64,000 nucleotides of DNA from assembly GCA_938082375.1 (NCBI GenBank), contig CALKCJ010000018.1:1-64000 (forward strand), given 5' to 3'. Each line of letters starts with the position of its first letter. Within the stretch, counting starts at the first letter, position 1. The notes under the pieces are model-generated. The model ran no database searches, was not told where the DNA came from, and was given only the letters and a program-made list of their open reading frames with translations. Source of the DNA: an uncultured Thermomicrobiaceae bacterium (GTDB taxonomy: Bacteria; Chloroflexota; Chloroflexia; Thermomicrobiales; Thermomicrobiaceae). Below are positions 1-64,000 of the stretch, in pieces. A program made the translations under genes and the position numbers.

Positions 1-6
1 GTGGTT

Positions 7-939
7 TCAGCCCGCTGTGCTGCGGCGCCGCTGCACCAGCCCGACGCCGAGCAGTGTGATCGCCCCGCCGATCGCCTGGAGCAGGCCGAGCCGCTCGCCC
101 AGCATCACGGCGGCCAGCAGGATGGCGACGACCGGCTGCAGGTAGAAGTAGACCAGCGTCTGCGTGGAGCCGAGCGCGCGCACCGCGCGCTGCCAGAGGA
201 CGTTGGCCAGCACCATCGCGACGACCGCGCTGTAGAGAAGCGAGAGCCAGGCGAGAAGCGAAGGCGGGGAGCGGAGCGCCGCGAGCGTCTCCTGCCAGCC
301 GAGCGCGACGAGTACGGTCGCGCCAGCGAGGAGCAGCCAGGCAGTGACCTTGACTGGCCCGTAGCGGGCAACCAGCGACTGGGGAAGGATCGTGACCCCT
401 ACCCAGCCGAGCGCGGCGAGCAGCGTGAGCAGGTCACCAGCCAGGCTAGCGGTTCCAGACGGATCGGCCTGGAGTACCACGAGCGCCACGCCGGTCAACC
501 CCAGCACCAGGCCCACCAGCGAGCGAGCGGAAACCTGCTCCTGGCGGCCGAGCCAGAGGACGACGGCGCCCAGCAACGGGCTCGCGCAGAGCAGGAGCGC
601 GCTATGGCTGGCGCTAGTGTAGCCGAGCCCGAGGATGAAGCAGAGCTGGAAGAGCGCCATGCCGGCGTAGCCGGCTGCCAGCAGCCGCGGCCAGTCACGC
701 CGATCGACTGCCATTGACTCGCCACGCAGCCAGAGCAGTCCGAAGAGCAGCGCTACGGCGATCACCGGCCGCAGCGCGGCGTACGCGAGTACCGGGAACT
801 CTGCCAGCGCGTACTTCACGATCGGAAACGCAGCACCCCAGATGACCACAGCGGCCAGGGCGGGCACGTTGATCCAGCGCCACAGGCTAGCAATTTGGCC
901 AGCTCGCTCTACGCGCGCGGACATCATCGACGGGCGCAC
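7..939 (-). CDS. EamA/DMT-family permease
   Basis: A 310-residue, strongly hydrophobic protein with about ten predicted membrane helices arranged as two EamA halves, the usual size and layout of drug/metabolite-superfamily permeases. The opening of helix 1 (VIWGAAFPIVKYAL) and the late LGSTQTLVYFYLQPVVAILL stretch are typical of the family. It is an inner-membrane exporter or permease; the substrate cannot be read from sequence. The GTG start at 939 has a GAGG ribosome site seven bases upstream; ATG codons at 927 and 924 are alternatives. It is divergent from the MoaD/AOR pair. A second, different EamA protein lies at 14828. Confidence 0.88.
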   Translation of the reverse strand: MRPSMMSARVERAGQIASLWRWINVPALAAVVIWGAAFPIVKYALAEFPVLAYAALRPVIAVALLFGLLWLRGESMAVDRRDWPRLLAAGYAGMALFQLCFILGLGYTSASHSALLLCASPLLGAVVLWLGRQEQVSARSLVGLVLGLTGVALVVLQADPSGTASLAGDLLTLLAALGWVGVTILPQSLVARYGPVKVTAWLLLAGATVLVALGWQETLAALRSPPSLLAWLSLLYSAVVAMVLANVLWQRAVRALGSTQTLVYFYLQPVVAILLAAVMLGERLGLLQAIGGAITLLGVGLVQRRRSTAG

Positions 940-1044
940 TCGCTGACCTCACAATCGACAGAGACGGCACCGGCTGGCGCTCAGCCAGCTCGTTCCGGCA
1001 TACTACCCGCAGTCAGGGCTGGTCGCAACGAAGCGAGCGGGGCG

Positions 1045-1332
1045 ATGTCTACTGGCACAACGGCTGTCCGCGTCGAACTCTTCGGTAGTCCACAGCTCTT
1101 AACCGGTCGGCGGCAGGTGGAGGTGCCAGGCCGCACGCTGCGCGAGGTCGCCGGGGCGCTGGCGCACGAGTTTCCCGCCCTCGCCGGCTCGGTGATCGAC
1201 CCAGCGACTGGCTGGCTCACCGGCGGCTACATCTTCGTCGTCGACGGGCGCTTTACCCGCGATCCGAGCTATCCGGTCGGCCCGGGGTCGACCGTTCTCC
1301 TCGTCTCGGCTCAAGCCGGAGGCGTGTCATGA
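1045..1332 (+). CDS. MoaD/ThiS-family sulfur carrier next to AOR
   Basis: A small (95 aa) ubiquitin-fold protein of the MoaD/ThiS family. The body fits (VRVELFGSPQLLTGRRQVEV, then a segment corresponding to the loop before the tail), and it ends AQAGGVS. MoaD proteins donate sulfur through a C-terminal Gly-Gly thiocarboxylate to make the dithiolene of molybdopterin. Here the GG is followed by two extra residues (VS). ATG 1045 is preferred because residues encoded upstream do not resemble the family. Its stop overlaps the start of the aldehyde oxidoreductase gene (ATGA), so the two are probably translationally coupled and the protein is likely dedicated to the tungsto-pterin of that enzyme (inference). 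Confidence 0.8.
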   Translation: MSTGTTAVRVELFGSPQLLTGRRQVEVPGRTLREVAGALAHEFPALAGSVIDPATGWLTGGYIFVVDGRFTRDPSYPVGPGSTVLLVSAQAGGVS

Positions 1333-3161
1333 ACGCTGTCCACGGCCGTTACCTCCAGATCGACCTCTCCTCGGGCACTGCGACGGCTCGCCAGCTCACG
1401 GAGGCCGTCTTCGCCCGGCTGCTCGGCGGGGTGGGGCTGGCCAGCTACCTGCTCTACCGGTTCTGCCCGCCTGGTGCCGACCCGCTGGAGCCGGAGAACC
1501 CGCTCATCTTCGCCAGCAGCCCCTTCATCGGTACAGGGATCACCACCGCCAGCAAGATTGCCGTCGTCGCGAAATCCCCGCAGACCGGCATGATCGGCGA
1601 CTCGCTCTCTTCGAGCTACCTGGCGCTGGCGCTCAAACGTACCGGCTACGATGCGTTGGTGGTCACCGGCCAGGCGCCCAGCTGGACGGTGCTAGCGGTG
1701 GACGACGGCGAGATCCGTCTGTTGCCCGCAGGGGAGCTACTGGGGCTCGACCCGGCCGCCACCGCTCATGCCATCCGTGCTGAGCTGGGCAGTGGCTTCC
1801 GGGTCGCAGCGATCGGCGTGGCCGGTGAGTGCGGCGTGCGCTACGCCTCCATCAGCAACGATGGCCGGCTGGCCGGTCGTACCGGGTCTGGCGCGGTGAT
1901 GGGAAGTAAGCGGCTCAAGGCGATCGCGGTGCGGGGAACACAGCGGCTGCCGGTCGTCGCTGACCCGCGTGGCGTGGTGCGGGCAGCGCGCGAGCTCGCC
2001 GAGCGGAGCCTGGGCCCGGGCACGGCCAAGTACCGCGAGTTAGGTACGGCAGCCAACCTGGCCTTCTTCAGCCGGCTGGGCGTGCTGCCGACCCGCAACT
2101 TCCAGGCCGGTACCTTCGAGGCGGCCGAGGCGATCAGCGGCGAGCGGCTGTTCCTAGAGCACCGTACCGACAAACATGGCTGTGCTGCCTGCACCATCGG
2201 CTGTGAGCACCACTACCGCACGCGAGACGCGAGCGAGGCGGTCGAGGTGCGGCTGGAATACGAGTCGCTCTTCGCGCTCGGTTCGCTCTGCGGGATCAGC
2301 GATCCCAACGCCGTGCTGCGGGCGGCCGCGCTCTGCGACCGCTACGGCATGGACGCCATCAGCACTGGCTCGACCATCGCCTGGGCGATGGAGTGCGTCG
2401 AGCGGGGGGTGCGCCTGCCGGGTAGCCCGGATGAGTGGCCGCGCTTCGGCGATGCCGGCAGCCTCGTGCGCGCGGTGCAGACCATCGGCGAGCGGCGCGG
2501 GCTGGGCGACCTGCTGGCCGAGGGCTCGCGCCGGGCGGCCGAGATCGTCGGCCAGGGGAGCGTGGAGTGGGCGATGCACGTCAAGGGCCTAGAGCTGCCG
2601 GGCTACGATCCGCGCAAGCTCAAGGCTATGGCGCTGGGCTTCGCGGTGTCGACCCGCGGCGCCTGCCACAACCGCTCCTCGGCCTATGAAGTCGACTTCT
2701 CCGACCAGCTCGATCCGCACGCCGAAGCGCTGGCCTGGGCTAGCGCAGCCGCCAGCTCTGAGGATCGCGCCGCGGTGCTCGACTCGCTCACCGTCTGCAA
2801 GTTCCTGCGCCACTGCTTCAGCGACTTCTTCGCCGAGGCGGCCGAGCTCTTCGCACTCGTGACCGGCCTACCGATGACGGCCGTAGGGCTGCGGCTGGCG
2901 GGTGAGCGGATCAACACGGTCAAGAAGCTGTTCAATCTCGACCAGGGTTGGACGCGAGCGGACGACACGCTGCCGCCGCGCCTGCTCAGCGGCGAGGCGG
3001 GTGGCCTGACGGCAGCGGAGCTGGACAGGTTGATCCAGGCGTACTACTGTGTCCGCGGCTGGGACGAGCAGGGCCGGGTGCCGCCGGGGCGACTGCGCGA
3101 GCTCGAGCTGGCAGAGCTTCTCAGCCAAGATGGTAGAATGATGTACGGCTATGCTGGATAG
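1329..3161 (+). CDS. Aldehyde:ferredoxin oxidoreductase family protein (tungsten-type)
   Basis: A 610-residue member of the AOR family, the tungsto-bispterin enzymes that oxidise aldehydes to acids with ferredoxin; length is normal. The N-terminal AOR domain is recognisable (LLGGVGLASYLLYRF, FIGTGITTASKIAVVAKSPQ). The [4Fe-4S] ligands are visible as C285, C288 and C292 (HGCAACTIGC) with the distal C490 (DSLTVCKF). The ATG overlaps the MoaD-like stop. It is a cytoplasmic enzyme; its substrate (aldehyde or an aryl/enoyl compound) is not determinable. The only tungstate-uptake genes seen in this window (57543-59092) are broken, so metal supply must come from elsewhere or the cofactor is Mo. Confidence 0.9.
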   Translation: MNAVHGRYLQIDLSSGTATARQLTEAVFARLLGGVGLASYLLYRFCPPGADPLEPENPLIFASSPFIGTGITTASKIAVVAKSPQTGMIGDSLSSSYLALALKRTGYDALVVTGQAPSWTVLAVDDGEIRLLPAGELLGLDPAATAHAIRAELGSGFRVAAIGVAGECGVRYASISNDGRLAGRTGSGAVMGSKRLKAIAVRGTQRLPVVADPRGVVRAARELAERSLGPGTAKYRELGTAANLAFFSRLGVLPTRNFQAGTFEAAEAISGERLFLEHRTDKHGCAACTIGCEHHYRTRDASEAVEVRLEYESLFALGSLCGISDPNAVLRAAALCDRYGMDAISTGSTIAWAMECVERGVRLPGSPDEWPRFGDAGSLVRAVQTIGERRGLGDLLAEGSRRAAEIVGQGSVEWAMHVKGLELPGYDPRKLKAMALGFAVSTRGACHNRSSAYEVDFSDQLDPHAEALAWASAAASSEDRAAVLDSLTVCKFLRHCFSDFFAEAAELFALVTGLPMTAVGLRLAGERINTVKKLFNLDQGWTRADDTLPPRLLSGEAGGLTAAELDRLIQAYYCVRGWDEQGRVPPGRLRELELAELLSQDGRMMYGYAG

Positions 3162-3486
3162 CGACGAACTCCTGCTACTCGAACTGGAACGGATCCGGCT
3201 TCCCTCTCCCGTGCTGGCCCGCATCGAGGAGCTGGCCGAGGAGCGGCGGCAACTGCTTCGCACCATCCCTGAGCTCGTCCATCACCGCGACCAGGCGCTC
3301 CGCCGGCTGGCCGAGCTCGACCTGGAACTGGAGCGACTCTGGGATCTCCGCCGCCGCGAACTCCTCTTCGTCCGCCAGACCCTCAGCCCCGAGCAGCCGT
3401 CCGAGCCCACGACCCTGGAAGAGGTCGAAGAAGGCGTCCAGGCGCTGGAGGGCGAGCAGGTGAGTCCGACCGGGCCGGAGCCGTAG
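3151..3486 (+). CDS. Small coiled-coil hypothetical protein
   Basis: A 111-residue, charged, almost entirely helical protein: roughly residues 5-75 form a Leu/Glu/Arg-rich coiled coil (ELAEERRQLLRTIPELVHHR) followed by an acidic, Pro-rich tail. No family recognised. It overlaps the last 11 bases of the AOR gene and runs in the same direction, so it may be co-transcribed. Codon use looks like its neighbours. It ends just before a histidine-kinase remnant, so recombination at this junction is possible. Existence as a real gene is moderately supported. Confidence 0.5.
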   Translation: MLDSDELLLLELERIRLPSPVLARIEELAEERRQLLRTIPELVHHRDQALRRLAELDLELERLWDLRRRELLFVRQTLSPEQPSEPTTLEEVEEGVQALEGEQVSPTGPEP

Positions 3487-3488
3487 GC

Positions 3489-3661
3489 CCACTGATCTTC
3501 GAGCGGTTCTACCGGGTCGACAAGGCGCGCAGCCGCGCGCGGGGAGGAGCTGGCCTGGAGCTCCCATCGCCAAGACAATCATCGCGGCGCATGGGGGGCG
3601 GATCGAGGCCACGAGTCACCTTAGCCAGGGGACGACGATGAGGATTTTCCTCCCGCTCGCC
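3489..3661 (+). pseudogene. Histidine-kinase C-terminal fragment, frameshifted
   Basis: Translating two frames in turn gives the tail of a histidine-kinase ATPase domain. From 3492 the frame reads LIFERFYRVDKARSR then GGAGL (the F and G2 boxes); from 3566, in a different frame, it reads IAKTIIAAHGGRIEATSHLS, then MRIFLPLA. These join into the usual F-box/G2/C-terminal strand order, with one indel between about 3557 and 3566. Everything upstream (sensor, HisKA, N and G1 boxes) is missing, so this is a relic. Its strand matches the AOR genes. Nothing suggests expression. Confidence 0.8.
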
Positions 3662-3720
3662 GCTCCGGCTTCGATCCCTCAGGCAAGCTCGACGAGGCGC
3701 GAGCGTCGCGTGGTCGCTCC

Positions 3721-4179
3721 CTACTCGACCTCGACGATAGCCTCGATCTCCACGGTGATCCCGTTGGGCAGCGACCCCATGCCGACAGCCGACCGAGCGT
3801 GCCGCCCGCGCTCCCCGAAGACCTCGACGAACAGGTCCGAGCAGCCATTGATCACCCTGGGCTGCTCGCCGAACTCCGGCACCGCATTGACCATGCCGAG
3901 CACCTTGACCACCCGCTTCACCCGGTCGAGGTCGCCCAGCACCTCCTTCATCACCGCGATCAGCGTCAGGCCCACCGAGCGGGCGTGCTGGTACGCCTCT
4001 TCCGTCGTGTAGTCCCGGCCGACCTTCCCGGTGGGAACTGAGCCGTCCGGGTTGAAGGGACCCTTGCCGGCCAGGAAGAGCAGGTTGCCCGTCTGCACCG
4101 CGTGGACGTAGTTTCCAGCGGGCTGCGGCACCGGCGGCAGCTCGATCCCCAGCTCGGCGAGTCGCTGCTCGGTCTTCAT
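3721..4179 (-). CDS. RidA family (YjgF/YER057c/UK114) protein
   Basis: A 152-residue RidA-family protein. Visible signatures are the FLAGKGPFNPDG segment, the central VNAVPEFGEQPRVINGCSD, and the family-final LPNGITVEIEAIVEV. Canonical RidA deaminates reactive enamine/imine intermediates made by PLP enzymes; family members of this length (about 150 aa rather than 128) are often RutC- or Rid-like with unknown substrate. Cytoplasmic, expected homotrimer. The catalytic Arg of canonical RidA lies in a conserved C-terminal motif that is not exactly preserved here, so enamine deaminase activity is unproven. It faces away from dedA across a palindrome-rich intergenic region. Confidence 0.88.
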   Translation of the reverse strand: MKTEQRLAELGIELPPVPQPAGNYVHAVQTGNLLFLAGKGPFNPDGSVPTGKVGRDYTTEEAYQHARSVGLTLIAVMKEVLGDLDRVKRVVKVLGMVNAVPEFGEQPRVINGCSDLFVEVFGERGRHARSAVGMGSLPNGITVEIEAIVEVE

Positions 4180-4579
4180 CGAGGTGTTCCCTCCCCTCTC
4201 TGCCGTTCACACCCTGGTGCACTGTGTGCGGGCATGCAGGGCATGCACTCGGCTTGGTCTATACTTCCGACACCGGGCGGCATGGTAGGGTGCCGGCCGC
4301 CGCGCTGTCAAGGAGCGACTGCATCTCCGCGTGCCAGGCTGCTCGCCTGGCGACGATTGCAGAGATCTCCGCTCTGGCAGCATGTCGGTGCACTCAGTGC
4401 ACGCCCATGCCGTGAGACTGATTCGGTACGCGGCGTCAGCGTCACGCCCAACTTGGTGAGGCTGCGTGCGGTCAGATCACGCCGCTCGCCGCTCCCCGGG
4501 GGCTGGGGGCCCGCGACGATGTAAGCCGGGGTTCGCGATCGCGTCACGTGTTTGAGAAGTGCTCGACGAAGGGGGCGCA
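4180..4579. other. Intergenic region between ridA-like and dedA-like genes
   Basis: About 400 bases with no supported gene. It carries a perfect 9-base tandem duplication (GGGCATGCA, 4230-4247), a perfect 15-base palindrome at 4388-4402 (GTGCACT-C-AGTGCAC), and a related sequence at 4217-4229 (GTGCACTGTGTGC). These look like regulator-binding sites for the divergent promoters, but no regulator gene adjoins them. Confidence 0.6.
4388..4402. promoter_or_regulatory. Perfect palindrome, candidate operator
   Basis: GTGCACT-C-AGTGCAC has seven-base perfect arms around one central base. A second site at 4217-4229 shares 11 of 13 bases. Both lie between divergent genes, which suits a dimeric repressor or activator. 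The binding protein is unknown. Confidence 0.4.
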
Positions 4580-5221
4580 ATGCCGCATTTCGACTTGGTG
4601 ACCTTGATCAAGGCGGTCGGCACGCTGGGGGTCGCAGCGATCGTCTTCACCGAGAGTGGCCTCTTGATCGGCCTCTTCCTGCCCGGCGATAGCCTGCTCT
4701 TCACCGCCGGCTTCCTCGCCTCGCAGGGGTACCTCGATATCCGCTGGTTGGTGGCGCTCTGCTTCATTGGTGCCGTCGCTGGCGACTCGGTCGGCTACGC
4801 TTTCGGGTACCGGGTCGGGCGAGCGCTCTTCAATCGCGAGGACTCGCGCGTCTTCAAGCGCAAGCACCTGGAGCGAGCCGAGGCGTTTTTCGAGAAGCAC
4901 GGCGGCAAGGCAATTGTGCTGGCTCGCTTCATGCCCATCGTCCGCACCTGTACGCCAATCGTCGCCGGCATGGGGCGGATGCACTACCCGCGCTTTCTGG
5001 CGTTCAACGTCCTCGGAGGCTTCCTCTGGGCGGTAGGTGTCACGATGGCTGGCTACTTCCTTGGCAGCATGATCCCGAATGTCGATCGTTACCTTATCCC
5101 GATCGTGCTCTTCATCATCCTGGTCTCGATCGCGCCCTCGGCGTTCCACGTCTGGCGGGAGAACGGCGCTGAGCTCACGGCGCACGTCCGTCGTCGTCTG
5201 GCCCGGACGCCTAGCCGCTGA
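4580..5221 (+). CDS. DedA-family membrane protein
   Basis: A 213-residue inner-membrane protein of the DedA (SNARE-associated/VTT) family. Diagnostic segments are the re-entrant ESGLLIGLFLPGDSLLF near the N-terminus, the GAVAGDSVGYAFGYRVGR glycine motif, and LARFMPIVRTCTPIVAGMGR in the middle. Family members are linked to phospholipid (undecaprenyl phosphate or phosphatidylethanolamine) flipping and envelope homeostasis. ATG 4580 is chosen because an AAGGGGG ribosome site precedes it; an in-frame start at 4559 would add seven residues without a good ribosome site. Stands alone. Confidence 0.92.
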   Translation: MPHFDLVTLIKAVGTLGVAAIVFTESGLLIGLFLPGDSLLFTAGFLASQGYLDIRWLVALCFIGAVAGDSVGYAFGYRVGRALFNREDSRVFKRKHLERAEAFFEKHGGKAIVLARFMPIVRTCTPIVAGMGRMHYPRFLAFNVLGGFLWAVGVTMAGYFLGSMIPNVDRYLIPIVLFIILVSIAPSAFHVWRENGAELTAHVRRRLARTPSR

Positions 5222-5368
5222 GCGCTTCCCAACCGTTATCACAGAGCCGCACGGCGCCGGGCGCTGTGCACTCTGGCTTGCTGCGCGCAGCGACCGCTGT
5301 GCTTGCCGAGCGGGCTCTCAGCCCGGGTATACTCGCCTTATCAGGAAGGTGGGGAGGAGGCGTATCGT

Positions 5369-6721
5369 ATGGACGTGTCCACCGTCACACGGCTGCTTGC
5401 GGCAGCCGCGGTTCGGTGGGTGCGCATCGAGATGGCTGATATTCACGCCATCGCGCGCTCGAAGACGGTTCCGCTCGCGAAGTTCCCGACCTACGCGGCC
5501 AAAGGGGTCAACTTCTACGGGGGCATCCTGCTGCAGGACGCCTCTGGTTGGGATATCCCGCAGGAAGAGCGGTTGCCGCCGCCCGACTTCCTGCTCAAGC
5601 CCGACCTCGACACGCTGGTAGTCCTCCCCTACGCTCCCGGCGAGGCGCGCGTGCTGGGCGACCTCTACCTCGATCCCGAGACCCCGACCCCAGACGATCC
5701 ACGAGTCGTCTGCCGGCGAGTCGTCGCGCGCTTCCTCGAGCAGGGGATGCTCCCCCGCAGCGGCTTCGAGTACGAGTTCTACCTGATCGACCGGATCACG
5801 CGCGCCCGCGCCTTCGAAGACCGCCAGATCTGTTCCACGCTCCGCAACAACACGCTCCCGGAGTGGCGAGACGAGCTCTTGGGGAGCCTGCCGGCCTTCG
5901 GCATTGAGGTGTCGACGCTGAGCGTCGAGAACGCCCCCGGGCAGTTCGAGATCACCTTCAGCCCGGCCGATGGGCTGGCTGCCGCCGACCAGGCGTTCAG
6001 CTTCCGCACCGCAGTGAAGGAGGTCTCCCGGCGCTACGGCTATGATGCGCCCTTCATGACCAAGCCGTTTATCAACGAGGCCGCTTCTGGCTGTCACCTG
6101 CACCATAGCCTGATCGACCCGCGCACCGGAAAGAACCTCTTCGCCAAGGACGGTGATCCCTTAGGCATCTCCCCGCTCGGCTGGCACTTCCTCGGTGGCC
6201 TGATCCATCACGCGCCGGCCCTGATCGCCTTCCTCTCCCCCACTCCGAACGACTACAAGCGCTACCGGCCCGGGCTCTTCGCCCCCACCAGCATCTGCTG
6301 GGGGCCGGACAACCGCTCGGCTGCCTTCCGCATCCCGGCCGGTGCTCATGGGCCGGCGGCACGGATCGAGAACCGGCTGGGTGGGGCGGCTTCGAACCCG
6401 TACATCGCGCTGGCTGCGTCGCTGGCGGCCGGCCTCGACGGCATCTGCCGCGAGCTACCGATCCCGGAGCCGGTCACGGTCGAGGCCAGCCGGGTCTCGG
6501 GGTTGCCAGAGCTGCCGCGCTCGCTGGAGGAGGCGCTGGACGCGCTGGAGGCCGATCAGGCCTTGCGCGAGATCCTCGGCGAGCCGTTCATCGAGACCTA
6601 TCTTAAGGTCAAGCGCTGGGACGTGGCCAAGGCCAAGGCCAATTGCCCAGACTACGGCACGCCGGAGTGGTACAGCCGGATCGACCCCTACGAGTGGCGC
6701 GAGTACGGCGAGCTGATCTAG
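5369..6721 (+). CDS. Glutamine synthetase family protein
   Basis: A 450-residue protein with the glutamine synthetase fold: N-terminal beta-grasp (VRWVRIEMADIHAIARSKTV) and C-terminal catalytic domain. Metal- and glutamate-binding blocks are present: the ExE-type FEYEFYLID, SVENAPGQFEITFSP, the NEAASGCHLHHSL histidines, NDYKRYRPGLFAP, and the late AARIENRLGGAASNPYIALA. The divergent N-terminus and lack of the classical adenylylation-loop sequence suggest the gamma-glutamyl-amine (PuuA/FluG/GlnT-like) branch rather than housekeeping GlnA (inference). ATG 5369 follows GGAGGAGG at 5353. Cytoplasmic. Monocistronic. Confidence 0.88.
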   Translation: MDVSTVTRLLAAAAVRWVRIEMADIHAIARSKTVPLAKFPTYAAKGVNFYGGILLQDASGWDIPQEERLPPPDFLLKPDLDTLVVLPYAPGEARVLGDLYLDPETPTPDDPRVVCRRVVARFLEQGMLPRSGFEYEFYLIDRITRARAFEDRQICSTLRNNTLPEWRDELLGSLPAFGIEVSTLSVENAPGQFEITFSPADGLAAADQAFSFRTAVKEVSRRYGYDAPFMTKPFINEAASGCHLHHSLIDPRTGKNLFAKDGDPLGISPLGWHFLGGLIHHAPALIAFLSPTPNDYKRYRPGLFAPTSICWGPDNRSAAFRIPAGAHGPAARIENRLGGAASNPYIALAASLAAGLDGICRELPIPEPVTVEASRVSGLPELPRSLEEALDALEADQALREILGEPFIETYLKVKRWDVAKAKANCPDYGTPEWYSRIDPYEWREYGELI

Positions 6722-7048
6722 CCCCTACGACCGCATGTGTACCAGCCGCCAGGCACGGAACGGTCGGCCACTGCCTGGCCCGGCCAGATTGGCCCGGGTG
6801 GGATCTAGCCCTAGGAGACGAAGCCCTCTCGAAGATGAAGAACAGTTCAGCGGCTCTTCACCGTTCTCTTAGAAAGCCCCTCTATGCTTCCAAGCGAGGC
6901 TAAGAGTGATTCCCGGGAACCCAGCCTCGCGAAGGTTGGAAGCGGGTTCGATACCAAGGAGGTGGCTGAGATCCAGGACAAAACGCGCCGTCACTGAACC
7001 GCGAGGTTGATCTGCCGCACAGAGCAGTCGAGTCGATGGGAGGGTGAG
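6722..7048. other. Intergenic region upstream of the PepSY/two-component genes
   Basis: About 330 bases. Just after the glutamine-synthetase-like stop is a GC-rich imperfect inverted repeat around 6777-6800 (CCGGCCA-GAT-TGGCCCGG) that could act as a terminator, although no T-tract follows. Further on, two direct TTCA-N-CG repeats 11 bases apart at 6846 and 6857 precede a weak TATGCT (6883). No gene supported. Confidence 0.5.
6846..6863 (+). promoter_or_regulatory. Candidate OmpR-type direct-repeat site
   Basis: TTCAGCG (6846) and TTCACCG (6857) are head-to-tail with an 11-base period, the spacing OmpR/PhoB-family regulators use. They lie upstream of the PepSY gene that precedes the response regulator at 7666. 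A TTAC/TTCAC pair with the same period occurs at 7616/7627 just upstream of that regulator gene. Autoregulation is inferred, not shown. Confidence 0.3.
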
Positions 7049-7537
7049 ATGATGTCACGGCGATGGATCTTGATGGCGGCTGGGCTTGCAAGTGCTCTTG
7101 CCGTCGTATATCTGCTCGGAGGGATCACACTGGGTGGGGCTCTGGCCCGATCGCCTGTGCCGCTGAGCGCACAAGAGTTGACCACGCTCGAGGGCAACCA
7201 TGATGAGCACGATCCTGTCTACAACGGGTCGATCCAAGTGCCTGCTGACAGCGCTGCCCGTGGCGAGCAGGAGGAGGCGATGGCCTTGCAGCAGCTTGCC
7301 ACCCTTACAGCGGAAGAGGCAAAGCACGCGGCGTTGCGGGAGTTCCCGGGAGCTACGGTCAACAAGGTGGAACTCGACAATGAGAACGGTAGTGTCGTGT
7401 ACAGTGCCCACCTCACCGACAGCTCTGGAGTCGGCCACGACGTGAAGGTCGATGCTGGGAACGGCAAGGTGTTGGCAGTCGAGCGCGGAGATGATCCTGG
7501 CGGTGAGCAGACCGGTAACACTGGCGCCGAGGATTAA
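7049..7537 (+). CDS. Secreted PepSY-domain protein
   Basis: A 162-residue protein with an N-terminal signal or anchor (residues about 6-35, ILMAAGLASALAVVYLLGG) and an extracytoplasmic C-terminal PepSY domain (residues about 85-150: LTAEEAKHAALREFPGATV ... VKVDAGNGKVLAVE), ending in an acidic tail. PepSY domains occur in protease propeptides and as sensors or inhibitors at the envelope; several are regulated by an adjacent two-component system. A GGGAGGG ribosome site at 7038 supports ATG 7049 (a second ATG follows at once). The OmpR-type regulator and kinase come next on the same strand. Confidence 0.85.
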   Translation: MMSRRWILMAAGLASALAVVYLLGGITLGGALARSPVPLSAQELTTLEGNHDEHDPVYNGSIQVPADSAARGEQEEAMALQQLATLTAEEAKHAALREFPGATVNKVELDNENGSVVYSAHLTDSSGVGHDVKVDAGNGKVLAVERGDDPGGEQTGNTGAED

Positions 7538-7665
7538 CTCGGCACGACACTGCGCGATCCGGTCGGAGGGGGCATGGGTTCGGCGGCCTATGCCCCTGGG
7601 TCTTGCGTTCACATGTTACGTTACGGTTCACGATGGTCTCGTCATGACAGAAGGTATCGTCCCAC

Positions 7666-8337
7666 ATGCGTATCTTGGTGGTCGAGGACGAGCGGCGACT
7701 GGCGAGCGTGCTCCAGAAGGGACTGAACGAGCACGGCTATGCTACAGACATCGCCCACGATGGCCAGTCGGCGCTGGCTCTCGCTCTGACTGAGCCGTAC
7801 GATCTCCTCGTCCTCGATGTGATGCTTCCTGGTCTCGATGGGATCACCGTCTGTCGCGAACTCCGTAATCGAGGGCGGACGGTGCCGATCCTGATGCTGA
7901 CCGCGCGGGACGCTGTGGAAGACCGCGTGGCTGGCCTCGACGCGGGTGCCGATGATTACCTTGTGAAACCGTTTGCATTTGCTGAGCTTCTGGCGCGAAT
8001 TCGTGCGCTGTTCCGGAGAGAGAGTGCGGCTAAACAGCCTGCCTTGCGCCTCGGGGACAGGGAGTTAGAAATCGACCTCCTCAAGCGTGAGGTGCGACAG
8101 CGCGGGCAACCGGTGGAGCTCACTCCCCGAGAGTTCGCGATCCTAGAGTATCTCGTGCGCCACGCCAATACAGTCGTGACGCGGACGCAACTTATCGATC
8201 ATGTCTGGGGGCTCGCCTTCATGCCTGGGTCGAACGTGATCGATGTCTATATTCGATCGCTACGCCGCAAGCTCGGTGACGAGTTGATCCAGACGGTGCG
8301 CGGCGTCGGCTACCGCGTACGCGTGCCGAATGACTGA
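7666..8337 (+). CDS. OmpR-family response regulator
   Basis: A 223-residue two-domain regulator. The receiver (1-120) shows the acidic pocket E7/D8, phospho-acceptor D51 (LLVLDVMLPGLDG) and the LTARD...LVKPF switch residues. The C-terminal winged helix (about 125-222) shows VELTPREFAILEYLV and SNVIDVYIRSLRRKL. It should bind DNA as a dimer on direct repeats. Its stop overlaps the kinase start by eight bases, so it pairs with the kinase at 8330. The PepSY gene just upstream is a plausible target. Confidence 0.95.
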   Translation: MRILVVEDERRLASVLQKGLNEHGYATDIAHDGQSALALALTEPYDLLVLDVMLPGLDGITVCRELRNRGRTVPILMLTARDAVEDRVAGLDAGADDYLVKPFAFAELLARIRALFRRESAAKQPALRLGDRELEIDLLKREVRQRGQPVELTPREFAILEYLVRHANTVVTRTQLIDHVWGLAFMPGSNVIDVYIRSLRRKLGDELIQTVRGVGYRVRVPND

Positions 8338-9751
8338 TGACGGAGTCGCCAGTGTGGTGAGGCGCTCATGGGAGCGGGCGATATCGATCCGCACGCGACT
8401 GACCCTGTTGTATGTGACGCTGCTTGCCGTTGTACTCCTCAGCTTTAGCGGGTTCGTGTACTGGAGCCTATCGCGCAGCGTCCGGGTGGCAACCGATCGA
8501 TTGTTGCTTACTGAGGCCCAGGCACTCAGCAGTGCGCTTGAAGTCGGTGACGGCGTGCTTTCCCTGAATCTCGGGGCAGAAGAAATGCCGCCCGGGATAG
8601 TGGCGACGCTGTTCGATCGCGACGGAAAGCACGTTCTCGAAACCACGAATCCGTCGCTCGTCATGGTGTCGACTGCCGTGGCGCGAGCAGTGCAGGGTGA
8701 GCCAACGTACACGACGGTGGAGGCACCTGACGGGACAGTGTGGCGGGTGCTCACGCTTCCCCTGCGACAAGACGGCGAGCAGGTGGCCGTGCTCCAGGTC
8801 GCGCGCGATGAGCGTGACCTGCATGCGGCGCTTCGCCAACTCGAACGGCTGTTTGCGGTCGCCATCCCTGTGACGCTAGTCGTTGCGGTCGCGCTGGGTC
8901 AGTTTCTGGGTTGGCGCGCCTTGAGTCCAGTCGACCGCCTGACGCGCGCGGCTGCTCAGATCGGGGCTGAGCATCTCTCTGCACGCCTCCCGGTTCAGAG
9001 CAGAGACGAAGTGGGGCGGCTCGCGGCCACCTTCAACGATCTGCTCGACCGCCTGGCGGCAGCCTTTGCTCGTGAGCGTCGCTTCACAGCAAATGCTGCT
9101 CATGAACTGCGCACTCCACTGACGCTGTTGATCGCCTCGGCCGATGTAACGCTCGAAAGGCCGCGCTCTGCCGAGGAGTACCGGCAGGTTATCGCTGGCA
9201 TCCGGGAGGACGCTGCTCGCTTGAGTCACCTGGTCGATGACTTACTCGTGCTGGCGAGAGCGGATGCTGGCACGCTGCGGCTTGCTCGTGAGCCTGTCGA
9301 CGTGGCCCAGCTCATACTCGCGACCCATGAGCGGTTGCTGCCGCTCGCGAGGGCGCGGGGCGTCACGCTGGCACTCGGGAGGCTGGAGTCAGCGCTGGTG
9401 CTTGGCGATCGGGTCTGGTTGACCCGTCTGCTGGCTAATTTGGTTGAGAATGGGTTGACCTATACATTGCCCGGTGGCACGGTGACGGTATCTACCGGAC
9501 GTAGGCAGAGCGATGTGTTGATCGACGTAGCGGATACTGGACCAGGCATCGCTCCCGAACACGTGCCGTACATCTTCGAGCCGTTCTACCGAATCGATGT
9601 TTCCCGCTCCCGAGACGTCGGTGGTTCCGGACTCGGCCTGGCCATTTCGCGGTGGATCGCACGGGCGCACGGCGGTGACGTGCATGTTAGCAGCACACTT
9701 GGGATCGGCTCGGTGTTCACTGTCCAGCTCCCAGAGTGGCGGGATGAGTGA
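8330..9751 (+). CDS. HAMP-domain sensor histidine kinase
   Basis: A 473-residue membrane kinase. TM1 spans about residues 25-46, an extracytoplasmic sensor of about 125 residues follows, then TM2 (about 174-194), HAMP (195-248), HisKA with phospho-acceptor H258 (TANAAHELRTPLTLL), and HATPase_c with N box (LLANLVENGLTYT), G1 (DTGPGIAPEH), F (IFEPFYRID) and G2 (GGSGLGLAIS) boxes. All catalytic motifs are intact. It overlaps the regulator gene, so it is the cognate kinase. Stimulus unknown; the linked PepSY protein hints at envelope or extracellular sensing. Confidence 0.95.
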   Translation: MTDDGVASVVRRSWERAISIRTRLTLLYVTLLAVVLLSFSGFVYWSLSRSVRVATDRLLLTEAQALSSALEVGDGVLSLNLGAEEMPPGIVATLFDRDGKHVLETTNPSLVMVSTAVARAVQGEPTYTTVEAPDGTVWRVLTLPLRQDGEQVAVLQVARDERDLHAALRQLERLFAVAIPVTLVVAVALGQFLGWRALSPVDRLTRAAAQIGAEHLSARLPVQSRDEVGRLAATFNDLLDRLAAAFARERRFTANAAHELRTPLTLLIASADVTLERPRSAEEYRQVIAGIREDAARLSHLVDDLLVLARADAGTLRLAREPVDVAQLILATHERLLPLARARGVTLALGRLESALVLGDRVWLTRLLANLVENGLTYTLPGGTVTVSTGRRQSDVLIDVADTGPGIAPEHVPYIFEPFYRIDVSRSRDVGGSGLGLAISRWIARAHGGDVHVSSTLGIGSVFTVQLPEWRDE

Positions 9752-9870
9752 GGCTTGCTGTGCTCTATGCAGGGTGATTTGCGTCGCTCGCCCTGGCAAG
9801 AACTACGTCCTACACTTATCCACGCGGCTCCAGGGTGCCGGAGCGGTGTGGCGAGGTGGGTTGTAAGGTC

Positions 9871-12108
9871 ATGGGACTTGCCCGCGAAGCCCGGATCCTC
9901 AAGCGCGGCGAACTGTTCGTTGTCAGCGACGAACGTGGCGACCTGCGCCGGCAACTGCCGGGTGCCGGGGTTTACTATCGCGATACCCGCTACCTGAGCG
10001 AGTACTGGCTCCTCTTGAACGGCGAGGAACCCGAGCTCTTTGACTCCTCCGCCGAGCGGATCTCCAGCGGCCTCTTCGAGTTCGGCAACACCCTGTTCCG
10101 CTCTGAGGACGGGCACGATGTGCTGGCGCACACCATCAGCCTCAGCCGCTGCCGCTCCGTCGACCAACACCTGGAGGAAGACCTGGTGCTGCGCAACTAC
10201 AACCGGTTCCCGGTGACGGTCGAGCTGGCGCTCGTGCTGGCAGCCGACTTCCTCGACATCTTCGAAGTCCGCGGCTTTCCGCGGGAGCGGCCACGCGGGC
10301 GCATGTTGCTTCCCCGCCACCGTGGCCGGGAACTCTCGCTCGTCTACCGCGCGCCCGACGACCTGGTGCTCGAGACCGAGATCCACTTCAGCCGACCTCC
10401 AGACGAGCTGACGATCGAGCCGGGGAGCGGCGACCTCGCCGAGCTGGTGCTCCCGCGCATGCTGCTCCCTGGAGGGGACCAGCTCGTTCGCGCCCGCGGC
10501 GCAGCTCGGCCGCCGCGCGTCTTTGCGCTCTTCCGTGTGCACTTGCCTCCGCAGGCGAGCGATCGGCTCACCATGCGTCTCGCCCCGCGGCAGCTCGTCC
10601 AGCGGCGCGAGGTGGTGCGGATCCCCGATGTCTCGCTCATCGGCGAAGCGCCGCAGGCCCAGGAGATCCGGTTTGCGCGTGTGCGTACCGACCATGAGCT
10701 CTTGAACCTGGTGCTCGAGCGCAGCCTGCGCGATCTCCAAGCGCTGGTCACCCCCTTCCCTGGCGGCCGGCTGATCGCTGCTGGCATCCCCTGGTTCGTG
10801 GCGCCCTTCGGCCGCGACAGCCTGATCACTGCCCTGCAGATGATGATGTTCTCCCCCGAACTGCCTCGCGACACGCTGCGCTTCCTGGCTCAGCACCAGG
10901 GCAAGAAGGAGGACGACTGGACCGAGGAGGAGCCTGGCAAGATCCTCCACGAGCTGCGCTTCGGTGAGATGGCCAGATTGGGCGAGTCGCCCCACACACC
11001 GTACTACGGTACCGTCGATGCGACGCCGCTCTTCGTCGTCACCTTCTGTGAGTTCATGGCCTGGTTCGGCAGCCCACACCTGTTCGAGGAGTTCCTCCCG
11101 CCGGTCGAGGCCGCGCTCCGGTGGATCGACCAGTATGGCGACCGTAACCGCGACGGGTTCGTCGACTACGGCCAGCGCTCGCCGCGAGGGTTGGTGCACC
11201 AGAACTGGAAGGACAGCCATAACTCGCTCCAGTTCCCGGACGGCACGCCGATCTCCGCGCCGATCGCGCCGGTCGAAGTACAGGGGTACGTCTACCACGC
11301 CAAGCTCGCGCTGGCCGACGTGCTGCAACGCTACGGCGACGAGGCGCAACGGATGCAGGCTGTCCGCCTCCGCAATGAGGCACGGCAACTTCAGGAACGG
11401 TTCGAGCGGCGCTTCTGGATCGAGTCGGACGGGTTCTACGGGCAGGCCATCGACGGTTCGGGCCGTCTGGTGCCAGCGATCAGCTCCAACCCCGGCCATT
11501 GCCTCTACAGCGGCATCGTCCGCCCCCAGCGCGCGGATCGAGTCGTTCGCCGGCTGCTGGCGCCAGACCTGTACTCCGGTTGGGGTATTCGGACCCTCAG
11601 CAGCGCCATGCCGCACTACAACCCGATGAGCTACCACAATGGGAGTGTCTGGCCGCACGACAACTCGCTGATCATCGCCGGGCTGCGCCGCTACGGTTTC
11701 GAGCGTGAGGTCTGCCAGCTCGTCACCGACCTGCTCGAGGTCGCCAGCGCTTTCTCCTACTATCGCCTACCGGAACTCTTCTGCGGCTTTGGCCGAGAGG
11801 AGTCGAGCTGCATGATCCCCATCTCCTACCCGGTAAGCTGTAGTCCACAGGCGTGGGCTGCGGGCACAATGCCGTTCCTCCTCCGGGTGCTACTCGGCCC
11901 GCAGCCGCGGGCGGCCGACCGCCGTCTGATCCTGCGACCGCTCTTCCCGGACTGGCTGAACGAGGTCACGATCGAAGGGCTCCCCTTCGCCGGACGAACG
12001 CTTGACCTGCTCATCAGGCGGCAGCAGGGTCGGTATACGCTCGAGTACCGAGCCGATCCGGATCTCTCGGTCGAGCTGGCGAGCGGTGTGCTGGTCGGGC
12101 CGGCGTGA
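9871..12108 (+). CDS. Glycogen-debranching-type glycoside hydrolase
   Basis: A 745-residue protein with an N-terminal GDE_N-like beta-domain (residues about 1-280: ILKRGELFVVSDERGDLRRQ, GVYYRDTRYLSEYWLLLNG) and a C-terminal (alpha/alpha)6 barrel (about 300-730) of the amylo-alpha-1,6-glucosidase/MGH1-like kind. Typical blocks are WFVAPFGRDSLITALQ, NQNWKDSHNSLQF-like (HQNWKDSHNSLQF) and YHNGSVWPHDNSLI. Probable role: hydrolysis of alpha-1,6 branches or other alpha-glucans/compatible-solute glycosides in the cytoplasm; no signal peptide. ATG 9871 has GAGGTGGG upstream at 9853. Confidence 0.88.
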   Translation: MGLAREARILKRGELFVVSDERGDLRRQLPGAGVYYRDTRYLSEYWLLLNGEEPELFDSSAERISSGLFEFGNTLFRSEDGHDVLAHTISLSRCRSVDQHLEEDLVLRNYNRFPVTVELALVLAADFLDIFEVRGFPRERPRGRMLLPRHRGRELSLVYRAPDDLVLETEIHFSRPPDELTIEPGSGDLAELVLPRMLLPGGDQLVRARGAARPPRVFALFRVHLPPQASDRLTMRLAPRQLVQRREVVRIPDVSLIGEAPQAQEIRFARVRTDHELLNLVLERSLRDLQALVTPFPGGRLIAAGIPWFVAPFGRDSLITALQMMMFSPELPRDTLRFLAQHQGKKEDDWTEEEPGKILHELRFGEMARLGESPHTPYYGTVDATPLFVVTFCEFMAWFGSPHLFEEFLPPVEAALRWIDQYGDRNRDGFVDYGQRSPRGLVHQNWKDSHNSLQFPDGTPISAPIAPVEVQGYVYHAKLALADVLQRYGDEAQRMQAVRLRNEARQLQERFERRFWIESDGFYGQAIDGSGRLVPAISSNPGHCLYSGIVRPQRADRVVRRLLAPDLYSGWGIRTLSSAMPHYNPMSYHNGSVWPHDNSLIIAGLRRYGFEREVCQLVTDLLEVASAFSYYRLPELFCGFGREESSCMIPISYPVSCSPQAWAAGTMPFLLRVLLGPQPRAADRRLILRPLFPDWLNEVTIEGLPFAGRTLDLLIRRQQGRYTLEYRADPDLSVELASGVLVGPA

Positions 12109-12162
12109 GGCGGCAGTCTTCGGCGTGCCTCACGGTCGACCAAGATTCAGCTCGCCGGTGAC

Positions 12163-12807
12163 GTGTCGAGGAAGGTGCTGGTGGGAGTGGTGCGTACGCG
12201 CTGGCGATGGGTGGTCTTCGTCCGCTCGGTGCTCTCGACCATCGAGAACCCTGGCGGGCCGCTCTTCCGCGCGCTCGGGCGGGCACTGGTGCGCCGCGGC
12301 CAGGACGTGTTGTTCCTCGAGGAGCGGGGTAACCAGGCGGTCCAGGCGCTCCTCCGCCAGCGGGGCGCCGCTGGTATGGCGGAGCTGCGCGAGGGCTGGC
12401 CCGAGCTGGCCTACCAGACCTACGAGCGACGCTTCGGCGCCGACCTGGTCGAGTGGCTCGGCCGCACGCTGGCGACCGCCGACGTAGCGCTGGTCGAGCT
12501 GGGAGTCGACCCGGAGCTCGCTGGCTGGGTCGGAGAGCTGACCCGACCACACCTGCGCACCTATCTGCTCGACCTCACGCCCCAGGCGCCGTCGCTGGCG
12601 CTCCTTCGCGAGCGCGTCGATCCCGCTCGCTACTCCGGAGTGGTCTGCTCGTCTGACGTGGCGGCGCAGTACGAGGCCCGCACACTCCCGGAGCGGCCAG
12701 TGCGCGCGCTCGAGCTCAGCGACGAGCCTATCGAGCGCGTGGCGGATCGGCTGGCAGATCTCCTGCTTGAGCTGGTGGGCGGATCCCCGCCGGCTAGGCC
12801 GTCGTAG
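12163..12807 (+). CDS. Hypothetical protein, possible GT-B-like N-terminal fold
   Basis: A 214-residue protein not confidently recognised. The N-terminus (STIENPGGPLFRALGRALVR followed by RGQDVLFLEERGN) resembles the first Rossmann strand-helix of GT-B glycosyltransferases (GG..FRALARAL..RGHEV), and the rest reads as alternating alpha/beta ending in a helix. It is too short for a complete GT-B enzyme. The start is uncertain: several in-frame GTG codons follow a GAGGAAGG at 12169. It lies 54 bases after the debranching-type hydrolase on the same strand, so co-transcription and a role in glycan metabolism are possible. Confidence 0.6.
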   Translation: MSRKVLVGVVRTRWRWVVFVRSVLSTIENPGGPLFRALGRALVRRGQDVLFLEERGNQAVQALLRQRGAAGMAELREGWPELAYQTYERRFGADLVEWLGRTLATADVALVELGVDPELAGWVGELTRPHLRTYLLDLTPQAPSLALLRERVDPARYSGVVCSSDVAAQYEARTLPERPVRALELSDEPIERVADRLADLLLELVGGSPPARPS

Positions 12808-12852
12808 GCGGCGCTGTGCGGTGGGAATACGCGGGTAGCTCGCCAGGTTCCC

Positions 12853-13116
12853 TTACAGGAGGAGGGGATTGAGTAGGCGTACCGGAGGGGGCCAGCCTTC
12901 GCCGAGCGCGACGCCGCACGCCTGCACCTCCTGGCTGCGGCGGACGAGGAGCGCGAACTCCTCCTCGGTCAGCGTGAAGGTGCAACGGCAGTCTGGGCAG
13001 GTGACGACGAAGACGCAGTCGTTCCGCGTCTCACACCACTCGGTGACGTCGCCGTACAATCCCTTGCCGCAGAGGTGTGCAAGTACCTGTTCGACGACGC
13101 GAGCTGCCACGTCCAT
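12853..13116 (-). CDS. Small cysteine-containing hypothetical protein
   Basis: An 87-residue protein, divergent from cofD. It has five cysteines in the middle (LCGKG, WCETRNDC, CPDCRC), a possible zinc knuckle, followed by a helix (TLTEEEFALLVRRSQEV) and a Pro/Leu tail. No family recognised. ATG 13116 is supported by an AGAGGAGAG ribosome site and a consensus-like promoter immediately upstream; longer readings would run through that promoter. Location beside F420 genes is suggestive only. Confidence 0.65.
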   Translation of the reverse strand: MDVAARVVEQVLAHLCGKGLYGDVTEWCETRNDCVFVVTCPDCRCTFTLTEEEFALLVRRSQEVQACGVALGEGWPPPVRLLNPLLL

Positions 13117-13155
13117 ACGACTCTCCTCTGCTGACCAGCTCTGGTGGTGTGCTCT

Positions 13156-13184
13156 ATTTTCGCGAGCTTTGTCGGATTTGTCAA
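13156..13184 (-). promoter_or_regulatory. Sigma-70-type promoter for the small cysteine protein gene
   Basis: On the minus strand: TTGACA (13184-13179), a 17-base spacer, then GAAAAT (13161-13156). The -35 is a perfect match and the -10 matches four of six positions. Transcription would start near 13148 and give a leader of about 30 bases containing the ribosome site of the gene starting at 13116. Confidence 0.6.
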
Positions 13185-13218
13185 GTGTTGACCAGGTCGA
13201 GAGGAAAGAGGGTGAGCG

Positions 13219-14199
13219 GTGGCTGAGACGATCTCCCGCTGGCCAGCAGGACGGGTCGTCGAACTTGCCGGGGGAGTCGGTGGCGCAAAGCTGGCGCATG
13301 GGCTGGCGCTGGCCGGCCTGGACGTCCGCCTGGACGTGATCGTCAATACCGCCGACGACTTCCAGCTCTATGGCCTGCATATCTCACCGGATGTAGACAC
13401 GGTGATGTACACCCTGGCCGGCATCGCGAACCCGGTCACCGGCTGGGGAATCCTCGGCGACACCGCCGCGACCTTGGGCATGATCGGCCGCTATGGTCGA
13501 TCTACCTGGTTCTGGCTGGGTGACCGTGACCTCGCGACGCATATCCTGCGGACCGAGCGGCTGCGCGCCGGCGCCCGGCTGACCGAGGTGACCGCCGAGC
13601 TGGCTGCCGCGCTGGGCGTGACCGCCCGCATCCTGCCGATGTGCGACGAGCCAGTGGCCACCCTGATCGAGACCCCGGCCGGACGGCTGGGGTTCCAGGA
13701 CTACTTCGTGCGGCGGCGACAGCGCGATACCGTGCTCGCGGTCGTGTTCGAGGGTATCGAGCAGGCGTGCATCACACCCGAGGTCGAGCGCGCCCTGGCG
13801 GAGGCGAGCGTCGTTGTCGTCGGCCCATCAAACCCGCTGGTCAGTATCGGCCCGATCCTGGCGGTGCCGGGATTTCGCGAGCGGCTTCGCGCGGCCGAGG
13901 TACCGGTGGTGGCCGTGAGCCCGATCGTCGCTGGCCAGGCGCTCAAGGGGCCAGCCGACCGGATGCTGGCGTCGCTCGGCCACGAGGTCTCACCGCTCGG
14001 GGTGGCGCGGCTGTACCAGGACTTCCTGGATGGTATCCTGATCGATCAACTGGACGCTGCGCTGGCGCCGGCCATCGCTGAACTCGGAATCGTGGTGAAG
14101 CTCGCCGACACGATCATGCGTACCCATGACGACCGCCAGCGGGTCGCCCAAGCCGTGCTCGACCTCGCCCGCGAGCTAATGGGAACGGCACGCCGATGA
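13219..14199 (+). CDS. cofD: 2-phospho-L-lactate transferase (F420 biosynthesis)
   Basis: A 326-residue CofD/FbiA enzyme. It transfers the phospholactyl-type group from the guanylyl-activated intermediate to the deazaflavin Fo to make (dehydro-)F420-0 in the cytoplasm. Recognisable blocks are LAGGVGGAKLAHGLAL at the N-terminus, VNTADDFQLYGLHISPDVDT (nucleotide/Fo binding), GPSNPLVSIGPILAVPG and VSPIVAGQALKGPADRML. Length is normal. GTG 13219 has GAGGAAAGAGGG upstream. The stop overlaps the cofC start (ATGA). The Fo synthase and CofE genes are not in the window. Confidence 0.95.
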   Translation: MAETISRWPAGRVVELAGGVGGAKLAHGLALAGLDVRLDVIVNTADDFQLYGLHISPDVDTVMYTLAGIANPVTGWGILGDTAATLGMIGRYGRSTWFWLGDRDLATHILRTERLRAGARLTEVTAELAAALGVTARILPMCDEPVATLIETPAGRLGFQDYFVRRRQRDTVLAVVFEGIEQACITPEVERALAEASVVVVGPSNPLVSIGPILAVPGFRERLRAAEVPVVAVSPIVAGQALKGPADRMLASLGHEVSPLGVARLYQDFLDGILIDQLDAALAPAIAELGIVVKLADTIMRTHDDRQRVAQAVLDLARELMGTARR

Positions 14200-14852
14200 C
14201 CGCGCTTGCGCTCGTACCCGTACAACTGCTCTCCCAGGCCAAGAGCCGGCTGGCGGCGCGGCTCGACCCGCCAGCCCGCGAGGAGCTGATGTGCCGGCTG
14301 GTTGAGCGGCTGCTGCGCGAGCTGCACGGCGCCCGGCGAATCGGCCGTGTCTTGGTCGTATCACCTGACCCTGCCGTCCTGGCCCTGGCTGAGCGAGCCG
14401 GCGCCTGGGGCTTGCTGCAGGCAGGCAGCGGGCTGAACGCAGCCGTCGAGCTCGGCCAGCTCCAGGCGCTGGCCGAAGGGTGGGCTCGGCTGGTGGTGGT
14501 GCTGGCCGACCTGCCCCTGCTCGCTGCCGAGCAGGTCGACCAGATGCTGGCGCTGGGGCGCGAGGGCAGCGTCGTCATCGCGCCTGACCGGCACGGCGTT
14601 GGGACGAACCTGCTTGCGCTGTGGCCGCCGGACGCGGTCGAGCCGGCCTTCGGCACGGCGAGCCGAGAGCGGCATGTGCGGGCAGGACGGGTAAGGGGGC
14701 TACGCGTGCTGGAGTACTGGTCGGTCGGCACCGCCGTCGACCTGGACACGCCGGAGGATCTGGACGAGCTGCTCGAGCGCTGGGGTTGGAGGCCGGATTG
14801 GTGGCTCACCGGAAAGGGGGTGACCGGATGGCGGGGCGGAACGGCCCGGTGA
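14196..14852 (+). CDS. cofC: Phosphoenolpyruvate/2-phospholactate guanylyltransferase
   Basis: A 218-residue CofC/FbiD nucleotidyltransferase. It activates a three-carbon phospho-acid (2-phospholactate in archaea, PEP in mycobacteria) with GTP for CofD. The N-terminus has the family signature VPVQLLSQAKSRLAARLDP, then LVVVLADLPLLAAEQVDQML (metal-binding DLP), VIAPDRHGVGTNLLAL, and FGTASRERHVRAGR. Overlaps cofD by four bases. The substrate preference (PEP, 2-phospholactate or 3-phosphoglycerate) cannot be told by eye. Confidence 0.93.
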   Translation: MTALALVPVQLLSQAKSRLAARLDPPAREELMCRLVERLLRELHGARRIGRVLVVSPDPAVLALAERAGAWGLLQAGSGLNAAVELGQLQALAEGWARLVVVLADLPLLAAEQVDQMLALGREGSVVIAPDRHGVGTNLLALWPPDAVEPAFGTASRERHVRAGRVRGLRVLEYWSVGTAVDLDTPEDLDELLERWGWRPDWWLTGKGVTGWRGGTAR

Positions 14853-15778
14853 CGAGCTGGGGCGTGCTGGTCGTCGCGCTGGGCGCGTCCCTGTGGGCGG
14901 TCGACGCGCCCATCCGCAAGCCGCTGACCGAGCTGCTGCCGGCAACGTCGATCGTGCTGGCGGAGCATCTGTTCCTGGCACTGTACTCGCTACCGATGGT
15001 CGTCGTCGCGCGGCGGGTCTTCTCTCAGTTCGATGCACGCGGCTGGCTGGCGCTCGTGGTGATCGCCTGGGGCGGCTCGGGGCTGGCGACGGTGCTCTTC
15101 ACCCAGGCGTTCAAGATTGGCAACCCGACGACCGTCATCTTGCTGCAGAAGCTCCAGCCGTTGATCGCGGTGCTGCTCGCCGGGCTGATCCTCAAAGAGC
15201 GGCTGCCGAGGCTGTACTGGCCTTGCTTCGCTGTCGCCCTGGTGGGTGCCTATCTGGTGTCGTTCGGCCGCCAGTCGCTCGAGCCGCTCTGGCGGCTGCC
15301 GCAAGACCGGGTGCTGACCGCCGTGTTCGCGGTCGGCGCGGCGATGCTCTGGGGCGGCTCGACGGTCTTCGGCCGCTACTTGCTCCACGGGGTGAGTTTC
15401 CCGACCCTGGCTGCCGCACGCTTCCTGCTGGCATTACCGTTTCTTGTCGGCCTGGCCGCCGTCCAGGGCACACTGGGAACGACGTTCCAGGTAGGGCTGG
15501 AGCAGGAGCCGGTGCGGCTCTTTCTCCTGGCGCTGATCCCTGGCCTGGCCGCGATGCTGGTCTACTACCTCGGCCTGAGCCGAACCCGGGCCTCCTACGC
15601 CACCCTCGCCGAGTTGAGCTTCCCAGCCATGGCGGTGGTGGTGAACTGGTTCGCGCTGGGCGCCCGCGTCGATGCGGTGCAGGTGCTGGGCTTCGTGCTG
15701 CTCTGGTCGGCCATCACCGCGCTGACCTGGATCCCGTCGCCGCGACCGGCCGCCGAGGCACAGCCGGTGACCACTTAG
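14828..15778 (+). CDS. EamA/DMT-family permease in the F420 cluster
   Basis: A 316-residue, ten-helix EamA transporter. Segments such as PTTVILLQKLQPLIAVLLAG and MLWGGSTVFGRYLL are typical. ATG 14828 lies inside the 3' end of cofC, with GGAAAGGGGG as ribosome site, so the gene is translationally coupled to the F420 genes. Substrate unknown; co-transcription makes a role linked to F420 or flavin-type metabolites possible but unproven. Confidence 0.9.
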   Translation: MAGRNGPVTSWGVLVVALGASLWAVDAPIRKPLTELLPATSIVLAEHLFLALYSLPMVVVARRVFSQFDARGWLALVVIAWGGSGLATVLFTQAFKIGNPTTVILLQKLQPLIAVLLAGLILKERLPRLYWPCFAVALVGAYLVSFGRQSLEPLWRLPQDRVLTAVFAVGAAMLWGGSTVFGRYLLHGVSFPTLAAARFLLALPFLVGLAAVQGTLGTTFQVGLEQEPVRLFLLALIPGLAAMLVYYLGLSRTRASYATLAELSFPAMAVVVNWFALGARVDAVQVLGFVLLWSAITALTWIPSPRPAAEAQPVTT

Positions 15779-15788
15779 GGACGAGACG

Positions 15789-16436
15789 ATGGAAGCGTGT
15801 CAACCCGCACTCCTCATACCCGGTGAGCGCAGGCTCGACCTGCCGGAGCTGATCCGCGGCCGGCGCTCGGTGCGCCGGATACGCCCTGATCCTGTCCCCC
15901 GCGAGGCGATCGAGGCGGTCATCGAGGCGGCAGCCTGGGCACCCTCGCCGCACGGGGCGCAGCCCTGGCGCTTCGTCGTCCTGACGAACCCGGAGCGCAA
16001 ACGCGAGCTGGCCGACGCGATGGCGGAAACCTGGGAGCGACAGCTCGCGCTCGACGGACAAGACGCGGACACGATCGCCAAGCGGCTAGCCGGCTCCCAG
16101 CGGCGCCTGCTGGAGGCGCCGGCGTTGATCCTGGTCTGCCTCTACCTGGTCGACCTCGACCGCTACCCGGATCCCGAGCGCCAGGCCGCCGAGACGACGA
16201 TGGCGATCCAGAGCCTGGGTGCGGCCGTGCAGAACCTACTGCTGATGGCGTACCGGCTGGGACTGGACACCGGTTGGATGTGCGCGCCGCTCTTCTGTCC
16301 GGAGGTGGTGCGGGAGACGCTCGGGCTGCCCCCCGACCTGATCCCGCACGCGCTGATCACGCTGGGCTACGCCGCGGCCGATCCAGACCGGCGGCCGCGT
16401 CGCCCGCTCGGTGAGCTGATCGTGCGTTGGGAGTGA
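15789..16436 (+). CDS. Nitroreductase-fold FMN protein, FbiB C-terminal-domain-like
   Basis: A 215-residue nitroreductase-family flavoprotein: FMN-binding RRSVRRIRPDPVPREAIEAV and WAPSPHGAQPWRFVVL, then SLGAAVQNLLLMAYRLGLD and a C-terminal ALITLGYAAADPDRRPRRPL. In mycobacteria the C-terminal nitroreductase domain of FbiB reduces dehydro-F420-0 to F420-0. This stand-alone protein, ten bases after the EamA gene in the cofD-cofC run, is the obvious candidate for that step (inference from context and fold). BluB-like or general nitroreductase function is the alternative. Confidence 0.85.
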   Translation: MEACQPALLIPGERRLDLPELIRGRRSVRRIRPDPVPREAIEAVIEAAAWAPSPHGAQPWRFVVLTNPERKRELADAMAETWERQLALDGQDADTIAKRLAGSQRRLLEAPALILVCLYLVDLDRYPDPERQAAETTMAIQSLGAAVQNLLLMAYRLGLDTGWMCAPLFCPEVVRETLGLPPDLIPHALITLGYAAADPDRRPRRPLGELIVRWE

Positions 16437-16548
16437 GCAGGCATCGCTGGTACTCGCCACCCTCGCGCCGTGGAGAGGTGAGCACCTAACTCCGGGCGGC
16501 GCTCAAATGGACGGAGTGCACGCAGGCCAGCGAGAGGCGGCTCGGGTG

Positions 16549-17478
16549 ATGGACAGCAGGCGACCGGTACGCACACCGCTGCTCCGTACCGCTCTCTTCG
16601 TCCTCACGACGGTCTTCCTCGCGCTCGCAGCGTGCGCCCCGGGAACGCCGACTCCGGCAGCCTTACCGCGTTCCTCCTCCGGAGCCGCCATCGCTGGGAC
16701 GCCGACGACGGCAGGAGTGGTGACGGCCCCAGCGTCTTCGCCGACGGGCCAGGCCGGAGCCCCAGTGCCCTCGTCGGCTACCTCAGGAGGCGAGGCCCCT
16801 TCTCCGGTATCGAGCGCGCTCCCACCCGGCATCGCCGGAGAGCCCGCGACGGTCGTCGAGGTCATCGACGGCGACACCGTCACTGTCCAGCTCGGCGGCC
16901 GGCGCGCGGTGGTCCGGCTGATCGGCGTCGACGCGCCGGAGTCGCGTGGCCCGTACACCGAGCCGGAGTGCTACGCGGCCGAGGCGACGGCCACGCTGCA
17001 GAACCTGCTCGCCCGCTCGGGTGGGCAGGTCGTGCTCGAGCGCGACCGGAGCGAGATCGATCGGTACGACCGGCTGCTGCGTTACCTGTGGGCGCCGGCC
17101 GGCGACGGCTGGGTGCTGCTGAACGAGGAGCTGGTGCGCCAGGGCGCGGCGGTTGCTCGTCGCTACCCGCCGGACGTGAAGTATGCCGAGCGGCTGGAGG
17201 CGGCCCAGCGGGAGGCCCAGGCTGCCGGGGCCGGGCTGTGGGGCGCCTGCCGGCAGCCGGGCTCGACCGGACCGGTCACACCCGCGCCCATCGGATCACC
17301 GTCTCCGAGCACCAGCACCGAGCGCCAGGGGTGCGATGCCGCCTATCCCGACGTCTGTATCCCGCCCCCGCCGCCCGATCTCGACTGCTCCGACGTGCCC
17401 TACCGGCGCTTCCGCGTGCTGCCGCCCGACCCGCACCGCTTCGACCGTGACGGCGATGGCCTCGGCTGCGAGGGCTGA
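16549..17478 (+). CDS. Secreted lipoprotein nuclease (SNase) with Excalibur domain
   Basis: A 309-residue exported protein: lipoprotein signal with LAAC box at residues about 26-29, a Pro/Thr/Ser-rich spacer (30-95), a thermonuclease domain (about 100-240: VVEVIDGDTVTVQL, VVRLIGVDAPES, DRYDRLLRYLW), and a C-terminal Excalibur Ca2+-binding motif with the DxDxDGxGCE-type ending (RDGDGLGCEG). Predicted to cut extracellular DNA or RNA while tethered to the membrane. ATG 16549 preferred over 16507 because GAGAGG lies upstream and the signal peptide fits better. Confidence 0.9.
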   Translation: MDSRRPVRTPLLRTALFVLTTVFLALAACAPGTPTPAALPRSSSGAAIAGTPTTAGVVTAPASSPTGQAGAPVPSSATSGGEAPSPVSSALPPGIAGEPATVVEVIDGDTVTVQLGGRRAVVRLIGVDAPESRGPYTEPECYAAEATATLQNLLARSGGQVVLERDRSEIDRYDRLLRYLWAPAGDGWVLLNEELVRQGAAVARRYPPDVKYAERLEAAQREAQAAGAGLWGACRQPGSTGPVTPAPIGSPSPSTSTERQGCDAAYPDVCIPPPPPDLDCSDVPYRRFRVLPPDPHRFDRDGDGLGCEG

Positions 17479-17553
17479 GTGCCCCGGCCTTGCCCTCGCT
17501 GGTGAGATCAGCCAGGATAGGAGCGCGAGTCTCTTTTTTCGCGCGAGGCAGGG

Positions 17554-18474
17554 ATGGAACGGAGCGCCTTCGAGCTGGAGCCGATCCCACCCTTCCGGCT
17601 CGACCTGACTGTCTGGATCCTGCGCCGCCGTCCGGACAACGTCGTCGACCGCTGGGACGACCAGGTCTACCGGCGCGTGCTGGTGCTCGACGGCGAGCCG
17701 GTCGAGGTGGCCGCCCGGCAGCTCGGGCCAGTGGATTGCCCGCGGTTGGTGGTGGAGCTCGCCGCCAAGCGCCTGCCGGCTGGGGCCGAGGAGCGCGCTG
17801 GCGAGCTGCTGGCCCGGATGCTGGGGCTAGGAGTCGACCTCACCGGCTTCTACCGGCTCGCCGCCGGAGACCCGCGGCTGCGCCCGCTGGTCGAGCGCTT
17901 CCGCGGCGCCAAGCCGACCCGCTACCCGACCGTCTTCGAGGCGCTGGTGAACGCCATCGCCTGCCAGCAGGTTACACTCCGCCTGGGTATCCAGATTCTG
18001 AACCGGCTGGCGCTCGCGCACGGCCTTCGCCATGAAGACGGGGACGGCTCCTACCCGGCCTTCCCGCGCCCGGATCAACTGGTGGGACTGCGGCCGGTGG
18101 CCCTGCGAGCGCTCGGCTTCAGCCGGCAGAAGGCCGAGGCGATCCTCTCGCTGGTCGAGGGACTGATGGCCGGCAGTCTCCGCCTCGACGATCTCGAGCG
18201 ACTCGACGACGCGGCAGTGCAGGAGCGGCTACGAGCGCTGCGGGGCGTCGGACGCTGGACAGCCGAGTACGTGCTGCTGCGTGGCCTGGGGCGCCTGCAC
18301 GTGTTCCCTGGCGACGATGTAGGCGGACAGCGAAACCTCCGGCGGTGGCTGGGTCTCGACGGGCCACTGAGCTACGAGCGCGTGCGGGAGACCCTGGAGC
18401 CCTGGCGGGCATATAGCGGCCTGATCTACTACCACCTGCTGCTGCAGCGGCTCGCGGAGCAGGGCGTACTGTGA
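17554..18474 (+). CDS. DNA-3-methyladenine glycosylase II-like (AlkA family)
   Basis: A 306-residue base-excision repair glycosylase. An AlkA-like N-terminal domain precedes the HhH-GPD module: helix-hairpin-helix LRGVGRWTAEYVLLRGLG (residues about 229-246) followed by the catalytic aspartate region FPGDDVG (D255 aligns with AlkA D238). Earlier, FEALVNAIACQQV is typical of the family. It should remove alkylated purines from DNA. Its stop overlaps the DUF488 start (GTGA), making a two-gene unit. Confidence 0.92.
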   Translation: MERSAFELEPIPPFRLDLTVWILRRRPDNVVDRWDDQVYRRVLVLDGEPVEVAARQLGPVDCPRLVVELAAKRLPAGAEERAGELLARMLGLGVDLTGFYRLAAGDPRLRPLVERFRGAKPTRYPTVFEALVNAIACQQVTLRLGIQILNRLALAHGLRHEDGDGSYPAFPRPDQLVGLRPVALRALGFSRQKAEAILSLVEGLMAGSLRLDDLERLDDAAVQERLRALRGVGRWTAEYVLLRGLGRLHVFPGDDVGGQRNLRRWLGLDGPLSYERVRETLEPWRAYSGLIYYHLLLQRLAEQGVL

Positions 18475-19019
18475 CCGGCCCGGGTGATTCACCTCGAGAA
18501 GGGCTCGTCATCTTCACGATTGGCCACTCGACGTGCTCGCTGGAGGAGTTCATCGGACTTCTCCGGGCGCATGGGGTGACACTGCTGGCCGACGTGCGAA
18601 CAGTGCCGCGCTCCCGTCGCAACCCGCAGTTCAACCGCGAGACGTTGCCGGGAGCGCTGGCGGCGGCCGGGATCGGCTACCGGCATCTCCCGGGCCTCGG
18701 CGGGCTCCGCCGGCCGCGTCCAGATTCGCGGAACCTCGCCTGGGAGAGCGAGAGCTTCCGCGGCTTCGCCGACTACATGGGTACTCCCGAGTTCGAGGGG
18801 GCGCTCGACGAGCTGCTGGAGCTGGCCCGCCGGGAACGGGTGGCGATCATGTGCGCCGAGGCGGTGCCCTGGCGCTGTCACCGCTCGCTGATCGCCGACG
18901 CGCTGGTGGCTCGCGGGGTGAGGGTGGAGCACATCCTCGGCCCGGCCCGCCGCCAGCCGCACGCGCTGACCCGCTTCGCTCGCGTCGAGGGCGGGCGGGT
19001 CGTCTACCCGGCGACCTGA
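18471..19019 (+). CDS. DUF488 family protein
   Basis: A 182-residue DUF488 protein: IFTIGHSTCSLEEFIGLLRA, LLADVRTVPRSRRNPQFN, GFADYMGTPEFEGALDEL and the conserved AIMCAEAVPWRCHRSLIADA (cysteine-containing motif). Function of the family is not established; it is common next to DNA-repair genes. It starts with GTG overlapping the AlkA-like stop, so it is probably co-translated and may act in the same response. Confidence 0.9.
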   Translation: MTGPGDSPREGLVIFTIGHSTCSLEEFIGLLRAHGVTLLADVRTVPRSRRNPQFNRETLPGALAAAGIGYRHLPGLGGLRRPRPDSRNLAWESESFRGFADYMGTPEFEGALDELLELARRERVAIMCAEAVPWRCHRSLIADALVARGVRVEHILGPARRQPHALTRFARVEGGRVVYPAT

Positions 19020-19039
19020 CGCGCGGTGCCTGGTGTGCC

Positions 19040-19792
19040 TCAGCCCCGGCTGAGCGTCCGCTCGGCGATGGCCACCACGTCAGGATATGGGTTGTAGCCG
19101 AGCGAGGCGCCCTCGTAGCGGTAGAGCAAGTCTCCCCGGCGTACCAGCAGGACGGCGACAATGAAGATCGTCCCATCGCTCTCGACCGTGCCCTGCAGCG
19201 CCGCTGTCTCGTCGCCGAGCGGCGGTGCGCTGACCTCGGCCAGATGCCAGCCCTGGCGGGCTTTGGTGCCCTCGCGCTGGAAGCGCAGCGCCTCGCCAGT
19301 GGAGTCTGGGGATCCGTAGCGGCTCACCTGGGCTCGAAAGATGATCATCCGCTGCAGCGCGTCGTTGATGCCCGGCGAGGGGATGGAGAACTCGCGGTAG
19401 GCGGAGCCAGCGAAGCCCCAAGTCAGAAGCCGGTCGAGGTGGGCGCTAGGATCCGGATAGTTAGCCGCGATCTCCGGTGCGGTGACGTCCGGGTCTTCGT
19501 AGTCGAGTGCGAAGCCAGCTGGGAGGTCGGCCAGCCCAGGTAGCCGGTCGAGCAGGCTGGCTGGCGCGGGCGTGGTACCCGGCATGGCCGCTGGGGACGA
19601 GGGGGCGGGCGTCGGGAGTGGCAGCGGCGTGAGGCCCGAGGCGGGCGCCGGCCGGGCAGCGGTCGCGGTGGCCTGGATGGCCGCGACGGCGGTGAGTTCG
19701 GCGCTGCGGGTGGCGGTCGCGGCGGGGTTGGCCGCTGGCCTGGCCTGGCAGGCGGCCAGGAGGATCGCGCTGAGCAGAAGCAGCAGGCGCAT
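19040..19792 (-). CDS. Putative lipoprotein of unknown function
   Basis: A 250-residue exported lipoprotein: signal MRLLLLLSAILLAACQ with a clear lipobox, an Ala/Thr/Pro-rich spacer (residues about 17-75), then a soluble alpha/beta domain (LADLPAGFALDYEDPDVTAP, GDLLYRYEGASLGYNPYPD). Domain not recognised. ATG 19792 follows GGAAAGG; longer readings lose the signal peptide. Converges with DUF488. Confidence 0.8.
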   Translation of the reverse strand: MRLLLLLSAILLAACQARPAANPAATATRSAELTAVAAIQATATAARPAPASGLTPLPLPTPAPSSPAAMPGTTPAPASLLDRLPGLADLPAGFALDYEDPDVTAPEIAANYPDPSAHLDRLLTWGFAGSAYREFSIPSPGINDALQRMIIFRAQVSRYGSPDSTGEALRFQREGTKARQGWHLAEVSAPPLGDETAALQGTVESDGTIFIVAVLLVRRGDLLYRYEGASLGYNPYPDVVAIAERTLSRG

Positions 19793-19959
19793 CGTCGCCT
19801 TTCCGACGCCGGGGTACAACCACACTGGCTGCCATCTTATCGCGTGGGCGGCTTGCCCACATCCGCTCCCCTTGCGTGAAGCCAGGTGTCCCAGTGTCTG
19901 CACAGTTATGTCGATCATAACCTGTTGTTCAGGCAACACTGCGGCCGCAAGTGTGGAGA

Positions 19960-20108
19960 CTACCGGTGATGTGCGCTCCAGGCGTGCCAGACCTGCTCGA
20001 CCCAGTGCCGCACGAGCCCCTGCACGGGCGTCGGTCGCGATGAACGACCCGCTTGGCCCGGCCGACGTTGATGCCGCGCATCAGGGCGACCTGGCGGTCA
20101 TCGCTCAT
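19960..20108 (-). pseudogene. DUF1697 N-terminal fragment
   Basis: Reading from ATG 20108 gives MSDDRQVALMRGINVGRAKR, a clear DUF1697 start (VALLRGINVG), but the similarity stops after about 21 residues instead of about 170. In a neighbouring frame the next bases give GLVRHWVEQVWHAWSAHHR before TAG at 19960, which looks like the end of an unrelated protein. This is best read as a deletion junction. Confidence 0.6.
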
Positions 20109-20128
20109 CGGACTGTCCTCCGCCTCGA

Positions 20129-20649
20129 TCAACACCCGGTCTCGGCAAACTCCGGTGCGTACCGCACCAGGCCTTCCACCCCGCGCAGCGCGCCCGGCTG
20201 CAGCTCGAGTGCCATGAAGGCGTCGCCTACCCCGTATTCGTTGTCCAACCGGTCGGTGCTCGCCGGCACGAAGCCGAACCGCCGGTAGTACCGTGGATCC
20301 TCCAGCAGCACTACGGAGCTGTAGCCGCTCTCCCGGCAGGCTTCCAGCCCCTCGCGGACCAGCCGGGAGCCGATGCTTTGCCGCTGGTACGCGGGGAGGA
20401 CGCCGATCGGCCCGAGCGCGAGCCCCGGATCAGGGTGACAGGCGCAGGGACGATCGTGACGGGCGAGAATGCCGCGTGGCCCACGACCAGCTCCTCGTGG
20501 ACCGCGACTAGCGAGAAGGTCATCCTGCCGGCCCGGCGGAGCAGCTCTACCAGGCGTGCCTCGTCGTTGGGGCTCGGGTGGAACGCCTGCTGGTGTACCG
20601 TTCGGATCGCAGCGCTCTCCCCCGTCCGCTCGGCACAGATCTCAATCAT
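20129..20649 (-). pseudogene. GNAT-family N-acetyltransferase, frameshifted
   Basis: The N-terminal part (from ATG 20649: EICAERTGESAAIRTVHQQA ... VVGHAAFSPVTIV) and the C-terminal part (GLALGPIGVLPAYQRQSIGS, then LVREGLEACRESGYSSVVLL, RYYRRFGFVPAS) are in different frames and meet at about 20421-20432, near a GGGG run. Together they form a complete GNAT acetyltransferase of about 170 residues, with the acetyl-CoA motif A (Q/RxxGxG/S) in the second part. A single-base indel separates them. A sequencing error cannot be excluded for this gene alone. Confidence 0.82.
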
Positions 20650-20859
20650 CGCTGTCGACCTCCTGACGACCGGCTGCTGCTATCAGATTTGGAGGGTGGC
20701 GGTATGACGAGCGCGGGCCGGGTATCATCGCCCCTGCGCCGATTGGTGGGCGCCCGGTAGACTTTCCGCGCTGCCCTCGCTCAGGTTCTTCGCGATCCGC
20801 TGGAGAACCTGTATGGCCGTGAGGTAGTTGGCCTCGCTTACACCCTGGATCGCCCGCCG

Positions 20860-21194
20860 TCAGATCTCTCGTTGTAACGTCAGCGCGTCGGCGTGGACTT
20901 GCCGTCCCCGATCGGTGAGCCGGTAAACGGTCGTGTCTCGCGCTCGATCAGCCCTCGCCCGGCCAGGTGGGCGCTCTGCTCCGCGAGCGACTCGGTGCCG
21001 GCGAAGGGGCGCAGCAGCTCGCCGAGCTGCTCGTGCGTCATTGAGCCGGCCTCGTGCGGCGCGTCGAGGATCTGCCAGCCGGTGCGCCAGAGCCCGTTGG
21101 CTGCCTGCACTTCGTCGATCCGGGCGGTGAGGGCCTCGTCGGCCCGCTTGATCCAGTAGCCGATCGGGAGCTGCGGCTGCTCTCGCTCAGCCAT
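20860..21194 (-). pseudogene. MarR-like transcriptional regulator, frameshifted near its end
   Basis: From ATG 21194 the protein reads LPIGYWIKRADEALTARIDE ... GRGLIER, a MarR-type winged helix. At about 20933-20945 the frame breaks. In the other frame the expected ending continues as DTTVYRLTDRGRQVHADALT then LQREI and TGA at 20860. The unbroken frame instead stops at 20880 after an unrelated 15-residue tail. The wing and last helix are lost from the actual product, so DNA binding is probably impaired. Confidence 0.75.
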
Positions 21195-21269
21195 CACGCG
21201 TGGATTCCTCTCGTCTGGTCGCGGCCTGGGCCGCGAGATGACCACATGTAGGCGGGGCACTGATGGAGC

Positions 21270-22184
21270 TTGAGTATAGCAAGAGGGGGCCCTACACTGG
21301 CGGCGATACGGGACCATGACCACGACGTCCCATACATCCCGACCCGAACCGACCTCTCGCCCGAGGCCGCTGTCGTCCAGGTCGATCTCGATCCGGTCAA
21401 AGAGCGGGTGCCGCTCTGGACGTTCCCTGTGGATCTGCCGGTCAGGGCGGACACCGGACGGGCGCTCGAGCTGATCGCGAGTTACCCCAGCGAGCTGCTT
21501 ACGGATGCCGACCGGCGACGGGTCGAGAGCCGGCGGGCCGAGCTGGCGGCCAGCCATGCTCGGCTGCGCCGGGAGTGGCGCCGCACAGCGCTGGAGCAGG
21601 CGAGCGCCCGGCCGATCGTCCCAGAGTGGCTGGGCTACTGCCTGGAGCAGCTCCGCCGCACGGCTCCCGAGCTCGTCTTCGTCGTGGAAGCGGTTACCAA
21701 CGCGGTGACAATCGCTTGCCAGGTTCAGGTCGCCAAGCACGGCACCTGGTACCAGAGCGGCGGCTCCGGCCTCGGCTGGGGCATCGGCGCGGCGGTGGGA
21801 ATCAAATTGGCACAGCCGGATCGCCCGGTCGTCGCCGTGGTGGGCGATGGGTCGTTCCTCTTCGGCGCGCCAGTCACCACGCTGTGGAGGGCGCTGACGA
21901 GCGGGGCGCCGGTGCTGGTCGTGATCTGCAACAACGCCTGCTATAACGCCACCAAGCAGCCGCTGATCGCCGCCTATCCCGAGGGGTACTCGGTGCGGCT
22001 GGATCGCTCCGTTGGGATCGACCTCGAGCCGGCCCCGCGCTACGATGTCCTGGCGACCTCGGTCGGGGCGTACGGCGAGCGCGTGGAGGAGCTAGCTGAG
22101 GTTCTGCCAGCGCTGGAGCGGGGGCTGGCGCGTGTGCGGGATGGGCAGTCAGCCGTCCTCGATGTGATCCTGGCACATCCGTAG
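21270..22184 (+). pseudogene. ThDP-dependent enzyme, C-terminal half only
   Basis: About 300 residues matching the middle and C-terminal domains of acetolactate-synthase/pyruvate-decarboxylase-type ThDP enzymes: DVPYIPTRTDLSPEAAVVQV and DLDPVKERVPLW (middle domain), then GSGLGWGIGAAVGIKLAQPD, the ThDP/Mg motif VVGDGSFLFG ... ICNNACYN, and a normal C-terminus. The N-terminal PYR domain (about 240 residues), which supplies the catalytic Glu, is missing, and the only start is a TTG without a usable ribosome site. Hence a 5'-truncated relic. Confidence 0.7.
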
Positions 22185-22229
22185 CGACGGGGCGTGGTCG
22201 TCGAGCTGGTGCCCCCGCGGCCAGCTCGC

Positions 22230-23735
22230 TCATTCTGCCTTCAGCGGATCCAACTGATCCGCGGTCGGCTCCGCTCAGCAGAACCATGATTCGGTGAGGC
22301 GTGGTGGCGGGGGACGATGCCCGCGTCGCGGCGGGTCTGCCGGAGGCTCAGTTCCGGCAGCAGCGCAGGCGAGCGCTCGCACCGCGACGAAGGTCACGTA
22401 GTTGTCCCAGCCTTCGCGCGTCGCCCGCTCGACCAGGGCTGCCACCTCACGCTGCAGGCGGTCGACGCGCGGGTCGGGATGGGTCCAGGTATAGGTAAAG
22501 GCGGCCTCGTCGAGCGGGCCGACCCACTCGGCGGCGTCCGGCCGATCGAGCAGCGCCGAGCCCGGCGGCACCAGCAGCCGGATCGAGAGGTGCACTGGGT
22601 CGACGTGCTCGATCAACCCCTGCTCCTCGAGGAAGTCGAGCAGCTCCAGGTAGTCCTCGAGCGTCGTCCACGGCGTGAACGGGAGCAGTGAGGGTCGCAT
22701 GGCGATGCCGGCCTCGTCCAGCACGCGCAGCGCCTCGACGACATCGGCCTTGCGGTGGCCCTTGTCGATCTTCTCCAGCACCAGGTCGCTCGCCGATTCG
22801 ACGGCCGAGACGACGAAGACGCACCCTAGGCGCCGGAACTCGGGGAAGAGCTCGCGGTGGCGCAGGATGTGCTCGATCCGGGTGGTGAAGTCGAAAGTGA
22901 CGTCCGGGAACTCCTCGTGCAGCGCCTGACAGACACGCAGGCTATGCGTGGGGCCGTTAAGGAAGTCGGGGTCGCCGAAGGTGATGTGGCGCACCCCCTG
23001 CCGCACCTGCCGCCGGATATCGGCCAGCACGACCTGGCGCGGGATGGCGAAGAAGCGCCCGCGGTAGACGGGCACGATCGGGCAGTGCAGGCAGGTGTGG
23101 TGGCAGCCGCGGGTCGTCTCGGTGTAGCCGGCCGGCACGGCGCGGCCGTCCATGACCAGGTAGGCGTAGTGGCGCGGCGGCGGCAGATCGGAGCGGTCAG
23201 GCTCCGGGAAGTCGATCCGGGCGAGCGACGGGCCGGCCCGGTGGGCGCGGTCGCTGACGCCGGGTACCGGGCCGGGTTCGCCGCGCTCCAGCGCCTGGAT
23301 CAGGCCGAGCAGCGGTGCCTCGTACTCGCCGCCGATGACGAAGTCGGCCCACTCGCGCAGCAGGTAGTCGGCGTTGAGCCAGGCGTAGAGGCCATAGAAG
23401 CAGAGCAGCGCGCCAGGGTTCCGGCGCCGGATGCGGGCAGCCAGCTCGACACCGAGCCGGAGCGCGGTATGCATCGGGACCGAGATGGCGACCAGCCGCG
23501 CGGCCGCAACGGTCGCGTCGTCCGGTGGGGCGACGGCCGCGTCCACGGCGACCGGCCGGTAGCCGGCACGGCGCAGGTAGGCCAGCGGGAAGGCCAGGTT
23601 GAGCGGCTGGTGGCCCAGCTCGTAGCAGGAGAGTAGCAGGATCGCTCCGGGCGCTTTCAGCTCGCGCGGCATCGGCTGGAGCCGAGCGACCGGCTGGCTG
23701 GCCGCGTCTCGGGTTGTCGTCGACAGCGAGGCCAT
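22230..23735 (-). CDS. B12-binding radical SAM protein with selenocysteine CUAEP tail (UGA recoded)
   Basis: Conventional reading stops at UGA 22277-22275 after ...ESWFC (486 residues). Reading UGA as selenocysteine continues in frame as C-U-A-E-P-T-A-D-Q-L-D-P-L-K-A-E and then TGA at 22230, total 501 residues. CUAEP is the tail that defines the known CUAEP/CCAEP-tail radical SAM family. The N-terminal half has a B12-binding-type Rossmann domain (PLAYLRRAGYRPVAVDAAVA), and the radical SAM cluster is C211, C215, C218 (RGCHHTCLHC). A perfect 7-bp hairpin lies 12 bases after the UGA. ATG 23735 has GAGGAG upstream. Substrate unknown. Selenocysteine machinery must be encoded elsewhere. Confidence 0.85.
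22244..22262 (-). promoter_or_regulatory. SECIS-like hairpin after the in-frame UGA
   Basis: On the transcript: GCGGATC-AGTTG-GATCCGC, a perfect seven-base-pair stem with a five-base loop. It begins 12 bases after the UGA, and the first loop G is 21 bases from it, within the range of known bacterial SECIS elements. CC/GG pairs at 22268-22267 and 22239-22238 could extend the stem past an internal loop. It lies inside the extended coding region, as bacterial SECIS elements do. Confidence 0.7.
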
Positions 23736-23807
23736 GCCTGGACTCCTCGACGGTGAGCGCCGTCGGCACCTAAGGGTAACAGCCGGGGGAGGGAGACCCA
23801 AGGAGCG

Positions 23808-25493
23808 TCAGGTCGGGATGCCGGGGTTGAACTCTTCTCCGGTGACGACCGCATCGCCACCGGAGTAGCCGGCTGCCGCGCCGTCCGCTCGCCAGCAGGC
23901 GCCCCCGCGGAGCAGGCCGGTCTCCTGGTCGATCAGGATGCCGTTCATCCCACCGGCCACTTTCGGAACGATTTGTACCACGTGCCCGCGCCGCTCCAGC
24001 TCGGCCGCCAGCTCCGGGAGGCGGTCGAACCCATGCTCGAGCTCGAGCACCGGCCCACGGTCGAAGAGCCGAGGCGCCTCCACCGCCTCCTGCACACTCA
24101 TGCCGAAATCGACGACGTTGACGATCGCTTGCAGCACCGCGCCGAAGATGCGCACGCCGCCAGGCGTGCCGATCGCCAGCAGTGGCTTCCCCGCTTTGAG
24201 GACGATGGTGGGCGACATCGAGGAGAGGATGCGCTTGCCCGGGGCGATCGAGTTGGTGCGGCCCGGGGTCGGATCCATCAGCTTCATGCAGTTGTTGAGG
24301 AGCATCCCGGTTCGGGGTATTGTGACTTTCGATCCGAATGCGCTGTTCAGCGTCTGCGTCGCCGAGACCACGTTCCCCTCGGCATCCACGGCACAGCAGT
24401 GAGTCGTGCAGGCCCCTTCCCCGTCCGGCGCGATCCCGGCCGCGTACTGTTGGGCCCGTCCCAAGTCGATCTGCGCCCGCCGCTCGGCGGCGTAGTCCTT
24501 GGATATGAGCCACTCGACCGGTACCTGTACCCGCTCGGGGTCGGCGAGGTAGCGGGCGCGGTCGGCGAAGGCGATCTTCATCGTCTCGGCGATCAGGTGC
24601 ACGGTGTCGGGCGTGCCGAAGCCCATGGCCGCGAGGTCGAACCCTTCGAGGATGTTCAGCATCTGGACGATGTGGACGCCGCCAGAGGAAGCTGGCCCCA
24701 TCGAGACGATCTCGCAGCCTCGGTAGGTGCCGCGTACCGGCTCGCGCTCATAGACGCGGTAGCGCGCCAGATCGTCCAGTGTGACCAGCCCGCCGTGGAG
24801 CGCCATGTCGCGCGCGACCGCCTGGCCGAGCGGGCCGTCGTAGAGGTAGCCGACACCCTCAGTAGCGATGCACGCAAGGGTAGTCGCGTAGTCGGGGCGG
24901 CAGAGAACGGAGCCGACCGGCGCGGGCACGCCCCCTGGCAGGAAAACCTCGGCCGAGGCGGGGAAGCGACGGAGCGCGTCCGCGCACAGCCGGATGAACC
25001 CATGGAGGTATGGGCTGACTCGGAAGCCCTGGCGCGCATAGCGCACCGCTGGCTCCAGCACGACCGCCAGTGGGAGGCGGCCATAGCGCTCGAGCGCCGT
25101 CGTCCAGCCGAGCAGGCTGCCAGGTGTGGCCACGGCCAGGTAGCCGGTATCGTTGAGCCCGCCCTCCACCTCATTGTCCAGCGAGCCGGGGATCGGCACG
25201 TACATGTCCTCGCGCGCCGCCAGTGGCACGACGGCGTAGTTGTCGATCGTCATCAGCCTGCCGTCGGCGAGCCGGATGGTGAAGAAGCCGGCTCCGAAGA
25301 TCGAGACCATCATCGGCTCGACCACCGAGAGCGCGAACAGCGTCGCCACCGCGGCGTCGATCGCGTTACCGCCCCGCATCAGCATCTCGACGCCGGCCAG
25401 CGAGGCCAGCGGGTGGTTCGCGGTTACCATTCCCAGCGAGGCGGTCGCCTCGCGCTTGATCGTCGGTCGGCCAGTTGCACCCTTCTCACGCAT
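23808..25493 (-). CDS. ggt: Gamma-glutamyltransferase
   Basis: A 561-residue member of the Ntn-hydrolase gamma-glutamyltranspeptidase family, made as a precursor that self-cleaves at the catalytic threonine. T363 (GACTTHCCAVDAEGNVVSAT) is the predicted nucleophile and new N-terminus of the small subunit. Other family blocks: GGNAIDAAVATLFALSVVEP near the start, GMLLNNCMKLMD, and SSMSPTIV ... IGTPGG. It cleaves or transfers the gamma-glutamyl group of glutathione-like substrates. No signal peptide is visible, so it is probably cytoplasmic. The alternative upstream starts add an unrelated basic segment; ATG 25493 is preferred. Confidence 0.92.
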   Translation of the reverse strand: MREKGATGRPTIKREATASLGMVTANHPLASLAGVEMLMRGGNAIDAAVATLFALSVVEPMMVSIFGAGFFTIRLADGRLMTIDNYAVVPLAAREDMYVPIPGSLDNEVEGGLNDTGYLAVATPGSLLGWTTALERYGRLPLAVVLEPAVRYARQGFRVSPYLHGFIRLCADALRRFPASAEVFLPGGVPAPVGSVLCRPDYATTLACIATEGVGYLYDGPLGQAVARDMALHGGLVTLDDLARYRVYEREPVRGTYRGCEIVSMGPASSGGVHIVQMLNILEGFDLAAMGFGTPDTVHLIAETMKIAFADRARYLADPERVQVPVEWLISKDYAAERRAQIDLGRAQQYAAGIAPDGEGACTTHCCAVDAEGNVVSATQTLNSAFGSKVTIPRTGMLLNNCMKLMDPTPGRTNSIAPGKRILSSMSPTIVLKAGKPLLAIGTPGGVRIFGAVLQAIVNVVDFGMSVQEAVEAPRLFDRGPVLELEHGFDRLPELAAELERRGHVVQIVPKVAGGMNGILIDQETGLLRGGACWRADGAAAGYSGGDAVVTGEEFNPGIPT

Positions 25494-25704
25494 CGTTCGT
25501 GCTCGATCCCCCCACAGGACTCGTAGCCGCGCCGGTCGCGCCAGTGCACGATACGCCTTGAAGGCGCGACGAGCAAGACGGCGTTGGGTCGCGCTTTCGG
25601 AGCGACGGGGGCTTGCGTGTGTACAGGCCGTCTGAGAGCGCCAGGATGGTACGATGGCAGGGGAGCGGGCTGGCAGGCGTGCGACGTGCCAGTGGAGATC
25701 GCGG

Positions 25705-26913
25705 ATGGGCGACACGATGCGGATGGGGCCATCGAGGCGGGCACGGGGGTTGCCGCCCTCGCCGATCCGGGCGCTAGCCCCGCTGGCCGAGGCGGCGAAG
25801 CGACGCGGCGTGCGAGTGATCCATCTCAACATCGGCCAGCCTGACCTGCCGCCGCCGGCCTGCGTGCTTGAGGCGCTGGAAGCGGCGAGCCGGCTAGCAC
25901 TGGTATACGCACCGGCCCGGGGATTGCCGGAGACAGTTGGGGGCTGGTGCGCCTATTACCGGAGGCAGGGGATCGAGGTTGAGCCCGACGAGGTGCTCGT
26001 CACCGCTGGCGCCAGCGAGGCGCTCTGGTTAGCGTTGCTCGCGACCACAGATCCCGGCGACGAGGTGCTGGTGCCCGAGCCGTTCTACGCACCCTACCAG
26101 GGGCTGCTGGCGGCAGCGGGTCTCACGCTGGTACCGGTACCGCCGGGCCCTGGCCTCGACCCGCCCGATCCGGCCGAGCTGCGGGCGAGGGTCACGCCGC
26201 GCACCCGTGCGATCTTGCTCTGCAGCCCGGCGAACCCGTCCGGTGCCGTTTGGGAACGGGCGGCCCTGACTGCGGCGGGCGAGCTGGCTCGCCAGGCCGG
26301 CCTGTATCTCCTCTCCGACGAGACTTATCGGGAGATCGTCTTCGATGGGCCGCGGGCGACCAGTGTGCTCGAGCTGCCGGGCCTCGAGGAGCACGCGGTC
26401 GTGATCGACAGCCTCTCGAAGCGGTTCAACGTCTGCGGGCTCCGCATCGGCAGTCTCACGACCCGGAACCGCGCGGTGATGGCCGCGGCGTTGGAGCTCG
26501 CCGAGCTGCGGCTGGCGCTTCCGGTCGTCGACCAGCTCGCGGTCGTCGGTGCGCTGGCTGCCCCGCGCCCGTACGTGGACGAGGTGGTGGCGGCGTACCG
26601 TGCCCGGCGCGACGCCACGCTGGCCGCCCTGTCAACCGTCCCCGGGGTCGAGGCCCACCGGCCGGGCGGCGCGTTCTACATCGTCGTGCGTCTACCGGTG
26701 GACGACGCCGAGCACTTCGCCGCCTGGCTCCTGGCCGGGTTCGCGTACGGGGGCGAGACGGTGATGCTCACGCCGATGCGCAACTTCTATGCCACGCCTG
26801 GAGCCGGCAGTACCGAGGTGCGGCTGGCGCTGGTGCACGGGCCAGAGACGCTGGTGCGGGCGGTCGAGATCCTGGCGGCCGGGTTGGCGGCCTATCCAGG
26901 CGGTGTCGGGTAA
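25705..26913 (+). CDS. PLP-dependent aminotransferase (class I/II)
   Basis: A 402-residue fold-type I aminotransferase. Visible features: LNIGQPDLPPP (substrate loop), SPANPSGAVW with PLP-binding Asn, SDETYREIVFDG with the PLP-pyridine Asp, and the Schiff-base lysine K239 in DSLSKRFNVCGLRIG. C-terminal Arg region VRLALVHGPETL fits the carboxylate-binding segment. Likely aspartate- or aromatic-type; specificity unproven. ATG 25705 has GGAGA seven bases upstream. Divergent from ggt. Confidence 0.92.
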   Translation: MGDTMRMGPSRRARGLPPSPIRALAPLAEAAKRRGVRVIHLNIGQPDLPPPACVLEALEAASRLALVYAPARGLPETVGGWCAYYRRQGIEVEPDEVLVTAGASEALWLALLATTDPGDEVLVPEPFYAPYQGLLAAAGLTLVPVPPGPGLDPPDPAELRARVTPRTRAILLCSPANPSGAVWERAALTAAGELARQAGLYLLSDETYREIVFDGPRATSVLELPGLEEHAVVIDSLSKRFNVCGLRIGSLTTRNRAVMAAALELAELRLALPVVDQLAVVGALAAPRPYVDEVVAAYRARRDATLAALSTVPGVEAHRPGGAFYIVVRLPVDDAEHFAAWLLAGFAYGGETVMLTPMRNFYATPGAGSTEVRLALVHGPETLVRAVEILAAGLAAYPGGVG

Positions 26914-26940
26914 ACGCGGAGCGCGGCCGGGTATCCGCCT

Positions 26941-28134
26941 CTACGGTGTCGATGGGGGATAACCGGTACGCCGCCGATCGCGGCGGGGCGGCTGCTGGCG
27001 CGGCTCGCGGAGCATGTCGAGCAGCAGCAGACCCTCGATCTCGTAGAACTCGTACATGCGCAGCATCTGCTGCAGCTCCGGGTCGGCGTGGCGGTACAAC
27101 CCTTCCATGAGTCCCTGGGCCACAACTGGCTCGAACATCTTTGAAAACTTGTTGTTCTGGATCGCGATGAACAGCTTGTAGAGGTCGATCAGCTCGGTCG
27201 CCGAGAGGCGGGTATCGCGGTCGGTCTTGATGACTCGGCCCGAGGCCATGCGTACGCGCAGTCCGTGCTGAAGAGCGAAGCGGTTCAATTGGTTCTCGAA
27301 CTCGAGCGCGATACGCGCGTAGTCGAAGAGGATAAGCTTGAGGTAGATCGACTCGACCGCGAGCGTGAAGAGCTCGATGATTTTCTCGCGGTTCGGCGGC
27401 ACCGCTTCCACGTAGCCGCCGCGGGCGAGGTGATACAGGGCACGGGCAGCCTGGAACTGGGTAATGCCGGCTTCGCGCGCGATGGTGGCCACGTCGCGCT
27501 GGCCATCGACGAGCCGGAAGACCGGCAGGAGCTCCTCGGGCGTTGGCTCGATCGGCATCGGCATGCGCCGCCGGAAGATCACGTAGACCGACGGCACGAC
27601 CGGGCTGATCTCGATCCACTCGTCGACCCGGCGCGTGCCCTCGATGATCAGGTGCATGCTGTCGATGCTGACCGGTACCCCGCCTTCGTAGACACAGTGG
27701 CCCGACTTGAACGTGAAACGGCAATTCCGCCAGAGAAAGAGCGTGTAAATCGAGATTTCCAAGAGCTGCTCCTGGCAGGCCTCCAGGTCGGCATCGGTGA
27801 TCGTCCGCGTGACCTTGAGGTGGCGGATGATCGCGTCCTCGGTGCGGATGCCACGGCGCCGCAGCTCTTCCAGGTGCGCGAGCTCGACTTTGCCTGTGCG
27901 GATCAGGAGATCCGGGATGCTCGGCAAGCGCGAGCCGGCTGCCACGTACGTGATGTTGCCCTGCTCGAAGGTGATGGTTCGCGTGTTCCAGCCCTGGATC
28001 AGCGTGAGCGTGCCGGTCTTGCGAAGAAAGCTCAGCATCTGGAGAAGGTCGGAGAGCGTGAAGACGCCCAGCCGCCCCAGCAGGTCGTACTCATCCGTCG
28101 TCGCCAGCCCCGAGGCGTTGAACCGGTCGGTCAT
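26941..28134 (-). CDS. DUF4388 (PATAN-type) domain protein
   Basis: A 397-residue cytoplasmic protein with an N-terminal DUF4388/PATAN-like module (residues about 15-110: GRLGVFTLSDLLQMLSFLRK, TGTLTLIQGWNTRTITFEQG, FLWRNCRFTFKSGHCV later) and a C-terminal helical half (AALYHLARGGYVEAVPPN-type winged-helix segment, then helices). Such domains occur in gliding and polarity regulators and link to response regulators. ATG 28134 overlaps the stop of the SGNH hydrolase gene (ATGA). Last gene of the HIT-Nudix/SGNH/DUF4388 unit. Confidence 0.85.
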   Translation of the reverse strand: MTDRFNASGLATTDEYDLLGRLGVFTLSDLLQMLSFLRKTGTLTLIQGWNTRTITFEQGNITYVAAGSRLPSIPDLLIRTGKVELAHLEELRRRGIRTEDAIIRHLKVTRTITDADLEACQEQLLEISIYTLFLWRNCRFTFKSGHCVYEGGVPVSIDSMHLIIEGTRRVDEWIEISPVVPSVYVIFRRRMPMPIEPTPEELLPVFRLVDGQRDVATIAREAGITQFQAARALYHLARGGYVEAVPPNREKIIELFTLAVESIYLKLILFDYARIALEFENQLNRFALQHGLRVRMASGRVIKTDRDTRLSATELIDLYKLFIAIQNNKFSKMFEPVVAQGLMEGLYRHADPELQQMLRMYEFYEIEGLLLLDMLREPRQQPPRRDRRRTGYPPSTP

Positions 28135-29162
28135 GGGGTGCCTCCGAACGGAATAACCGTCACGTGCGCTTCCCCAACGTGGCCGGCGACGTCGTACGCC
28201 CTGACGAGGAGGGTCGTCTGCGCGGTGGCACCGGCGCTGTCCCACAGCGCCAGCCAGACATGCTGCTCAGGGTGATACCGGAGCTCGACCGGCGGTCGAT
28301 CCCCTATCAGCAGTTCGACGCGCGCGACGCCGACGTCGTCGGTCGCCTGCACTCGCACCGTGGCGAAGCGTCGCGCCAGCGGCCCCGCCACCGGCCGCTC
28401 GATCTGCACGCTGGGCGGTTCAGTATCGATGCCGAGCGCTTGCCAGACAAGCCGGGCAATCTCCTCGTGCCCCGCGTTCGTCGGGTGCACATCGGCAGGG
28501 TACCACGTCCACTCCTGGAGATGACCCCGAAACGCCGGCTCCAGATCAGCCACACGCGCACCGTACCGGGCCGCTGCCTCGCGGATAACCGCGTTGAACT
28601 GGGCCACCCACCAGGCGTCAGTCTGTACGGCGGAGGGATCCCCCTCGCTCAAATCGTACACCGTCGTCACGACGAGGGACGACTCCTGGCCAAGCACGTC
28701 TCGGACAGCGGCGAGCGCCGCCGGATAGGCTTGACGAAAGCGATCGAGCCCGGCCTGGCGTTCCTCGGGAGACGCGTCGAGCAGCTCGAGCAAGTCGTTG
28801 CCTCCTAGGCTGAACATCACGGCACGGATCTCGGCCTGTTGCGAGCGAAGACGTGCCACCTCATCACGGAGGCGAGCGAGCTGGTCACCCTGGAGGAAGG
28901 ACGAGGTCGTCTCACCTAGCACGGCGAGGTTCACGAGTCGGGTCGTCCGGGCCGTCTTCTGAGCCAGCAGGTCGCAGACGAGCCGCGGATAGGCGCGCTT
29001 GCGAGGCAGCGTCGTGCCGATCCCGGCGCTGAGCGAGTCACCCAGCGCCAGGCAGACCGGCTGTGCCGCAGCGCCGACCTGGCGCCCGGTCACAGCGGGC
29101 AGGCCGGCCAGCGCGGCGAGCGCCAGGGAAGCCAGCGCCGCTACCCATCGGTACCGGCTCAT
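28131..29162 (-). CDS. Secreted SGNH/GDSL hydrolase with C-terminal Ig-like domain
   Basis: A 343-residue exported esterase-like protein. After a signal peptide (about 1-33), the SGNH blocks are in order: block I LALGDSLSAG (Ser43), block III FSLGGNDLLE (Asn), block V YPADVHPTNAGH (Asp and His). From about residue 245 a beta-rich domain follows (PSVQIERPVAGPLARRFATV ... TTLLVRAYDVAGHVGEAHVT) resembling bacterial Ig-like folds used in carbohydrate or envelope binding. Acts outside the membrane on esters of lipids or polysaccharides. Start and stop both overlap neighbours by four bases. Confidence 0.9.
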   Translation of the reverse strand: MSRYRWVAALASLALAALAGLPAVTGRQVGAAAQPVCLALGDSLSAGIGTTLPRKRAYPRLVCDLLAQKTARTTRLVNLAVLGETTSSFLQGDQLARLRDEVARLRSQQAEIRAVMFSLGGNDLLELLDASPEERQAGLDRFRQAYPAALAAVRDVLGQESSLVVTTVYDLSEGDPSAVQTDAWWVAQFNAVIREAAARYGARVADLEPAFRGHLQEWTWYPADVHPTNAGHEEIARLVWQALGIDTEPPSVQIERPVAGPLARRFATVRVQATDDVGVARVELLIGDRPPVELRYHPEQHVWLALWDSAGATAQTTLLVRAYDVAGHVGEAHVTVIPFGGTP

Positions 29163-30076
29163 CGGGCGGCTCCCACCGGGAGGCCGAGCCGGCCGAGGGC
29201 CGTGCGTAGCAGCGCACGGGCCGGCTCATGGGTCAGCGCGAGGGCTGCGTCGGCTGGTTCGAGCAGCATCGTGTCGGTCTCGAGATGCCGCTCGAAGCTC
29301 GGCTCCGGCTCGGCAGACACGATCAGGTAGGCGACCAGCCGCTCCCGGCCCCCAGCGTCAAAACGCAGCGTCCCGGCCCAGCCGATCACCTGCCCGCGCA
29401 GCCCCATCTCCTCGTGCACCTCGCGCAAAGCGGCCCGGTAGGCTGGCTCGCCCGGCTCCAGGTGCCCCTTGGGGAGGACGATCGAGCCGTCCGAAGCGCG
29501 GCGGAGGGCGACCTTGGTGTGGCCCTCCAGGAGAACGATCGCCCCTACCTGCGGGACAGCCGGATCGCCTTCGCCCCGCACGAGGGCGGAGAGCTCGAGC
29601 TCGGCCCGCAGCTTGGCATAGGTGACCGGGATCAGTTCGGGCAAGACCATCGTATTGGCGAGGATCGGCATGAAGTTCGCGTCCCCCTGCCAGCGCGGCA
29701 CCACGTGGATGTGCAGGTGGTCGCTGATACCGGCGCCAGCGACCGCCCCGATGTTGAGCCCGATATTGAACCCGTCACAGCGCAGGGCGCGACGCTGCGC
29801 CTCGGTGATCCACGGCAGGAGGCTGAACAGCTCAGCGCTCGCCGCCGGGTCGAGTTCGTTCAATTCGGCGACGTGCGCGAACGGAACCACCATCACGTGC
29901 CCAGTGTTGTACGGGAAGAGGTTCATGATCAGGTATGCAGTCTCACCCCGGTAGAGGATCAGGCTCTCCACGTCGTCACCAGCGGCGGGCTTGGTACAGA
30001 AGATGCAGCCGTCATGGTGCACGTCGCCCGCTACATAGCGTAGTCGCCAGGGTGTCCAGAGTCGCTCCATCGTCAT
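29159..30076 (-). CDS. HIT-Nudix fusion protein
   Basis: A 305-residue cytoplasmic protein with two nucleotide hydrolase domains. The HIT domain (about 1-150) has an N-terminal CxxC (C24, C27) and the catalytic triad H120-x-H122-x-H124 (SDHLHIHVVPRW), as in bacterial AP4A phosphorylase/hydrolase-like HIT proteins. The Nudix domain (about 170-300) has a complete Nudix box at 204-226 (GHLEPGEPAYRAALREV followed by HEEMGL). Both could act on dinucleoside polyphosphates. ATG 30076 and ATG 30070 are equally possible starts. First gene of a three-gene operon joined by ATGA overlaps. Confidence 0.92.
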   Translation of the reverse strand: MTMERLWTPWRLRYVAGDVHHDGCIFCTKPAAGDDVESLILYRGETAYLIMNLFPYNTGHVMVVPFAHVAELNELDPAASAELFSLLPWITEAQRRALRCDGFNIGLNIGAVAGAGISDHLHIHVVPRWQGDANFMPILANTMVLPELIPVTYAKLRAELELSALVRGEGDPAVPQVGAIVLLEGHTKVALRRASDGSIVLPKGHLEPGEPAYRAALREVHEEMGLRGQVIGWAGTLRFDAGGRERLVAYLIVSAEPEPSFERHLETDTMLLEPADAALALTHEPARALLRTALGRLGLPVGAAR

Positions 30077-30440
30077 GCCTGCACTGATGCTCGTCTCCGC
30101 GAAACGCTCGCTAGAAATCCTAACACAGCCGCACTTTCCCCTCGCCCCCTGGTACCTATGGCTGGGGGAGCGAGCTCCCGGGTATTTCTGGCTAGAGCGA
30201 GTGTAGTCCTTCGGTGGGATGACTCCCAGGTATCCCTGCCTCGCCACGCTGACGCACGTTGCCGAACGCCGCGCGGTGTTGCACGGCAAGCTGTACCGCG
30301 GTTCCGACGTGCGACTGGATTCCTGCGTACGATCGCGGTAGAATGAGCTATCGCCTGCGGGACGGGTTGACGTCGTGGCTTTCGCTGCACCATACTACGC
30401 CAGCGGGCGTTGCCTCGGGGGAAACGTCGTCATCGAGGAG
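30077..30440. other. Intergenic region before the sugar-phosphotransferase gene
   Basis: Contains an inverted repeat GGGAG-CGAG-CTCCC around 30166-30179 and degenerate copies of CTCCCxGGTATxxCTGxCT at 30175-30195 and 30223-30243, with a weaker copy near 30145. A TAGAAT at 30339-30344 could be a -10 element for the downstream gene. A GTG at 30375 opens the same frame, so the last 66 bases may be coding. Confidence 0.45.
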
Positions 30441-31973
30441 ATGAGCACTCGCATGGCAGCGCTGAAGCATGGGGGCGGGGGAAGGGATACGGCTGGCAAG
30501 GGAACCGCTGTCATCACTCCTGGTCACGGCCGCTCCAAAGTTGCGCTCCGGATTCCGCGCGTCGTCCAGGTGGCCATCGATGCCGGGTTGATTGCCGTCG
30601 CGTTCTGGCTGGCGCACGTACTGCGCTACCAGGCCGAACTCGGCGGTGACGTGCCGGAGGCGTTCATCCAACCGCTCGGCACCTTCCTCGACAAGGTCGT
30701 GCTGCTTGTCGTTGCTGCGCTGGGCATCTTCGCCGTGCGTGGCCTGTACCGCTTACCGCGGTGGACGAGTCTCCTGGACGAGAGCTCGATCATCGCCAGC
30801 GGCGCGACGACGGCCACGGCCGTCGTCATCCTGTACAGCTTCCTGCTGCGCTTCTCACCCTCGCGCCTGATCTTCATCTATGCCTGGGTCTTGATGATCG
30901 CGTTGCTGATCGGCGAGCGCCTGCTGGGTCGCTGGCTGAAGGCCCAACTCTGGGCACGCGGTATCGGCGTCGACCGAGTGCTGGTCGTCGGTGCTGGCCC
31001 GGCCGGCCAGAAGATCATGCAGTACCTGTACAACCATCCTCGCCTCGGCTATCGGGTAATCGGGTTCGCCGACGTGCAGCCACCTGCAGAGGAACTCGCC
31101 CTGGCGACCGAGCGACGCGTGGTTCATCCGCCCTACCTCGGTAATCTCAGTCAGGTAACCGAGATCGTGCGCGCAGCCCAGATTGACGAGGTGATCGTGG
31201 CATTGCCGCCCGCGCACCACGACCAGATCCTGGAGATCGTCGAACAGTGCCGCGAGCTCGATGTCGCCTTCTCGCTCGTGCCCGACCTGTTCGAGCTCGC
31301 GCTCGACCGTGTGCAGATCAGCGAGGTGGCCGGCCTCCCGCTGATCGGGATTAAGGAAGGCCAGATCCGAGGCTGGAACTATGGGATCAAGCGTGCGATG
31401 GATGTCGTCATCTCGCTGGTGGTGCTGATCGTGGCCGCGCCGCTGATGGCGTTGATCGCGCTGGCGATCAAGCTCGACTCGCCGGGGCCGATCTTCTTCC
31501 GGCAGACGCGCGTGGGCAAGGGCGGGCGGCATTTTACCCTGTACAAGTTCCGCTCGATGGTGGATGGAGCGGAGCAGCAGCAGCCGGTGCTCCAGCAGGC
31601 GTACGGCCGCAGCGCGTTGCTCTTCAAGCTGCGCGACGATCCCCGTGTGACCCGGGTCGGCCGCTTCCTGCGCCGCACGAGCCTGGACGAGTTGCCCCAG
31701 TTCTTCAACGTGCTCAAGGGCGAGATGAGCGTGGTCGGGCCCCGACCACCAGTACCCGCGGAGGTGGCTGAGTATCAGGATTGGCACCTGCAGCGGTTGA
31801 TGGTGACACCCGGCTTGACCGGCTTGTGGCAGGTCAACGGGCGCAGCGACCTCAGCTTCGACGAGATGGTGCGGCTCGACCTGTATTACGCCGAGCACTG
31901 GTCGCCCTGGCTGGATATTAAACTGATGCTCCGCACCGTGCCGGTCGTCCTTACCGGCCGGGGAGCCTACTGA
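30441..31973 (+). CDS. Exopolysaccharide polyprenyl glycosylphosphotransferase
   Basis: About 510 residues: four or more N-terminal membrane helices (residues about 45-170), a Rossmann-like CoA-binding-type domain (VDRVLVVGAGPAGQKIMQYL), then the bacterial sugar transferase domain (about 315-510: KRAMDVVISLVVLIVAAPLM, DSPGPIFFRQTRVGKGGRHF, YKFRSMVDGAE, LDELPQFFNVLKGEMSVVGP). It transfers a sugar-1-phosphate to undecaprenyl phosphate, the first step of capsule or exopolysaccharide assembly. The start is uncertain (30375 GTG, 30441 ATG or 30453 ATG, with GAGGAG at 30435-30440). No other polysaccharide genes adjoin. Confidence 0.92.
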   Translation: MSTRMAALKHGGGGRDTAGKGTAVITPGHGRSKVALRIPRVVQVAIDAGLIAVAFWLAHVLRYQAELGGDVPEAFIQPLGTFLDKVVLLVVAALGIFAVRGLYRLPRWTSLLDESSIIASGATTATAVVILYSFLLRFSPSRLIFIYAWVLMIALLIGERLLGRWLKAQLWARGIGVDRVLVVGAGPAGQKIMQYLYNHPRLGYRVIGFADVQPPAEELALATERRVVHPPYLGNLSQVTEIVRAAQIDEVIVALPPAHHDQILEIVEQCRELDVAFSLVPDLFELALDRVQISEVAGLPLIGIKEGQIRGWNYGIKRAMDVVISLVVLIVAAPLMALIALAIKLDSPGPIFFRQTRVGKGGRHFTLYKFRSMVDGAEQQQPVLQQAYGRSALLFKLRDDPRVTRVGRFLRRTSLDELPQFFNVLKGEMSVVGPRPPVPAEVAEYQDWHLQRLMVTPGLTGLWQVNGRSDLSFDEMVRLDLYYAEHWSPWLDIKLMLRTVPVVLTGRGAY

Positions 31974-32321
31974 GCCTCCCACTAACCTCCAGCAGGATAC
32001 GTGGCTCAGCGACGCCTCCCAAAACCGGGCCAGCCCCAGGCGAAGCCTCCGGAGGGCAGGAGGCGCAGGCGAGTGGCCGTCCACGCGTGCGTGATGTCCA
32101 TCGGTCGCGACATCCGACTCGACGGGCTGACTCCTGGGGGCAAGGGTGGAGAAAGAGTCTGTAGCTCACTGCGCACAATGGTGCGGGTCAGCACGGCCTC
32201 GATCTCTGCCGGCGGGCGCTGCGACGAAGGGTGTAACCGCGCGGCACTGTCCTCGCCTCGAGCTGCCAGTGGCAAAGACACATGGATTCAGCCGCGGCGA
32301 CCGGCGCTGCCCGGCTCTCCG
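31974..32321. other. Convergent intergenic region
   Basis: About 350 bases between convergent genes. A six-base stem (GCCTCC/GGAGGC, about 32044-32063) may end transcription. Open frames are present on both strands but show no recognisable domain or ribosome site. No gene called. Confidence 0.5.
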
Positions 32322-33905
32322 CTACTCGACCAGCCAGACGGCCGGCAACTCGATGTCGACGTACTTCTTGTACCTGACCTCGGCGTCGGTGTTACCGTTG
32401 TTCCGAAGCTGGTCGACGATGAGCTGGCCCTCGGCCCAGGTGCCGGAGGCGTTGCCGCTCAGCTCGAGCGCGGCGTCAGGAAGATAGACGATCCCCTGGA
32501 TGAACGTTCTACTGTTGCCGACCATCCGGAACGTCGAGGTATTGCCGCGTTCCTGAAAGATTGTCAGGCCAGGCTGCATGCCGGGGTACAGCGGCGTGGT
32601 CGAGCCAGCGAGACGATAGGACGTGTTGCCCACCACGTCCATCCGGGCACCGTTCGCCAGGTAGAAGAGCACGTCCTGCCCGACGATCGTCTGGTTGCCC
32701 TGGAGGCGGAACGTGCCGCCGTCGAAGTAGTAGAGGCCGGGGAACAGCGTGGTGTTGCTGTTGCCGGTCGTTGCGAAGTCGCTGTTCTGCATGTAGAAGC
32801 TGATCTGGCCTGGCGATGTTCCGCTGAGCTGGACGTTACCAGTATTCACGAACGAGCTGTTGATGAAGAAGAAGTTGTACTGCCCGGAGAGCAGGCGCAC
32901 AGTGGCGTTGCCGGTGATGCTGAACGCCCCGCCCCGGAACACATACGTGCCCGGGTGGAGCACGAGCGTGGCGTTGCCGGTGACGGAGAAGCCGGAGTCG
33001 AACTGGTAGAAGCCAGGGTTGAGCGTCACAGTACGGTTACCGGTATAGCTCACGGCGCGCTCGAACCGGTAGGTGCCCGCCTGGAAGGTGAGATCCCCAT
33101 TCTCCTGCTGCGGGCAGCTCACGTTCTGGCGATAGCGTCCTGGCGTAAAGTTCCAGGGAGCTGGGTCGTTGCACGGGTAGGGTGGGTCGACCACGGCGGG
33201 GTTGACCAGGGCTGGCACCGTGGGCCGGGGAGGCGCAGGCACATCCCGTAACGGATCCTCAACCACCGGCATGCCGCCGTTTCGACCTTGTGTGCCCTGG
33301 AACTGGCAGTTTCCGGTCTGCGAAAAGCCGGGCACCAGGTGTGCATCGACCGTGCTGTCGGCGCGGAGTGCACCGTTGCCCACACATCGCATCCCGCCGT
33401 TCGACATCGCGCCACCACCGACGACGTGGAGATCGACGTTGCCGATCAGGTTGATCGCCGTGGGATTGTTCTCATCCAGCGCCAGCAGCGCGTAGTCGCC
33501 CGGCTCGGTGCCAACCTTGGCCACGGCCTGCGCACTCGCCTCCCAGTCACCCGTATAGACGGCGCCGATGAAGAAGCGCTCCACGTCGGTTGTCAGGCGC
33601 ACGCGCACCGTCTTGGCCGCGCGGTCGATTTCAACCCTGCTGTCCGTAATCCTCACACTCTCGGTGAGATTACGGGCGGCATAGTCGGCGACAGCTGCCT
33701 GGATTTCCGGATCACTGCGGCCAACCAGCAGCAGGCGCGCGCCCGCCAGCGCGGCGGCATCGGCGGCGTTCTGAGCCGTGCGGCGCGCCCCCAGCAGGTG
33801 CCCGACGTCCACGGCGAGGGCGGTGAAGCTGAGCATGACGACCATGCTGATTGCCATCAGGACGAGCACTTGCCCTTCGAATCGGTGGTGACCTTCCCGA
33901 ACCAT
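32322..33905 (-). CDS. TadG-like protein with GN-rich beta-helix repeats
   Basis: A 527-residue protein. The N-terminus is a Tad/Flp pseudopilin-like module (GQVLVLMAISMVVMLSFTAL then AVDVGHLLGARRTAQNAADA), as in TadE/TadG-like proteins anchored by one helix. From about residue 150 onward there are at least 13 xGN steps (LIGNVDL, YTGNRTVTL, VTGNATLVL, ITGNATVRL, NTGNVQL, TTGNSNTTL, LQGNQTI, VVGNTSY, MVGNSRT, LSGNASG and others), several followed by PGxYxFxGG, which predicts a right-handed beta-helix on the outside of the membrane. Follows two TadE-like genes, so probably a minor pilin or surface component. Confidence 0.82.
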   Translation of the reverse strand: MVREGHHRFEGQVLVLMAISMVVMLSFTALAVDVGHLLGARRTAQNAADAAALAGARLLLVGRSDPEIQAAVADYAARNLTESVRITDSRVEIDRAAKTVRVRLTTDVERFFIGAVYTGDWEASAQAVAKVGTEPGDYALLALDENNPTAINLIGNVDLHVVGGGAMSNGGMRCVGNGALRADSTVDAHLVPGFSQTGNCQFQGTQGRNGGMPVVEDPLRDVPAPPRPTVPALVNPAVVDPPYPCNDPAPWNFTPGRYRQNVSCPQQENGDLTFQAGTYRFERAVSYTGNRTVTLNPGFYQFDSGFSVTGNATLVLHPGTYVFRGGAFSITGNATVRLLSGQYNFFFINSSFVNTGNVQLSGTSPGQISFYMQNSDFATTGNSNTTLFPGLYYFDGGTFRLQGNQTIVGQDVLFYLANGARMDVVGNTSYRLAGSTTPLYPGMQPGLTIFQERGNTSTFRMVGNSRTFIQGIVYLPDAALELSGNASGTWAEGQLIVDQLRNNGNTDAEVRYKKYVDIELPAVWLVE

Positions 33906-33948
33906 GCCTCACTCCTCGAAAACCACGCTGAACTCGAAATCTGATCGC

Positions 33949-34398
33949 TCAGTAGTGCACACGCATGGTGCTGCTCGCGCTCAGGTTCACCTCAACGACC
34001 GGGAGCGCGTAGCCGATCAGCGGGCGAAACGGGTAGCTGACCTGGATGCGGACTCGCTCGTCGGGGTCGGGTTTGCCGTTGCCGTTCGTGTCGTTGACGA
34101 CCTGGAGGGCCACGCCCAGCGCGTCGGGGTCGGGCAGGGTCACCCGGTCGAGGATCTGCTGCCGGACGAGATCGGTCGTGGCGAGCTGGCAGGGTGGGGC
34201 TGTCTCGCAGCGCGTGCCGTGGACGGCAGCCCAGCGGGCGCCCTCGCGCGCCGCGTTGGTCACCTGGTGATCGATGTAGAGGAGCCAGCCGAACTCGACC
34301 GTCCCGAACAGGAACAACAGGAAGATCGGGATGACGAGAGCGAACTCGACCAAGTTCTGTCCAGCATGGCGGTGGGAGTCGCGGTGACGGCACATCAT
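33949..34398 (-). CDS. TadE-like pseudopilin
   Basis: A 149-residue protein with the TadE signature at its N-terminal helix (GQNLVEFALVIPIFLLFLFG then TVEFGWLLYID), followed by NAAREGARWAAVHG and a soluble C-terminal domain. The conserved Glu of the helix (VEFAL) is present. TadE proteins are processed minor pilins of Flp/Tad systems. ATG 34398 overlaps the stop of the upstream TadE-like gene (ATGA). A DxDxNGxxDxDE-like Ca2+-binding stretch (NDTNGNGKPDPDE) stands out near residues 105-118. Confidence 0.88.
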   Translation of the reverse strand: MMCRHRDSHRHAGQNLVEFALVIPIFLLFLFGTVEFGWLLYIDHQVTNAAREGARWAAVHGTRCETAPPCQLATTDLVRQQILDRVTLPDPDALGVALQVVNDTNGNGKPDPDERVRIQVSYPFRPLIGYALPVVEVNLSASSTMRVHY

Positions 34399-34829
34399 CG
34401 CAGCACCATCATCGTGACCTCGCGCTTGATCGGGATCGTGGCTGGGATCGGTGGGAACTGGACGAACGGCTCGAAGTCGAGCCGCGCGGTGACCGTCACG
34501 TACATGTAGGACTGCGAGTTCCTTGTCTCTGTCCCCGCCGTGCTCTGGATGGTCGGAGTCATGCCGAAGATGGTGGCTCCCTCGCCGATGGCGGCATTGC
34601 GGATCCCGGCCGAGTCGACGGCCGTCGCGGGCGAGATGGCGCCGTAGCGGGCACCCTCGCGCGCCATGTTGCCCAGCTCGATGTAGGCGGTGAAGGCGCG
34701 GCCGATGTCCGCGGCCATCGCGACGAGGAGCACCAGGAGCGGGAGGGCCAGCGCGAACTCGACCAGCGACTGACCGCGCACGCGCCTCAGCAAGCTGCGC
34801 GAGAAGCGGGAAGGTGCTCGAATAAGCAT
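34395..34829 (-). CDS. TadE-like pseudopilin (first of the tad genes)
   Basis: A 144-residue TadE-family protein: RGQSLVEFALALPLLVLLVA membrane helix with the conserved Glu, then NMAREGARYGAI and a beta-rich C-terminus. Forms a three-gene unit with the genes at 34398 and 33905. Prepilin peptidase, ATPase and secretin genes of a Tad system are not in the window, so these may be scattered minor components. Confidence 0.86.
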   Translation of the reverse strand: MLIRAPSRFSRSLLRRVRGQSLVEFALALPLLVLLVAMAADIGRAFTAYIELGNMAREGARYGAISPATAVDSAGIRNAAIGEGATIFGMTPTIQSTAGTETRNSQSYMYVTVTARLDFEPFVQFPPIPATIPIKREVTMMVLR

Positions 34830-35205
34830 GGGACAAGTCTCTTCGCACTACAAATATCAGCACCTATTGCAGATGAATATACAACGGATTTCCTGCCTGG
34901 CATAGGTACTCTAGTACCGGCAGTGATGACTCCGACTCTCCCCATGATATCGGTCAAGGCATCTCAGAGGAAACCCTCGCGATGCTGTAACGTTTCACAT
35001 CGGCCGATACCGCTTCGCCGCCATACCCGTTGCCTGCGGGTGGCGGAGAAGAGGACAACGAGAGCGGCAGAATCCGATCAACTATCGGCCCGAACCAGCG
35101 GCTGCCGCTGGCACATGCTGGCCGCTTTTCAGCCCGAATCAGAGGCTCTTCAGCCCCGAGTGGCCGATGCTCGCTCCCGCAGAGTAGCGTGCGGACGCCG
35201 GGATC
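34830..35205. other. Intergenic region upstream of the tad genes, with a long hairpin
   Basis: The first part (34840-34920) is unusually AT-rich for this genome and should hold the tad promoter on the minus strand, although no clean -35/-10 pair was found. Further on is a strong hairpin at 35013-35051. No gene supported. Confidence 0.5.
35013..35051. other. Strong 14-bp hairpin, candidate structured RNA or terminator
   Basis: Stem segments CTTC/GAAG, CCGCCA/TGGCGG and CCCG/CGGG pair around a seven-base loop (35030-35036), broken only by single-base or two-base bulges. No T-tract follows on either strand. It lies between the PRC-barrel gene and the tad operon. It matches no riboswitch known to me. 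Confidence 0.4.
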
Positions 35206-35907
35206 TCAGCTCGGCTGACCCTGCGATTCGATCTCCTGCGCGCTCAGCCGCAGGTGTACCGCCTTCTCCGTAATCGACGACACCCAGTCGATCGGGACCC
35301 GAATATCGTGACGGAAGAGCAGGCCGGCCCGGACGACGAAGGCGACCACTTCACCGTCCTCGTTTGTCTCCACCTCGTCGACGACTCCGACCTTCTCCCC
35401 CTCCCGGTCGAGGACGTCGGTGCCACGGCTGATCAAAAGCGTGTCCTCTGGCAGGTTGGATTCCACCTCGAGCACCGCCTCCGGAGGTACCGCTGGGCTG
35501 AACAGACCGCTCGTAGCCGCATCGAACTCGTGGTACGGTAGCTCGGCTACCGGTTGCCGGGGGGCTGGCGGTGCCCAGAGGATTGCTGGGCCAGTGGCGC
35601 CTGGGATTCCTGGGAGCAGATATGGCAGCGAGCGCAGGTCATCCTCCGTTGGGTGGATGAACTCCGCCTCTACGAATTCCGGCAGCCGCTCGACCTCCGC
35701 TGCTGTAACCACAAGCCGAACAGTGCCGTCTGGGTCGACCCGCTCGATCAGGTCGCGGTCGACGATTCGATCGCGCGTGAGCAGGATTCCCTGGTGAACG
35801 ATGATCTGCTTGACCTCATGCGTGTCGTAGTCAAGCGCAATCCGGTCGACACGACCCACGCGCTCGCCGTCCTTGCTGACGACCGGCTTGCCGAGCTCGA
35901 TCTGCAT
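35206..35907 (-). CDS. Two-PRC-barrel-domain protein
   Basis: A 233-residue soluble protein with PRC-barrel domains at about residues 1-75 (LGKPVVSKDGERVGRVDRIA) and about 145-220 (LISRGTDVLDREGEKVGVVD), joined by a Pro-rich linker. PRC-barrels are small beta-barrels found in photosynthetic reaction centre H subunit and in RimM; in non-phototrophs such proteins are often stress-linked with unknown role. Monocistronic between the tad and kdp units. Confidence 0.85.
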   Translation of the reverse strand: MQIELGKPVVSKDGERVGRVDRIALDYDTHEVKQIIVHQGILLTRDRIVDRDLIERVDPDGTVRLVVTAAEVERLPEFVEAEFIHPTEDDLRSLPYLLPGIPGATGPAILWAPPAPRQPVAELPYHEFDAATSGLFSPAVPPEAVLEVESNLPEDTLLISRGTDVLDREGEKVGVVDEVETNEDGEVVAFVVRAGLLFRHDIRVPIDWVSSITEKAVHLRLSAQEIESQGQPS

Positions 35908-36067
35908 CTCGTGTTCCTCTCCGTTGCCAGCTCATCCTGAAGCCTGCCATCAGGGTCTGGAGCCCGAACGGTGTCTTGCGACGAGCCGCCAGGAAATGCT
36001 CAGATCCGCGCTGCGATGAGTATATCCTAACTGTCCAGTGAAGAGCTCAGATCTAGCGTAAGTCAGT

Positions 36068-37237
36068 CTAACAGGAGGTGGGCTCGTGGTGGGCGACGAT
36101 CAGCACGTCGATATCCTGTGCTAGGCGGATAAGCGTGTCGACTATGGAGCCGAAGAGGAGACGGTGAAGGGCGCTCGCATGTGGACGCCCGATGACGATG
36201 CTAGCGACGTTCTTCTCTCGCGCGACCTGAACCAGCGTCTCGGCGACCTTCGAGCCCCGGATCCGCAACACCTCTGCGCCCAGGTCTTCGGCGAAACGCA
36301 GGTTGTCTTCAAGCTGGCGACGTTGCTGTGGGCTGGCTCGCTCCCACGCAGGTGTCTCGACGAAGACGGCGAGGAGGCTGGACTGTGAACTCTGCGCGCG
36401 TCGCCATCCGCGGCGCAGGAGGTGCTGCGACCGCCGGTGTGCATCGACCGCAACCATGACGCGCTCGCCGGCGGGCCACACGGTCTCGACCCGATGTTGC
36501 CGCATGTACGATTCGAGATTTTCCTCGACGTGAGCTGCAACTCTTCGGAGCGCGAGCTCGCGGAGCGCCGTGAGGTTTCCTTCGCGAAAGAACCGCTGAA
36601 GTGCCAACTGGGCGCGCTCCCGCGGGTACACCTCCCCCCGTCGCAAGCGCTCGCGCAGCTCGCCTGGCGTAAGGTCAACCAAGATCACCTCGTCGGCCTG
36701 GTCGACGACCCAGTCTGGGACTCGCTCGCGCACCTGTACCCCGGTGATCGCCTCGACGATGTCGGCGAGACTCTCGATGTGCTGAACGTTCAGTGTGCTG
36801 AAGACAGTGATCCCATGCTCCTGGAGCTCGACGACGTCCTGCCAGCGCTTCTCGTGCTTCGTACAGCCCGGCACATTCGTGTGCGCGAGTTCATCGACCA
36901 GCACGATCGTCGGCCGCCGGGCCAGAACGGCGTCGAGGTCCATCTCTTCGACGGTGACCCCCTTATACGGGCACCGCCTCCGCGGCACGACCTCGAGCCC
37001 CTGCACGAGCGCCGCTGTCCTCGGCCGGCCGTAGGTCTCGACGTAGCCGATGGCGACGTCGACGCCTTCGCTCGCGAGCTGGTGGAGGTCGAGGAGCGCA
37101 GCGTAGGTCTTTCCCACCCCTGGAGCCATCCCGAGGTAGATGCGGTGTCGACCGCGCGCGCCGGCCCCGCCCTCGCGCCGGAGACGTTCGAGCATCTCTT
37201 CCGCAGTCGGGCGCTCATCGTCGCTCGCTCGTCCCAT
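36068..37237 (-). CDS. KdpD N-terminal module (KdpD-USP), without kinase
   Basis: A 389-residue protein equal to the cytoplasmic N-terminal part of KdpD: the KdpD sensor domain (about 28-235) with a Walker-A-like GMAPGVGKTY (36-45) and DELAHTNVPGC, then a universal-stress-protein domain (about 250-385: RVMVAVDAHRRSQHLLRRGW, IVIGRPHASALHRLLFGSIV). The membrane helices and kinase of a normal KdpD (about 890 aa) are absent. The matching kinase is encoded separately at 43690-45351. It is the last gene of the kdp unit, 139 bases after kdpC. Probably controls the kinase by binding nucleotides or second messengers (inference). Confidence 0.93.
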   Translation of the reverse strand: MGRASDDERPTAEEMLERLRREGGAGARGRHRIYLGMAPGVGKTYAALLDLHQLASEGVDVAIGYVETYGRPRTAALVQGLEVVPRRRCPYKGVTVEEMDLDAVLARRPTIVLVDELAHTNVPGCTKHEKRWQDVVELQEHGITVFSTLNVQHIESLADIVEAITGVQVRERVPDWVVDQADEVILVDLTPGELRERLRRGEVYPRERAQLALQRFFREGNLTALRELALRRVAAHVEENLESYMRQHRVETVWPAGERVMVAVDAHRRSQHLLRRGWRRAQSSQSSLLAVFVETPAWERASPQQRRQLEDNLRFAEDLGAEVLRIRGSKVAETLVQVAREKNVASIVIGRPHASALHRLLFGSIVDTLIRLAQDIDVLIVAHHEPTSC

Positions 37238-37375
37238 GGTCTCAACCAGCTTTCAGTTTCTCCTTCCTCGATGGGCGGCGCATACGACCTCGGCCGAGCG
37301 ATCTCACGCGTGGCCACACTCTGAGGAGTGGCTGGGCCGCTTGCCCACTCTACCCACCGGTCTACCCACTCGGGG

Positions 37376-37957
37376 CTACTGCCCTCTATCCAGCGCCAGG
37401 TTCAACTTCAGGACGTTGACTCGCGGCTCACCAAGCATGCCGAAGGTGCGGCCCTCAGTGTAGCGATCGACGAGGGCCCGTACCTGTTCTTCTGGGAGTC
37501 CGCGTGCCCGCGCGACCCGCGGAACCTGGAGATAGGCATTGGCCGGGCTGATGTGCGGGTCGAGTCCGCTGCCCGAAGCGGTCACCGCGTCCACTGGCAC
37601 CGGTGCATCGGGTGCTAGGCCGTTCTCTCTCCGATACGCAGCCGCGCGCTCCTCGACGGTATCGACGAGGTCCTGGTTCGTCGGGCCGAGATTCGATCCA
37701 CCGGAAGATGCCGCATCGTATCCCTGACCCGCTGCTGATGGCCGCGGGTGGAAGTACTCCGGGCGGGTGAACATCTGCCCGATGAGCTCTGAGCCGATGA
37801 CGTTGCCGCTGGCATCGCGGATCAGGCTGCCATTCGCCTGATAAGGGAAGAGGACCTGGGCGATGCCGGTGATCGCCAGCGGGTAGGCCAGGCCGGTCAG
37901 CACTGTGAGGAGGAGCACCATAAGAACGGAGCGCCGCAGGTGCCGGGCAAGCTGCAT
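37376..37957 (-). CDS. kdpC: K+-transporting ATPase subunit KdpC
   Basis: A 193-residue KdpC with one N-terminal membrane helix ([20 protein letters not shown]) and the conserved periplasmic domain ([35 protein letters not shown]). It stabilises the KdpFABC complex. Sixteen bases separate it from kdpB. Confidence 0.96.
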
Positions 37958-37972
37958 GACGCCTCCCCCTTC

Positions 37973-40177
37973 TTAGGCTAGCCCCAGGGCTGTAATGATG
38001 AGGTCGATGAGCTTGATCCCGATGAACGGCGCAACGATCCCCCCGGCGCCATAGACGAGGAGATTACGCCGCAGCAGCTCAGCCGCTGGGGCTGGGCGGT
38101 AGCTAACGCCCCGGAGCGCCAGCGGTACCAGCGCGACGATGATGAGCGCGTTGAAGATGACCGCCGAGAGGATCGCGCTCTCCGGCGAACTGAGTCGCAT
38201 GACGTCGAGCCGGTCAAGCTGGGGATAAGCCCCGGCGAACAGAGCGGGGATGATGGCGAAGTACTTCGCCACGTCGTTCGCGATCGAGAACGTCGTGATA
38301 GCGCCGCGGGTGATGAGCAGTTGCTTGCCCAGAGCGATGACTTCGAGCAGCTTGGTTGGATTGGAATCGAGATCGACCAGGTTGGCAGCTTCCTTGGCTG
38401 CCGCAGTTCCGGAGTTCATTGCCAGCGCCACATCTGCCTGGGCCAACGCCGGTGCGTCGTTAGTGCCATCACCGGTCATCGCCACGACGTGCCCCTGCGC
38501 CTGTTGCTCGCGGATGACGCGGATCTTGTCTTCCGGCGTGGCCTCGGCGACGACGTCGTCGACACCGGCCTCGCGAGCGATCGTCGCGGCAGTGAGCGGG
38601 TTGTCGCCGGTAATCATAATCGTCCGCACGCCCATCCGGCGGAAGTTCTCGAACCGCTGGCGCAGGCCGGGCTTGACCGTGTCTTTGAGGTAGACGACCC
38701 CGACGACACGACCATCGAGTGCCAGTGCCAGCGCGGTGCCGCCCTCGCGGGCGATTCGCTCCACCTGGACGCGCAGGTCGGGCGGCGCGTCCTCGCCCAC
38801 CTTAGCGAGGACGGCCTCCGGCGCGCCCTTGAGATACTCGTGGCCGTTCTGGCGCACGCCGCTCAGGCGTGTTTGAGCGGTGAAGGGGATCACCTCGGCG
38901 TCTGGCGCGAGCCCATCTTCCGACGGAGCCCCCAGTTGCTCGGCGAGCGCTCGCAGGCTCCGCCCCTCGGGTGTCTGGTCGGCTAGGCTCGACTGGCGGG
39001 CCGCGATGAGGGCGTCCAGCAGCGAGGCGCCGTTCACCGGGATGATTTCGGCCGCCAGTCGGTTCCCGTAGGTGATCGTGCCCGTCTTGTCCAGCAGGAT
39101 GACGTCCACGTCGCCGGCCGCCTCCACCGCGCGGCCCGAGAGGGCCAGCACGTTGAAGCGGGCGACGCGATCCATGCCAGCGATGCCGATCGCTGCGAGT
39201 AACCCTCCGATCGTCGTCGGGATCAGGCAGACGAAGAGGGCCACTAGTACGACGGTCGACACCGGGTTACCGGCGTAGATCGCGAACGGCTCGAGGGTGG
39301 CCACCACGAGGAGGAAGATCAGCGTCAGCCCCACCAGCAGGATCGTGAGGGCGATCTCATTGGGCGTCTTCTGGCGCCGGGCGCCCTCGACCAGCGCGAT
39401 CATCCGGTCGAGGAAGCTTTCCCCTGGGTCCGCGGTGATGCGGATCTTGAGCCAGTCGCTTACCACCTGGGTGCCGGCCGTCACCCCCGAGCGGATGTCG
39501 GTACCCGGCTCCTTGAGAACTGGGGCCGACTCGCCGGTGATGGCCGCCTCATTGACATAGGCGATCCCCTCGATCACCTCGCCGTCACCGGGGATGATCT
39601 CCCCTTCGCGCACGAGCACGATGTCGCCCTTGCGCAGCCGGGACGAAGGGACGATCTCTTCACGGCCGTCGCTAAGCCGGCGGGCAGGCGTCTCCTTCCT
39701 CGTCGCGCGGAGGGTTTCGGCCTGAGCCTTGCCGCGCGCCTCGGCCAGCGCCTCGGCGAAGTTGGCGAAGAGCACGGTGAACCAGAGCCAGAGGCTGACC
39801 TGGATCCCGAAGCTCACCCCGAAACCACGCCCCGGACCCGGCGACGCGAGCTGCGCGAGCGTTACCGCGGTGGTCAGCGCCGCCCCAATCTCGGCGACGA
39901 AGATGACCGGGTTGGCCACGAGGTGCCGCGGGTCGAGTTTGGTCACCGCATCGCGCAGAGCGCGCCGCAGGAGCTTTCCTGACCAGGGGCTCGTACCCCG
40001 TAGCCGACGCTGCAAGAGCTCCTTCATCTCGTCGGTCTCGGGCGTGCGGACAAGCGGGGGTTCGAGCCCACGCGTCGGGTCGGCGTCCCGCGCAGGTACC
40101 GTCCGGGGTGGCCGCACCACGGTCCCTCGTCCCTCGGTTTCACTGTCGCCCGCTGGTTGCCGGTCGTTGACCCGCAT
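37973..40177 (-). CDS. kdpB: K+-transporting P-type ATPase subunit KdpB
   Basis: A 734-residue P-type ATPase. TGES at 214-217 (actuator), phosphorylated D363 in DKTGTITYG, nucleotide-binding [12 protein letters not shown] and [20 protein letters not shown] (hinge) are all present. About 50 residues longer at the N-terminus than E. coli KdpB, with a charged, disordered-looking extension. It powers K+ uptake through KdpA when K+ is scarce. Lies between kdpA and kdpC. Confidence 0.97.
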
Positions 40178-40207
40178 AGTCTCCCTCTCGCGTTTCGCGC
40201 TATCGAT

Positions 40208-41935
40208 TCAGAAGGTGTGGCCAGCGGTCAAGAGGAGGTGCTCGACGATTGGGCCCAGCGCCAGGGCTGGGAGGAAGTTGAGCGCCCCCACGATCAGTAC
40301 TGTTCCCACCAGAAGACTGACGAAGAGCGGCCCGTCGGTCGGGAAGGTGCCGAGGCTGGGCGGCACCCGCGGCTTGCGTGCCAGCGAGCCAGCGATAGCC
40401 AGAACCGGCACCATCATGAGAAAGCGGCCAACCAGCATGGCCAGGGCAATGGTTACGTTGTAGAACGCCGTGTTGGTATTCAGGCCGGCGAAGGCCGAGC
40501 CGTTGTTGCCAGTGCCCGAGCTGTAGGCGTAGAGGATCTCGCTGAAGCCATGTGGCCCGGGGTTGCGAATGCTGCCGACCCCATAGGGAGCCACGCTGGC
40601 CCAGGCGGTGAAGATCAGGATAGAGGCCGCCCCGGCAAGCACGAAGAGCATCGCCATCTTCATCTCGAAGCTCTCGATCTTCTTGCCGAGGTACTCGGGG
40701 GTACGGCCGACCATCAGGCCAGCGATGAACACTGCCAGAAGCGCGAAGATCAGGATGCCGTAAAGTCCCGCACCGACGCCGCCGAAGACCACCTCGCCAA
40801 GCTGCATGTTGAACAGTGTCACTGCCCCAGTCAGAGGTAAGAGGCTGTCGTGCATGGTGTTGACAGCTCCACAAGCGGCCGCCGTGGTGACCACGGCAAA
40901 CAGAACCGAGGCGACGATGCCGAACCGCACCTCCTTGCCCTCCAGGTTGCCGCCGGGCTGGAGGTTCGAGGCCGATTGATCGATCCCGAACTGGGCAAAC
41001 AGGGGATTCCCAGCCTGCTCGGTCAGGAGCGCGACCACCAGTCCGGCAAGGAACAGGGCAGCCATAGCCGCCCAGACAGCCCAGCCCTGGCGAGTGTCGC
41101 CGACCATCCGGCCGAAGGTGTAGGTGAGCCCGGCCGGGATAGCAAAGATCAGAAGCATCTCCAGCAGATTGGTCAGCGGCGTCGGGTTCTCATAGGGATG
41201 GGCAGAGTTGGCGTTGAAGAACCCTCCACCGTTCGTGCCGAGAAGCTTGATTACTTCCTGGCTGGCCACCGGCCCTTGGGCAATGAGCTGGGGCGTGCCT
41301 TCCAGCGTCGTCGCCTGGACATACCGGTTCAGGTTCTGCGGTATCCCCTGCGAGACGAAGAACAGGGCCACGACCACGCTGATGGGCAGCAGCACGTAGA
41401 GGGTGGCGCGCACCAGGTCGACCCAGAAGTTGCCGATGGTATCCGCTGAGCGGCGGGCCAGGCCCCGGATGAGCGCCACGGCCACGGCGATGCCGGTGCC
41501 TGCCGAGACGAAATTCTGGACGGTTAGCCCGGCCATCTGGGTGAGATAGCTCATGGTGCTCTCGCCAGCGTATGCCTGCCAATTCGTGTTGGTCGAGAAG
41601 CTGGCAGCCGTGTTGAAGGCGAGGTCAGGCGCCACGGGGCCGAAGCCTTGCGGGTTAAGCGGGAGAAACCCTTGCAGCCGCTGCAGAAGGTAGAGCAGCA
41701 CCATCCCTGCGAGGTTGAAGAGCAGGGCCGCCGCAGCGTAGCCCGTCCAGCGCTGCTCCTCGGCCGCATCGATGCCGCACAGCCGGTAGATAGCCCGCTC
41801 GAGCGGTGAGAGGACGCGGCTGAGTGCGGTGCGCTCCCCCAGGAAAACGCGGGCCATATAGGCTCCGAGCGGCTTCGTCAGCGCGGAGATGAGCACCACG
41901 AAGGTAAGGATCTGTAGCGCGTGGGGAACGCTCAT
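40208..41935 (-). CDS. kdpA: K+-transporting ATPase channel subunit KdpA
   Basis: A 575-residue membrane protein with ten helices and the four K+ selectivity loops ([41 protein letters not shown]-type, and [20 protein letters not shown]). ATG 41935 has GGAGGTG upstream and overlaps the stop of the small gene before it (ATGA). Normal length. Confidence 0.97.
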
Positions 41936-42249
41936 CCGGCACCTCCACGTTGAGCGGGCCTCGGCGCGCTGTGTCCTCGATCCAACCACAGCGTGAGCGT
42001 GCTGTCCTGCAGTGCCCACCGGGTATGCAGACCATGCGCGTGGGCCAGTCGTTCACCGTAACGCATCACTGCCAGGGCCTCATCTGCCGCGCCCCCGAGA
42101 GGAAGCGTCAGCGACACGCCAAAGATCGTTTTCGAGTTCGTCTCGGCAAGCAGCGCGCAGCAGACGCGCATGTCGGTGATCCAGCGGCTGAGGGCGACCG
42201 AGCGCTCGACAGACGGTACGTCTCGATGCCTTCGCCAGTGGCGCCGCAT
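41932..42249 (-). CDS. Hypothetical 105-aa protein in the kdp operon
   Basis: Starts at ATG 42249 with GAGGAG eight bases upstream, and its stop overlaps the kdpA start. The sequence ([40 protein letters not shown]) reads as a soluble alpha/beta protein with no membrane helix; no family recognised. Tight coupling on both sides argues that it is real and works with the Kdp pump, perhaps in assembly or regulation. Confidence 0.7.
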
Positions 42250-42260
42250 CGCACATCTCC

Positions 42261-42350
42261 TCAGAATCGCTCGGCCCGGATGAGCGCGTAGCCCAGGTAG
42301 ATTGCGAGAGCCACCGCAATGACTGTGCCGATGAGCCATTCCCACTGCAT
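42261..42350 (-). CDS. kdpF: K+-transporting ATPase subunit KdpF (29 aa)
   Basis: A 29-residue single-helix protein, MQWEWLIGTVIAVALAIYLG followed by YALIRAERF. It matches the size and pattern of KdpF (hydrophobic helix, GYALIR/PERF-like ending), which packs against KdpA and stabilises the complex. The ATG shares one base with the stop of the 32-codon gene upstream (TGATG). Too short for normal gene finding. Confidence 0.9.
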   Translation of the reverse strand: MQWEWLIGTVIAVALAIYLGYALIRAERF

Positions 42351-42448
42351 CAGTGAGACTCCCGCGAGAGGCGCTCGCAGGCCAGCACGTAACCCAGCGC
42401 CAGTGCGAAGAACGCGACGGTCGCAAGGATGAACGCGAGATCACCCAC
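42350..42448 (-). CDS. 32-aa single-helix membrane protein upstream of kdpF
   Basis: GTG 42448 opens a 32-residue protein, MGDLAFILATVAFFALALGY followed by VLACERLSRESH: one membrane helix and a short charged tail. Similar tiny AFFALALxYxxxCERL proteins occur before kdpF in other Gram-positive-type and Chloroflexota kdp operons. Its start lies within the end of the receiver-protein gene and its stop overlaps kdpF, so it is translationally coupled on both sides. Role unknown. Confidence 0.75.
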   Translation of the reverse strand: MGDLAFILATVAFFALALGYVLACERLSRESH

Positions 42449-42917
42449 CGGCCGTTTCCTCCCCTCCGACCGTGGTTGAGGCGTCCTCCTCCGGCCGGCC
42501 GGTGACGAGGCGCAGCAACGCCTCGAGGGGGAATGGCTTGAGGAGATAGGCCAGCGGCCGGAACTCCTCGATGCGCCGCTGTGAGGGTGGAACCGCTGAG
42601 ATGATGACCGTAGGGATGATCTGCCCCGACGACCGGAGGGCTCGGAGCAGGTCCCAGCCCGTACGGCCTGGCAAGCTCACGTCGAGGAGGAGCAGGTCCG
42701 GATGCCACTCAGCGAGCAGGCCCAGCGCCTCTTCCGTCGAGTGCGCGACGCGAACGGTCACGCCCCGGCGCTCGAGATTGCGTGTGAAGATCTGGCAAAG
42801 CGCTGGATCGTCCTCGATGAGCAAGACCTTCTGGAAGCGCGGTGGCTCGCTGGCCAGCATTTCCCTTGCCTCCTCAGCCTCGGGCAACGTCTCCTGCCCG
42901 AGTACCGATGGGAGCAT
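42441..42917 (-). CDS. Stand-alone response-regulator receiver protein
   Basis: A 158-residue receiver with no output domain: acidic pocket (LLIEDDPALC), phospho-acceptor D79 (LLLLDVSLPGRTGWDL), S/T switch (VIISAVPPS) and LLKPFPLEALLRLV. An earlier possible start gives about 25 poorly conserved residues. It sits between kdpE and the kdp structural genes, so it may be a phosphate sink or a partner of the split KdpD system (inference). Confidence 0.88.
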   Translation of the reverse strand: MLPSVLGQETLPEAEEAREMLASEPPRFQKVLLIEDDPALCQIFTRNLERRGVTVRVAHSTEEALGLLAEWHPDLLLLDVSLPGRTGWDLLRALRSSGQIIPTVIISAVPPSQRRIEEFRPLAYLLKPFPLEALLRLVTGRPEEDASTTVGGEETAGG

Positions 42918-42973
42918 AGTGCTGGCCAGCTCAAAAAGTCCTCAACGTCGAGTCGGAGACCCTCAATGCTGGC

Positions 42974-43693
42974 TCAACGCGCGGGTACCTCGAGGTCGTC
43001 AACTGTAAAGCGGTAGCCGACCCCGGGCTCGGTCCGGATGTAGCGTGGCTGTTGGGGGTCTGGCTCGAGCTTCTTGCGCAGGCGGGCCACGTAGACATGC
43101 AGGTAGTGATCGGCGTGTCTGAACTCTGGCCCCCAGACCTGCTGGAGCAGGAAGTGGTCGGTCAGAACCTTGTTGGGGTGTGCGAGGAAGACCTTGAGGA
43201 GCTCGTGCTCTGTCGGTGTGAGGCGCACCTCGCGACCCTGTACGGTGACGCGCCGGGCTTCGAGATCAACTTCGATCTCGCCCGCGCGCACGAGCGGAGC
43301 GGTGCCCTGTGAGAGACGGGCTGCATGGCGCAGGGCGACCCGGATGCGTGCCAAAAGCTCCGCGATGCCGAACGGCTTGGTCAGGTAATCGTCTGCACCC
43401 AGGTCGAGCGCCGCGACCTTCTCGCGCTCGGCGCTTCTCACCGAGAGGATGATGATCGGCACATTCGAGCGGGCTCGCACGGCTTTGACGATGTCGAGCC
43501 CATCGAGGTCAGGCAGGCCCAGATCGAGCAGGATGAGATCTGGATGCCAGCGAGCCGCCAGGTTGAGAGCCGTACGGCCGTCGGCAGCGGTCTCGACATG
43601 GAAGCCGTGATGCTCGAGGTTTACGCGCAGCACACGGCGGATGGCTGGTTCGTCGTCGACGATGAGGATACGAACGCCGAGGGCTGAACTCAT
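42974..43693 (-). CDS. kdpE: KdpE-type OmpR-family response regulator
   Basis: A 239-residue regulator. The receiver has D57 as phospho-acceptor (LILLDLGLPDLDGLDIV) and DDYLTKPFG; the C-terminal winged helix (VRLTPTEHELLKVFLAHPNK, YLHVYVARLRKKLEPDPQQP, TEPGVGYRF) is typical of KdpE. It should activate kdp transcription when the kinase senses low K+. Start overlaps the kinase stop (ATGA). Confidence 0.94.
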   Translation of the reverse strand: MSSALGVRILIVDDEPAIRRVLRVNLEHHGFHVETAADGRTALNLAARWHPDLILLDLGLPDLDGLDIVKAVRARSNVPIIILSVRSAEREKVAALDLGADDYLTKPFGIAELLARIRVALRHAARLSQGTAPLVRAGEIEVDLEARRVTVQGREVRLTPTEHELLKVFLAHPNKVLTDHFLLQQVWGPEFRHADHYLHVYVARLRKKLEPDPQQPRYIRTEPGVGYRFTVDDLEVPAR

Positions 43694-45351
43694 GGCGTAG
43701 ACTCCGCTGGGGTGGGCACGGGGTGCTCGTGCTCGGCCAACGGGATCGTGAAGGCAAAGCGGGCACCGCCACTCGGCCGGTTCTCAGCCCAGATCCGGCC
43801 GCCGTGGACTTCGACGAGGTGCTTGGCGATCACCAGCCCCAGCCCAGTGCCCTGCGGGCGGGCGCCGTCGCCGCCGGCCCGATAGAACGGTGCGAAGAGA
43901 TGGAGTGCCGTCTCGAGCGGGATCCCCGGCCCCTCGTCTTCCACAGCGACCTCGATGTCCTGGCCTACCTGGCGCGCGCTGATGGTGATCGTGCTTCCGG
44001 GCGGGCTGTACTTGGCTGCGTTCTCAATTAAGTTGACGAGCACCTGACTAATCCGCAGCTCATCGACCGGCACTGGCGGCAACCGGTTGGGCACCTGAGT
44101 CACCAGCCGGTGCGCTGCCAGCCTGGGGCGAAGCCGGGCGACGACATCGGTCATGAGCGTCCCCATGTCGCGCCAATGCTTCTCGAGCTGGAGCTTGCCG
44201 GCCTGGATTCGCGACAGGTCCAGCAAGTTGCTGACAAGCTGGTCGAGCCGGCGCGCTTCGTCGGCGATCATCTGCAGGAACTCCCGCCGCTCCTCCTCGG
44301 TCCAGGCGACGTCGTCCTGTTGTAGGCTCTCCGCCGCAGCGATGATCGAAGCGAGCGGTGTCCGCAGGTCGTGCGACACAGCGTTCAAGAGCGCAGTCTT
44401 CAGCTCATCGGTGCGGCGCAGGATCTCGGCCTCGGTTGCCTCGCGGCGCAGGTGCTCGCGCTCCAAGGTGGCGGCGAGCTGCGTGGCGACCGCGAGAAGA
44501 AGGCGATTATCGCTGGGCGTGAAGCGGATCTCCTGTCCAAGATTGAACAACATGAGGGAGCCCACGCGCCGTTTCTCTGCCTTGAGCGGGATGTGATATC
44601 GACTAATCCGGGGCCGATCTCTCCGACTAGCGCGAGGGGGAACGATGCTGACCCAGTGCCCGGTCGGCTGGACTTGCTCCGGTGGGGCGAGCGGGCCTTC
44701 TTGGAGGACCTGCATCTGACCCTCGATGAGCTCAAACGCACTTGCTGGAACGGGGGCTCCCGCGATGACTCGGATCGGCTTCCCGGCCGGCCCCTCACGC
44801 ACGACAATGCCGACGGTATCGACGTGGAATGCAGCCTGCAGACGCGTGGCCACGGCCTGGAGGGCGGCCGTGAGCTCCGGCCCCTGCATCAGGCGTAGGA
44901 CGTCATAGAGGAGGACCGCTTCACGCTCGCGCGCACGGGCTTCTTCCGCGCGGCGACGCTGATTCGCCGCGAGCTGTCCAGTGATGATGGCCGTCGCCAG
45001 AAACATGAGCAGCGCCAGCCACTCCGCCGGATCTGCGACAGTGATCGAATACCGGGGCTCTACAAACAGGAAGTCGAAGGCAAGGAACGCGAAGACCGCC
45101 GCCGCGATGGCCGGACCGCTGCCGAACACGCTCGCCGTGGAGAGAACTGCGATCAAGTAGAGAAGCGAAAGGTTCGCTATGAGTATCCGGCGCTCGACGA
45201 GCGCGACGACCACACTGACGAGGGCCACGCTCAGAAGCGCAACGGCATAGCCGGGCCAGGCGGCCAGCAACGACAGGTAGCCGGCCTGGACTCGCCGGAC
45301 GAGCGGTCCACGTAGAGAGGCGTTCATCACCGATTTCGGCGAACGAGCCAC
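43690..45351 (-). CDS. KdpD C-terminal-type sensor kinase (DUF4118-GAF-HisKA-HATPase)
   Basis: A 553-residue kinase equivalent to the C-terminal half of KdpD: four membrane helices of the DUF4118 region (about 33-128, including FLAFDFLFVEPRYSITVADP), a GAF-like domain (about 155-300), HisKA with H327 (LLNAVSHDLRTPLASI), and HATPase_c (NLIENAAKYSPPGS, DEGPGIP, GTGLGLVIAKHLVEVHGG). The KdpD N-terminal domain is missing here and encoded separately at 36068-37237. The GTG start (45351) is uncertain; ATG 45327 is an alternative. First gene of the kdp unit, with a promoter at 45416-45443. Confidence 0.92.
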   Translation of the reverse strand: MARSPKSVMNASLRGPLVRRVQAGYLSLLAAWPGYAVALLSVALVSVVVALVERRILIANLSLLYLIAVLSTASVFGSGPAIAAAVFAFLAFDFLFVEPRYSITVADPAEWLALLMFLATAIITGQLAANQRRRAEEARAREREAVLLYDVLRLMQGPELTAALQAVATRLQAAFHVDTVGIVVREGPAGKPIRVIAGAPVPASAFELIEGQMQVLQEGPLAPPEQVQPTGHWVSIVPPRASRRDRPRISRYHIPLKAEKRRVGSLMLFNLGQEIRFTPSDNRLLLAVATQLAATLEREHLRREATEAEILRRTDELKTALLNAVSHDLRTPLASIIAAAESLQQDDVAWTEEERREFLQMIADEARRLDQLVSNLLDLSRIQAGKLQLEKHWRDMGTLMTDVVARLRPRLAAHRLVTQVPNRLPPVPVDELRISQVLVNLIENAAKYSPPGSTITISARQVGQDIEVAVEDEGPGIPLETALHLFAPFYRAGGDGARPQGTGLGLVIAKHLVEVHGGRIWAENRPSGGARFAFTIPLAEHEHPVPTPAESTP

Positions 45352-45415
45352 GCTGGGGTGTACTCAATGGATCCGCATCGGACCCATGTGGCAGCGTGGC
45401 CAATACCTGAAGGAA

Positions 45416-45443
45416 AGTATAGCACCGCCCAAGAGCCGGTCGA
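45416..45443 (-). promoter_or_regulatory. Promoter of the kdp unit
   Basis: Minus strand: TCGACC (45443-45438), 16-base spacer, TATACT (45421-45416). The -10 is a near-perfect match. Transcription would begin near 45409, about 58 bases before the kinase start. Confidence 0.5.
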
Positions 45444-45510
45444 GCGCGGCCACACGGGAGAGGATCAGCCGGTGGCGGGCATCGTCAAGAGCAACAGCAC
45501 GGGGAGTTCG

Positions 45511-45516
45511 TATAAT
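45511..45516 (+). promoter_or_regulatory. Consensus -10 box of the Fur-family gene
   Basis: A perfect TATAAT stands 19 bases before the GTG start at 45535, with a GAGGGGAG ribosome site between them. No good -35 is visible, which may mean activator or extended control, or a very short leader. Confidence 0.45.
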
Positions 45517-45534
45517 TCCAGAGGGGAGATTCGA

Positions 45535-45993
45535 GTGTTGGCCGAAGCAGAGATCATCGCGCGGATCCAGGAATACGGGCTGCGGGTTACCCGTCCGCGC
45601 CGGCTGATCATCCGTGCTGTCCTCTCCCGCACCGGGTCGTTCTCGGCCGAAGAGCTCTGGAGTCAGCTCCAACGCCATGGCCATGCGGCTGGTCGAGCAA
45701 CGGTCTTCCGCACGCTCGACCTCCTCGTCGAGCTCGGCGTGCTCGACCGTGTCCACCACCCCTCCGGGCTGCACCGCTACGTGCTAGCCGGTGCCGATCA
45801 TCGTCACCACGTCGTCTGCTCGCGCTGTGGCGCCGTGGCGGACTTCAACGGCTGCAACGTTGAGGAGCTGATTGCCATCGCCGTTACCCAGACCGGCTTC
45901 CAAATTGACGGCCACTGGCTGGAACTCTTCGGCATCTGCGCGGCGTGCCGTAGTGCTTCCCAGGCCGCGCGTTCGCCAGTCGCAATCGCCTGA
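45535..45993 (+). CDS. Fur-family metalloregulator (Zur-like)
   Basis: A 152-residue Fur-family repressor: N-terminal winged helix (LRVTRPRRLIIRAVLSRTGS, GHAAGRATVFRTLDLLVELG), metal-site HRHHVVCSRCGAVADF and structural zinc CxxC pairs (CSRC, CAAC). GTG 45535 is chosen because of the ribosome site and TATAAT box; the frame is open much further upstream without signals. The neighbouring zinc-type ABC transporter makes a Zur role the best guess. Confidence 0.9.
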   Translation: MLAEAEIIARIQEYGLRVTRPRRLIIRAVLSRTGSFSAEELWSQLQRHGHAAGRATVFRTLDLLVELGVLDRVHHPSGLHRYVLAGADHRHHVVCSRCGAVADFNGCNVEELIAIAVTQTGFQIDGHWLELFGICAACRSASQAARSPVAIA

Positions 45994-46076
45994 GGTCAGT
46001 GTGAACCCCAAGGTCAACTCCTTGGCACTTGCCCGGGACACGGCTGCTGCCAGCAACTGGTCTCCTCAGTGACCCC

Positions 46077-46105
46077 TTGACCGCTTTACTGAGACTCGGT
46101 ATCAT
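46077..46105 (+). promoter_or_regulatory. Promoter of the zinc-type ABC operon
   Basis: TTGACC (46077), a 17-base spacer and TATCAT (46100) form a strong sigma-70-type promoter 31 bases before the ATG at 46136. A Fur/Zur operator would be expected to overlap it, but no clear palindrome is visible. Confidence 0.6.
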
Positions 46106-46135
46106 CTTTCTTGGGTCGAGCGCGAGGAGAACCGG

Positions 46136-47158
46136 ATGCCAAAAGGGGTACAGCGGCCGATGGCACGGGAGAGTTGGATGGCAGAGCGGTTGAGATGCTC
46201 CTATCTCCTCGCGCTCGTTGTCGCGGTGCTGCTCGCCGCTTGCAGCAGGACAGCTCCGCCGCCGCGAGAGGCCAGCCCGGCGACCACACCAGCAGCCGGC
46301 AACCAGGTCCGCGTGGTCGTCAGCCTGCCGGTCTTCATCTCGCTCGTCGAGGCGGTCGGCGGTGACCGCGTGCGGGTGAGCTCGCTCGTGCCCGCCGGCA
46401 CTGACCCGCATACCTACCAGCCGACGCCCCGCGATGCCCAGGCGCTCGCCGAAGCCGATGTCGTCTTCGTCAACGGGCTTGGGCTGGAGGGCTGGCTCGG
46501 CGACCTGATTACAGCCGCTGGCTCTGGAGCACCGGTGGTGGAGTTAGCCGAGGGCTTACAGACGATTCCCGAGGAGCCCCACCAGGGCACGCCAGAGACC
46601 ACGCCCGGTCAGAGCACGCCGCAAGGCGAACACACCCACGAGCACGGGGCCGGAAACCCCCACCTCTGGCTCGATCCCGACTACGCGATCGAGTACGTGC
46701 GTCGCATCGCGCAGAGCCTCGAGGAGGTCGACTCGGGCGGCGCGTCGACCTACCAGACGAACGCTGAGCGCTACATTGCCGAGATCCAGGCCTTCGACGC
46801 CTGGGCGAAGGGGCAGGTGCAGCGGATCCCGCCTGCACGCCGCAAGCTGGTCACCTTCCACGATGCCTTCCCCTACTTCGCCGAGCACTACGGGCTGGAG
46901 CTGGTCGGGGTCATCGTCCTCAGCCCGGGTCGGGAGCCCTCGCCGCAGGAGCTGGCTCAACTGGTCGATCTCATTCGTCAGCAAGGCGTACCGGCCATCT
47001 TCACGGAACCGCAGTTCAACCCGAAGCTGGCGGAAACTTTGGCGCGCGAGACTGGTGTCAAGGTGCTGGAGCTGTACAGCGATACCCCGCCGACCGGCGA
47101 GGACTACATCGGCATGATGCGGCGCAACGTGGAGCACGTCGTCGAAGGGCTGGAGTAA
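46136..47158 (+). CDS. Metal ABC transporter substrate-binding lipoprotein (ZnuA-like)
   Basis: A 340-residue cluster-A-I binding protein. After an N-terminal segment with a lipobox (VAVLLAACS), it shows VVSLPVFISLVEAVGGDRV, metal ligand His in TDPHTYQPTP, a His-rich loop (GEHTHEHGAGNPHLWLDP) typical of ZnuA, and YTFHDAF-like VTFHDAFPYFAEHYGLELVG. The His loop favours zinc over manganese. ATG 46136 follows GAGGAG; two later in-frame ATGs are possible. Confidence 0.9.
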   Translation: MPKGVQRPMARESWMAERLRCSYLLALVVAVLLAACSRTAPPPREASPATTPAAGNQVRVVVSLPVFISLVEAVGGDRVRVSSLVPAGTDPHTYQPTPRDAQALAEADVVFVNGLGLEGWLGDLITAAGSGAPVVELAEGLQTIPEEPHQGTPETTPGQSTPQGEHTHEHGAGNPHLWLDPDYAIEYVRRIAQSLEEVDSGGASTYQTNAERYIAEIQAFDAWAKGQVQRIPPARRKLVTFHDAFPYFAEHYGLELVGVIVLSPGREPSPQELAQLVDLIRQQGVPAIFTEPQFNPKLAETLARETGVKVLELYSDTPPTGEDYIGMMRRNVEHVVEGLE

Positions 47159-47977
47159 ATGCAGGTGCAAACGGAACCCCAGCCATCAGCAGTGACGACC
47201 AGTGAGCTGGTCATCGTGGCGGATCGCTTGACGACCGGCTACTACCGCGAGCCGGTGCTTCAGGAAATCAGTTTCGCGGTACCGCGCGGCGCGCTGGTAG
47301 GCGTGATCGGGCCCAACGGCGCGGGCAAGTCGACCCTTTTCCGTGCTATCGTCGGGCTGCTCAAACCCTGGCAGGGACGCGTGCTCGTCGGGGGCCGACC
47401 CGCGCGTCCCAGCCCTGACATCGCCTACATCCCGCAGATCCACACGGTCGATTGGGCCTTCCCGGTGACCGTGTGGGACGTGGTGATGATGGGCCGGTAT
47501 CCCCGGCTGGGGCTCCTGCGGCGGCCAGGCGCGCGGGATCGCGAGCTGGCCGAGCGGGCGCTCGAACAGGTGCGCATGCAAGATTTCCGGGAGAAACCGA
47601 TCGGCGCGCTCTCCGGCGGCCAGCGGCAGCGGGTGTTCCTGGCCCGCGCGCTGGCCGAGGAGCCGAGTATCCTCCTCTTCGACGAGCCGGTCAGTGGCGT
47701 CGATGCGCCGACGCAGCACTTCATCTTCGAACTGCTGGAGCAGCTCTGCGCTGAGGGGCGCACGGCGCTGGTGGCCTCGCACGACCTGAGCTGCGTCGCG
47801 CAGCGCTTCAGCCAGGTGCTCCTGCTCAACCGGCGGATGTTCGGGTTCGGTCCACCCGAGCGCGTCTTCACCGAGGAGCTCCTCAACCAGACCTTTGATA
47901 CTCATCTACTGCTCCTGCGCTACGGCGACCGGGTGATCGTCGTCGAGAGTCCGGAGGATGGCACGAGTGCTTGTTGA
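47159..47977 (+). CDS. Metal ABC transporter ATPase (ZnuC-like)
   Basis: A 272-residue ABC ATPase: Walker A GPNGAGKST, signature LSGGQRQRVFLARAL, Walker B ILLFDEPVSGVD, H-loop ASHD. The middle (IAYIPQIHTVDWAFPVTVWD) is typical of Zn/Mn importers. Its ATG directly follows the stop of the binding-protein gene, and its end overlaps the permease gene by 20 bases. Confidence 0.94.
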   Translation: MQVQTEPQPSAVTTSELVIVADRLTTGYYREPVLQEISFAVPRGALVGVIGPNGAGKSTLFRAIVGLLKPWQGRVLVGGRPARPSPDIAYIPQIHTVDWAFPVTVWDVVMMGRYPRLGLLRRPGARDRELAERALEQVRMQDFREKPIGALSGGQRQRVFLARALAEEPSILLFDEPVSGVDAPTQHFIFELLEQLCAEGRTALVASHDLSCVAQRFSQVLLLNRRMFGFGPPERVFTEELLNQTFDTHLLLLRYGDRVIVVESPEDGTSAC

Positions 47978-48812
47978 GCTTCTGCTCGAGCCGCTACGCT
48001 ACGGGTTCCTGCTGCGTGGGCTGGCGGCCGCGGTGCTGATCGGCGTCATCTGCGCAGTGATCGGAACGTATGTCGTGCTCAAGGGTTTCGCCTTCATCGG
48101 CGACGCCCTGGCCCATATCGCCTTCACCGGCATCGTCGTCGCCTTCCTGGCCGGCTTCGTCTTCTACCTGGGCGCGCTGATGGCGGCGGTGGCGGCCGGG
48201 CTGGGGATCGGCCTGATCCAGCGGCGGGTCGGCCTGCGCACCGATACTGCCATCGGCATCCTCTTCAGCGGTATCTTCGCCCTCGGCATCGTGCTGATGA
48301 GCGTGGGCATCAAGACCTACACGGTCGACCTCTTCAGCTACGTCTTCGGCGACATCCTCTCGGTGCGGCCGTCCGACCTGCTGGTGATCCTGGGGCTGGG
48401 TGGACTGGTCCTGGTGCTCATCGGGCTGCTTTATAAGGAGCTGCTGTTCGTCAACTTCGACCCCGTAGCCGCTGAGGCCACTGGCCTGCCGGCAGGCGCG
48501 CTCCAGCTTTTTCTCTTGACGTTGCTCTCGATCACCGTCGTGGCGTCGGTGCAGGCCGTCGGCGTCGTGCTGGTGGTCGCCATGTTGGTCACGCCGAGCG
48601 CCACTGCGTACTTGCTAACCGATCGGTTCCACCGGATGACGCTGCTCGGGGCAGGGTTCGGCGCTCTCTCAGCAGTGATCGGCTTCTACCTGAGCTATTT
48701 TCTGAACGTGCCTTCCGGTGGCACGATCGTACTTGTGGCGAGCGCGCTCTTTGCGCTGGTAGCAGTGCTGTCACCTCGGCGCGGACAGCTTCGACTGCTG
48801 GTCCGTGGGTGA
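47958..48812 (+). CDS. Metal ABC transporter permease (ZnuB-like)
   Basis: A 284-residue membrane permease with eight or nine helices, of the ZnuB/TroCD family (CAVIGTYVVLKGFAFIGDAL, HIAFTGIVVAFLAG, VVASVQAVGVVLVVAMLVTP). Completes a three-gene importer under the promoter at 46077. Confidence 0.94.
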   Translation: MARVLVELLLEPLRYGFLLRGLAAAVLIGVICAVIGTYVVLKGFAFIGDALAHIAFTGIVVAFLAGFVFYLGALMAAVAAGLGIGLIQRRVGLRTDTAIGILFSGIFALGIVLMSVGIKTYTVDLFSYVFGDILSVRPSDLLVILGLGGLVLVLIGLLYKELLFVNFDPVAAEATGLPAGALQLFLLTLLSITVVASVQAVGVVLVVAMLVTPSATAYLLTDRFHRMTLLGAGFGALSAVIGFYLSYFLNVPSGGTIVLVASALFALVAVLSPRRGQLRLLVRG

Positions 48813-48886
48813 ACGACTGGTCGCGCTCAGGCGAGCCGGCCAGGATCGATGGGTAGCAGTACCCGTACGCTGAGAGGAGTTGTCCG

Positions 48887-49291
48887 ATGAAAGTCGCCTA
48901 CATCTTTGCCACGCCACGGGCTGCCAGCTACAAGCTCGGGCAGATGGTCCTGCCCCAGCTCGAGGCCGGGACGCACGGCGTCGAGGTTGTCGGGATGTTC
49001 TTCTTCGACGACAACGTTTTCGTGCTCCGCCGCGGCGATCCGATCGGCGAGCGGCTGGCGAAGGTGGCCGCAGAGAAGGGCATCCTGCTAATAATGTGCG
49101 ACATGTGCGCCCTGGAGCGCGGCTTGGCTGAGGGCCAGCCGGTCTGGTGCGATCCGGCCACCGGCCAGGGCCGCCAGGAGCCGGCCTCTTGCCGGCCTAC
49201 TGGGACAGTCGAGGGCGTGCGCGTCGGCTGCTTCCCCGATCTCTATGCTGCTTTGGCCGCTAACCCACCTGATCAGGTCATCACGCTCTGA
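48887..49291 (+). CDS. DsrE-family cysteine-rich protein
   Basis: A 134-residue DsrE/DsrF-like protein (KVAYIFATPRAASYKLGQMV start, FFFDDNVFVLRRGDPIGERL middle). Family members carry sulfur as persulfides. It has five cysteines: C71 and C74 (IMCDMCALERG), C88, and two near the C-terminus (PASCRPTG, VGCFPDL). It resembles the DsrE-related protein group that accompanies selenium-linked operons, but that assignment is tentative. GAGAGGAG precedes ATG 48887. 74 bases after the zinc permease on the same strand. Confidence 0.8.
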   Translation: MKVAYIFATPRAASYKLGQMVLPQLEAGTHGVEVVGMFFFDDNVFVLRRGDPIGERLAKVAAEKGILLIMCDMCALERGLAEGQPVWCDPATGQGRQEPASCRPTGTVEGVRVGCFPDLYAALAANPPDQVITL

Positions 49292-49357
49292 ATCTGCATC
49301 TGTCGCTGCTTGCTCAGCACCTACTGCCAGATAGCCGTGTGACCATCGAGCGAGGCT

Positions 49358-49391
49358 GGCAGGGAGAGAGACCCTGCCGTCGTCCGGCAGG
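49358..49391. terminator. Alternating hairpins (possible terminator or attenuator)
   Basis: GGCAGGG (49358-49364) pairs perfectly with CCCTGCC (49372-49378) across a purine loop; CCTGCC (49373-49378) can instead pair with GGCAGG (49386-49391). The two stems exclude each other. They follow the DsrE-like gene and face the 3' end of a minus-strand gene. No T-tract is present. Confidence 0.4.
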
Positions 49392-49449
49392 CGCCGGGCA
49401 GTGTCCACGATTCGGTGAATGGCGAGTGGGCGAGGCAGGTCAAGGTATT

Positions 49450-49520
49450 GGTAACCTTCGCAGGGCGATCGGCTAGCCGACTAGCCGAAAAGAAGTCGAC
49501 TATGCCAGGGTAACCTTCGC
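49450..49520. repeat. 12-base direct repeat flanking a small hairpin
   Basis: GGTAACCTTCGC occurs at 49450-49461 and again at 49509-49520, the second copy overlapping the end of the minus-strand gene at 49500. Between them GGCTAG-CCGA-CTAGCC (49471-49486) forms a perfect six-base-pair hairpin. Confidence 0.5.
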
Positions 49521-49727
49521 TGGCACAGAGTGAATGATATCGGCGAGGCGAACTCGCAGGGCTTCCTCGTCGAGCAGCCCGGCCTTATACTCGATCATGG
49601 CGTGTTCGAGATCGGCGACCAGAGTATCGAGCTCCTCGTCTCTCAGCAGATGAGCGTCCCAGGTAAGGTCGAGAAAGCCCTTCTCGAACGCCGCGAAGAG
49701 CTTGACGTTCCTTGGGTAACTCCCCAC
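49500..49727 (-). CDS. Small helical hypothetical protein
   Basis: A 75-residue, highly charged, helical protein (FAAFEKGFLDLTWDAHLLRD, ELDTLVADLEHAMIEYKAGL). The only usual start is GTG 49727, without a good ribosome site; the frame stays open another 26 codons upstream (RVLRDQLIGL precedes), so the true start may be an unusual codon. No family recognised. Composition is protein-like, and the opposite strand shows nothing better. Confidence 0.42.
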   Translation of the reverse strand: MGSYPRNVKLFAAFEKGFLDLTWDAHLLRDEELDTLVADLEHAMIEYKAGLLDEEALRVRLADIIHSVPAKVTLA

Positions 49728-49927
49728 GAGACCGATGAGTTGATCGCGCAGGACACGTAATGCTATGGCGGGAACCCCTTCCAGAATCTACCGGTACGTG
49801 ACTGTACAGGAACTGCGATGCCTTTTCAATGACGGTCGTTCCTGGCAACGCACCTTAACCGGACGCCTGCAGGACCGTGTGCGGCGAGAAAGCCATGTCA
49901 GCGACCAGAACTGTACTGAATGCTGCG

Positions 49928-50728
49928 CTACGCCGGCTCGACGACCTCACCGAAGGGGGTCAGCAGGCCGATGCCGTGCTCGCGCGCTGCCCTGTCGGTG
50001 TCCTGGTAGACCATGCGGCCGAACGCGTACGCCTTGACCGGTTCCCTCACGCCAGCGGCTCGGAGACGGGCGTGGAAATTGGCCTGGCGGAGCTTGCGCG
50101 CCCACTGGCGGATATCGGATGCCCGGAGCCGCGCCTTCGCCTCGACCAGCATCCAGAGCTCTCGGCCGCTGGTGTCCCGCACTGGCACAGCCACGTCGAT
50201 CTCACCGTCGACGCTGAGACTCTGCGGATGGCCGAGGATCTTATAGCCTCTTGCACGTAATGCATCGAGCAGAACCCGCGCCGCGTCCACCTCCGCTCCC
50301 GCGCCGACGAGCGCCGAGAGAGCACCGAGTTGCTGTCGAGTGGCCTGTCCGTCGCGCTCGAGTCGGGCCAGCCAGGCGGCGTGGGCCCGGGTGATCTCGG
50401 TCAACTCCTCCAGGCTGCGGGTGTGGCGGCTGGTCGTCTCGGTGAGCTCGGCGACGGAGGCGGCGAGGCGGTCGAGCCGCTCGTCGATCGTGTCGAGGCG
50501 AGTAGCGTGAGCCCGGGTGATCTCGGTCAGCTCAGCCAGGCGCTGGGCCAGCGCGCTGAAAGAGCGCTCCATCTCGGCGCGCAGCTCCCGCACCTCGGCC
50601 GGCAAGGCGAGTAGGTCGTGACTTAGGACATAGCGGCGGAGCTCGTCCTGCCACTCCGGGTGCTGCTGGAGCAGCCTGATCAGATCACGGAAGTCCTCGG
50701 CCTCGAACGTCACGAGAGGTTCCTCCAT
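49928..50728 (-). CDS. Coiled-coil protein with PD-(D/E)XK nuclease-like C-terminus (DUF3782-like)
   Basis: A 266-residue protein. Residues about 40-135 form a long coiled coil with a repeated heptad block (LAELTEITRAHATRLDTIDE and, later, SLEELTEITRAHAAWLARLE). The C-terminal domain (about 145-260) has a nuclease-type core: DGEIDVAVPV then LWMLVEAKARL (E-x-D ... E-x-K). Similar proteins are widespread in thermophiles and annotated DUF3782. Possible DNA-binding or structural nuclease role. Located after the nos genes on the same strand, about 130 bases from nosL. Confidence 0.82.
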   Translation of the reverse strand: MEEPLVTFEAEDFRDLIRLLQQHPEWQDELRRYVLSHDLLALPAEVRELRAEMERSFSALAQRLAELTEITRAHATRLDTIDERLDRLAASVAELTETTSRHTRSLEELTEITRAHAAWLARLERDGQATRQQLGALSALVGAGAEVDAARVLLDALRARGYKILGHPQSLSVDGEIDVAVPVRDTSGRELWMLVEAKARLRASDIRQWARKLRQANFHARLRAAGVREPVKAYAFGRMVYQDTDRAAREHGIGLLTPFGEVVEPA

Positions 50729-50859
50729 GCACCAAGTCTACCACATTGCCGGTGAAGACTCTGCCCTGGGTTCGAGGTCAGGGCTCAGCAGGCGTCCCGC
50801 GGGTGCAAGGGGAGGTGTGGAGGCCAGGAGAGGAAGCGACGCGGCACGGCTCAAAGCGG

Positions 50860-51318
50860 TCAGTGTGCTGCTGGAAGCGTCAGCTCGCGGCTCGAGAGCT
50901 CCTCCCAGCGCAGGAGCTCGCCGCCGAGTTCGCCCTGCCGGGCGCGGGCAGCTTCCTCGCTGGCGAAGGCCGCGATGCCCCAGCCCATGGGGCTATGGAT
51001 AGCCGGCGAGAGGAGATACCAGGCGTCCTCGGCGCGGAGCCACTCCTGCGTGTTGTAGTCGTGCACCCAGATCACAGCCCACTCCGGTCGGTTCTTCTTG
51101 CGATAGGCCAGCAGGTCACCGATATCGTCGAAGATCGACATGGTGCCATCCCCGGTCGCTGCTGCGGCGGCGAAGCGGGGATCACTGATGATCATCCCGC
51201 ACTGGGCACAGGTATCCCGGCCATAGCGGATCTCCGGCGGTTTGAGCTGGCCAGACTCCTGCCCGCAGCTCGCGAGGAACAGGAGGATGCCGAGTAGTAC
51301 GAGCACACGAGGTCTCAA
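50860..51318 (-). CDS. nosL: NosL copper chaperone lipoprotein
   Basis: A 152-residue exported lipoprotein that supplies Cu(I) for the CuZ centre of nitrous oxide reductase. After a signal with lipobox (LLFLASC), the Cu-binding motif is intact (DTCAQCGMIISDPRFAAA: Cys and Met), then FDDIGDLLAY and VHDYNTQEWLRAEDAWYLLS. It starts with TTG 51318, supported by AAGGAGG seven bases upstream and by overlap with the nosY stop (TTGA). Last gene of the nos operon. Confidence 0.93.
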   Translation of the reverse strand: MRPRVLVLLGILLFLASCGQESGQLKPPEIRYGRDTCAQCGMIISDPRFAAAAATGDGTMSIFDDIGDLLAYRKKNRPEWAVIWVHDYNTQEWLRAEDAWYLLSPAIHSPMGWGIAAFASEEAARARQGELGGELLRWEELSSRELTLPAAH

Positions 51319-52145
51319 CGCAAAACCTCCTTGCGAAAGATTAGGAACCCCAAGCCGAGACCCAGGCACGACCAGAGCAGCAGGCTGCCGAGAAACGTGG
51401 CAGTGAGATACGGCCCCAGCGTGTCCTGTGCGTAGAGCCCGGCAGGCCCGAGCAGCTCGAGCGACTCGCTGACGAACTTCAGCGCCATGATCCGGTAGCT
51501 CTCGACCGGATTGGCCAGCGCTGTCACCAGGAGCCACAGCGGTGACAGCCGAACGACGAGAGCGGTGCCCATCACGCCCAGGCTGCTGACCAGTACCAGC
51601 ACCAGCCAGAGAGCGACGGCGATGCTAACGGCGGTGGTAGCGCGCGCGGCCCAAGCCGAGACGCACAGGCCGATGGCGAGACTCGCCCAGCCGAGCAGGA
51701 TCGTCAATCCGGTGAGCAGCAGGAGCGTGAAGGGGCTACGGTGCGAGCCGGCGATCCCCAGGAGCAGTCCGCTGGCGCCGAAGCTAGCGACAACGGCCGC
51801 GGCGAGCGCCAAGCCGAGTCCGAGCGCCTTGCCCAGGTAGACCTCGATGGCGTCGAGCGGTTGCGACAACCAGAAGTCGAGCGATCCCCGCTCGCGTTCG
51901 CTGGCTAGGCTCAAGGCGCCCAGCGTAAGGCCCATCAGCGGCACAAGTAAGAGCATCACGTTGATGATCCCGGCCGCAGTGCGCCCGAAACCGGTGGCCG
52001 GTCCGTATGCGGCGCTCGCCAGTACGAACATGGCGAGCGCGAGACTCAACACCACCAGGCTCACTCCGTAGGCGAGGAACCAGCGGTTGCGCAGCGCGTC
52101 GCGCACCTCTTTGATTGCCAGCAAGCGGACGGTGCTACCACGCAT
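51315..52145 (-). CDS. nosY: NosY-type ABC-2 permease
   Basis: A 276-residue permease with six helices, of the ABC-2 type in nos operons (LAIKEVRDALRNRWFLAYGV start, ASERERGSLDFWLSQPLDAI amphipathic helix, then ESYRIMALKFVSESLELLGP). With NosF and NosD it forms the NosDFY complex that matures the copper-sulfur CuZ site. The start overlaps the nosD-nosF fusion by 11 bases. Confidence 0.93.
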   Translation of the reverse strand: MRGSTVRLLAIKEVRDALRNRWFLAYGVSLVVLSLALAMFVLASAAYGPATGFGRTAAGIINVMLLLVPLMGLTLGALSLASERERGSLDFWLSQPLDAIEVYLGKALGLGLALAAAVVASFGASGLLLGIAGSHRSPFTLLLLTGLTILLGWASLAIGLCVSAWAARATTAVSIAVALWLVLVLVSSLGVMGTALVVRLSPLWLLVTALANPVESYRIMALKFVSESLELLGPAGLYAQDTLGPYLTATFLGSLLLWSCLGLGLGFLIFRKEVLR

Positions 52146-54561
52146 TGGCCTCCTCCAGCGAGAAGTCGATGACTCTGATACCGACTTGTCCCAGCAGCAA
52201 GAAGGGTTCAGCCTTGTGATCCGGCTCGACCAGCACTCGGAGCAGACAGTCGTGGCGGTAGACCGTGAACCCGTGTGCTTGGAGCAGGTGGCTGGCGGCG
52301 ACGGCCGCACCGTCTTCCAGTTTGAGCGAGAGCGCCAGGCGCCGCTCGGCACTCACTGCAGGCGTCAGTACGCGTGGCTCTGCTTGCCGCCCATACTCCA
52401 GGCGGATTACCCGGGTCGCCAATCGCCAGACATCCTCGTGCCGATGCGAGGTGAAGACGATCGTGCGACCCCCGTCGCGCAGCGCTTGCAAGTGGCGGAG
52501 CAGCTCCTCACGGCTCGTAGCATCCAGGTTCGCGGTCGGCTCATCGAGGAAGAGGATCGGCGGGTCACCCACTAGCGCCAGCACCAGCGCGAGCCTTTGC
52601 TGCATGCCCCCAGAAAGCGATCGAATCGGCATGCTGGCCGTGTGATCGAGGTCGAAACTGGCAAGGCGCTCCCACGACCGCTCGACCGGCTCGCCGCGCA
52701 GGGCAGCGACCAGCTCAAGCACATCGCCGACCTCCAGATCGAGCACTGGGAGCTGCTGGGGGACATAGCCGATGCGGCTGCGTACCCGCGCTCCGTCACG
52801 GTTCGGCGAGAGCCCATCGATGTGGATCTCCCCGGTGTAGGAGGTACGGCCGAGCAAGCAGCGCAGCACGGTCGTCTTACCAGCGCCGTTGGGGCCCCAG
52901 AGGGCTACTGCCTCCCCCTTGTGCACGACGAAGGAGAGATCGTCGAGTACCAGCCGCTTGCCGTAGTACTTAGTCAAGTGCTCGACCTCGATCACGGCTG
53001 GCTGTCCCACCGCGCCAGGAGTCAACAGTGCCTCCCGACGTAGCTCGACGCCCGGCGCAGATTGTTTACCGCGAGTGCCGTTGGCTCCGGGGGAGCCTGT
53101 CTCACCAGTGGGTGCCGGGCGCAAGGTGGGCGCAGGGATGCCCATGACTCCCAGCCGCCCGAACAGACGCTTGTGCCAGGGTGCCGCCAGGCCGGTGGCT
53201 CCGAGAGTGAGCAGACCAATCGCCAGCAGCGCGTGCGGCCAGCGCGCTTGGCCGCTCCACCACGGTACGGCAGGCCATGCCCCCGGGGCGACCAGCGGTG
53301 CCGGATCGGTGACCCGGGGCTCGGGCCGGAACAGCGGCACAGCGCGGGCGGCCAGATCGATGGCGGTCGCGGCCAGGCTGAAGCGGAAGAACTGCAGGAT
53401 CGGGTACCGGTCGGTCATCGACTCGAACAGCGGCTCGTCCCGGTAGGGAAGATCGCCGATGCCGTCGCGGTCGGCGTCGTATCCGGCATAGTCGCTCCAG
53501 AAGTTGCCGCGGCCATCTTCTACCCACTCCAGATCGACCAGACGACCCCCACCAGAGACGGCCACCGTTTCGAGGTTCTCCAGGATCGTGTTCCCGGCGA
53601 TCCGGTTGCGGCGTGTGGCCGGGGTTAGAAGCAAGCCGGTATCGTTATAGCTGATCCAGTTGCCGATAATGCGATTTTCGATATCGGGTGAGAGCGGCGA
53701 GTTGTCGATGTAGATACCGACGCGGTTGCGGTGGATCAGGTTCTGTTCGGCAACGACGCCGTCAGTCTCCTTGAGTGCCAGGCCATAACCTGATGGCCCG
53801 CGGTTCGCCTGGAGCACGTTGAAGCGGACGGTCTGGTGCGCGCCGTACATCAGGTAGATCCCAACCGAGTTGTCCTCGATGACGTTCCGCTCGACCAGGC
53901 TGCGCTGGCTGTACATGAAGTGCAGCCCGTAGCGCGCTCGGGAAATATGGTTTCCCTGCACCACGGTGTCGTCGGAATACCAGACTAAGGCATCACGGAT
54001 ATCGTGCAGCTCGTTGTCAAGCACCTGCGCTCTGGGGCTGTACCAGATCTTCAGGCCGTCGCCGCGTACCGGCTCGGGGAGTTCCTTGCCGACGATCAGG
54101 TTGTGTTCGACCAGGCTATCCGGCGCGTTCTCGAGGTAGATGCCAAAGAGCGCGTCGAGTACCTGGTTGCGGACGATGGCTGCGCGCGGCGCCTGGACGC
54201 GGATACCACTGTCCTCGCGATCGTGACTCGATCCGCTACTACGAACGACGAAGCCCTCGAACCGCACGTCGGGCGCGGAGATGGTGACCACGGTACCCTG
54301 GCCACCACCGTCGATGATCGGCCAGTCGCGGCCGATGAGCGTGAGCGGGCGATCGATGAGGAGCGGGCCGGGATAGAGACCTCCGCGGACGTCGAGTGTC
54401 GCACCGTCCGGTGCCTGGCGAACAGCGGTGTGGAGATCGTTGAGCGGGCACCCGGGACAGACAGTGAGCGTTGTCTGAGCCCACGCGTTGGCCGCATCAG
54501 TAGGGAACAGCACGGTGATGGCGGTGAAGGCTAGGGCGGCTAGCCGGGCGACCCCGCTCAT
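52135..54561 (-). CDS. NosD-NosF fusion protein
   Basis: An 808-residue protein joining two normally separate subunits. Residues about 1-28 are a signal/anchor, 30-390 are the NosD beta-helix (CASH repeats: GIYLENAPDSLVEHNLIVGK, YGLHFMYSQRSLVERNVIED, GNFWSDYAGYDADRDGIGD). One membrane helix (about 443-460) and a Pro/Gly-rich linker (475-520) follow. Then comes the NosF ATPase (523-740: Walker A GPNGAGKTT at 556-564, LSGGMQQRLALVLAL, ILFLDEPTANLD) and an extra C-terminal domain. The topology fits: NosD outside, NosF inside. No internal stop or new ribosome site separates the parts. ATG 54561 preferred; GTG 54570 overlaps the upstream stop. Confidence 0.9.
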   Translation of the reverse strand: MSGVARLAALAFTAITVLFPTDAANAWAQTTLTVCPGCPLNDLHTAVRQAPDGATLDVRGGLYPGPLLIDRPLTLIGRDWPIIDGGGQGTVVTISAPDVRFEGFVVRSSGSSHDREDSGIRVQAPRAAIVRNQVLDALFGIYLENAPDSLVEHNLIVGKELPEPVRGDGLKIWYSPRAQVLDNELHDIRDALVWYSDDTVVQGNHISRARYGLHFMYSQRSLVERNVIEDNSVGIYLMYGAHQTVRFNVLQANRGPSGYGLALKETDGVVAEQNLIHRNRVGIYIDNSPLSPDIENRIIGNWISYNDTGLLLTPATRRNRIAGNTILENLETVAVSGGGRLVDLEWVEDGRGNFWSDYAGYDADRDGIGDLPYRDEPLFESMTDRYPILQFFRFSLAATAIDLAARAVPLFRPEPRVTDPAPLVAPGAWPAVPWWSGQARWPHALLAIGLLTLGATGLAAPWHKRLFGRLGVMGIPAPTLRPAPTGETGSPGANGTRGKQSAPGVELRREALLTPGAVGQPAVIEVEHLTKYYGKRLVLDDLSFVVHKGEAVALWGPNGAGKTTVLRCLLGRTSYTGEIHIDGLSPNRDGARVRSRIGYVPQQLPVLDLEVGDVLELVAALRGEPVERSWERLASFDLDHTASMPIRSLSGGMQQRLALVLALVGDPPILFLDEPTANLDATSREELLRHLQALRDGGRTIVFTSHRHEDVWRLATRVIRLEYGRQAEPRVLTPAVSAERRLALSLKLEDGAAVAASHLLQAHGFTVYRHDCLLRVLVEPDHKAEPFLLLGQVGIRVIDFSLEEANAW

Positions 54562-54566
54562 GGCCG

Positions 54567-55229
54567 TCACCCCACTTCGACGCGGCGTTGCGAGGACTGC
54601 CAGCGCCGCGCGATCGCCAGCGCGCTGGCCAGCGCGGCCGCGAATGCCAGGTAGAGTCCGGGGCCGAAGCGCGCGATCACCGAGAACTGGCCAACTCGTC
54701 CCGTGCCCAGCACCGGTGGGGTGAAGGGCTTGATCGCACTGCTGAGCGCTGCCGTCGGATCGAGGTGATGCCCGAAGTACCAGAGCCAGTACGCGAGGTC
54801 GGCCAGGAAGATCAGCGGGAAGAGGACAGCAAGCACTGAGAGCAGCGCTGTCCAACGCCGTCGCACTGCTGCCGCGAGCGCTGCAACCGCTGCCAGCGCA
54901 ACAATGCCGAATGGCGCGATCGCCCGCTCGAAGGTCGCTGCCTCCTCCAGCTTCATCATTCCGATGTAATGGTTGAGGCCGTTGACTTCAGCCACGTCGC
55001 CGGCCAATCCCCGTGGGCCGAGATAGATCGCGACCTTAAGGCCGCCAGGGTACTGCGGCGCCAGTAGCGTCATCTCCCAGTATGGCAGCGCCAGCGAGAC
55101 GAGCAGTGCGACTGCCGCCAGCGCAAACAAGATCCGGTCGTTCAGCCGGCTCAACGCGACGCGTATCGCGGGCCGTGCCTCCGCTGGTCGTTCGGTGACG
55201 ACTGGTGAAGTCGTAGCGATCCGCTCCAT
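54567..55229 (-). CDS. NosB-like membrane protein
   Basis: A 220-residue inner-membrane protein with four or five helices (DRILFALAAVALLVSLALPY, FGIVALAAVAALAAAV, LLSVLAVLFPLIFLADLAYW, LYLAFAAALASALAI) and a conserved loop between the first two (APQYPGGLKVAIYLG, GDVAEVNGLNHYIGMMKLEE). Proteins of this type sit between nosZ and nosD in clade II nos operons and are called NosB; function unknown. Its stop overlaps a possible GTG start of the next gene. Confidence 0.85.
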   Translation of the reverse strand: MERIATTSPVVTERPAEARPAIRVALSRLNDRILFALAAVALLVSLALPYWEMTLLAPQYPGGLKVAIYLGPRGLAGDVAEVNGLNHYIGMMKLEEAATFERAIAPFGIVALAAVAALAAAVRRRWTALLSVLAVLFPLIFLADLAYWLWYFGHHLDPTAALSSAIKPFTPPVLGTGRVGQFSVIARFGPGLYLAFAAALASALAIARRWQSSQRRVEVG

Positions 55230-55287
55230 GATGAAGATCCTCTCGATCTCTGAACGGGGCGGGCAGAGTCGCCCGCCCCGTTTGCCG

Positions 55288-57327
55288 TTACCGCTTCGGC
55301 TTGACCAGGAAGTAGCCCATCATCTCCAGGTGCAGTGCCGAGCAGAACTCGGTGCAGTAGAACGGGAACGTCCCTGGCATGTCGGCGACGAACGTGAGCG
55401 TTTGCGTCTCCCCTGGCTCCAGGCTGAGGTTGATGTTGTAGCCGCCGAGCGCGAAGCCGTGCGTCGCGTCCTTGGCGCGCTCGATGTTCGTCAGATGCCA
55501 GATCACCTCGTCGCCTTCCTCGACCTCGACGACGTCAGGCCGGATCTGGCTCCGCAGGAGCACGCCCCAGATCTCGACCGTCTTGCCCCGGCGCTCGATC
55601 CGCTCCTCGCCCACTTTCAGCACGGCGTTCGGGTCGACGCTCTGGGTCTCCGGGTTCCAGCCGACCTCCGGGTAGACGTCCCAGGCCTTGATGCGTTCAG
55701 CCTTGATGATCTGCGCGTAGTGCGGCTCGCCGATGCCGATCGGTGAGTCGTAGAGCAACCGCATCGGCCGGTCGGGGGCGATGTCGACGAGCTGGGCGTT
55801 CTGCGGGAGCAGCGGCCCGAGCAGCGAGAAGCGGTCGACCGACCACTTGTTGTGGGCCACCAGGAACGTGCCTGCCGGCTTTGCAGTATCGCCCTCGACG
55901 GCTGCCAGGTGGCCGATGTTGTAGTGCACCGGCAGTTTCTCGACCAGCTTCCAGCCGTCGTCCCGGTACGGCTTGCCGAGTGCCCAGCGTGCCACCGCGC
56001 TGTCGAGGAAGAGGCTGGTGTAGGCGTAGCCCTGGTCGTCGAACTGAGTGTGCAGCGGACCGAGTCCGAGCTCGACCTGGGTCTCCAGGCACTGCTCGAA
56101 CGGCAGGATCGGGATGCCGTACTCGTCGTGGTCAAACTGGCCAGCGGCGATGGCTTGCTGGATCTTCTCGAAGCTGTAGACCGTCACGTGTGGATCGAGC
56201 TTGCCGGCGACCACGATGTAGTCGCCCCGCGGGGTGACATCGACCCCGTGAGGGCTCTTCGGCTCGGGGATCAGATACAGGAGCCCTTCCTCGACCGCCG
56301 TCTCGATGCGGATCAACTTGAAGTCCTGGACTTCCTCGTATTTACCGGCCGCGACGACCTGCTCCGCCTTGCGCCAGTTCACGACATGCAGGTAGTCCAT
56401 GTCGCGCTGGGTGGTCGCCATCTCCATCGCGGGCCGGCCCTCGAGGATGCCCGGCACCGCCAGCTCGGTGTTGATCGAGTTCCAGAAGGCCCACCCTTCG
56501 GACGGGCCCTTGCCGGCGTCGGCCAGGTCGTGCCAGTAGGGCGGTGTCTCGATCGCGAACGACTCCTCGGGCACGATCCGCCCCTTCTGGCGGTCGAACT
56601 TCCAGAAGGTGAGCACGCCGCGGTACTTCTCCTTGTACTGGCTGAGCGGTGCGTACTCCCCACCGAGCGGCACCGGGTACTGGTCGGCTTCCAGCACGTA
56701 CTCGGTATTGGGGGTGACGAAGCAGCCGCCGTGCTCGTTGACGAGCAGCGGGTTCTTGACGATCTGCTTGGTCTCGAAGTCGCGCAGGTCGATGACGGCG
56801 ACGCGGCCGTTGGCCTTGTCGTTGATGAAGAGGAACTGGCCGTCGTACTCGCCGTTCGTCTCGCTCAACGCCGGATGGTGCGTATCGGCCCAGGTGAGCG
56901 GTCGCCCGCGGAAGGAGCCGCCCTCGAGCACCTTACTCGGTGACCCGCCATAGCCATACCCCTGCCACGGCTCCGGAGTGAAGACCGCGATCACCTTCAA
57001 CAGCCGCATCGATGGGAGGCCGTGGACGAGTACCTGCCCGCCGTGGCCAGTCGAGGAGAACATCAAGTACTCGTCGTACTTCCCGCTCGGCATATACGTC
57101 ATAAGGGCGGCCGTGACGTCCTCCGGGGTGAGCTGGCGCTGCTTGATGATCTCCTCGGCGCTCGCCCCGAGCTTGGGGGCCTCCTTACGCTGGAGCACGT
57201 TGCAGCTCCCAAGCAGCGCACCCGCCGTGGGCAGGCTCGCAGCGGCGCCCAGCACGCCGAGGAAGCGTCGACGGCTCACTTTCCGGCGGCGGTCGGATGG
57301 TGGATTCGGACGGATCGGCTCTCGCAT
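55288..57327 (-). CDS. nosZ: Nitrous oxide reductase NosZ with Tat lipoprotein-like signal
   Basis: A 679-residue multicopper N2O reductase. Seven CuZ-type histidines can be placed: ADTHHPALS (two), VNEHGG, SPHGVDV, GPLHTQF, VAHNKWS and EPHYAQ. The C-terminal cupredoxin has the CuA ligands THGFAL and FYCTEFCSALHLEMMG. The N-terminus has a twin-arginine motif S18-R-R-R-F-L followed by a helix and LLGSC42, which could be a lipobox. It reduces N2O to N2 on the outer face of the membrane. ATG 57327 has GAGGAGG upstream. First gene of the nos operon. Confidence 0.95.
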   Translation of the reverse strand: MREPIRPNPPSDRRRKVSRRRFLGVLGAAASLPTAGALLGSCNVLQRKEAPKLGASAEEIIKQRQLTPEDVTAALMTYMPSGKYDEYLMFSSTGHGGQVLVHGLPSMRLLKVIAVFTPEPWQGYGYGGSPSKVLEGGSFRGRPLTWADTHHPALSETNGEYDGQFLFINDKANGRVAVIDLRDFETKQIVKNPLLVNEHGGCFVTPNTEYVLEADQYPVPLGGEYAPLSQYKEKYRGVLTFWKFDRQKGRIVPEESFAIETPPYWHDLADAGKGPSEGWAFWNSINTELAVPGILEGRPAMEMATTQRDMDYLHVVNWRKAEQVVAAGKYEEVQDFKLIRIETAVEEGLLYLIPEPKSPHGVDVTPRGDYIVVAGKLDPHVTVYSFEKIQQAIAAGQFDHDEYGIPILPFEQCLETQVELGLGPLHTQFDDQGYAYTSLFLDSAVARWALGKPYRDDGWKLVEKLPVHYNIGHLAAVEGDTAKPAGTFLVAHNKWSVDRFSLLGPLLPQNAQLVDIAPDRPMRLLYDSPIGIGEPHYAQIIKAERIKAWDVYPEVGWNPETQSVDPNAVLKVGEERIERRGKTVEIWGVLLRSQIRPDVVEVEEGDEVIWHLTNIERAKDATHGFALGGYNINLSLEPGETQTLTFVADMPGTFPFYCTEFCSALHLEMMGYFLVKPKR

Positions 57328-57542
57328 AGTGCCCTCCTCGATGAAAACGATCCAGCTTCTGCCGGTCACGACCGTGCCTTCGATCTCTGAGCCATATGAC
57401 ACCGCAGCCGGCGAGTGACAGCCACTTCCGCTCGGGTAGTTATGTCCTGCTCTAAAGGGTGGTTTGATCGCCTACCCCGAGGGGTGGGTGAGCAGAGGCA
57501 CTCGTTCGCGGCCACCAACGCTTTTAGGGCAAGACTCTCCAG
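57328..57542 (-). promoter_or_regulatory. nosZ upstream region with a CsoR-like palindrome
   Basis: Holds TACCCC-GA-GGGGTG (57473-57486), a short GC-rich inverted repeat of the type bound by CsoR/RcnR-family copper or nickel sensors. No FNR-type TTGAT-N4-ATCAA box is present. A weak CTGTCA/TCATAT pair lies on the minus strand near 57420-57390. Copper control of the nos operon is suggested, not shown. Confidence 0.35.
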
Positions 57543-58246
57543 CTAGGCGCCGGCTGGCGCTGGCAGGCGAGCGCTCCAGCCGAGGGCGACGTTAACCAGG
57601 AACGCAAGCGCGAGCAGCACCATCCCTAGCGCGATCGCCAGCGCGAAGTTGCCGCGGTCAGTCTTCAGCACGATGGCCGTGGTCAGGATCCGCGTCTGCC
57701 CGGCGATGTTGCCGCCCACCATCAGCGAGGCACCGACCTCGGAGATAGCCCGTCCGAAGGCGGCGGCAACGGCGAGCAGCACCTGGGGTGACGCGGCGCG
57801 CACCAGTTCCCACCCGAGCGCCAGCCGCCCGGCACCATCCACCCGCAGGGCGGCCAGAAGGTCGGGCTCCAGCAGGCCGAGCGCGGCCCGCGTGAAGCCG
57901 GCAGCGATTGGCTCAGCCACCAGGAATTGGGCCAGCGCCATGGCCGCCGGGGTATCGAGCAGCCCCAGCGCTCCGAAGGGGCCGGTGCGCCACAGGAACA
58001 GCGTGACCACCAGCCCCACCAGCACCGGCGGCAATCCCATCCCCGTGCTCAGAGCACCAGAACCAAGGCACGACCGTGGAACTGGCCGATGGCCAGCGCG
58101 ACTCCCACTGGCACACCCACCACAGCCGCCAGCGCGGTCGCAGTCAGCAACACTATGAGCGAGCGCAGCACGAGTTGCCGCAGCTCGGGATCGGCGCGGA
58201 GGATCAGGCGAACCGCTTCGATCAGCCCATCCCGCAACAGATCCAT
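57543..58246 (-). pseudogene. tupB: Tungstate ABC permease TupB, frameshifted
   Basis: Two pieces of a TupB-like permease. From 58246: LILRADPELRQLVLRSLIVL ... GVALAIGQFHGRALVLVL, then TGA. In another frame, STGMGLPPVLVGLVVTLFLW ... FGRAISEVGASLMVGGNIAG, TTAIVLKTDRGNFALAIALG to 57543. They meet at about 58040-58052, where one base appears to be missing. The ABC motif (ISEVGASLMVGGNI) is otherwise intact. The expected ATPase tupC is absent; nosZ follows. Confidence 0.82.
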
Positions 58247-58252
58247 AGCGCG

Positions 58253-59092
58253 CTACCGGACGAGCTGCTCTTCGGTCTTGCCGGCACCGGAGACAAAGAG
58301 CGGCTGGCCGAACTGCTCGCGGCCGAACTCGGCGATCGCCTGCTGGGCCTCTGGGGAGACCAGGAACTGGGCGAAGGCCCCGCCGCCCTCTACGTTGATC
58401 TGCCCCTCGGGGAACCGCGCCGGGTTGAGAGTGATCACATGGTAGAGGTTAGCAGCATGGGATCGCCCTCGACCAGAACCTCCAGCTCGACGCGCCCCTG
58501 GTACGCCAGGAAGGTGCCACGGTCAGAGAGGGTATAGCCCCCTCTTCTGCTCAGTGAGAGTCAGCGTAGCGCCCATACCCTGGCCGGAGGTGATGTACCA
58601 GGGCGATCCCTTCGGTTCCAGCCCGGCTTCTTTCCAGAGCCGCTTCTCGAGCTGGTCGGTGCCCGAGCCGTCGTCGCGGCTGATCCAGGTCGCCTGCGCG
58701 GCCGCGATCTCCTGCAAGGCGTCCATGGCCGAGCGCAGGCCGCGGATCCCGGCTAGGTCATCCGGCGGACCGACGATGACGAAGTCGTTATGCATCACCA
58801 GCAGGCGCTCCGATCCATAGCCCTGCGCCATGAACTCGCGCTCAGCGTCCGGCGCGTGGACCAGCACCACGTCAGCCTCGCCATGTGCGGCCATCGCCAG
58901 CGGCGCGCCGGTTCCGACCGCGATCGGCTTCACGCGGTAGCCCGTCCGCTCCTCGAACAGCGGCACCAGCATGTGCAGAAGCCCGCTGTCCTGCACGCCG
59001 ATGGTCGTGGGCAGCATGACGGGGCTACGTCCCTCTTACGCGCGCCAGCGAACCAGGGAGAGGGCGCTGCCGATGAGGATGACCATGAGCAT
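58253..59092 (-). pseudogene. tupA: Tungstate-binding protein TupA, multiply disrupted
   Basis: A TupA-like substrate-binding protein broken at several places. A signal-like MLMVILIGSALSLVRW (from 59092) ends at an in-frame TAA (59038). The mature part IGVQDSGLLHMLVPLFEERT ... SGQGMGATLTLTEQK then leaves frame at a GGGGG run near 58536, reads on in another frame as TLSDRGTFLAYQGRVELEVL, and returns after a missing base near 58450 to ITLNPARFPEGQINVEGGGA ... EEQLVR. Three lesions in one gene argue for decay. Lies directly upstream of broken tupB. Confidence 0.82.
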
Positions 59093-59200
59093 CAGAAAGC
59101 CAGGAGACAAGAAACTCCAGGAGCATGAGGACGGTTGTCATCGATCCCTTGCGCAGATGCATGCGCACAGCCTCATTTTCGCACGGACGGTGCAGGGCAA

Positions 59201-59638
59201 TTATGGGCGAGGGAACGTGCTACGCTCAAACAGTGCCAATGCCCCCAGGATCGAACTTGTCGCTACCACGTGCATCAGGATCAGAACGACGGCGGTCGAC
59301 GGCTCGCGCGCAGCGCCCAGTGGGGGAATCAGCAGGAGCAAAAAGACGACCAGGGCCAGCAGCAGGAAGACGCGCAAAGGCTTCTGGGTGAATCGCCGGA
59401 GTAGCCCATAGATGCCGGTCGCAATCACGAGGGGTACAATTGACAAGATAATGACTCCACTGGCCGAGATCTCCGACGGGTCTTGGTTCGGGGGCTCGAC
59501 GACGAATGGCGTGCCGAGCGCTCTGGCAGCCACGTAGACGACAACATTGACCACCGCCGCGATGGCAGCTGCCAATGACCCAGCCCGCCACAGGCGGTTC
59601 ACCCACCAGGCACGTCGCTCGCGCATCGAGGTGGCCAT
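59201..59638 (-). CDS. DUF6069-type membrane protein
   Basis: A 145-residue protein with four membrane helices (AGSLAAAIAAVVNVVVYVAA, VIILSIVPLVIATGIYGLLR, VFLLLALVVFLLLLIPPL, STAVVLILMHVVATSSILGA) and short loops, matching the DUF6069 pattern. Function unknown. Monocistronic. Confidence 0.8.
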   Translation of the reverse strand: MATSMRERRAWWVNRLWRAGSLAAAIAAVVNVVVYVAARALGTPFVVEPPNQDPSEISASGVIILSIVPLVIATGIYGLLRRFTQKPLRVFLLLALVVFLLLLIPPLGAAREPSTAVVLILMHVVATSSILGALALFERSTFPRP

Positions 59639-59720
59639 CGCACGCCTCCTGAAGCTTCTCTCTTGCTGCTCATCGCACCTAGTTTATATGGATTTAATTG
59701 TGCGCTGCAACAGCGATGAA

Positions 59721-59760
59721 GAGCCCGGCCCCGTCTGACAGGTCGGCACGGGGCAGGCTC
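59721..59760 (-). terminator. GC-rich hairpin after the trpB2 gene
   Basis: GAGCC..CCCCGT and ACGGGG..GGCTC form a long interrupted stem with a 13-base loop, 60 bases beyond the end of the TrpB2 gene. No T-tract on either strand; if a terminator, it may act in both directions. Confidence 0.4.
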
Positions 59761-59820
59761 TCCATCGCGTCCTGATCCGGGAGTCACCTCTTCGGTTGAA
59801 TCGACAGCAGGCGCAAGACA

Positions 59821-61191
59821 CTATGCTCCGAGCGGCGGCAGGGCCGCGAGCGCTTTCTGGATCTCCTCCTCCGAATGCTCGTAGTCCTCGAGCCGGCCGG
59901 CCAGATAGGTCTCGTAGGCAGCGAGGTCGAAGTGGCCGTGCCCGCTGAGCCCGATCAGGATTGTCTTCTCCTCGCCGGTCTCGGCGCAACGGCGCGCCTC
60001 GTCGATTGCTGCTCGCACCGCGTGCGCCGACTCGGGGGCTGGGACGATGCCCTCAGCGCGGGCGAAGAGCACCGCGCCCTCGAAGACCGCATTCTGCGGC
60101 AACGCCACGGCCTCGATGATCCCCTGCTCGTAGAGCAGGCTCACCAGCGGCGCCATCCCGTGATAGCGCAGCCCGCCGGCATGGATCGCCGGCGGGATGA
60201 AGGTATGCCCCAGCGTGTGCATCTTGATCAGCGGTGTCATCCGCCCGGTGTCGCCGAAATCGAACGTGTAGACCCCGCGGGTCAGCGAAGGGCACGCGGT
60301 CGGCTCGACCGCGACGATGCGGATATCCCTGCCCTGGAGCTTCTCGCGGACGAAGGGGAAGACCAAGCCAGCAAAGTTGGAGCCGCCGCCGACGCAGCCG
60401 AAGATCACGTCGGGGTAGGTATCGGCCAGCTCGAACTGCTTCTGCGCCTCCTGGCCGATCACGGTCTGGTGGAGCAGCACGTGGTTGAGCACGCTGCCGA
60501 GCGAGTACTTGGTGTCCTCACGGGTGGCGGCGTCTTCCACCGCCTCGCTGATGGCGATGCCGAGGCTGCCGGGCGAATCAGGATGCTCCGCCAGTACGCG
60601 CCGACCCGCTTCGGTATCGGGGCTGGGACTGGGCACGCAGCGGGCGCCCCAGGTCTCCATCAGGATGCGCCGGTACGGCTTCTGCTCGTAGCTGGCGCGG
60701 ACCATATAGACTTTCAGCTCGAGCCCGAAGAAGGAGCAGGCCATCGCCAGCGCACTGCCCCACTGGCCAGCGCCGGTCTCGGTGGTGAGGCGCTGCACGC
60801 CGGCCTGCTTGTTGTAGTACGCCTGCGCCACCGCCGTGTTCGGCTTGTGGCTACCCGCCGGGCTGACACCCTCGTACTTATAGAAGATGCGGGCCGGCGT
60901 CCCCAGCGCGCGCTCCAGCCGGCGTGCCCGGTAGAGCGGGGTCGGCCGCCACAGCCGGTAGACGTCGCGCACCGGCTCGGGGATCTCGATCCAGCGATCC
61001 CGGCTGACCTCCTGCAGGATCAGCTCCATCGGAAACAGCGGCGCCAGATCGTCGGGGCCGACTGGCTGGCCGGTGCCAGGATGAATCGGGGGCGGCGGCA
61101 GCGTCGGCAGATCCGCCGTTAGGTTGTACCAGTGCGTCGGGATATCGCTCTCGCCGAGGATGAACTTGATCTCTCTGAGATCCTTCGCCAC
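59821..61191 (-). CDS. TrpB2-type tryptophan synthase beta chain
   Basis: A 456-residue PLP enzyme of the TrpB2 (long beta-subunit) group. The Schiff-base lysine is K116 in [13 protein letters not shown], the phosphate loop is [11 protein letters not shown], and the family-specific N-terminal extension ([20 protein letters not shown]) is present. It joins indole and serine to make tryptophan, or salvages indole; TrpB2 works without a stable TrpA partner. GTG 61191 has AGGGGAGG six bases upstream; ATG 61209 is less likely. No other trp genes adjoin. Confidence 0.93.
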
Positions 61192-61308
61192 CGTCGACCT
61201 CCCCTGCATCTCGATCGACTCTGCCTGACCCGGTACGACTGCCTGCTGGCGCGGCATTCTACCGGATCTCTGCACTATTCACACGGGGGGTATGGGATGT
61301 GCTTGGAC

Positions 61309-62319
61309 TCAGCTCTGAATGAGCCGGCGCTCACCGGGAGACCACTTGCGGTTGAGTTCGCTCGGTATGGGGACGAGGCAGGCGCTCTGGCCCTCGGGTG
61401 AGTCGAGCGAGCAACCTCGGAACGGCTCAGGTAGGCGACGGTGCTGCTCTGGCTGAAGCGTGACGTGGGCGATGCCGAAGCGCTCGCGCAGCAGTGTGGC
61501 CAGCTCGACCAGCATCTCGTGCCAGTCGCGCTGGCCGGTTACCTCGACGTGCCCGCTCAAGGCGACGAGGCCCGAGGTAACAGTCCAGATGTGCAGGTCG
61601 TGGACGCCCTCGACTCCTCTGACCTGCTGCATAGCCCGGCGCACCTCATCGGCGTCGATGTGCGCTGGTGTCGCCTCCAAAAGCACGTCGACAGAGTCCC
61701 AGAGCAGCCGCCAGGCGCTGCGCACGATCAAGAGGCCGATCCCCATCGAGAGGATCGGGTCGGCCAGGTACCAGCCGGTGGCGAGCATGGTGATGGCCGC
61801 AAAGATGGTTCCGACCGATCCGAGCAGGTCGCCGATGACGTGCAGGAAGGCACCACGGACGTTCAGGTCGTGGGCATGCATGCCACCGCGCGTCAAGACC
61901 CAGGCCGAGCCGGCATTGGCCGCGAGGCCAAGGACGGCGATGACGAGCATCAGGGGCGTGTCGATGGCCGGCGGCGCGATGAGCCGCCGGATCGCCTCCC
62001 AGAAGATGAAGAAGGAGATCACGAGCAGGGTCGCCGCGTTTGCCAGAGCCGCCAGCACCTCGGCGCGGAGAAAGCCGAACGAGCGTCCCGGCGTCGCCGG
62101 CCGGCGCGCGAGCCAGGTGGCGAACAACGCTAAGGCGAGCGCCGCCGCATCGCTGGCCATGTGGCCAGCATCGGCCAGGAGTGCCAGCGAGTTGGTGAGC
62201 AGCCCGCCGGCGACCTCGACGACGAGGAAGACGACCGTGATCGCCAGGGCCAGCACGAGCGACCGCTGCTTACCTGGCGTCGCCGGCTCGTGGAGATGCT
62301 TGCTGTGGTCATTGAGCAT
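61309..62319 (-). CDS. Cation diffusion facilitator (CzcD/ZitB-like)
   Basis: A 336-residue CDF metal exporter with six helices. Metal-site residues are visible in TM2 (LLADAGHMASDAAAL, HxxxD) and TM5 (LHVIGDLLGS, HxxxD); the C-terminal cytoplasmic domain has VHDLHIWTVTSGLVALSGHV. N-terminal His residues (DHSKHLHEP) are typical of zinc exporters. It should export Zn2+ or related ions. Confidence 0.93.
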   Translation of the reverse strand: MLNDHSKHLHEPATPGKQRSLVLALAITVVFLVVEVAGGLLTNSLALLADAGHMASDAAALALALFATWLARRPATPGRSFGFLRAEVLAALANAATLLVISFFIFWEAIRRLIAPPAIDTPLMLVIAVLGLAANAGSAWVLTRGGMHAHDLNVRGAFLHVIGDLLGSVGTIFAAITMLATGWYLADPILSMGIGLLIVRSAWRLLWDSVDVLLEATPAHIDADEVRRAMQQVRGVEGVHDLHIWTVTSGLVALSGHVEVTGQRDWHEMLVELATLLRERFGIAHVTLQPEQHRRLPEPFRGCSLDSPEGQSACLVPIPSELNRKWSPGERRLIQS

Positions 62320-62626
62320 CGGTTGATCCCGCGTCTCGACTCCAGCAGCGCGCTATCGACCCTCCGGCCTGCACCATCCTTAAGCGTACCCGATGTGCCA
62401 CGCCTGACGTGCTCGAAGAGACAGGGGCAGTCGCGGCAATCCGGAGCCTGGAGAGGACGGTTGGAACGACGAGACGCGCCTTGGCGGAAGTCCGGGCAGC
62501 ATCCGGGCCTCGAGCGTTCCGGATGCTCAGCGGCAGTCCGGTTCGCCCGTCCGGGTTTGAACAGTATCGACCCTGGATTCGCCGCGCGGCACGAGGAAAC
62601 AGTGCACGGGAGAGGCGTGTCCTGGC
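62320..62626. other. Intergenic region, no supported gene
   Basis: Open frames exist on both strands, one on the minus strand containing closely spaced cysteines (PDCRDCPCLFEH), but none has a ribosome site or a recognisable domain. It should hold the promoter of the cation-exporter gene on the minus strand, which was not identified. Confidence 0.5.
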
Positions 62627-63037
62627 TCACGCGCCTGTTCTGGCCTGGAGTCGCTGCCGGTCGGCATCTTCGGTGCGACACCTTGCTGGCCGCTGACGCA
62701 GCCAGCGCACGAACTGCAGCCAGGCGAGCTCGCGCGCGGTGAACCGGGGGAGGTGTTCGGGATCGACAGGTGCTTCGAACACTGAGCGCCGTGGAAGGCG
62801 AAACACCAGATCCTCGGCCACGAGGTCGGCCCGCTCACCCAAGCGGGCACGGGGCACGAGCGCCAGAGCGCCGCCCTCGACGAGGAGCGCAACGCCTGCT
62901 TCCAAATCCGCCCAGCCGATCACCGGCACCCCTCGGCGCCACAGTGAGGTAATCAACGCTGCTAATCCACCGGTCAACATCAGTCCAGTCTTCCGCCCTC
63001 CGTTCACGCCGAGATGGCTACGATGCGCCACGGCCAT
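62627..63037 (-). CDS. Hypothetical protein
   Basis: About 136 residues from ATG 63037. The middle reads like a real protein (LTGGLAALITSLWRRGVPVI, LEAGVALLVEGGALALVPRA, FTARELAWLQFVRWLRQRPA) and the ending is basic. No family recognised and no strong ribosome site. A longer in-frame start near 63084 is possible. Two TACACTG copies 15 bases apart (63155 and 63170) lie upstream and may be regulatory. Confidence 0.4.
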   Translation of the reverse strand: MAVAHRSHLGVNGGRKTGLMLTGGLAALITSLWRRGVPVIGWADLEAGVALLVEGGALALVPRARLGERADLVAEDLVFRLPRRSVFEAPVDPEHLPRFTARELAWLQFVRWLRQRPARCRTEDADRQRLQARTGA

Positions 63038-63269
63038 CTGCGCTGATCTCGCTCGAACTGATCGTGGATATCCCGACGTCATGTGCGCCCATCCCGGTTG
63101 AGACCGCGTACGCTGTCTGCGTACGAGCTCCGGTCGCCGCACGAGCGACAGCACTACACTGTACAAGCATACACTGGTCGGGGCGTTACAACGGATATCG
63201 GCCAGCGAAGCCGGCTCGTCCTGCGCGAAGCTCTCGTTCGCTTCAGTTGTGACCTGATTCCCCTGAGGC

Positions 63270-64000
63270 TCACTCCCAGCGCTCCACCCCGTCGACCGCC
63301 GCCTGGCGGCGGTGCCACTCTTCGGCGAAGAGATTGAAGAAGATCCGGCGCCGCGGGTGCGCCTGTACCACGTCCAGATCCAGCTCCACACCCAGCCCCG
63401 GCCCCTTCGGCAGAGCGAAGTAGCCGTCCACCACCTCGGGGTTGCCGGGAGCCGCGGCCTTCACGTAGTCCTCGACGAAGTCGTTGAAGTGCTCCTGGAT
63501 CTTGAAGTTCGTGGTACAGGCAGCGAGGTGCAGGGCTGCCGCCGTCGCGACCGGGCCGCAGACATTGTGCGGCGCGATCAGGACATAGTAGGCGTCAGCC
63601 CAGGCGGCCACCTTTTTGGTCTCCAGCAGCCCGCCGCAGTAGGTGATGTCCGGCTGGACGATGTCGGCCGCCTGGAGCTCGAACAGCTCGCGGAAATCGT
63701 AGCGCGTGTGGATGCGCTCGCCGGTCGCCACCGGGATGTTGACCTTCTCGGTGACCTTCTTCAGCGCCGCCAGGTTCTCCGGCGGCACCGGCTCCTCAAT
63801 CCAACCAGGCTGGTAGGGCTCCAGCAGGCGCGCCATCTCGATGGCGGTCGCCGGGTTGAAGCGGCCGTGCATCTCGATCAGGATCTCGATATCCGGCCCC
63901 ACGGCATCGCGCACCGCCTCCACCAACTCGACCGAGCGGATCTTCTCAGCCCGGTCCAGCTCGTAGAAGCCGTGGCCGAACGGATCGAGCTTGAGCGCCC
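63270..64000 (-). CDS. Enolase-superfamily dehydratase (mandelate racemase/MLE-like), partial
   Basis: The C-terminal part of a mandelate racemase/muconate-lactonizing-family enzyme; the reading frame stays open to the window edge (LDPFGHGFYELDRAEK precedes), so the N-terminal capping domain lies outside. Metal ligands are visible on the barrel strands: IEMHGRFNP, WIEEPVPPENL, and ATGERIHTRYDF (Asp/Glu/Glu type), followed by APHNVCGPVATAAALHLAA. Gluconate/galactonate-dehydratase-like sugar acid enzymes have this IAPHN..GP motif. A sugar-acid dehydratase role is likely; exact substrate unknown. Confidence 0.92.
   Translation of the reverse strand, partial: ALKLDPFGHGFYELDRAEKIRSVELVEAVRDAVGPDIEILIEMHGRFNPATAIEMARLLEPYQPGWIEEPVPPENLAALKKVTEKVNIPVATGERIHTRYDFRELFELQAADIVQPDITYCGGLLETKKVAAWADAYYVLIAPHNVCGPVATAAALHLAACTTNFKIQEHFNDFVEDYVKAAAPGNPEVVDGYFALPKGPGLGVELDLDVVQAHPRRRIFFNLFAEEWHRRQAAVDGVERWE

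Follow-up and report, generated by a model that had tools for sequence, protein, structure and literature searches.

A predicted CUAEP-tail radical SAM selenoprotein of a Thermomicrobiaceae bacterium and its relation to ArsL

The gene, its family and its tail

We analyzed a stretch of 64,000 nucleotides from an uncultured Thermomicrobiaceae bacterium (positions 1–64,000 of contig CALKCJ010000018.1), referred to as the window. Its minus strand carries a gene for a radical SAM enzyme that is interrupted by an in-frame UGA. The frame starting with the ATG at 23735 runs to ...RLTESWFC, meets UGA at 22277–22275, continues with AEPTADQLDPLKAE and ends at a second TGA (22232–22230). Reading the first of the two codons as selenocysteine (Sec) adds 15 residues (UAEPTADQLDPLKAE). 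The translation agreed exactly with a preliminary description of this DNA as to the coordinates, the UGA position, the ...ESWFC end and the 15-residue extension. The features of the gene are listed in Table 1.

Table 1. Features of the CUAEP-tail gene in the window.
Feature	Position	Strand	Description	Basis
CUAEP-tail radical SAM selenoprotein gene (predicted)	22230..23735	(-)	501 aa with Sec; final stop TGA 22232-22230	translation and profile scores
In-frame UGA, probably read as Sec	22275..22277	(-)	residue 487	UGA or Cys codon at the same position in homologues; Sec machinery in the genome
C-terminal tail (predicted)	22233..22280	(-)	C-U-A-E-P-T-A-D-Q-L-D-P-L-K-A-E, residues 486-501	homologue conservation
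Radical SAM [4Fe-4S] motif	23082..23105	(-)	CX3CX2C; C211, C215, C218	invariant in 45 homologues; aligns with the CX3CX2C of ArsL
N-terminal Rossmann-like, B12-binding-like domain	23307..23636	(-)		PF02310, 21.9 bits, below the cut-off of 32.1
Putative bSECIS hairpin	22244..22262	(-)	GCGGAUC(AGUUG)GAUCCGC; 7-bp stem, 5-nt loop; -12.1 kcal/mol	covariation; published rules
Possible ribosome-binding site	23743..23748	(-)	GAGGAG, 7 nt before the ATG	sequence

A Pfam search of the protein resulted in a match to Radical_SAM (PF04055) of 55.7 bits. The NCBIfam profile NF040546, annotated as "CUAEP/CCAEP-tail radical SAM (seleno)protein", scored 772.4 bits (cut-off 500) and was matched from position 1 to 467 of 468, through the UGA. 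The C-[U/C]-A-E-P tail of this family is present in the sequence as FC-UGA-AEP. The family name that had been suggested from the sequence alone is therefore confirmed by a full-length score above the cut-off. NF040546 is an already known, named family, to which the window gene is an addition. We found no description of its function in the literature searched, a text search for CUAEP gave no match, and the family is not named in a 2026 review (PMC13188914). The second-best family was ArsL (NF040542), a radical SAM enzyme with an RCCLKC tail that acts in arsinothricin synthesis; it scored 314.5 bits, under a cut-off of 450.

For comparison we used 80 named loci from GTDB genomes together with further phylum loci. 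The search pattern for the 80 loci included WFCCAEP, so that tail conservation among them is partly due to selection; this bias largely spares the order and the phylum loci, which were searched with the full 468-column profile. The gene was recognizable in 46 of 61 genomes of the order, 43 of which contain exactly one internal TGA, at the tail position, and three (G035, G046 and G060) a TGC. In an alignment of 45 homologues C-[U/C]-A-E-P is invariant and the following T and Q are nearly so. The comparison with CCAEP homologues that the preliminary description had called for thus yielded a conserved tail with a UGA or a Cys codon at exactly this place.

UGA forms occur in Thermomicrobia, many Ktedonobacteria, Gemmatimonadota, Rokubacteria, Poribacteria, one planctomycete and two acidobacteria, Cys-codon forms in Nitrospirota, Thermogemmatispora, Dictyobacter and others. 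A maximum-likelihood tree, calculated by a quick method and with many weak inner branches, implies at least eight switches between Sec and Cys. These repeated switches provide matched natural pairs for asking how selenium benefits a radical enzyme. The tails of Thermogemmatispora are extended and Cys-rich. One ktedonobacterial copy (L162, G386:C4) has UGA, AEPA and an early TAG, and may carry a degenerate tail or one with a different end. Thermomicrobium sp. CFH 73360 contains two copies of the gene on different contigs (G023:C2 and G023:C35; L029, L063, L072, L079), which encode an identical protein.

Decoding of the UGA

The window hairpin begins 12 nt past the UGA, with a gap of 19 nt between UGA and loop. 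Published rules for bSECIS elements demand a loop of 3–9 nt, a stem of 4–16 bp, a G in the first two loop positions, a distance of 16–37 nt from the UGA and an MFE of -7.5 kcal/mol or lower (PMC13188914), all of which it satisfies. Taken singly and compared with shuffles, this hairpin is weak (z -1.97). In the 28 UGA forms, however, the stem positions pair in 87% of cells versus 72% in shuffles, and cells changed on both sides number 32 versus 10.7, a value reached in none of 500 shuffles. Sliding the partner column by one reduces pairing to 50% or less. The case for a SECIS element is therefore carried by covariation and not by the shuffle test of the window hairpin. Among the Cys forms, pairing at the inner stem positions does not exceed that of shuffles, and the region folds less well (Mann-Whitney p ~1e-8; the rows are related, and the p-values for the hairpin overstate their independence). 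As judged from these sequences, the hairpin is mostly lost in Cys homologues. The Cys (TGT) form of Thermogemmatispora carboxidivorans (L087, 9860-11506) retains a strong SECIS-like hairpin, which is likely a relic of a recent change from Sec to Cys.

The genome of the window (61 contigs, 99.97% complete) contains a tRNA-Sec with a UCA anticodon (73.5 bits), selA (532 bits), selB and selD (368 bits). The set of genes proposed for a search, on the claim that the organism makes Sec, was thus found in full. The selD gene (G000:C39:18-950, locus L168) has an in-frame UGA of its own at the catalytic site (CAG-UGA-AGK); going by this codon, SelD is likely a second selenoprotein of the genome.

Within the order, selB or tRNA-Sec was detected in 40 of the 43 genomes with a UGA form versus 9 of the 18 others (Fisher p 4e-4, an indicative value since related genomes are not independent). 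The three UGA-form genomes lacking both are 72–77% complete, and neither gene was found in the three Cys-form genomes. Of 37 UGA-form genomes outside the order, only one (G271, 86% complete) showed neither selB nor tRNA-Sec. Cys forms of Chloroflexota often retain selB, so loss of the Sec machinery cannot explain every switch between Sec and Cys.

TGA serves as an ordinary stop here too, and the CUAEP gene itself terminates in one. The first UGA might accordingly be a genuine stop, followed by a tail that is conserved by coincidence or untranslated. The AEP does not vary from phylum to phylum, homologues have Cys codons in this position, the hairpin covaries and the Sec genes are present, all of which makes this extremely improbable. 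The same independent lines of comparative evidence, with the interchange of UGA and Cys codons and the Sec machinery of nearly all UGA-form genomes, uphold the Sec reading of the preliminary description: the UGA is almost certainly decoded as Sec, giving an NF040546 radical SAM enzyme with a predicted Cys-Sec-Ala-Glu-Pro tail. When gene calling ends the frame at this UGA, the most conserved residues of the enzyme are lost, as exemplified by the record of Thermomicrobium roseum.

Fold, gene partners and possible reaction

An AlphaFold model of the protein reached a pLDDT of 90.3 (73–79 for tail residues 471–490) and a pTM of 0.89. A fold search against solved structures ranked AprD4 first, followed by OxsB, TsrM and TokK, of which OxsB and TsrM are cobalamin-dependent. 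The predicted fold is class B-like with AprD4 as the best match. In the N-terminal domain no DxHxxG was seen in the alignment. Cobalamin binding, which the preliminary description had assumed, finds no clear support: the PF02310 score lies below its cut-off (Table 1), and AprD4 precedes OxsB and TsrM as structural match.

Neighbors of the CUAEP gene among the 80 loci, given as lower bounds since flanks are often short, are an ATP-grasp gene whose C-terminal domain is of the L-amino-acid-ligase type (28 loci in five phyla: Nitrospirota 15, Ktedonobacteria 9, Rokubacteria 2, one acidobacterium and one planctomycete), YggX, directly upstream of the CUAEP gene (28 loci, mostly Ktedonobacteria), and a formyltransferase-like gene (~28 loci). 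DUF169 (19 loci) and NfuA-like genes (7 loci) also occur nearby. In the window the CUAEP gene stands apart from these partners, next to genes for a gamma-glutamyltransferase and a TPP enzyme. The former (upstream, 23808–25832) was rejected as a partner; it lies near the gene only in G017 and G018 among 12 relatives and is absent in T. roseum. The latter (21270–22184, plus strand) is 5'-truncated and aligns only with residues 341–628 of the 628-residue frame of G018 (88% identity).

Elsewhere in the window's genome, at G000:C1:112551-113765, an orthologous ligase gene (58% identity) lies together with YggX and a formyltransferase-like gene. This cluster continues with an epimerase, metK, ahcY and mtnA (L177 8874-16451, G000:C1), an adjacency of metK, ahcY and mtnA seen only within one bacterial family. 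Similar clusters were observed in G028, G017 and G021. In the order the ligase is present in 40 of 46 genomes with the CUAEP gene versus 6 of 15 without it (Fisher p 7e-4, likewise indicative, the related genomes not being independent), and it adjoins YggX in 28 of the 46. A link to YggX by phylogenetic profile was rejected, since YggX is found in 32 of the 46 genomes with the CUAEP gene and in 12 of the 15 without; what connects the two is adjacency.

SelB and tRNA-Sec almost certainly decode UGA 22277–22275 as Sec, directed by the downstream bSECIS hairpin. For the reaction we propose a scheme based on the closest characterized relative, ArsL (36% identity over 417 residues); together with the gene partners, this relative suggests a small-molecule pathway similar to that of arsinothricin. 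The enzyme, like ArsL, would cleave SAM to a 3-amino-3-carboxypropyl radical and release methylthioadenosine. This radical would be added to a soft acceptor that is bound or kept reduced by the Cys and Sec of the tail, which correspond to Cys-Cys in ArsL, and the resulting amino acid would be processed by the amino-acid ligase and perhaps the formyltransferase. By analogy such a reaction is possible, and we put it forward tentatively, as an identity of 36% does not fix a reaction. Methylthioadenosine is the by-product of ArsL-type cleavage, and mtnA helps to salvage it. The adjacency of mtnA, a housekeeping gene seen there in one family only, fits the release of methylthioadenosine but is suggestive only. 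Since the gene partners do not change in Cys forms, Sec would be a catalytic or ligand residue rather than part of the product. The roles suggested for the pair in the preliminary description, a redox site or a substrate handle, are conjectural; the comparison with ArsL mildly favors a soft-ligand or substrate role. The acceptor need not be arsenic, because arsM, arsR, arsN and arsQ are essentially absent near the CUAEP gene.

The ranking of the fold search, with AprD4 ahead of OxsB, TsrM and TokK, is also consistent with a selenoprotein that catalyzes an ordinary 5'-deoxyadenosyl or methyl-transfer reaction of the AprD4 or class B-like type, in which Cys-Sec would serve as redox or hydrogen-atom donor or as disulfide reductant during turnover. 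A vicinal Cys-Sec near the C-terminus resembles the redox tails of the thioredoxin-reductase type, which speaks for this alternative as well. By sequence, however, ArsL is the closest family with 314 bits, against 27 bits for AprD4 and 54 bits for BchE, and it too has the vicinal Cys pair; we regard such a reaction as a serious candidate at somewhat less than even chances. The same homology and the shared vicinal Cys tail could be taken further to a selenoprotein version of ArsL proper, which binds As(III) via Cys-Sec and forms hydroxyarsinothricin or a related organoarsenical. An ArsB/CitMHS-type transporter upstream in seven Ktedonobacteria loci would agree with this, but it scores equally as a citrate transporter. 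Moreover, the ArsL score is below the cut-off (314 of 450), homologues of arsR, arsN and arsQ occur in none of the 80 loci, and an arsM-like gene in one, weakly. An arsenic enzyme is thus improbable, and arsenic detoxification was rejected as the main reading of the gene context, relatives of arsR, arsM, arsN and arsQ being essentially absent from the 80 loci.

Taken as a whole, a Sec-decoded NF040546 enzyme with an inferred ArsL-like reaction is very probably the best explanation. More speculatively, and rather unlikely in all its parts, the gene could belong to a widespread and as yet undescribed small-molecule pathway, in which an ArsL-like enzyme holds a soft acceptor with its C-terminal Cys-Sec or Cys-Cys pair and transfers the aminocarboxypropyl group from SAM to this acceptor, the ligase and the formyltransferase-like enzyme finish the product, and YggX and proteins of the NfuA type take care of the iron-sulfur cluster. 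Such a pathway, if real, would be found mostly in bacteria of soil, sediment and hot springs. The gene partners and the comparison with ArsL offer a concrete, testable guess at the function of this radical SAM selenoprotein family.

Comparison with known systems

The window protein resembles NF040546 over its whole length, in score, tail and UGA position, and nothing was found that excludes membership. The orthologue of T. roseum is already annotated with the NF040546 name; the annotated protein, however, stops at the UGA and lacks the tail. With the AprD4/OxsB/TsrM group the overall fold is alike (TM-score ~0.6) at an identity of 19% or less, and to our knowledge no Cys-Sec tail occurs in that group. 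ArsS (TIGR04167) and TrsS (NF045646) are other radical SAM selenoprotein families covered by the 2026 review (PMC13188914), and both are absent among the families matched by the window protein.

Three plasmid-encoded ArsL proteins end in RCCLKC, and in the alignment the Cys pair of this end falls on FC[U/C] in the CUAEP tail. ArsL differs in this end without AEP, in the lack of a stretch of ~40 residues before the tail and in its arsenic operon context; the window protein ends in FCUAEP, and no ArsL-type partner genes were found in the window. Both share the CX3CX2C motif, the position of the C-terminal vicinal Cys pair and, at some loci, the ATP-grasp gene, which in the case of ArsL is found in Alicyclobacillus and Priestia.
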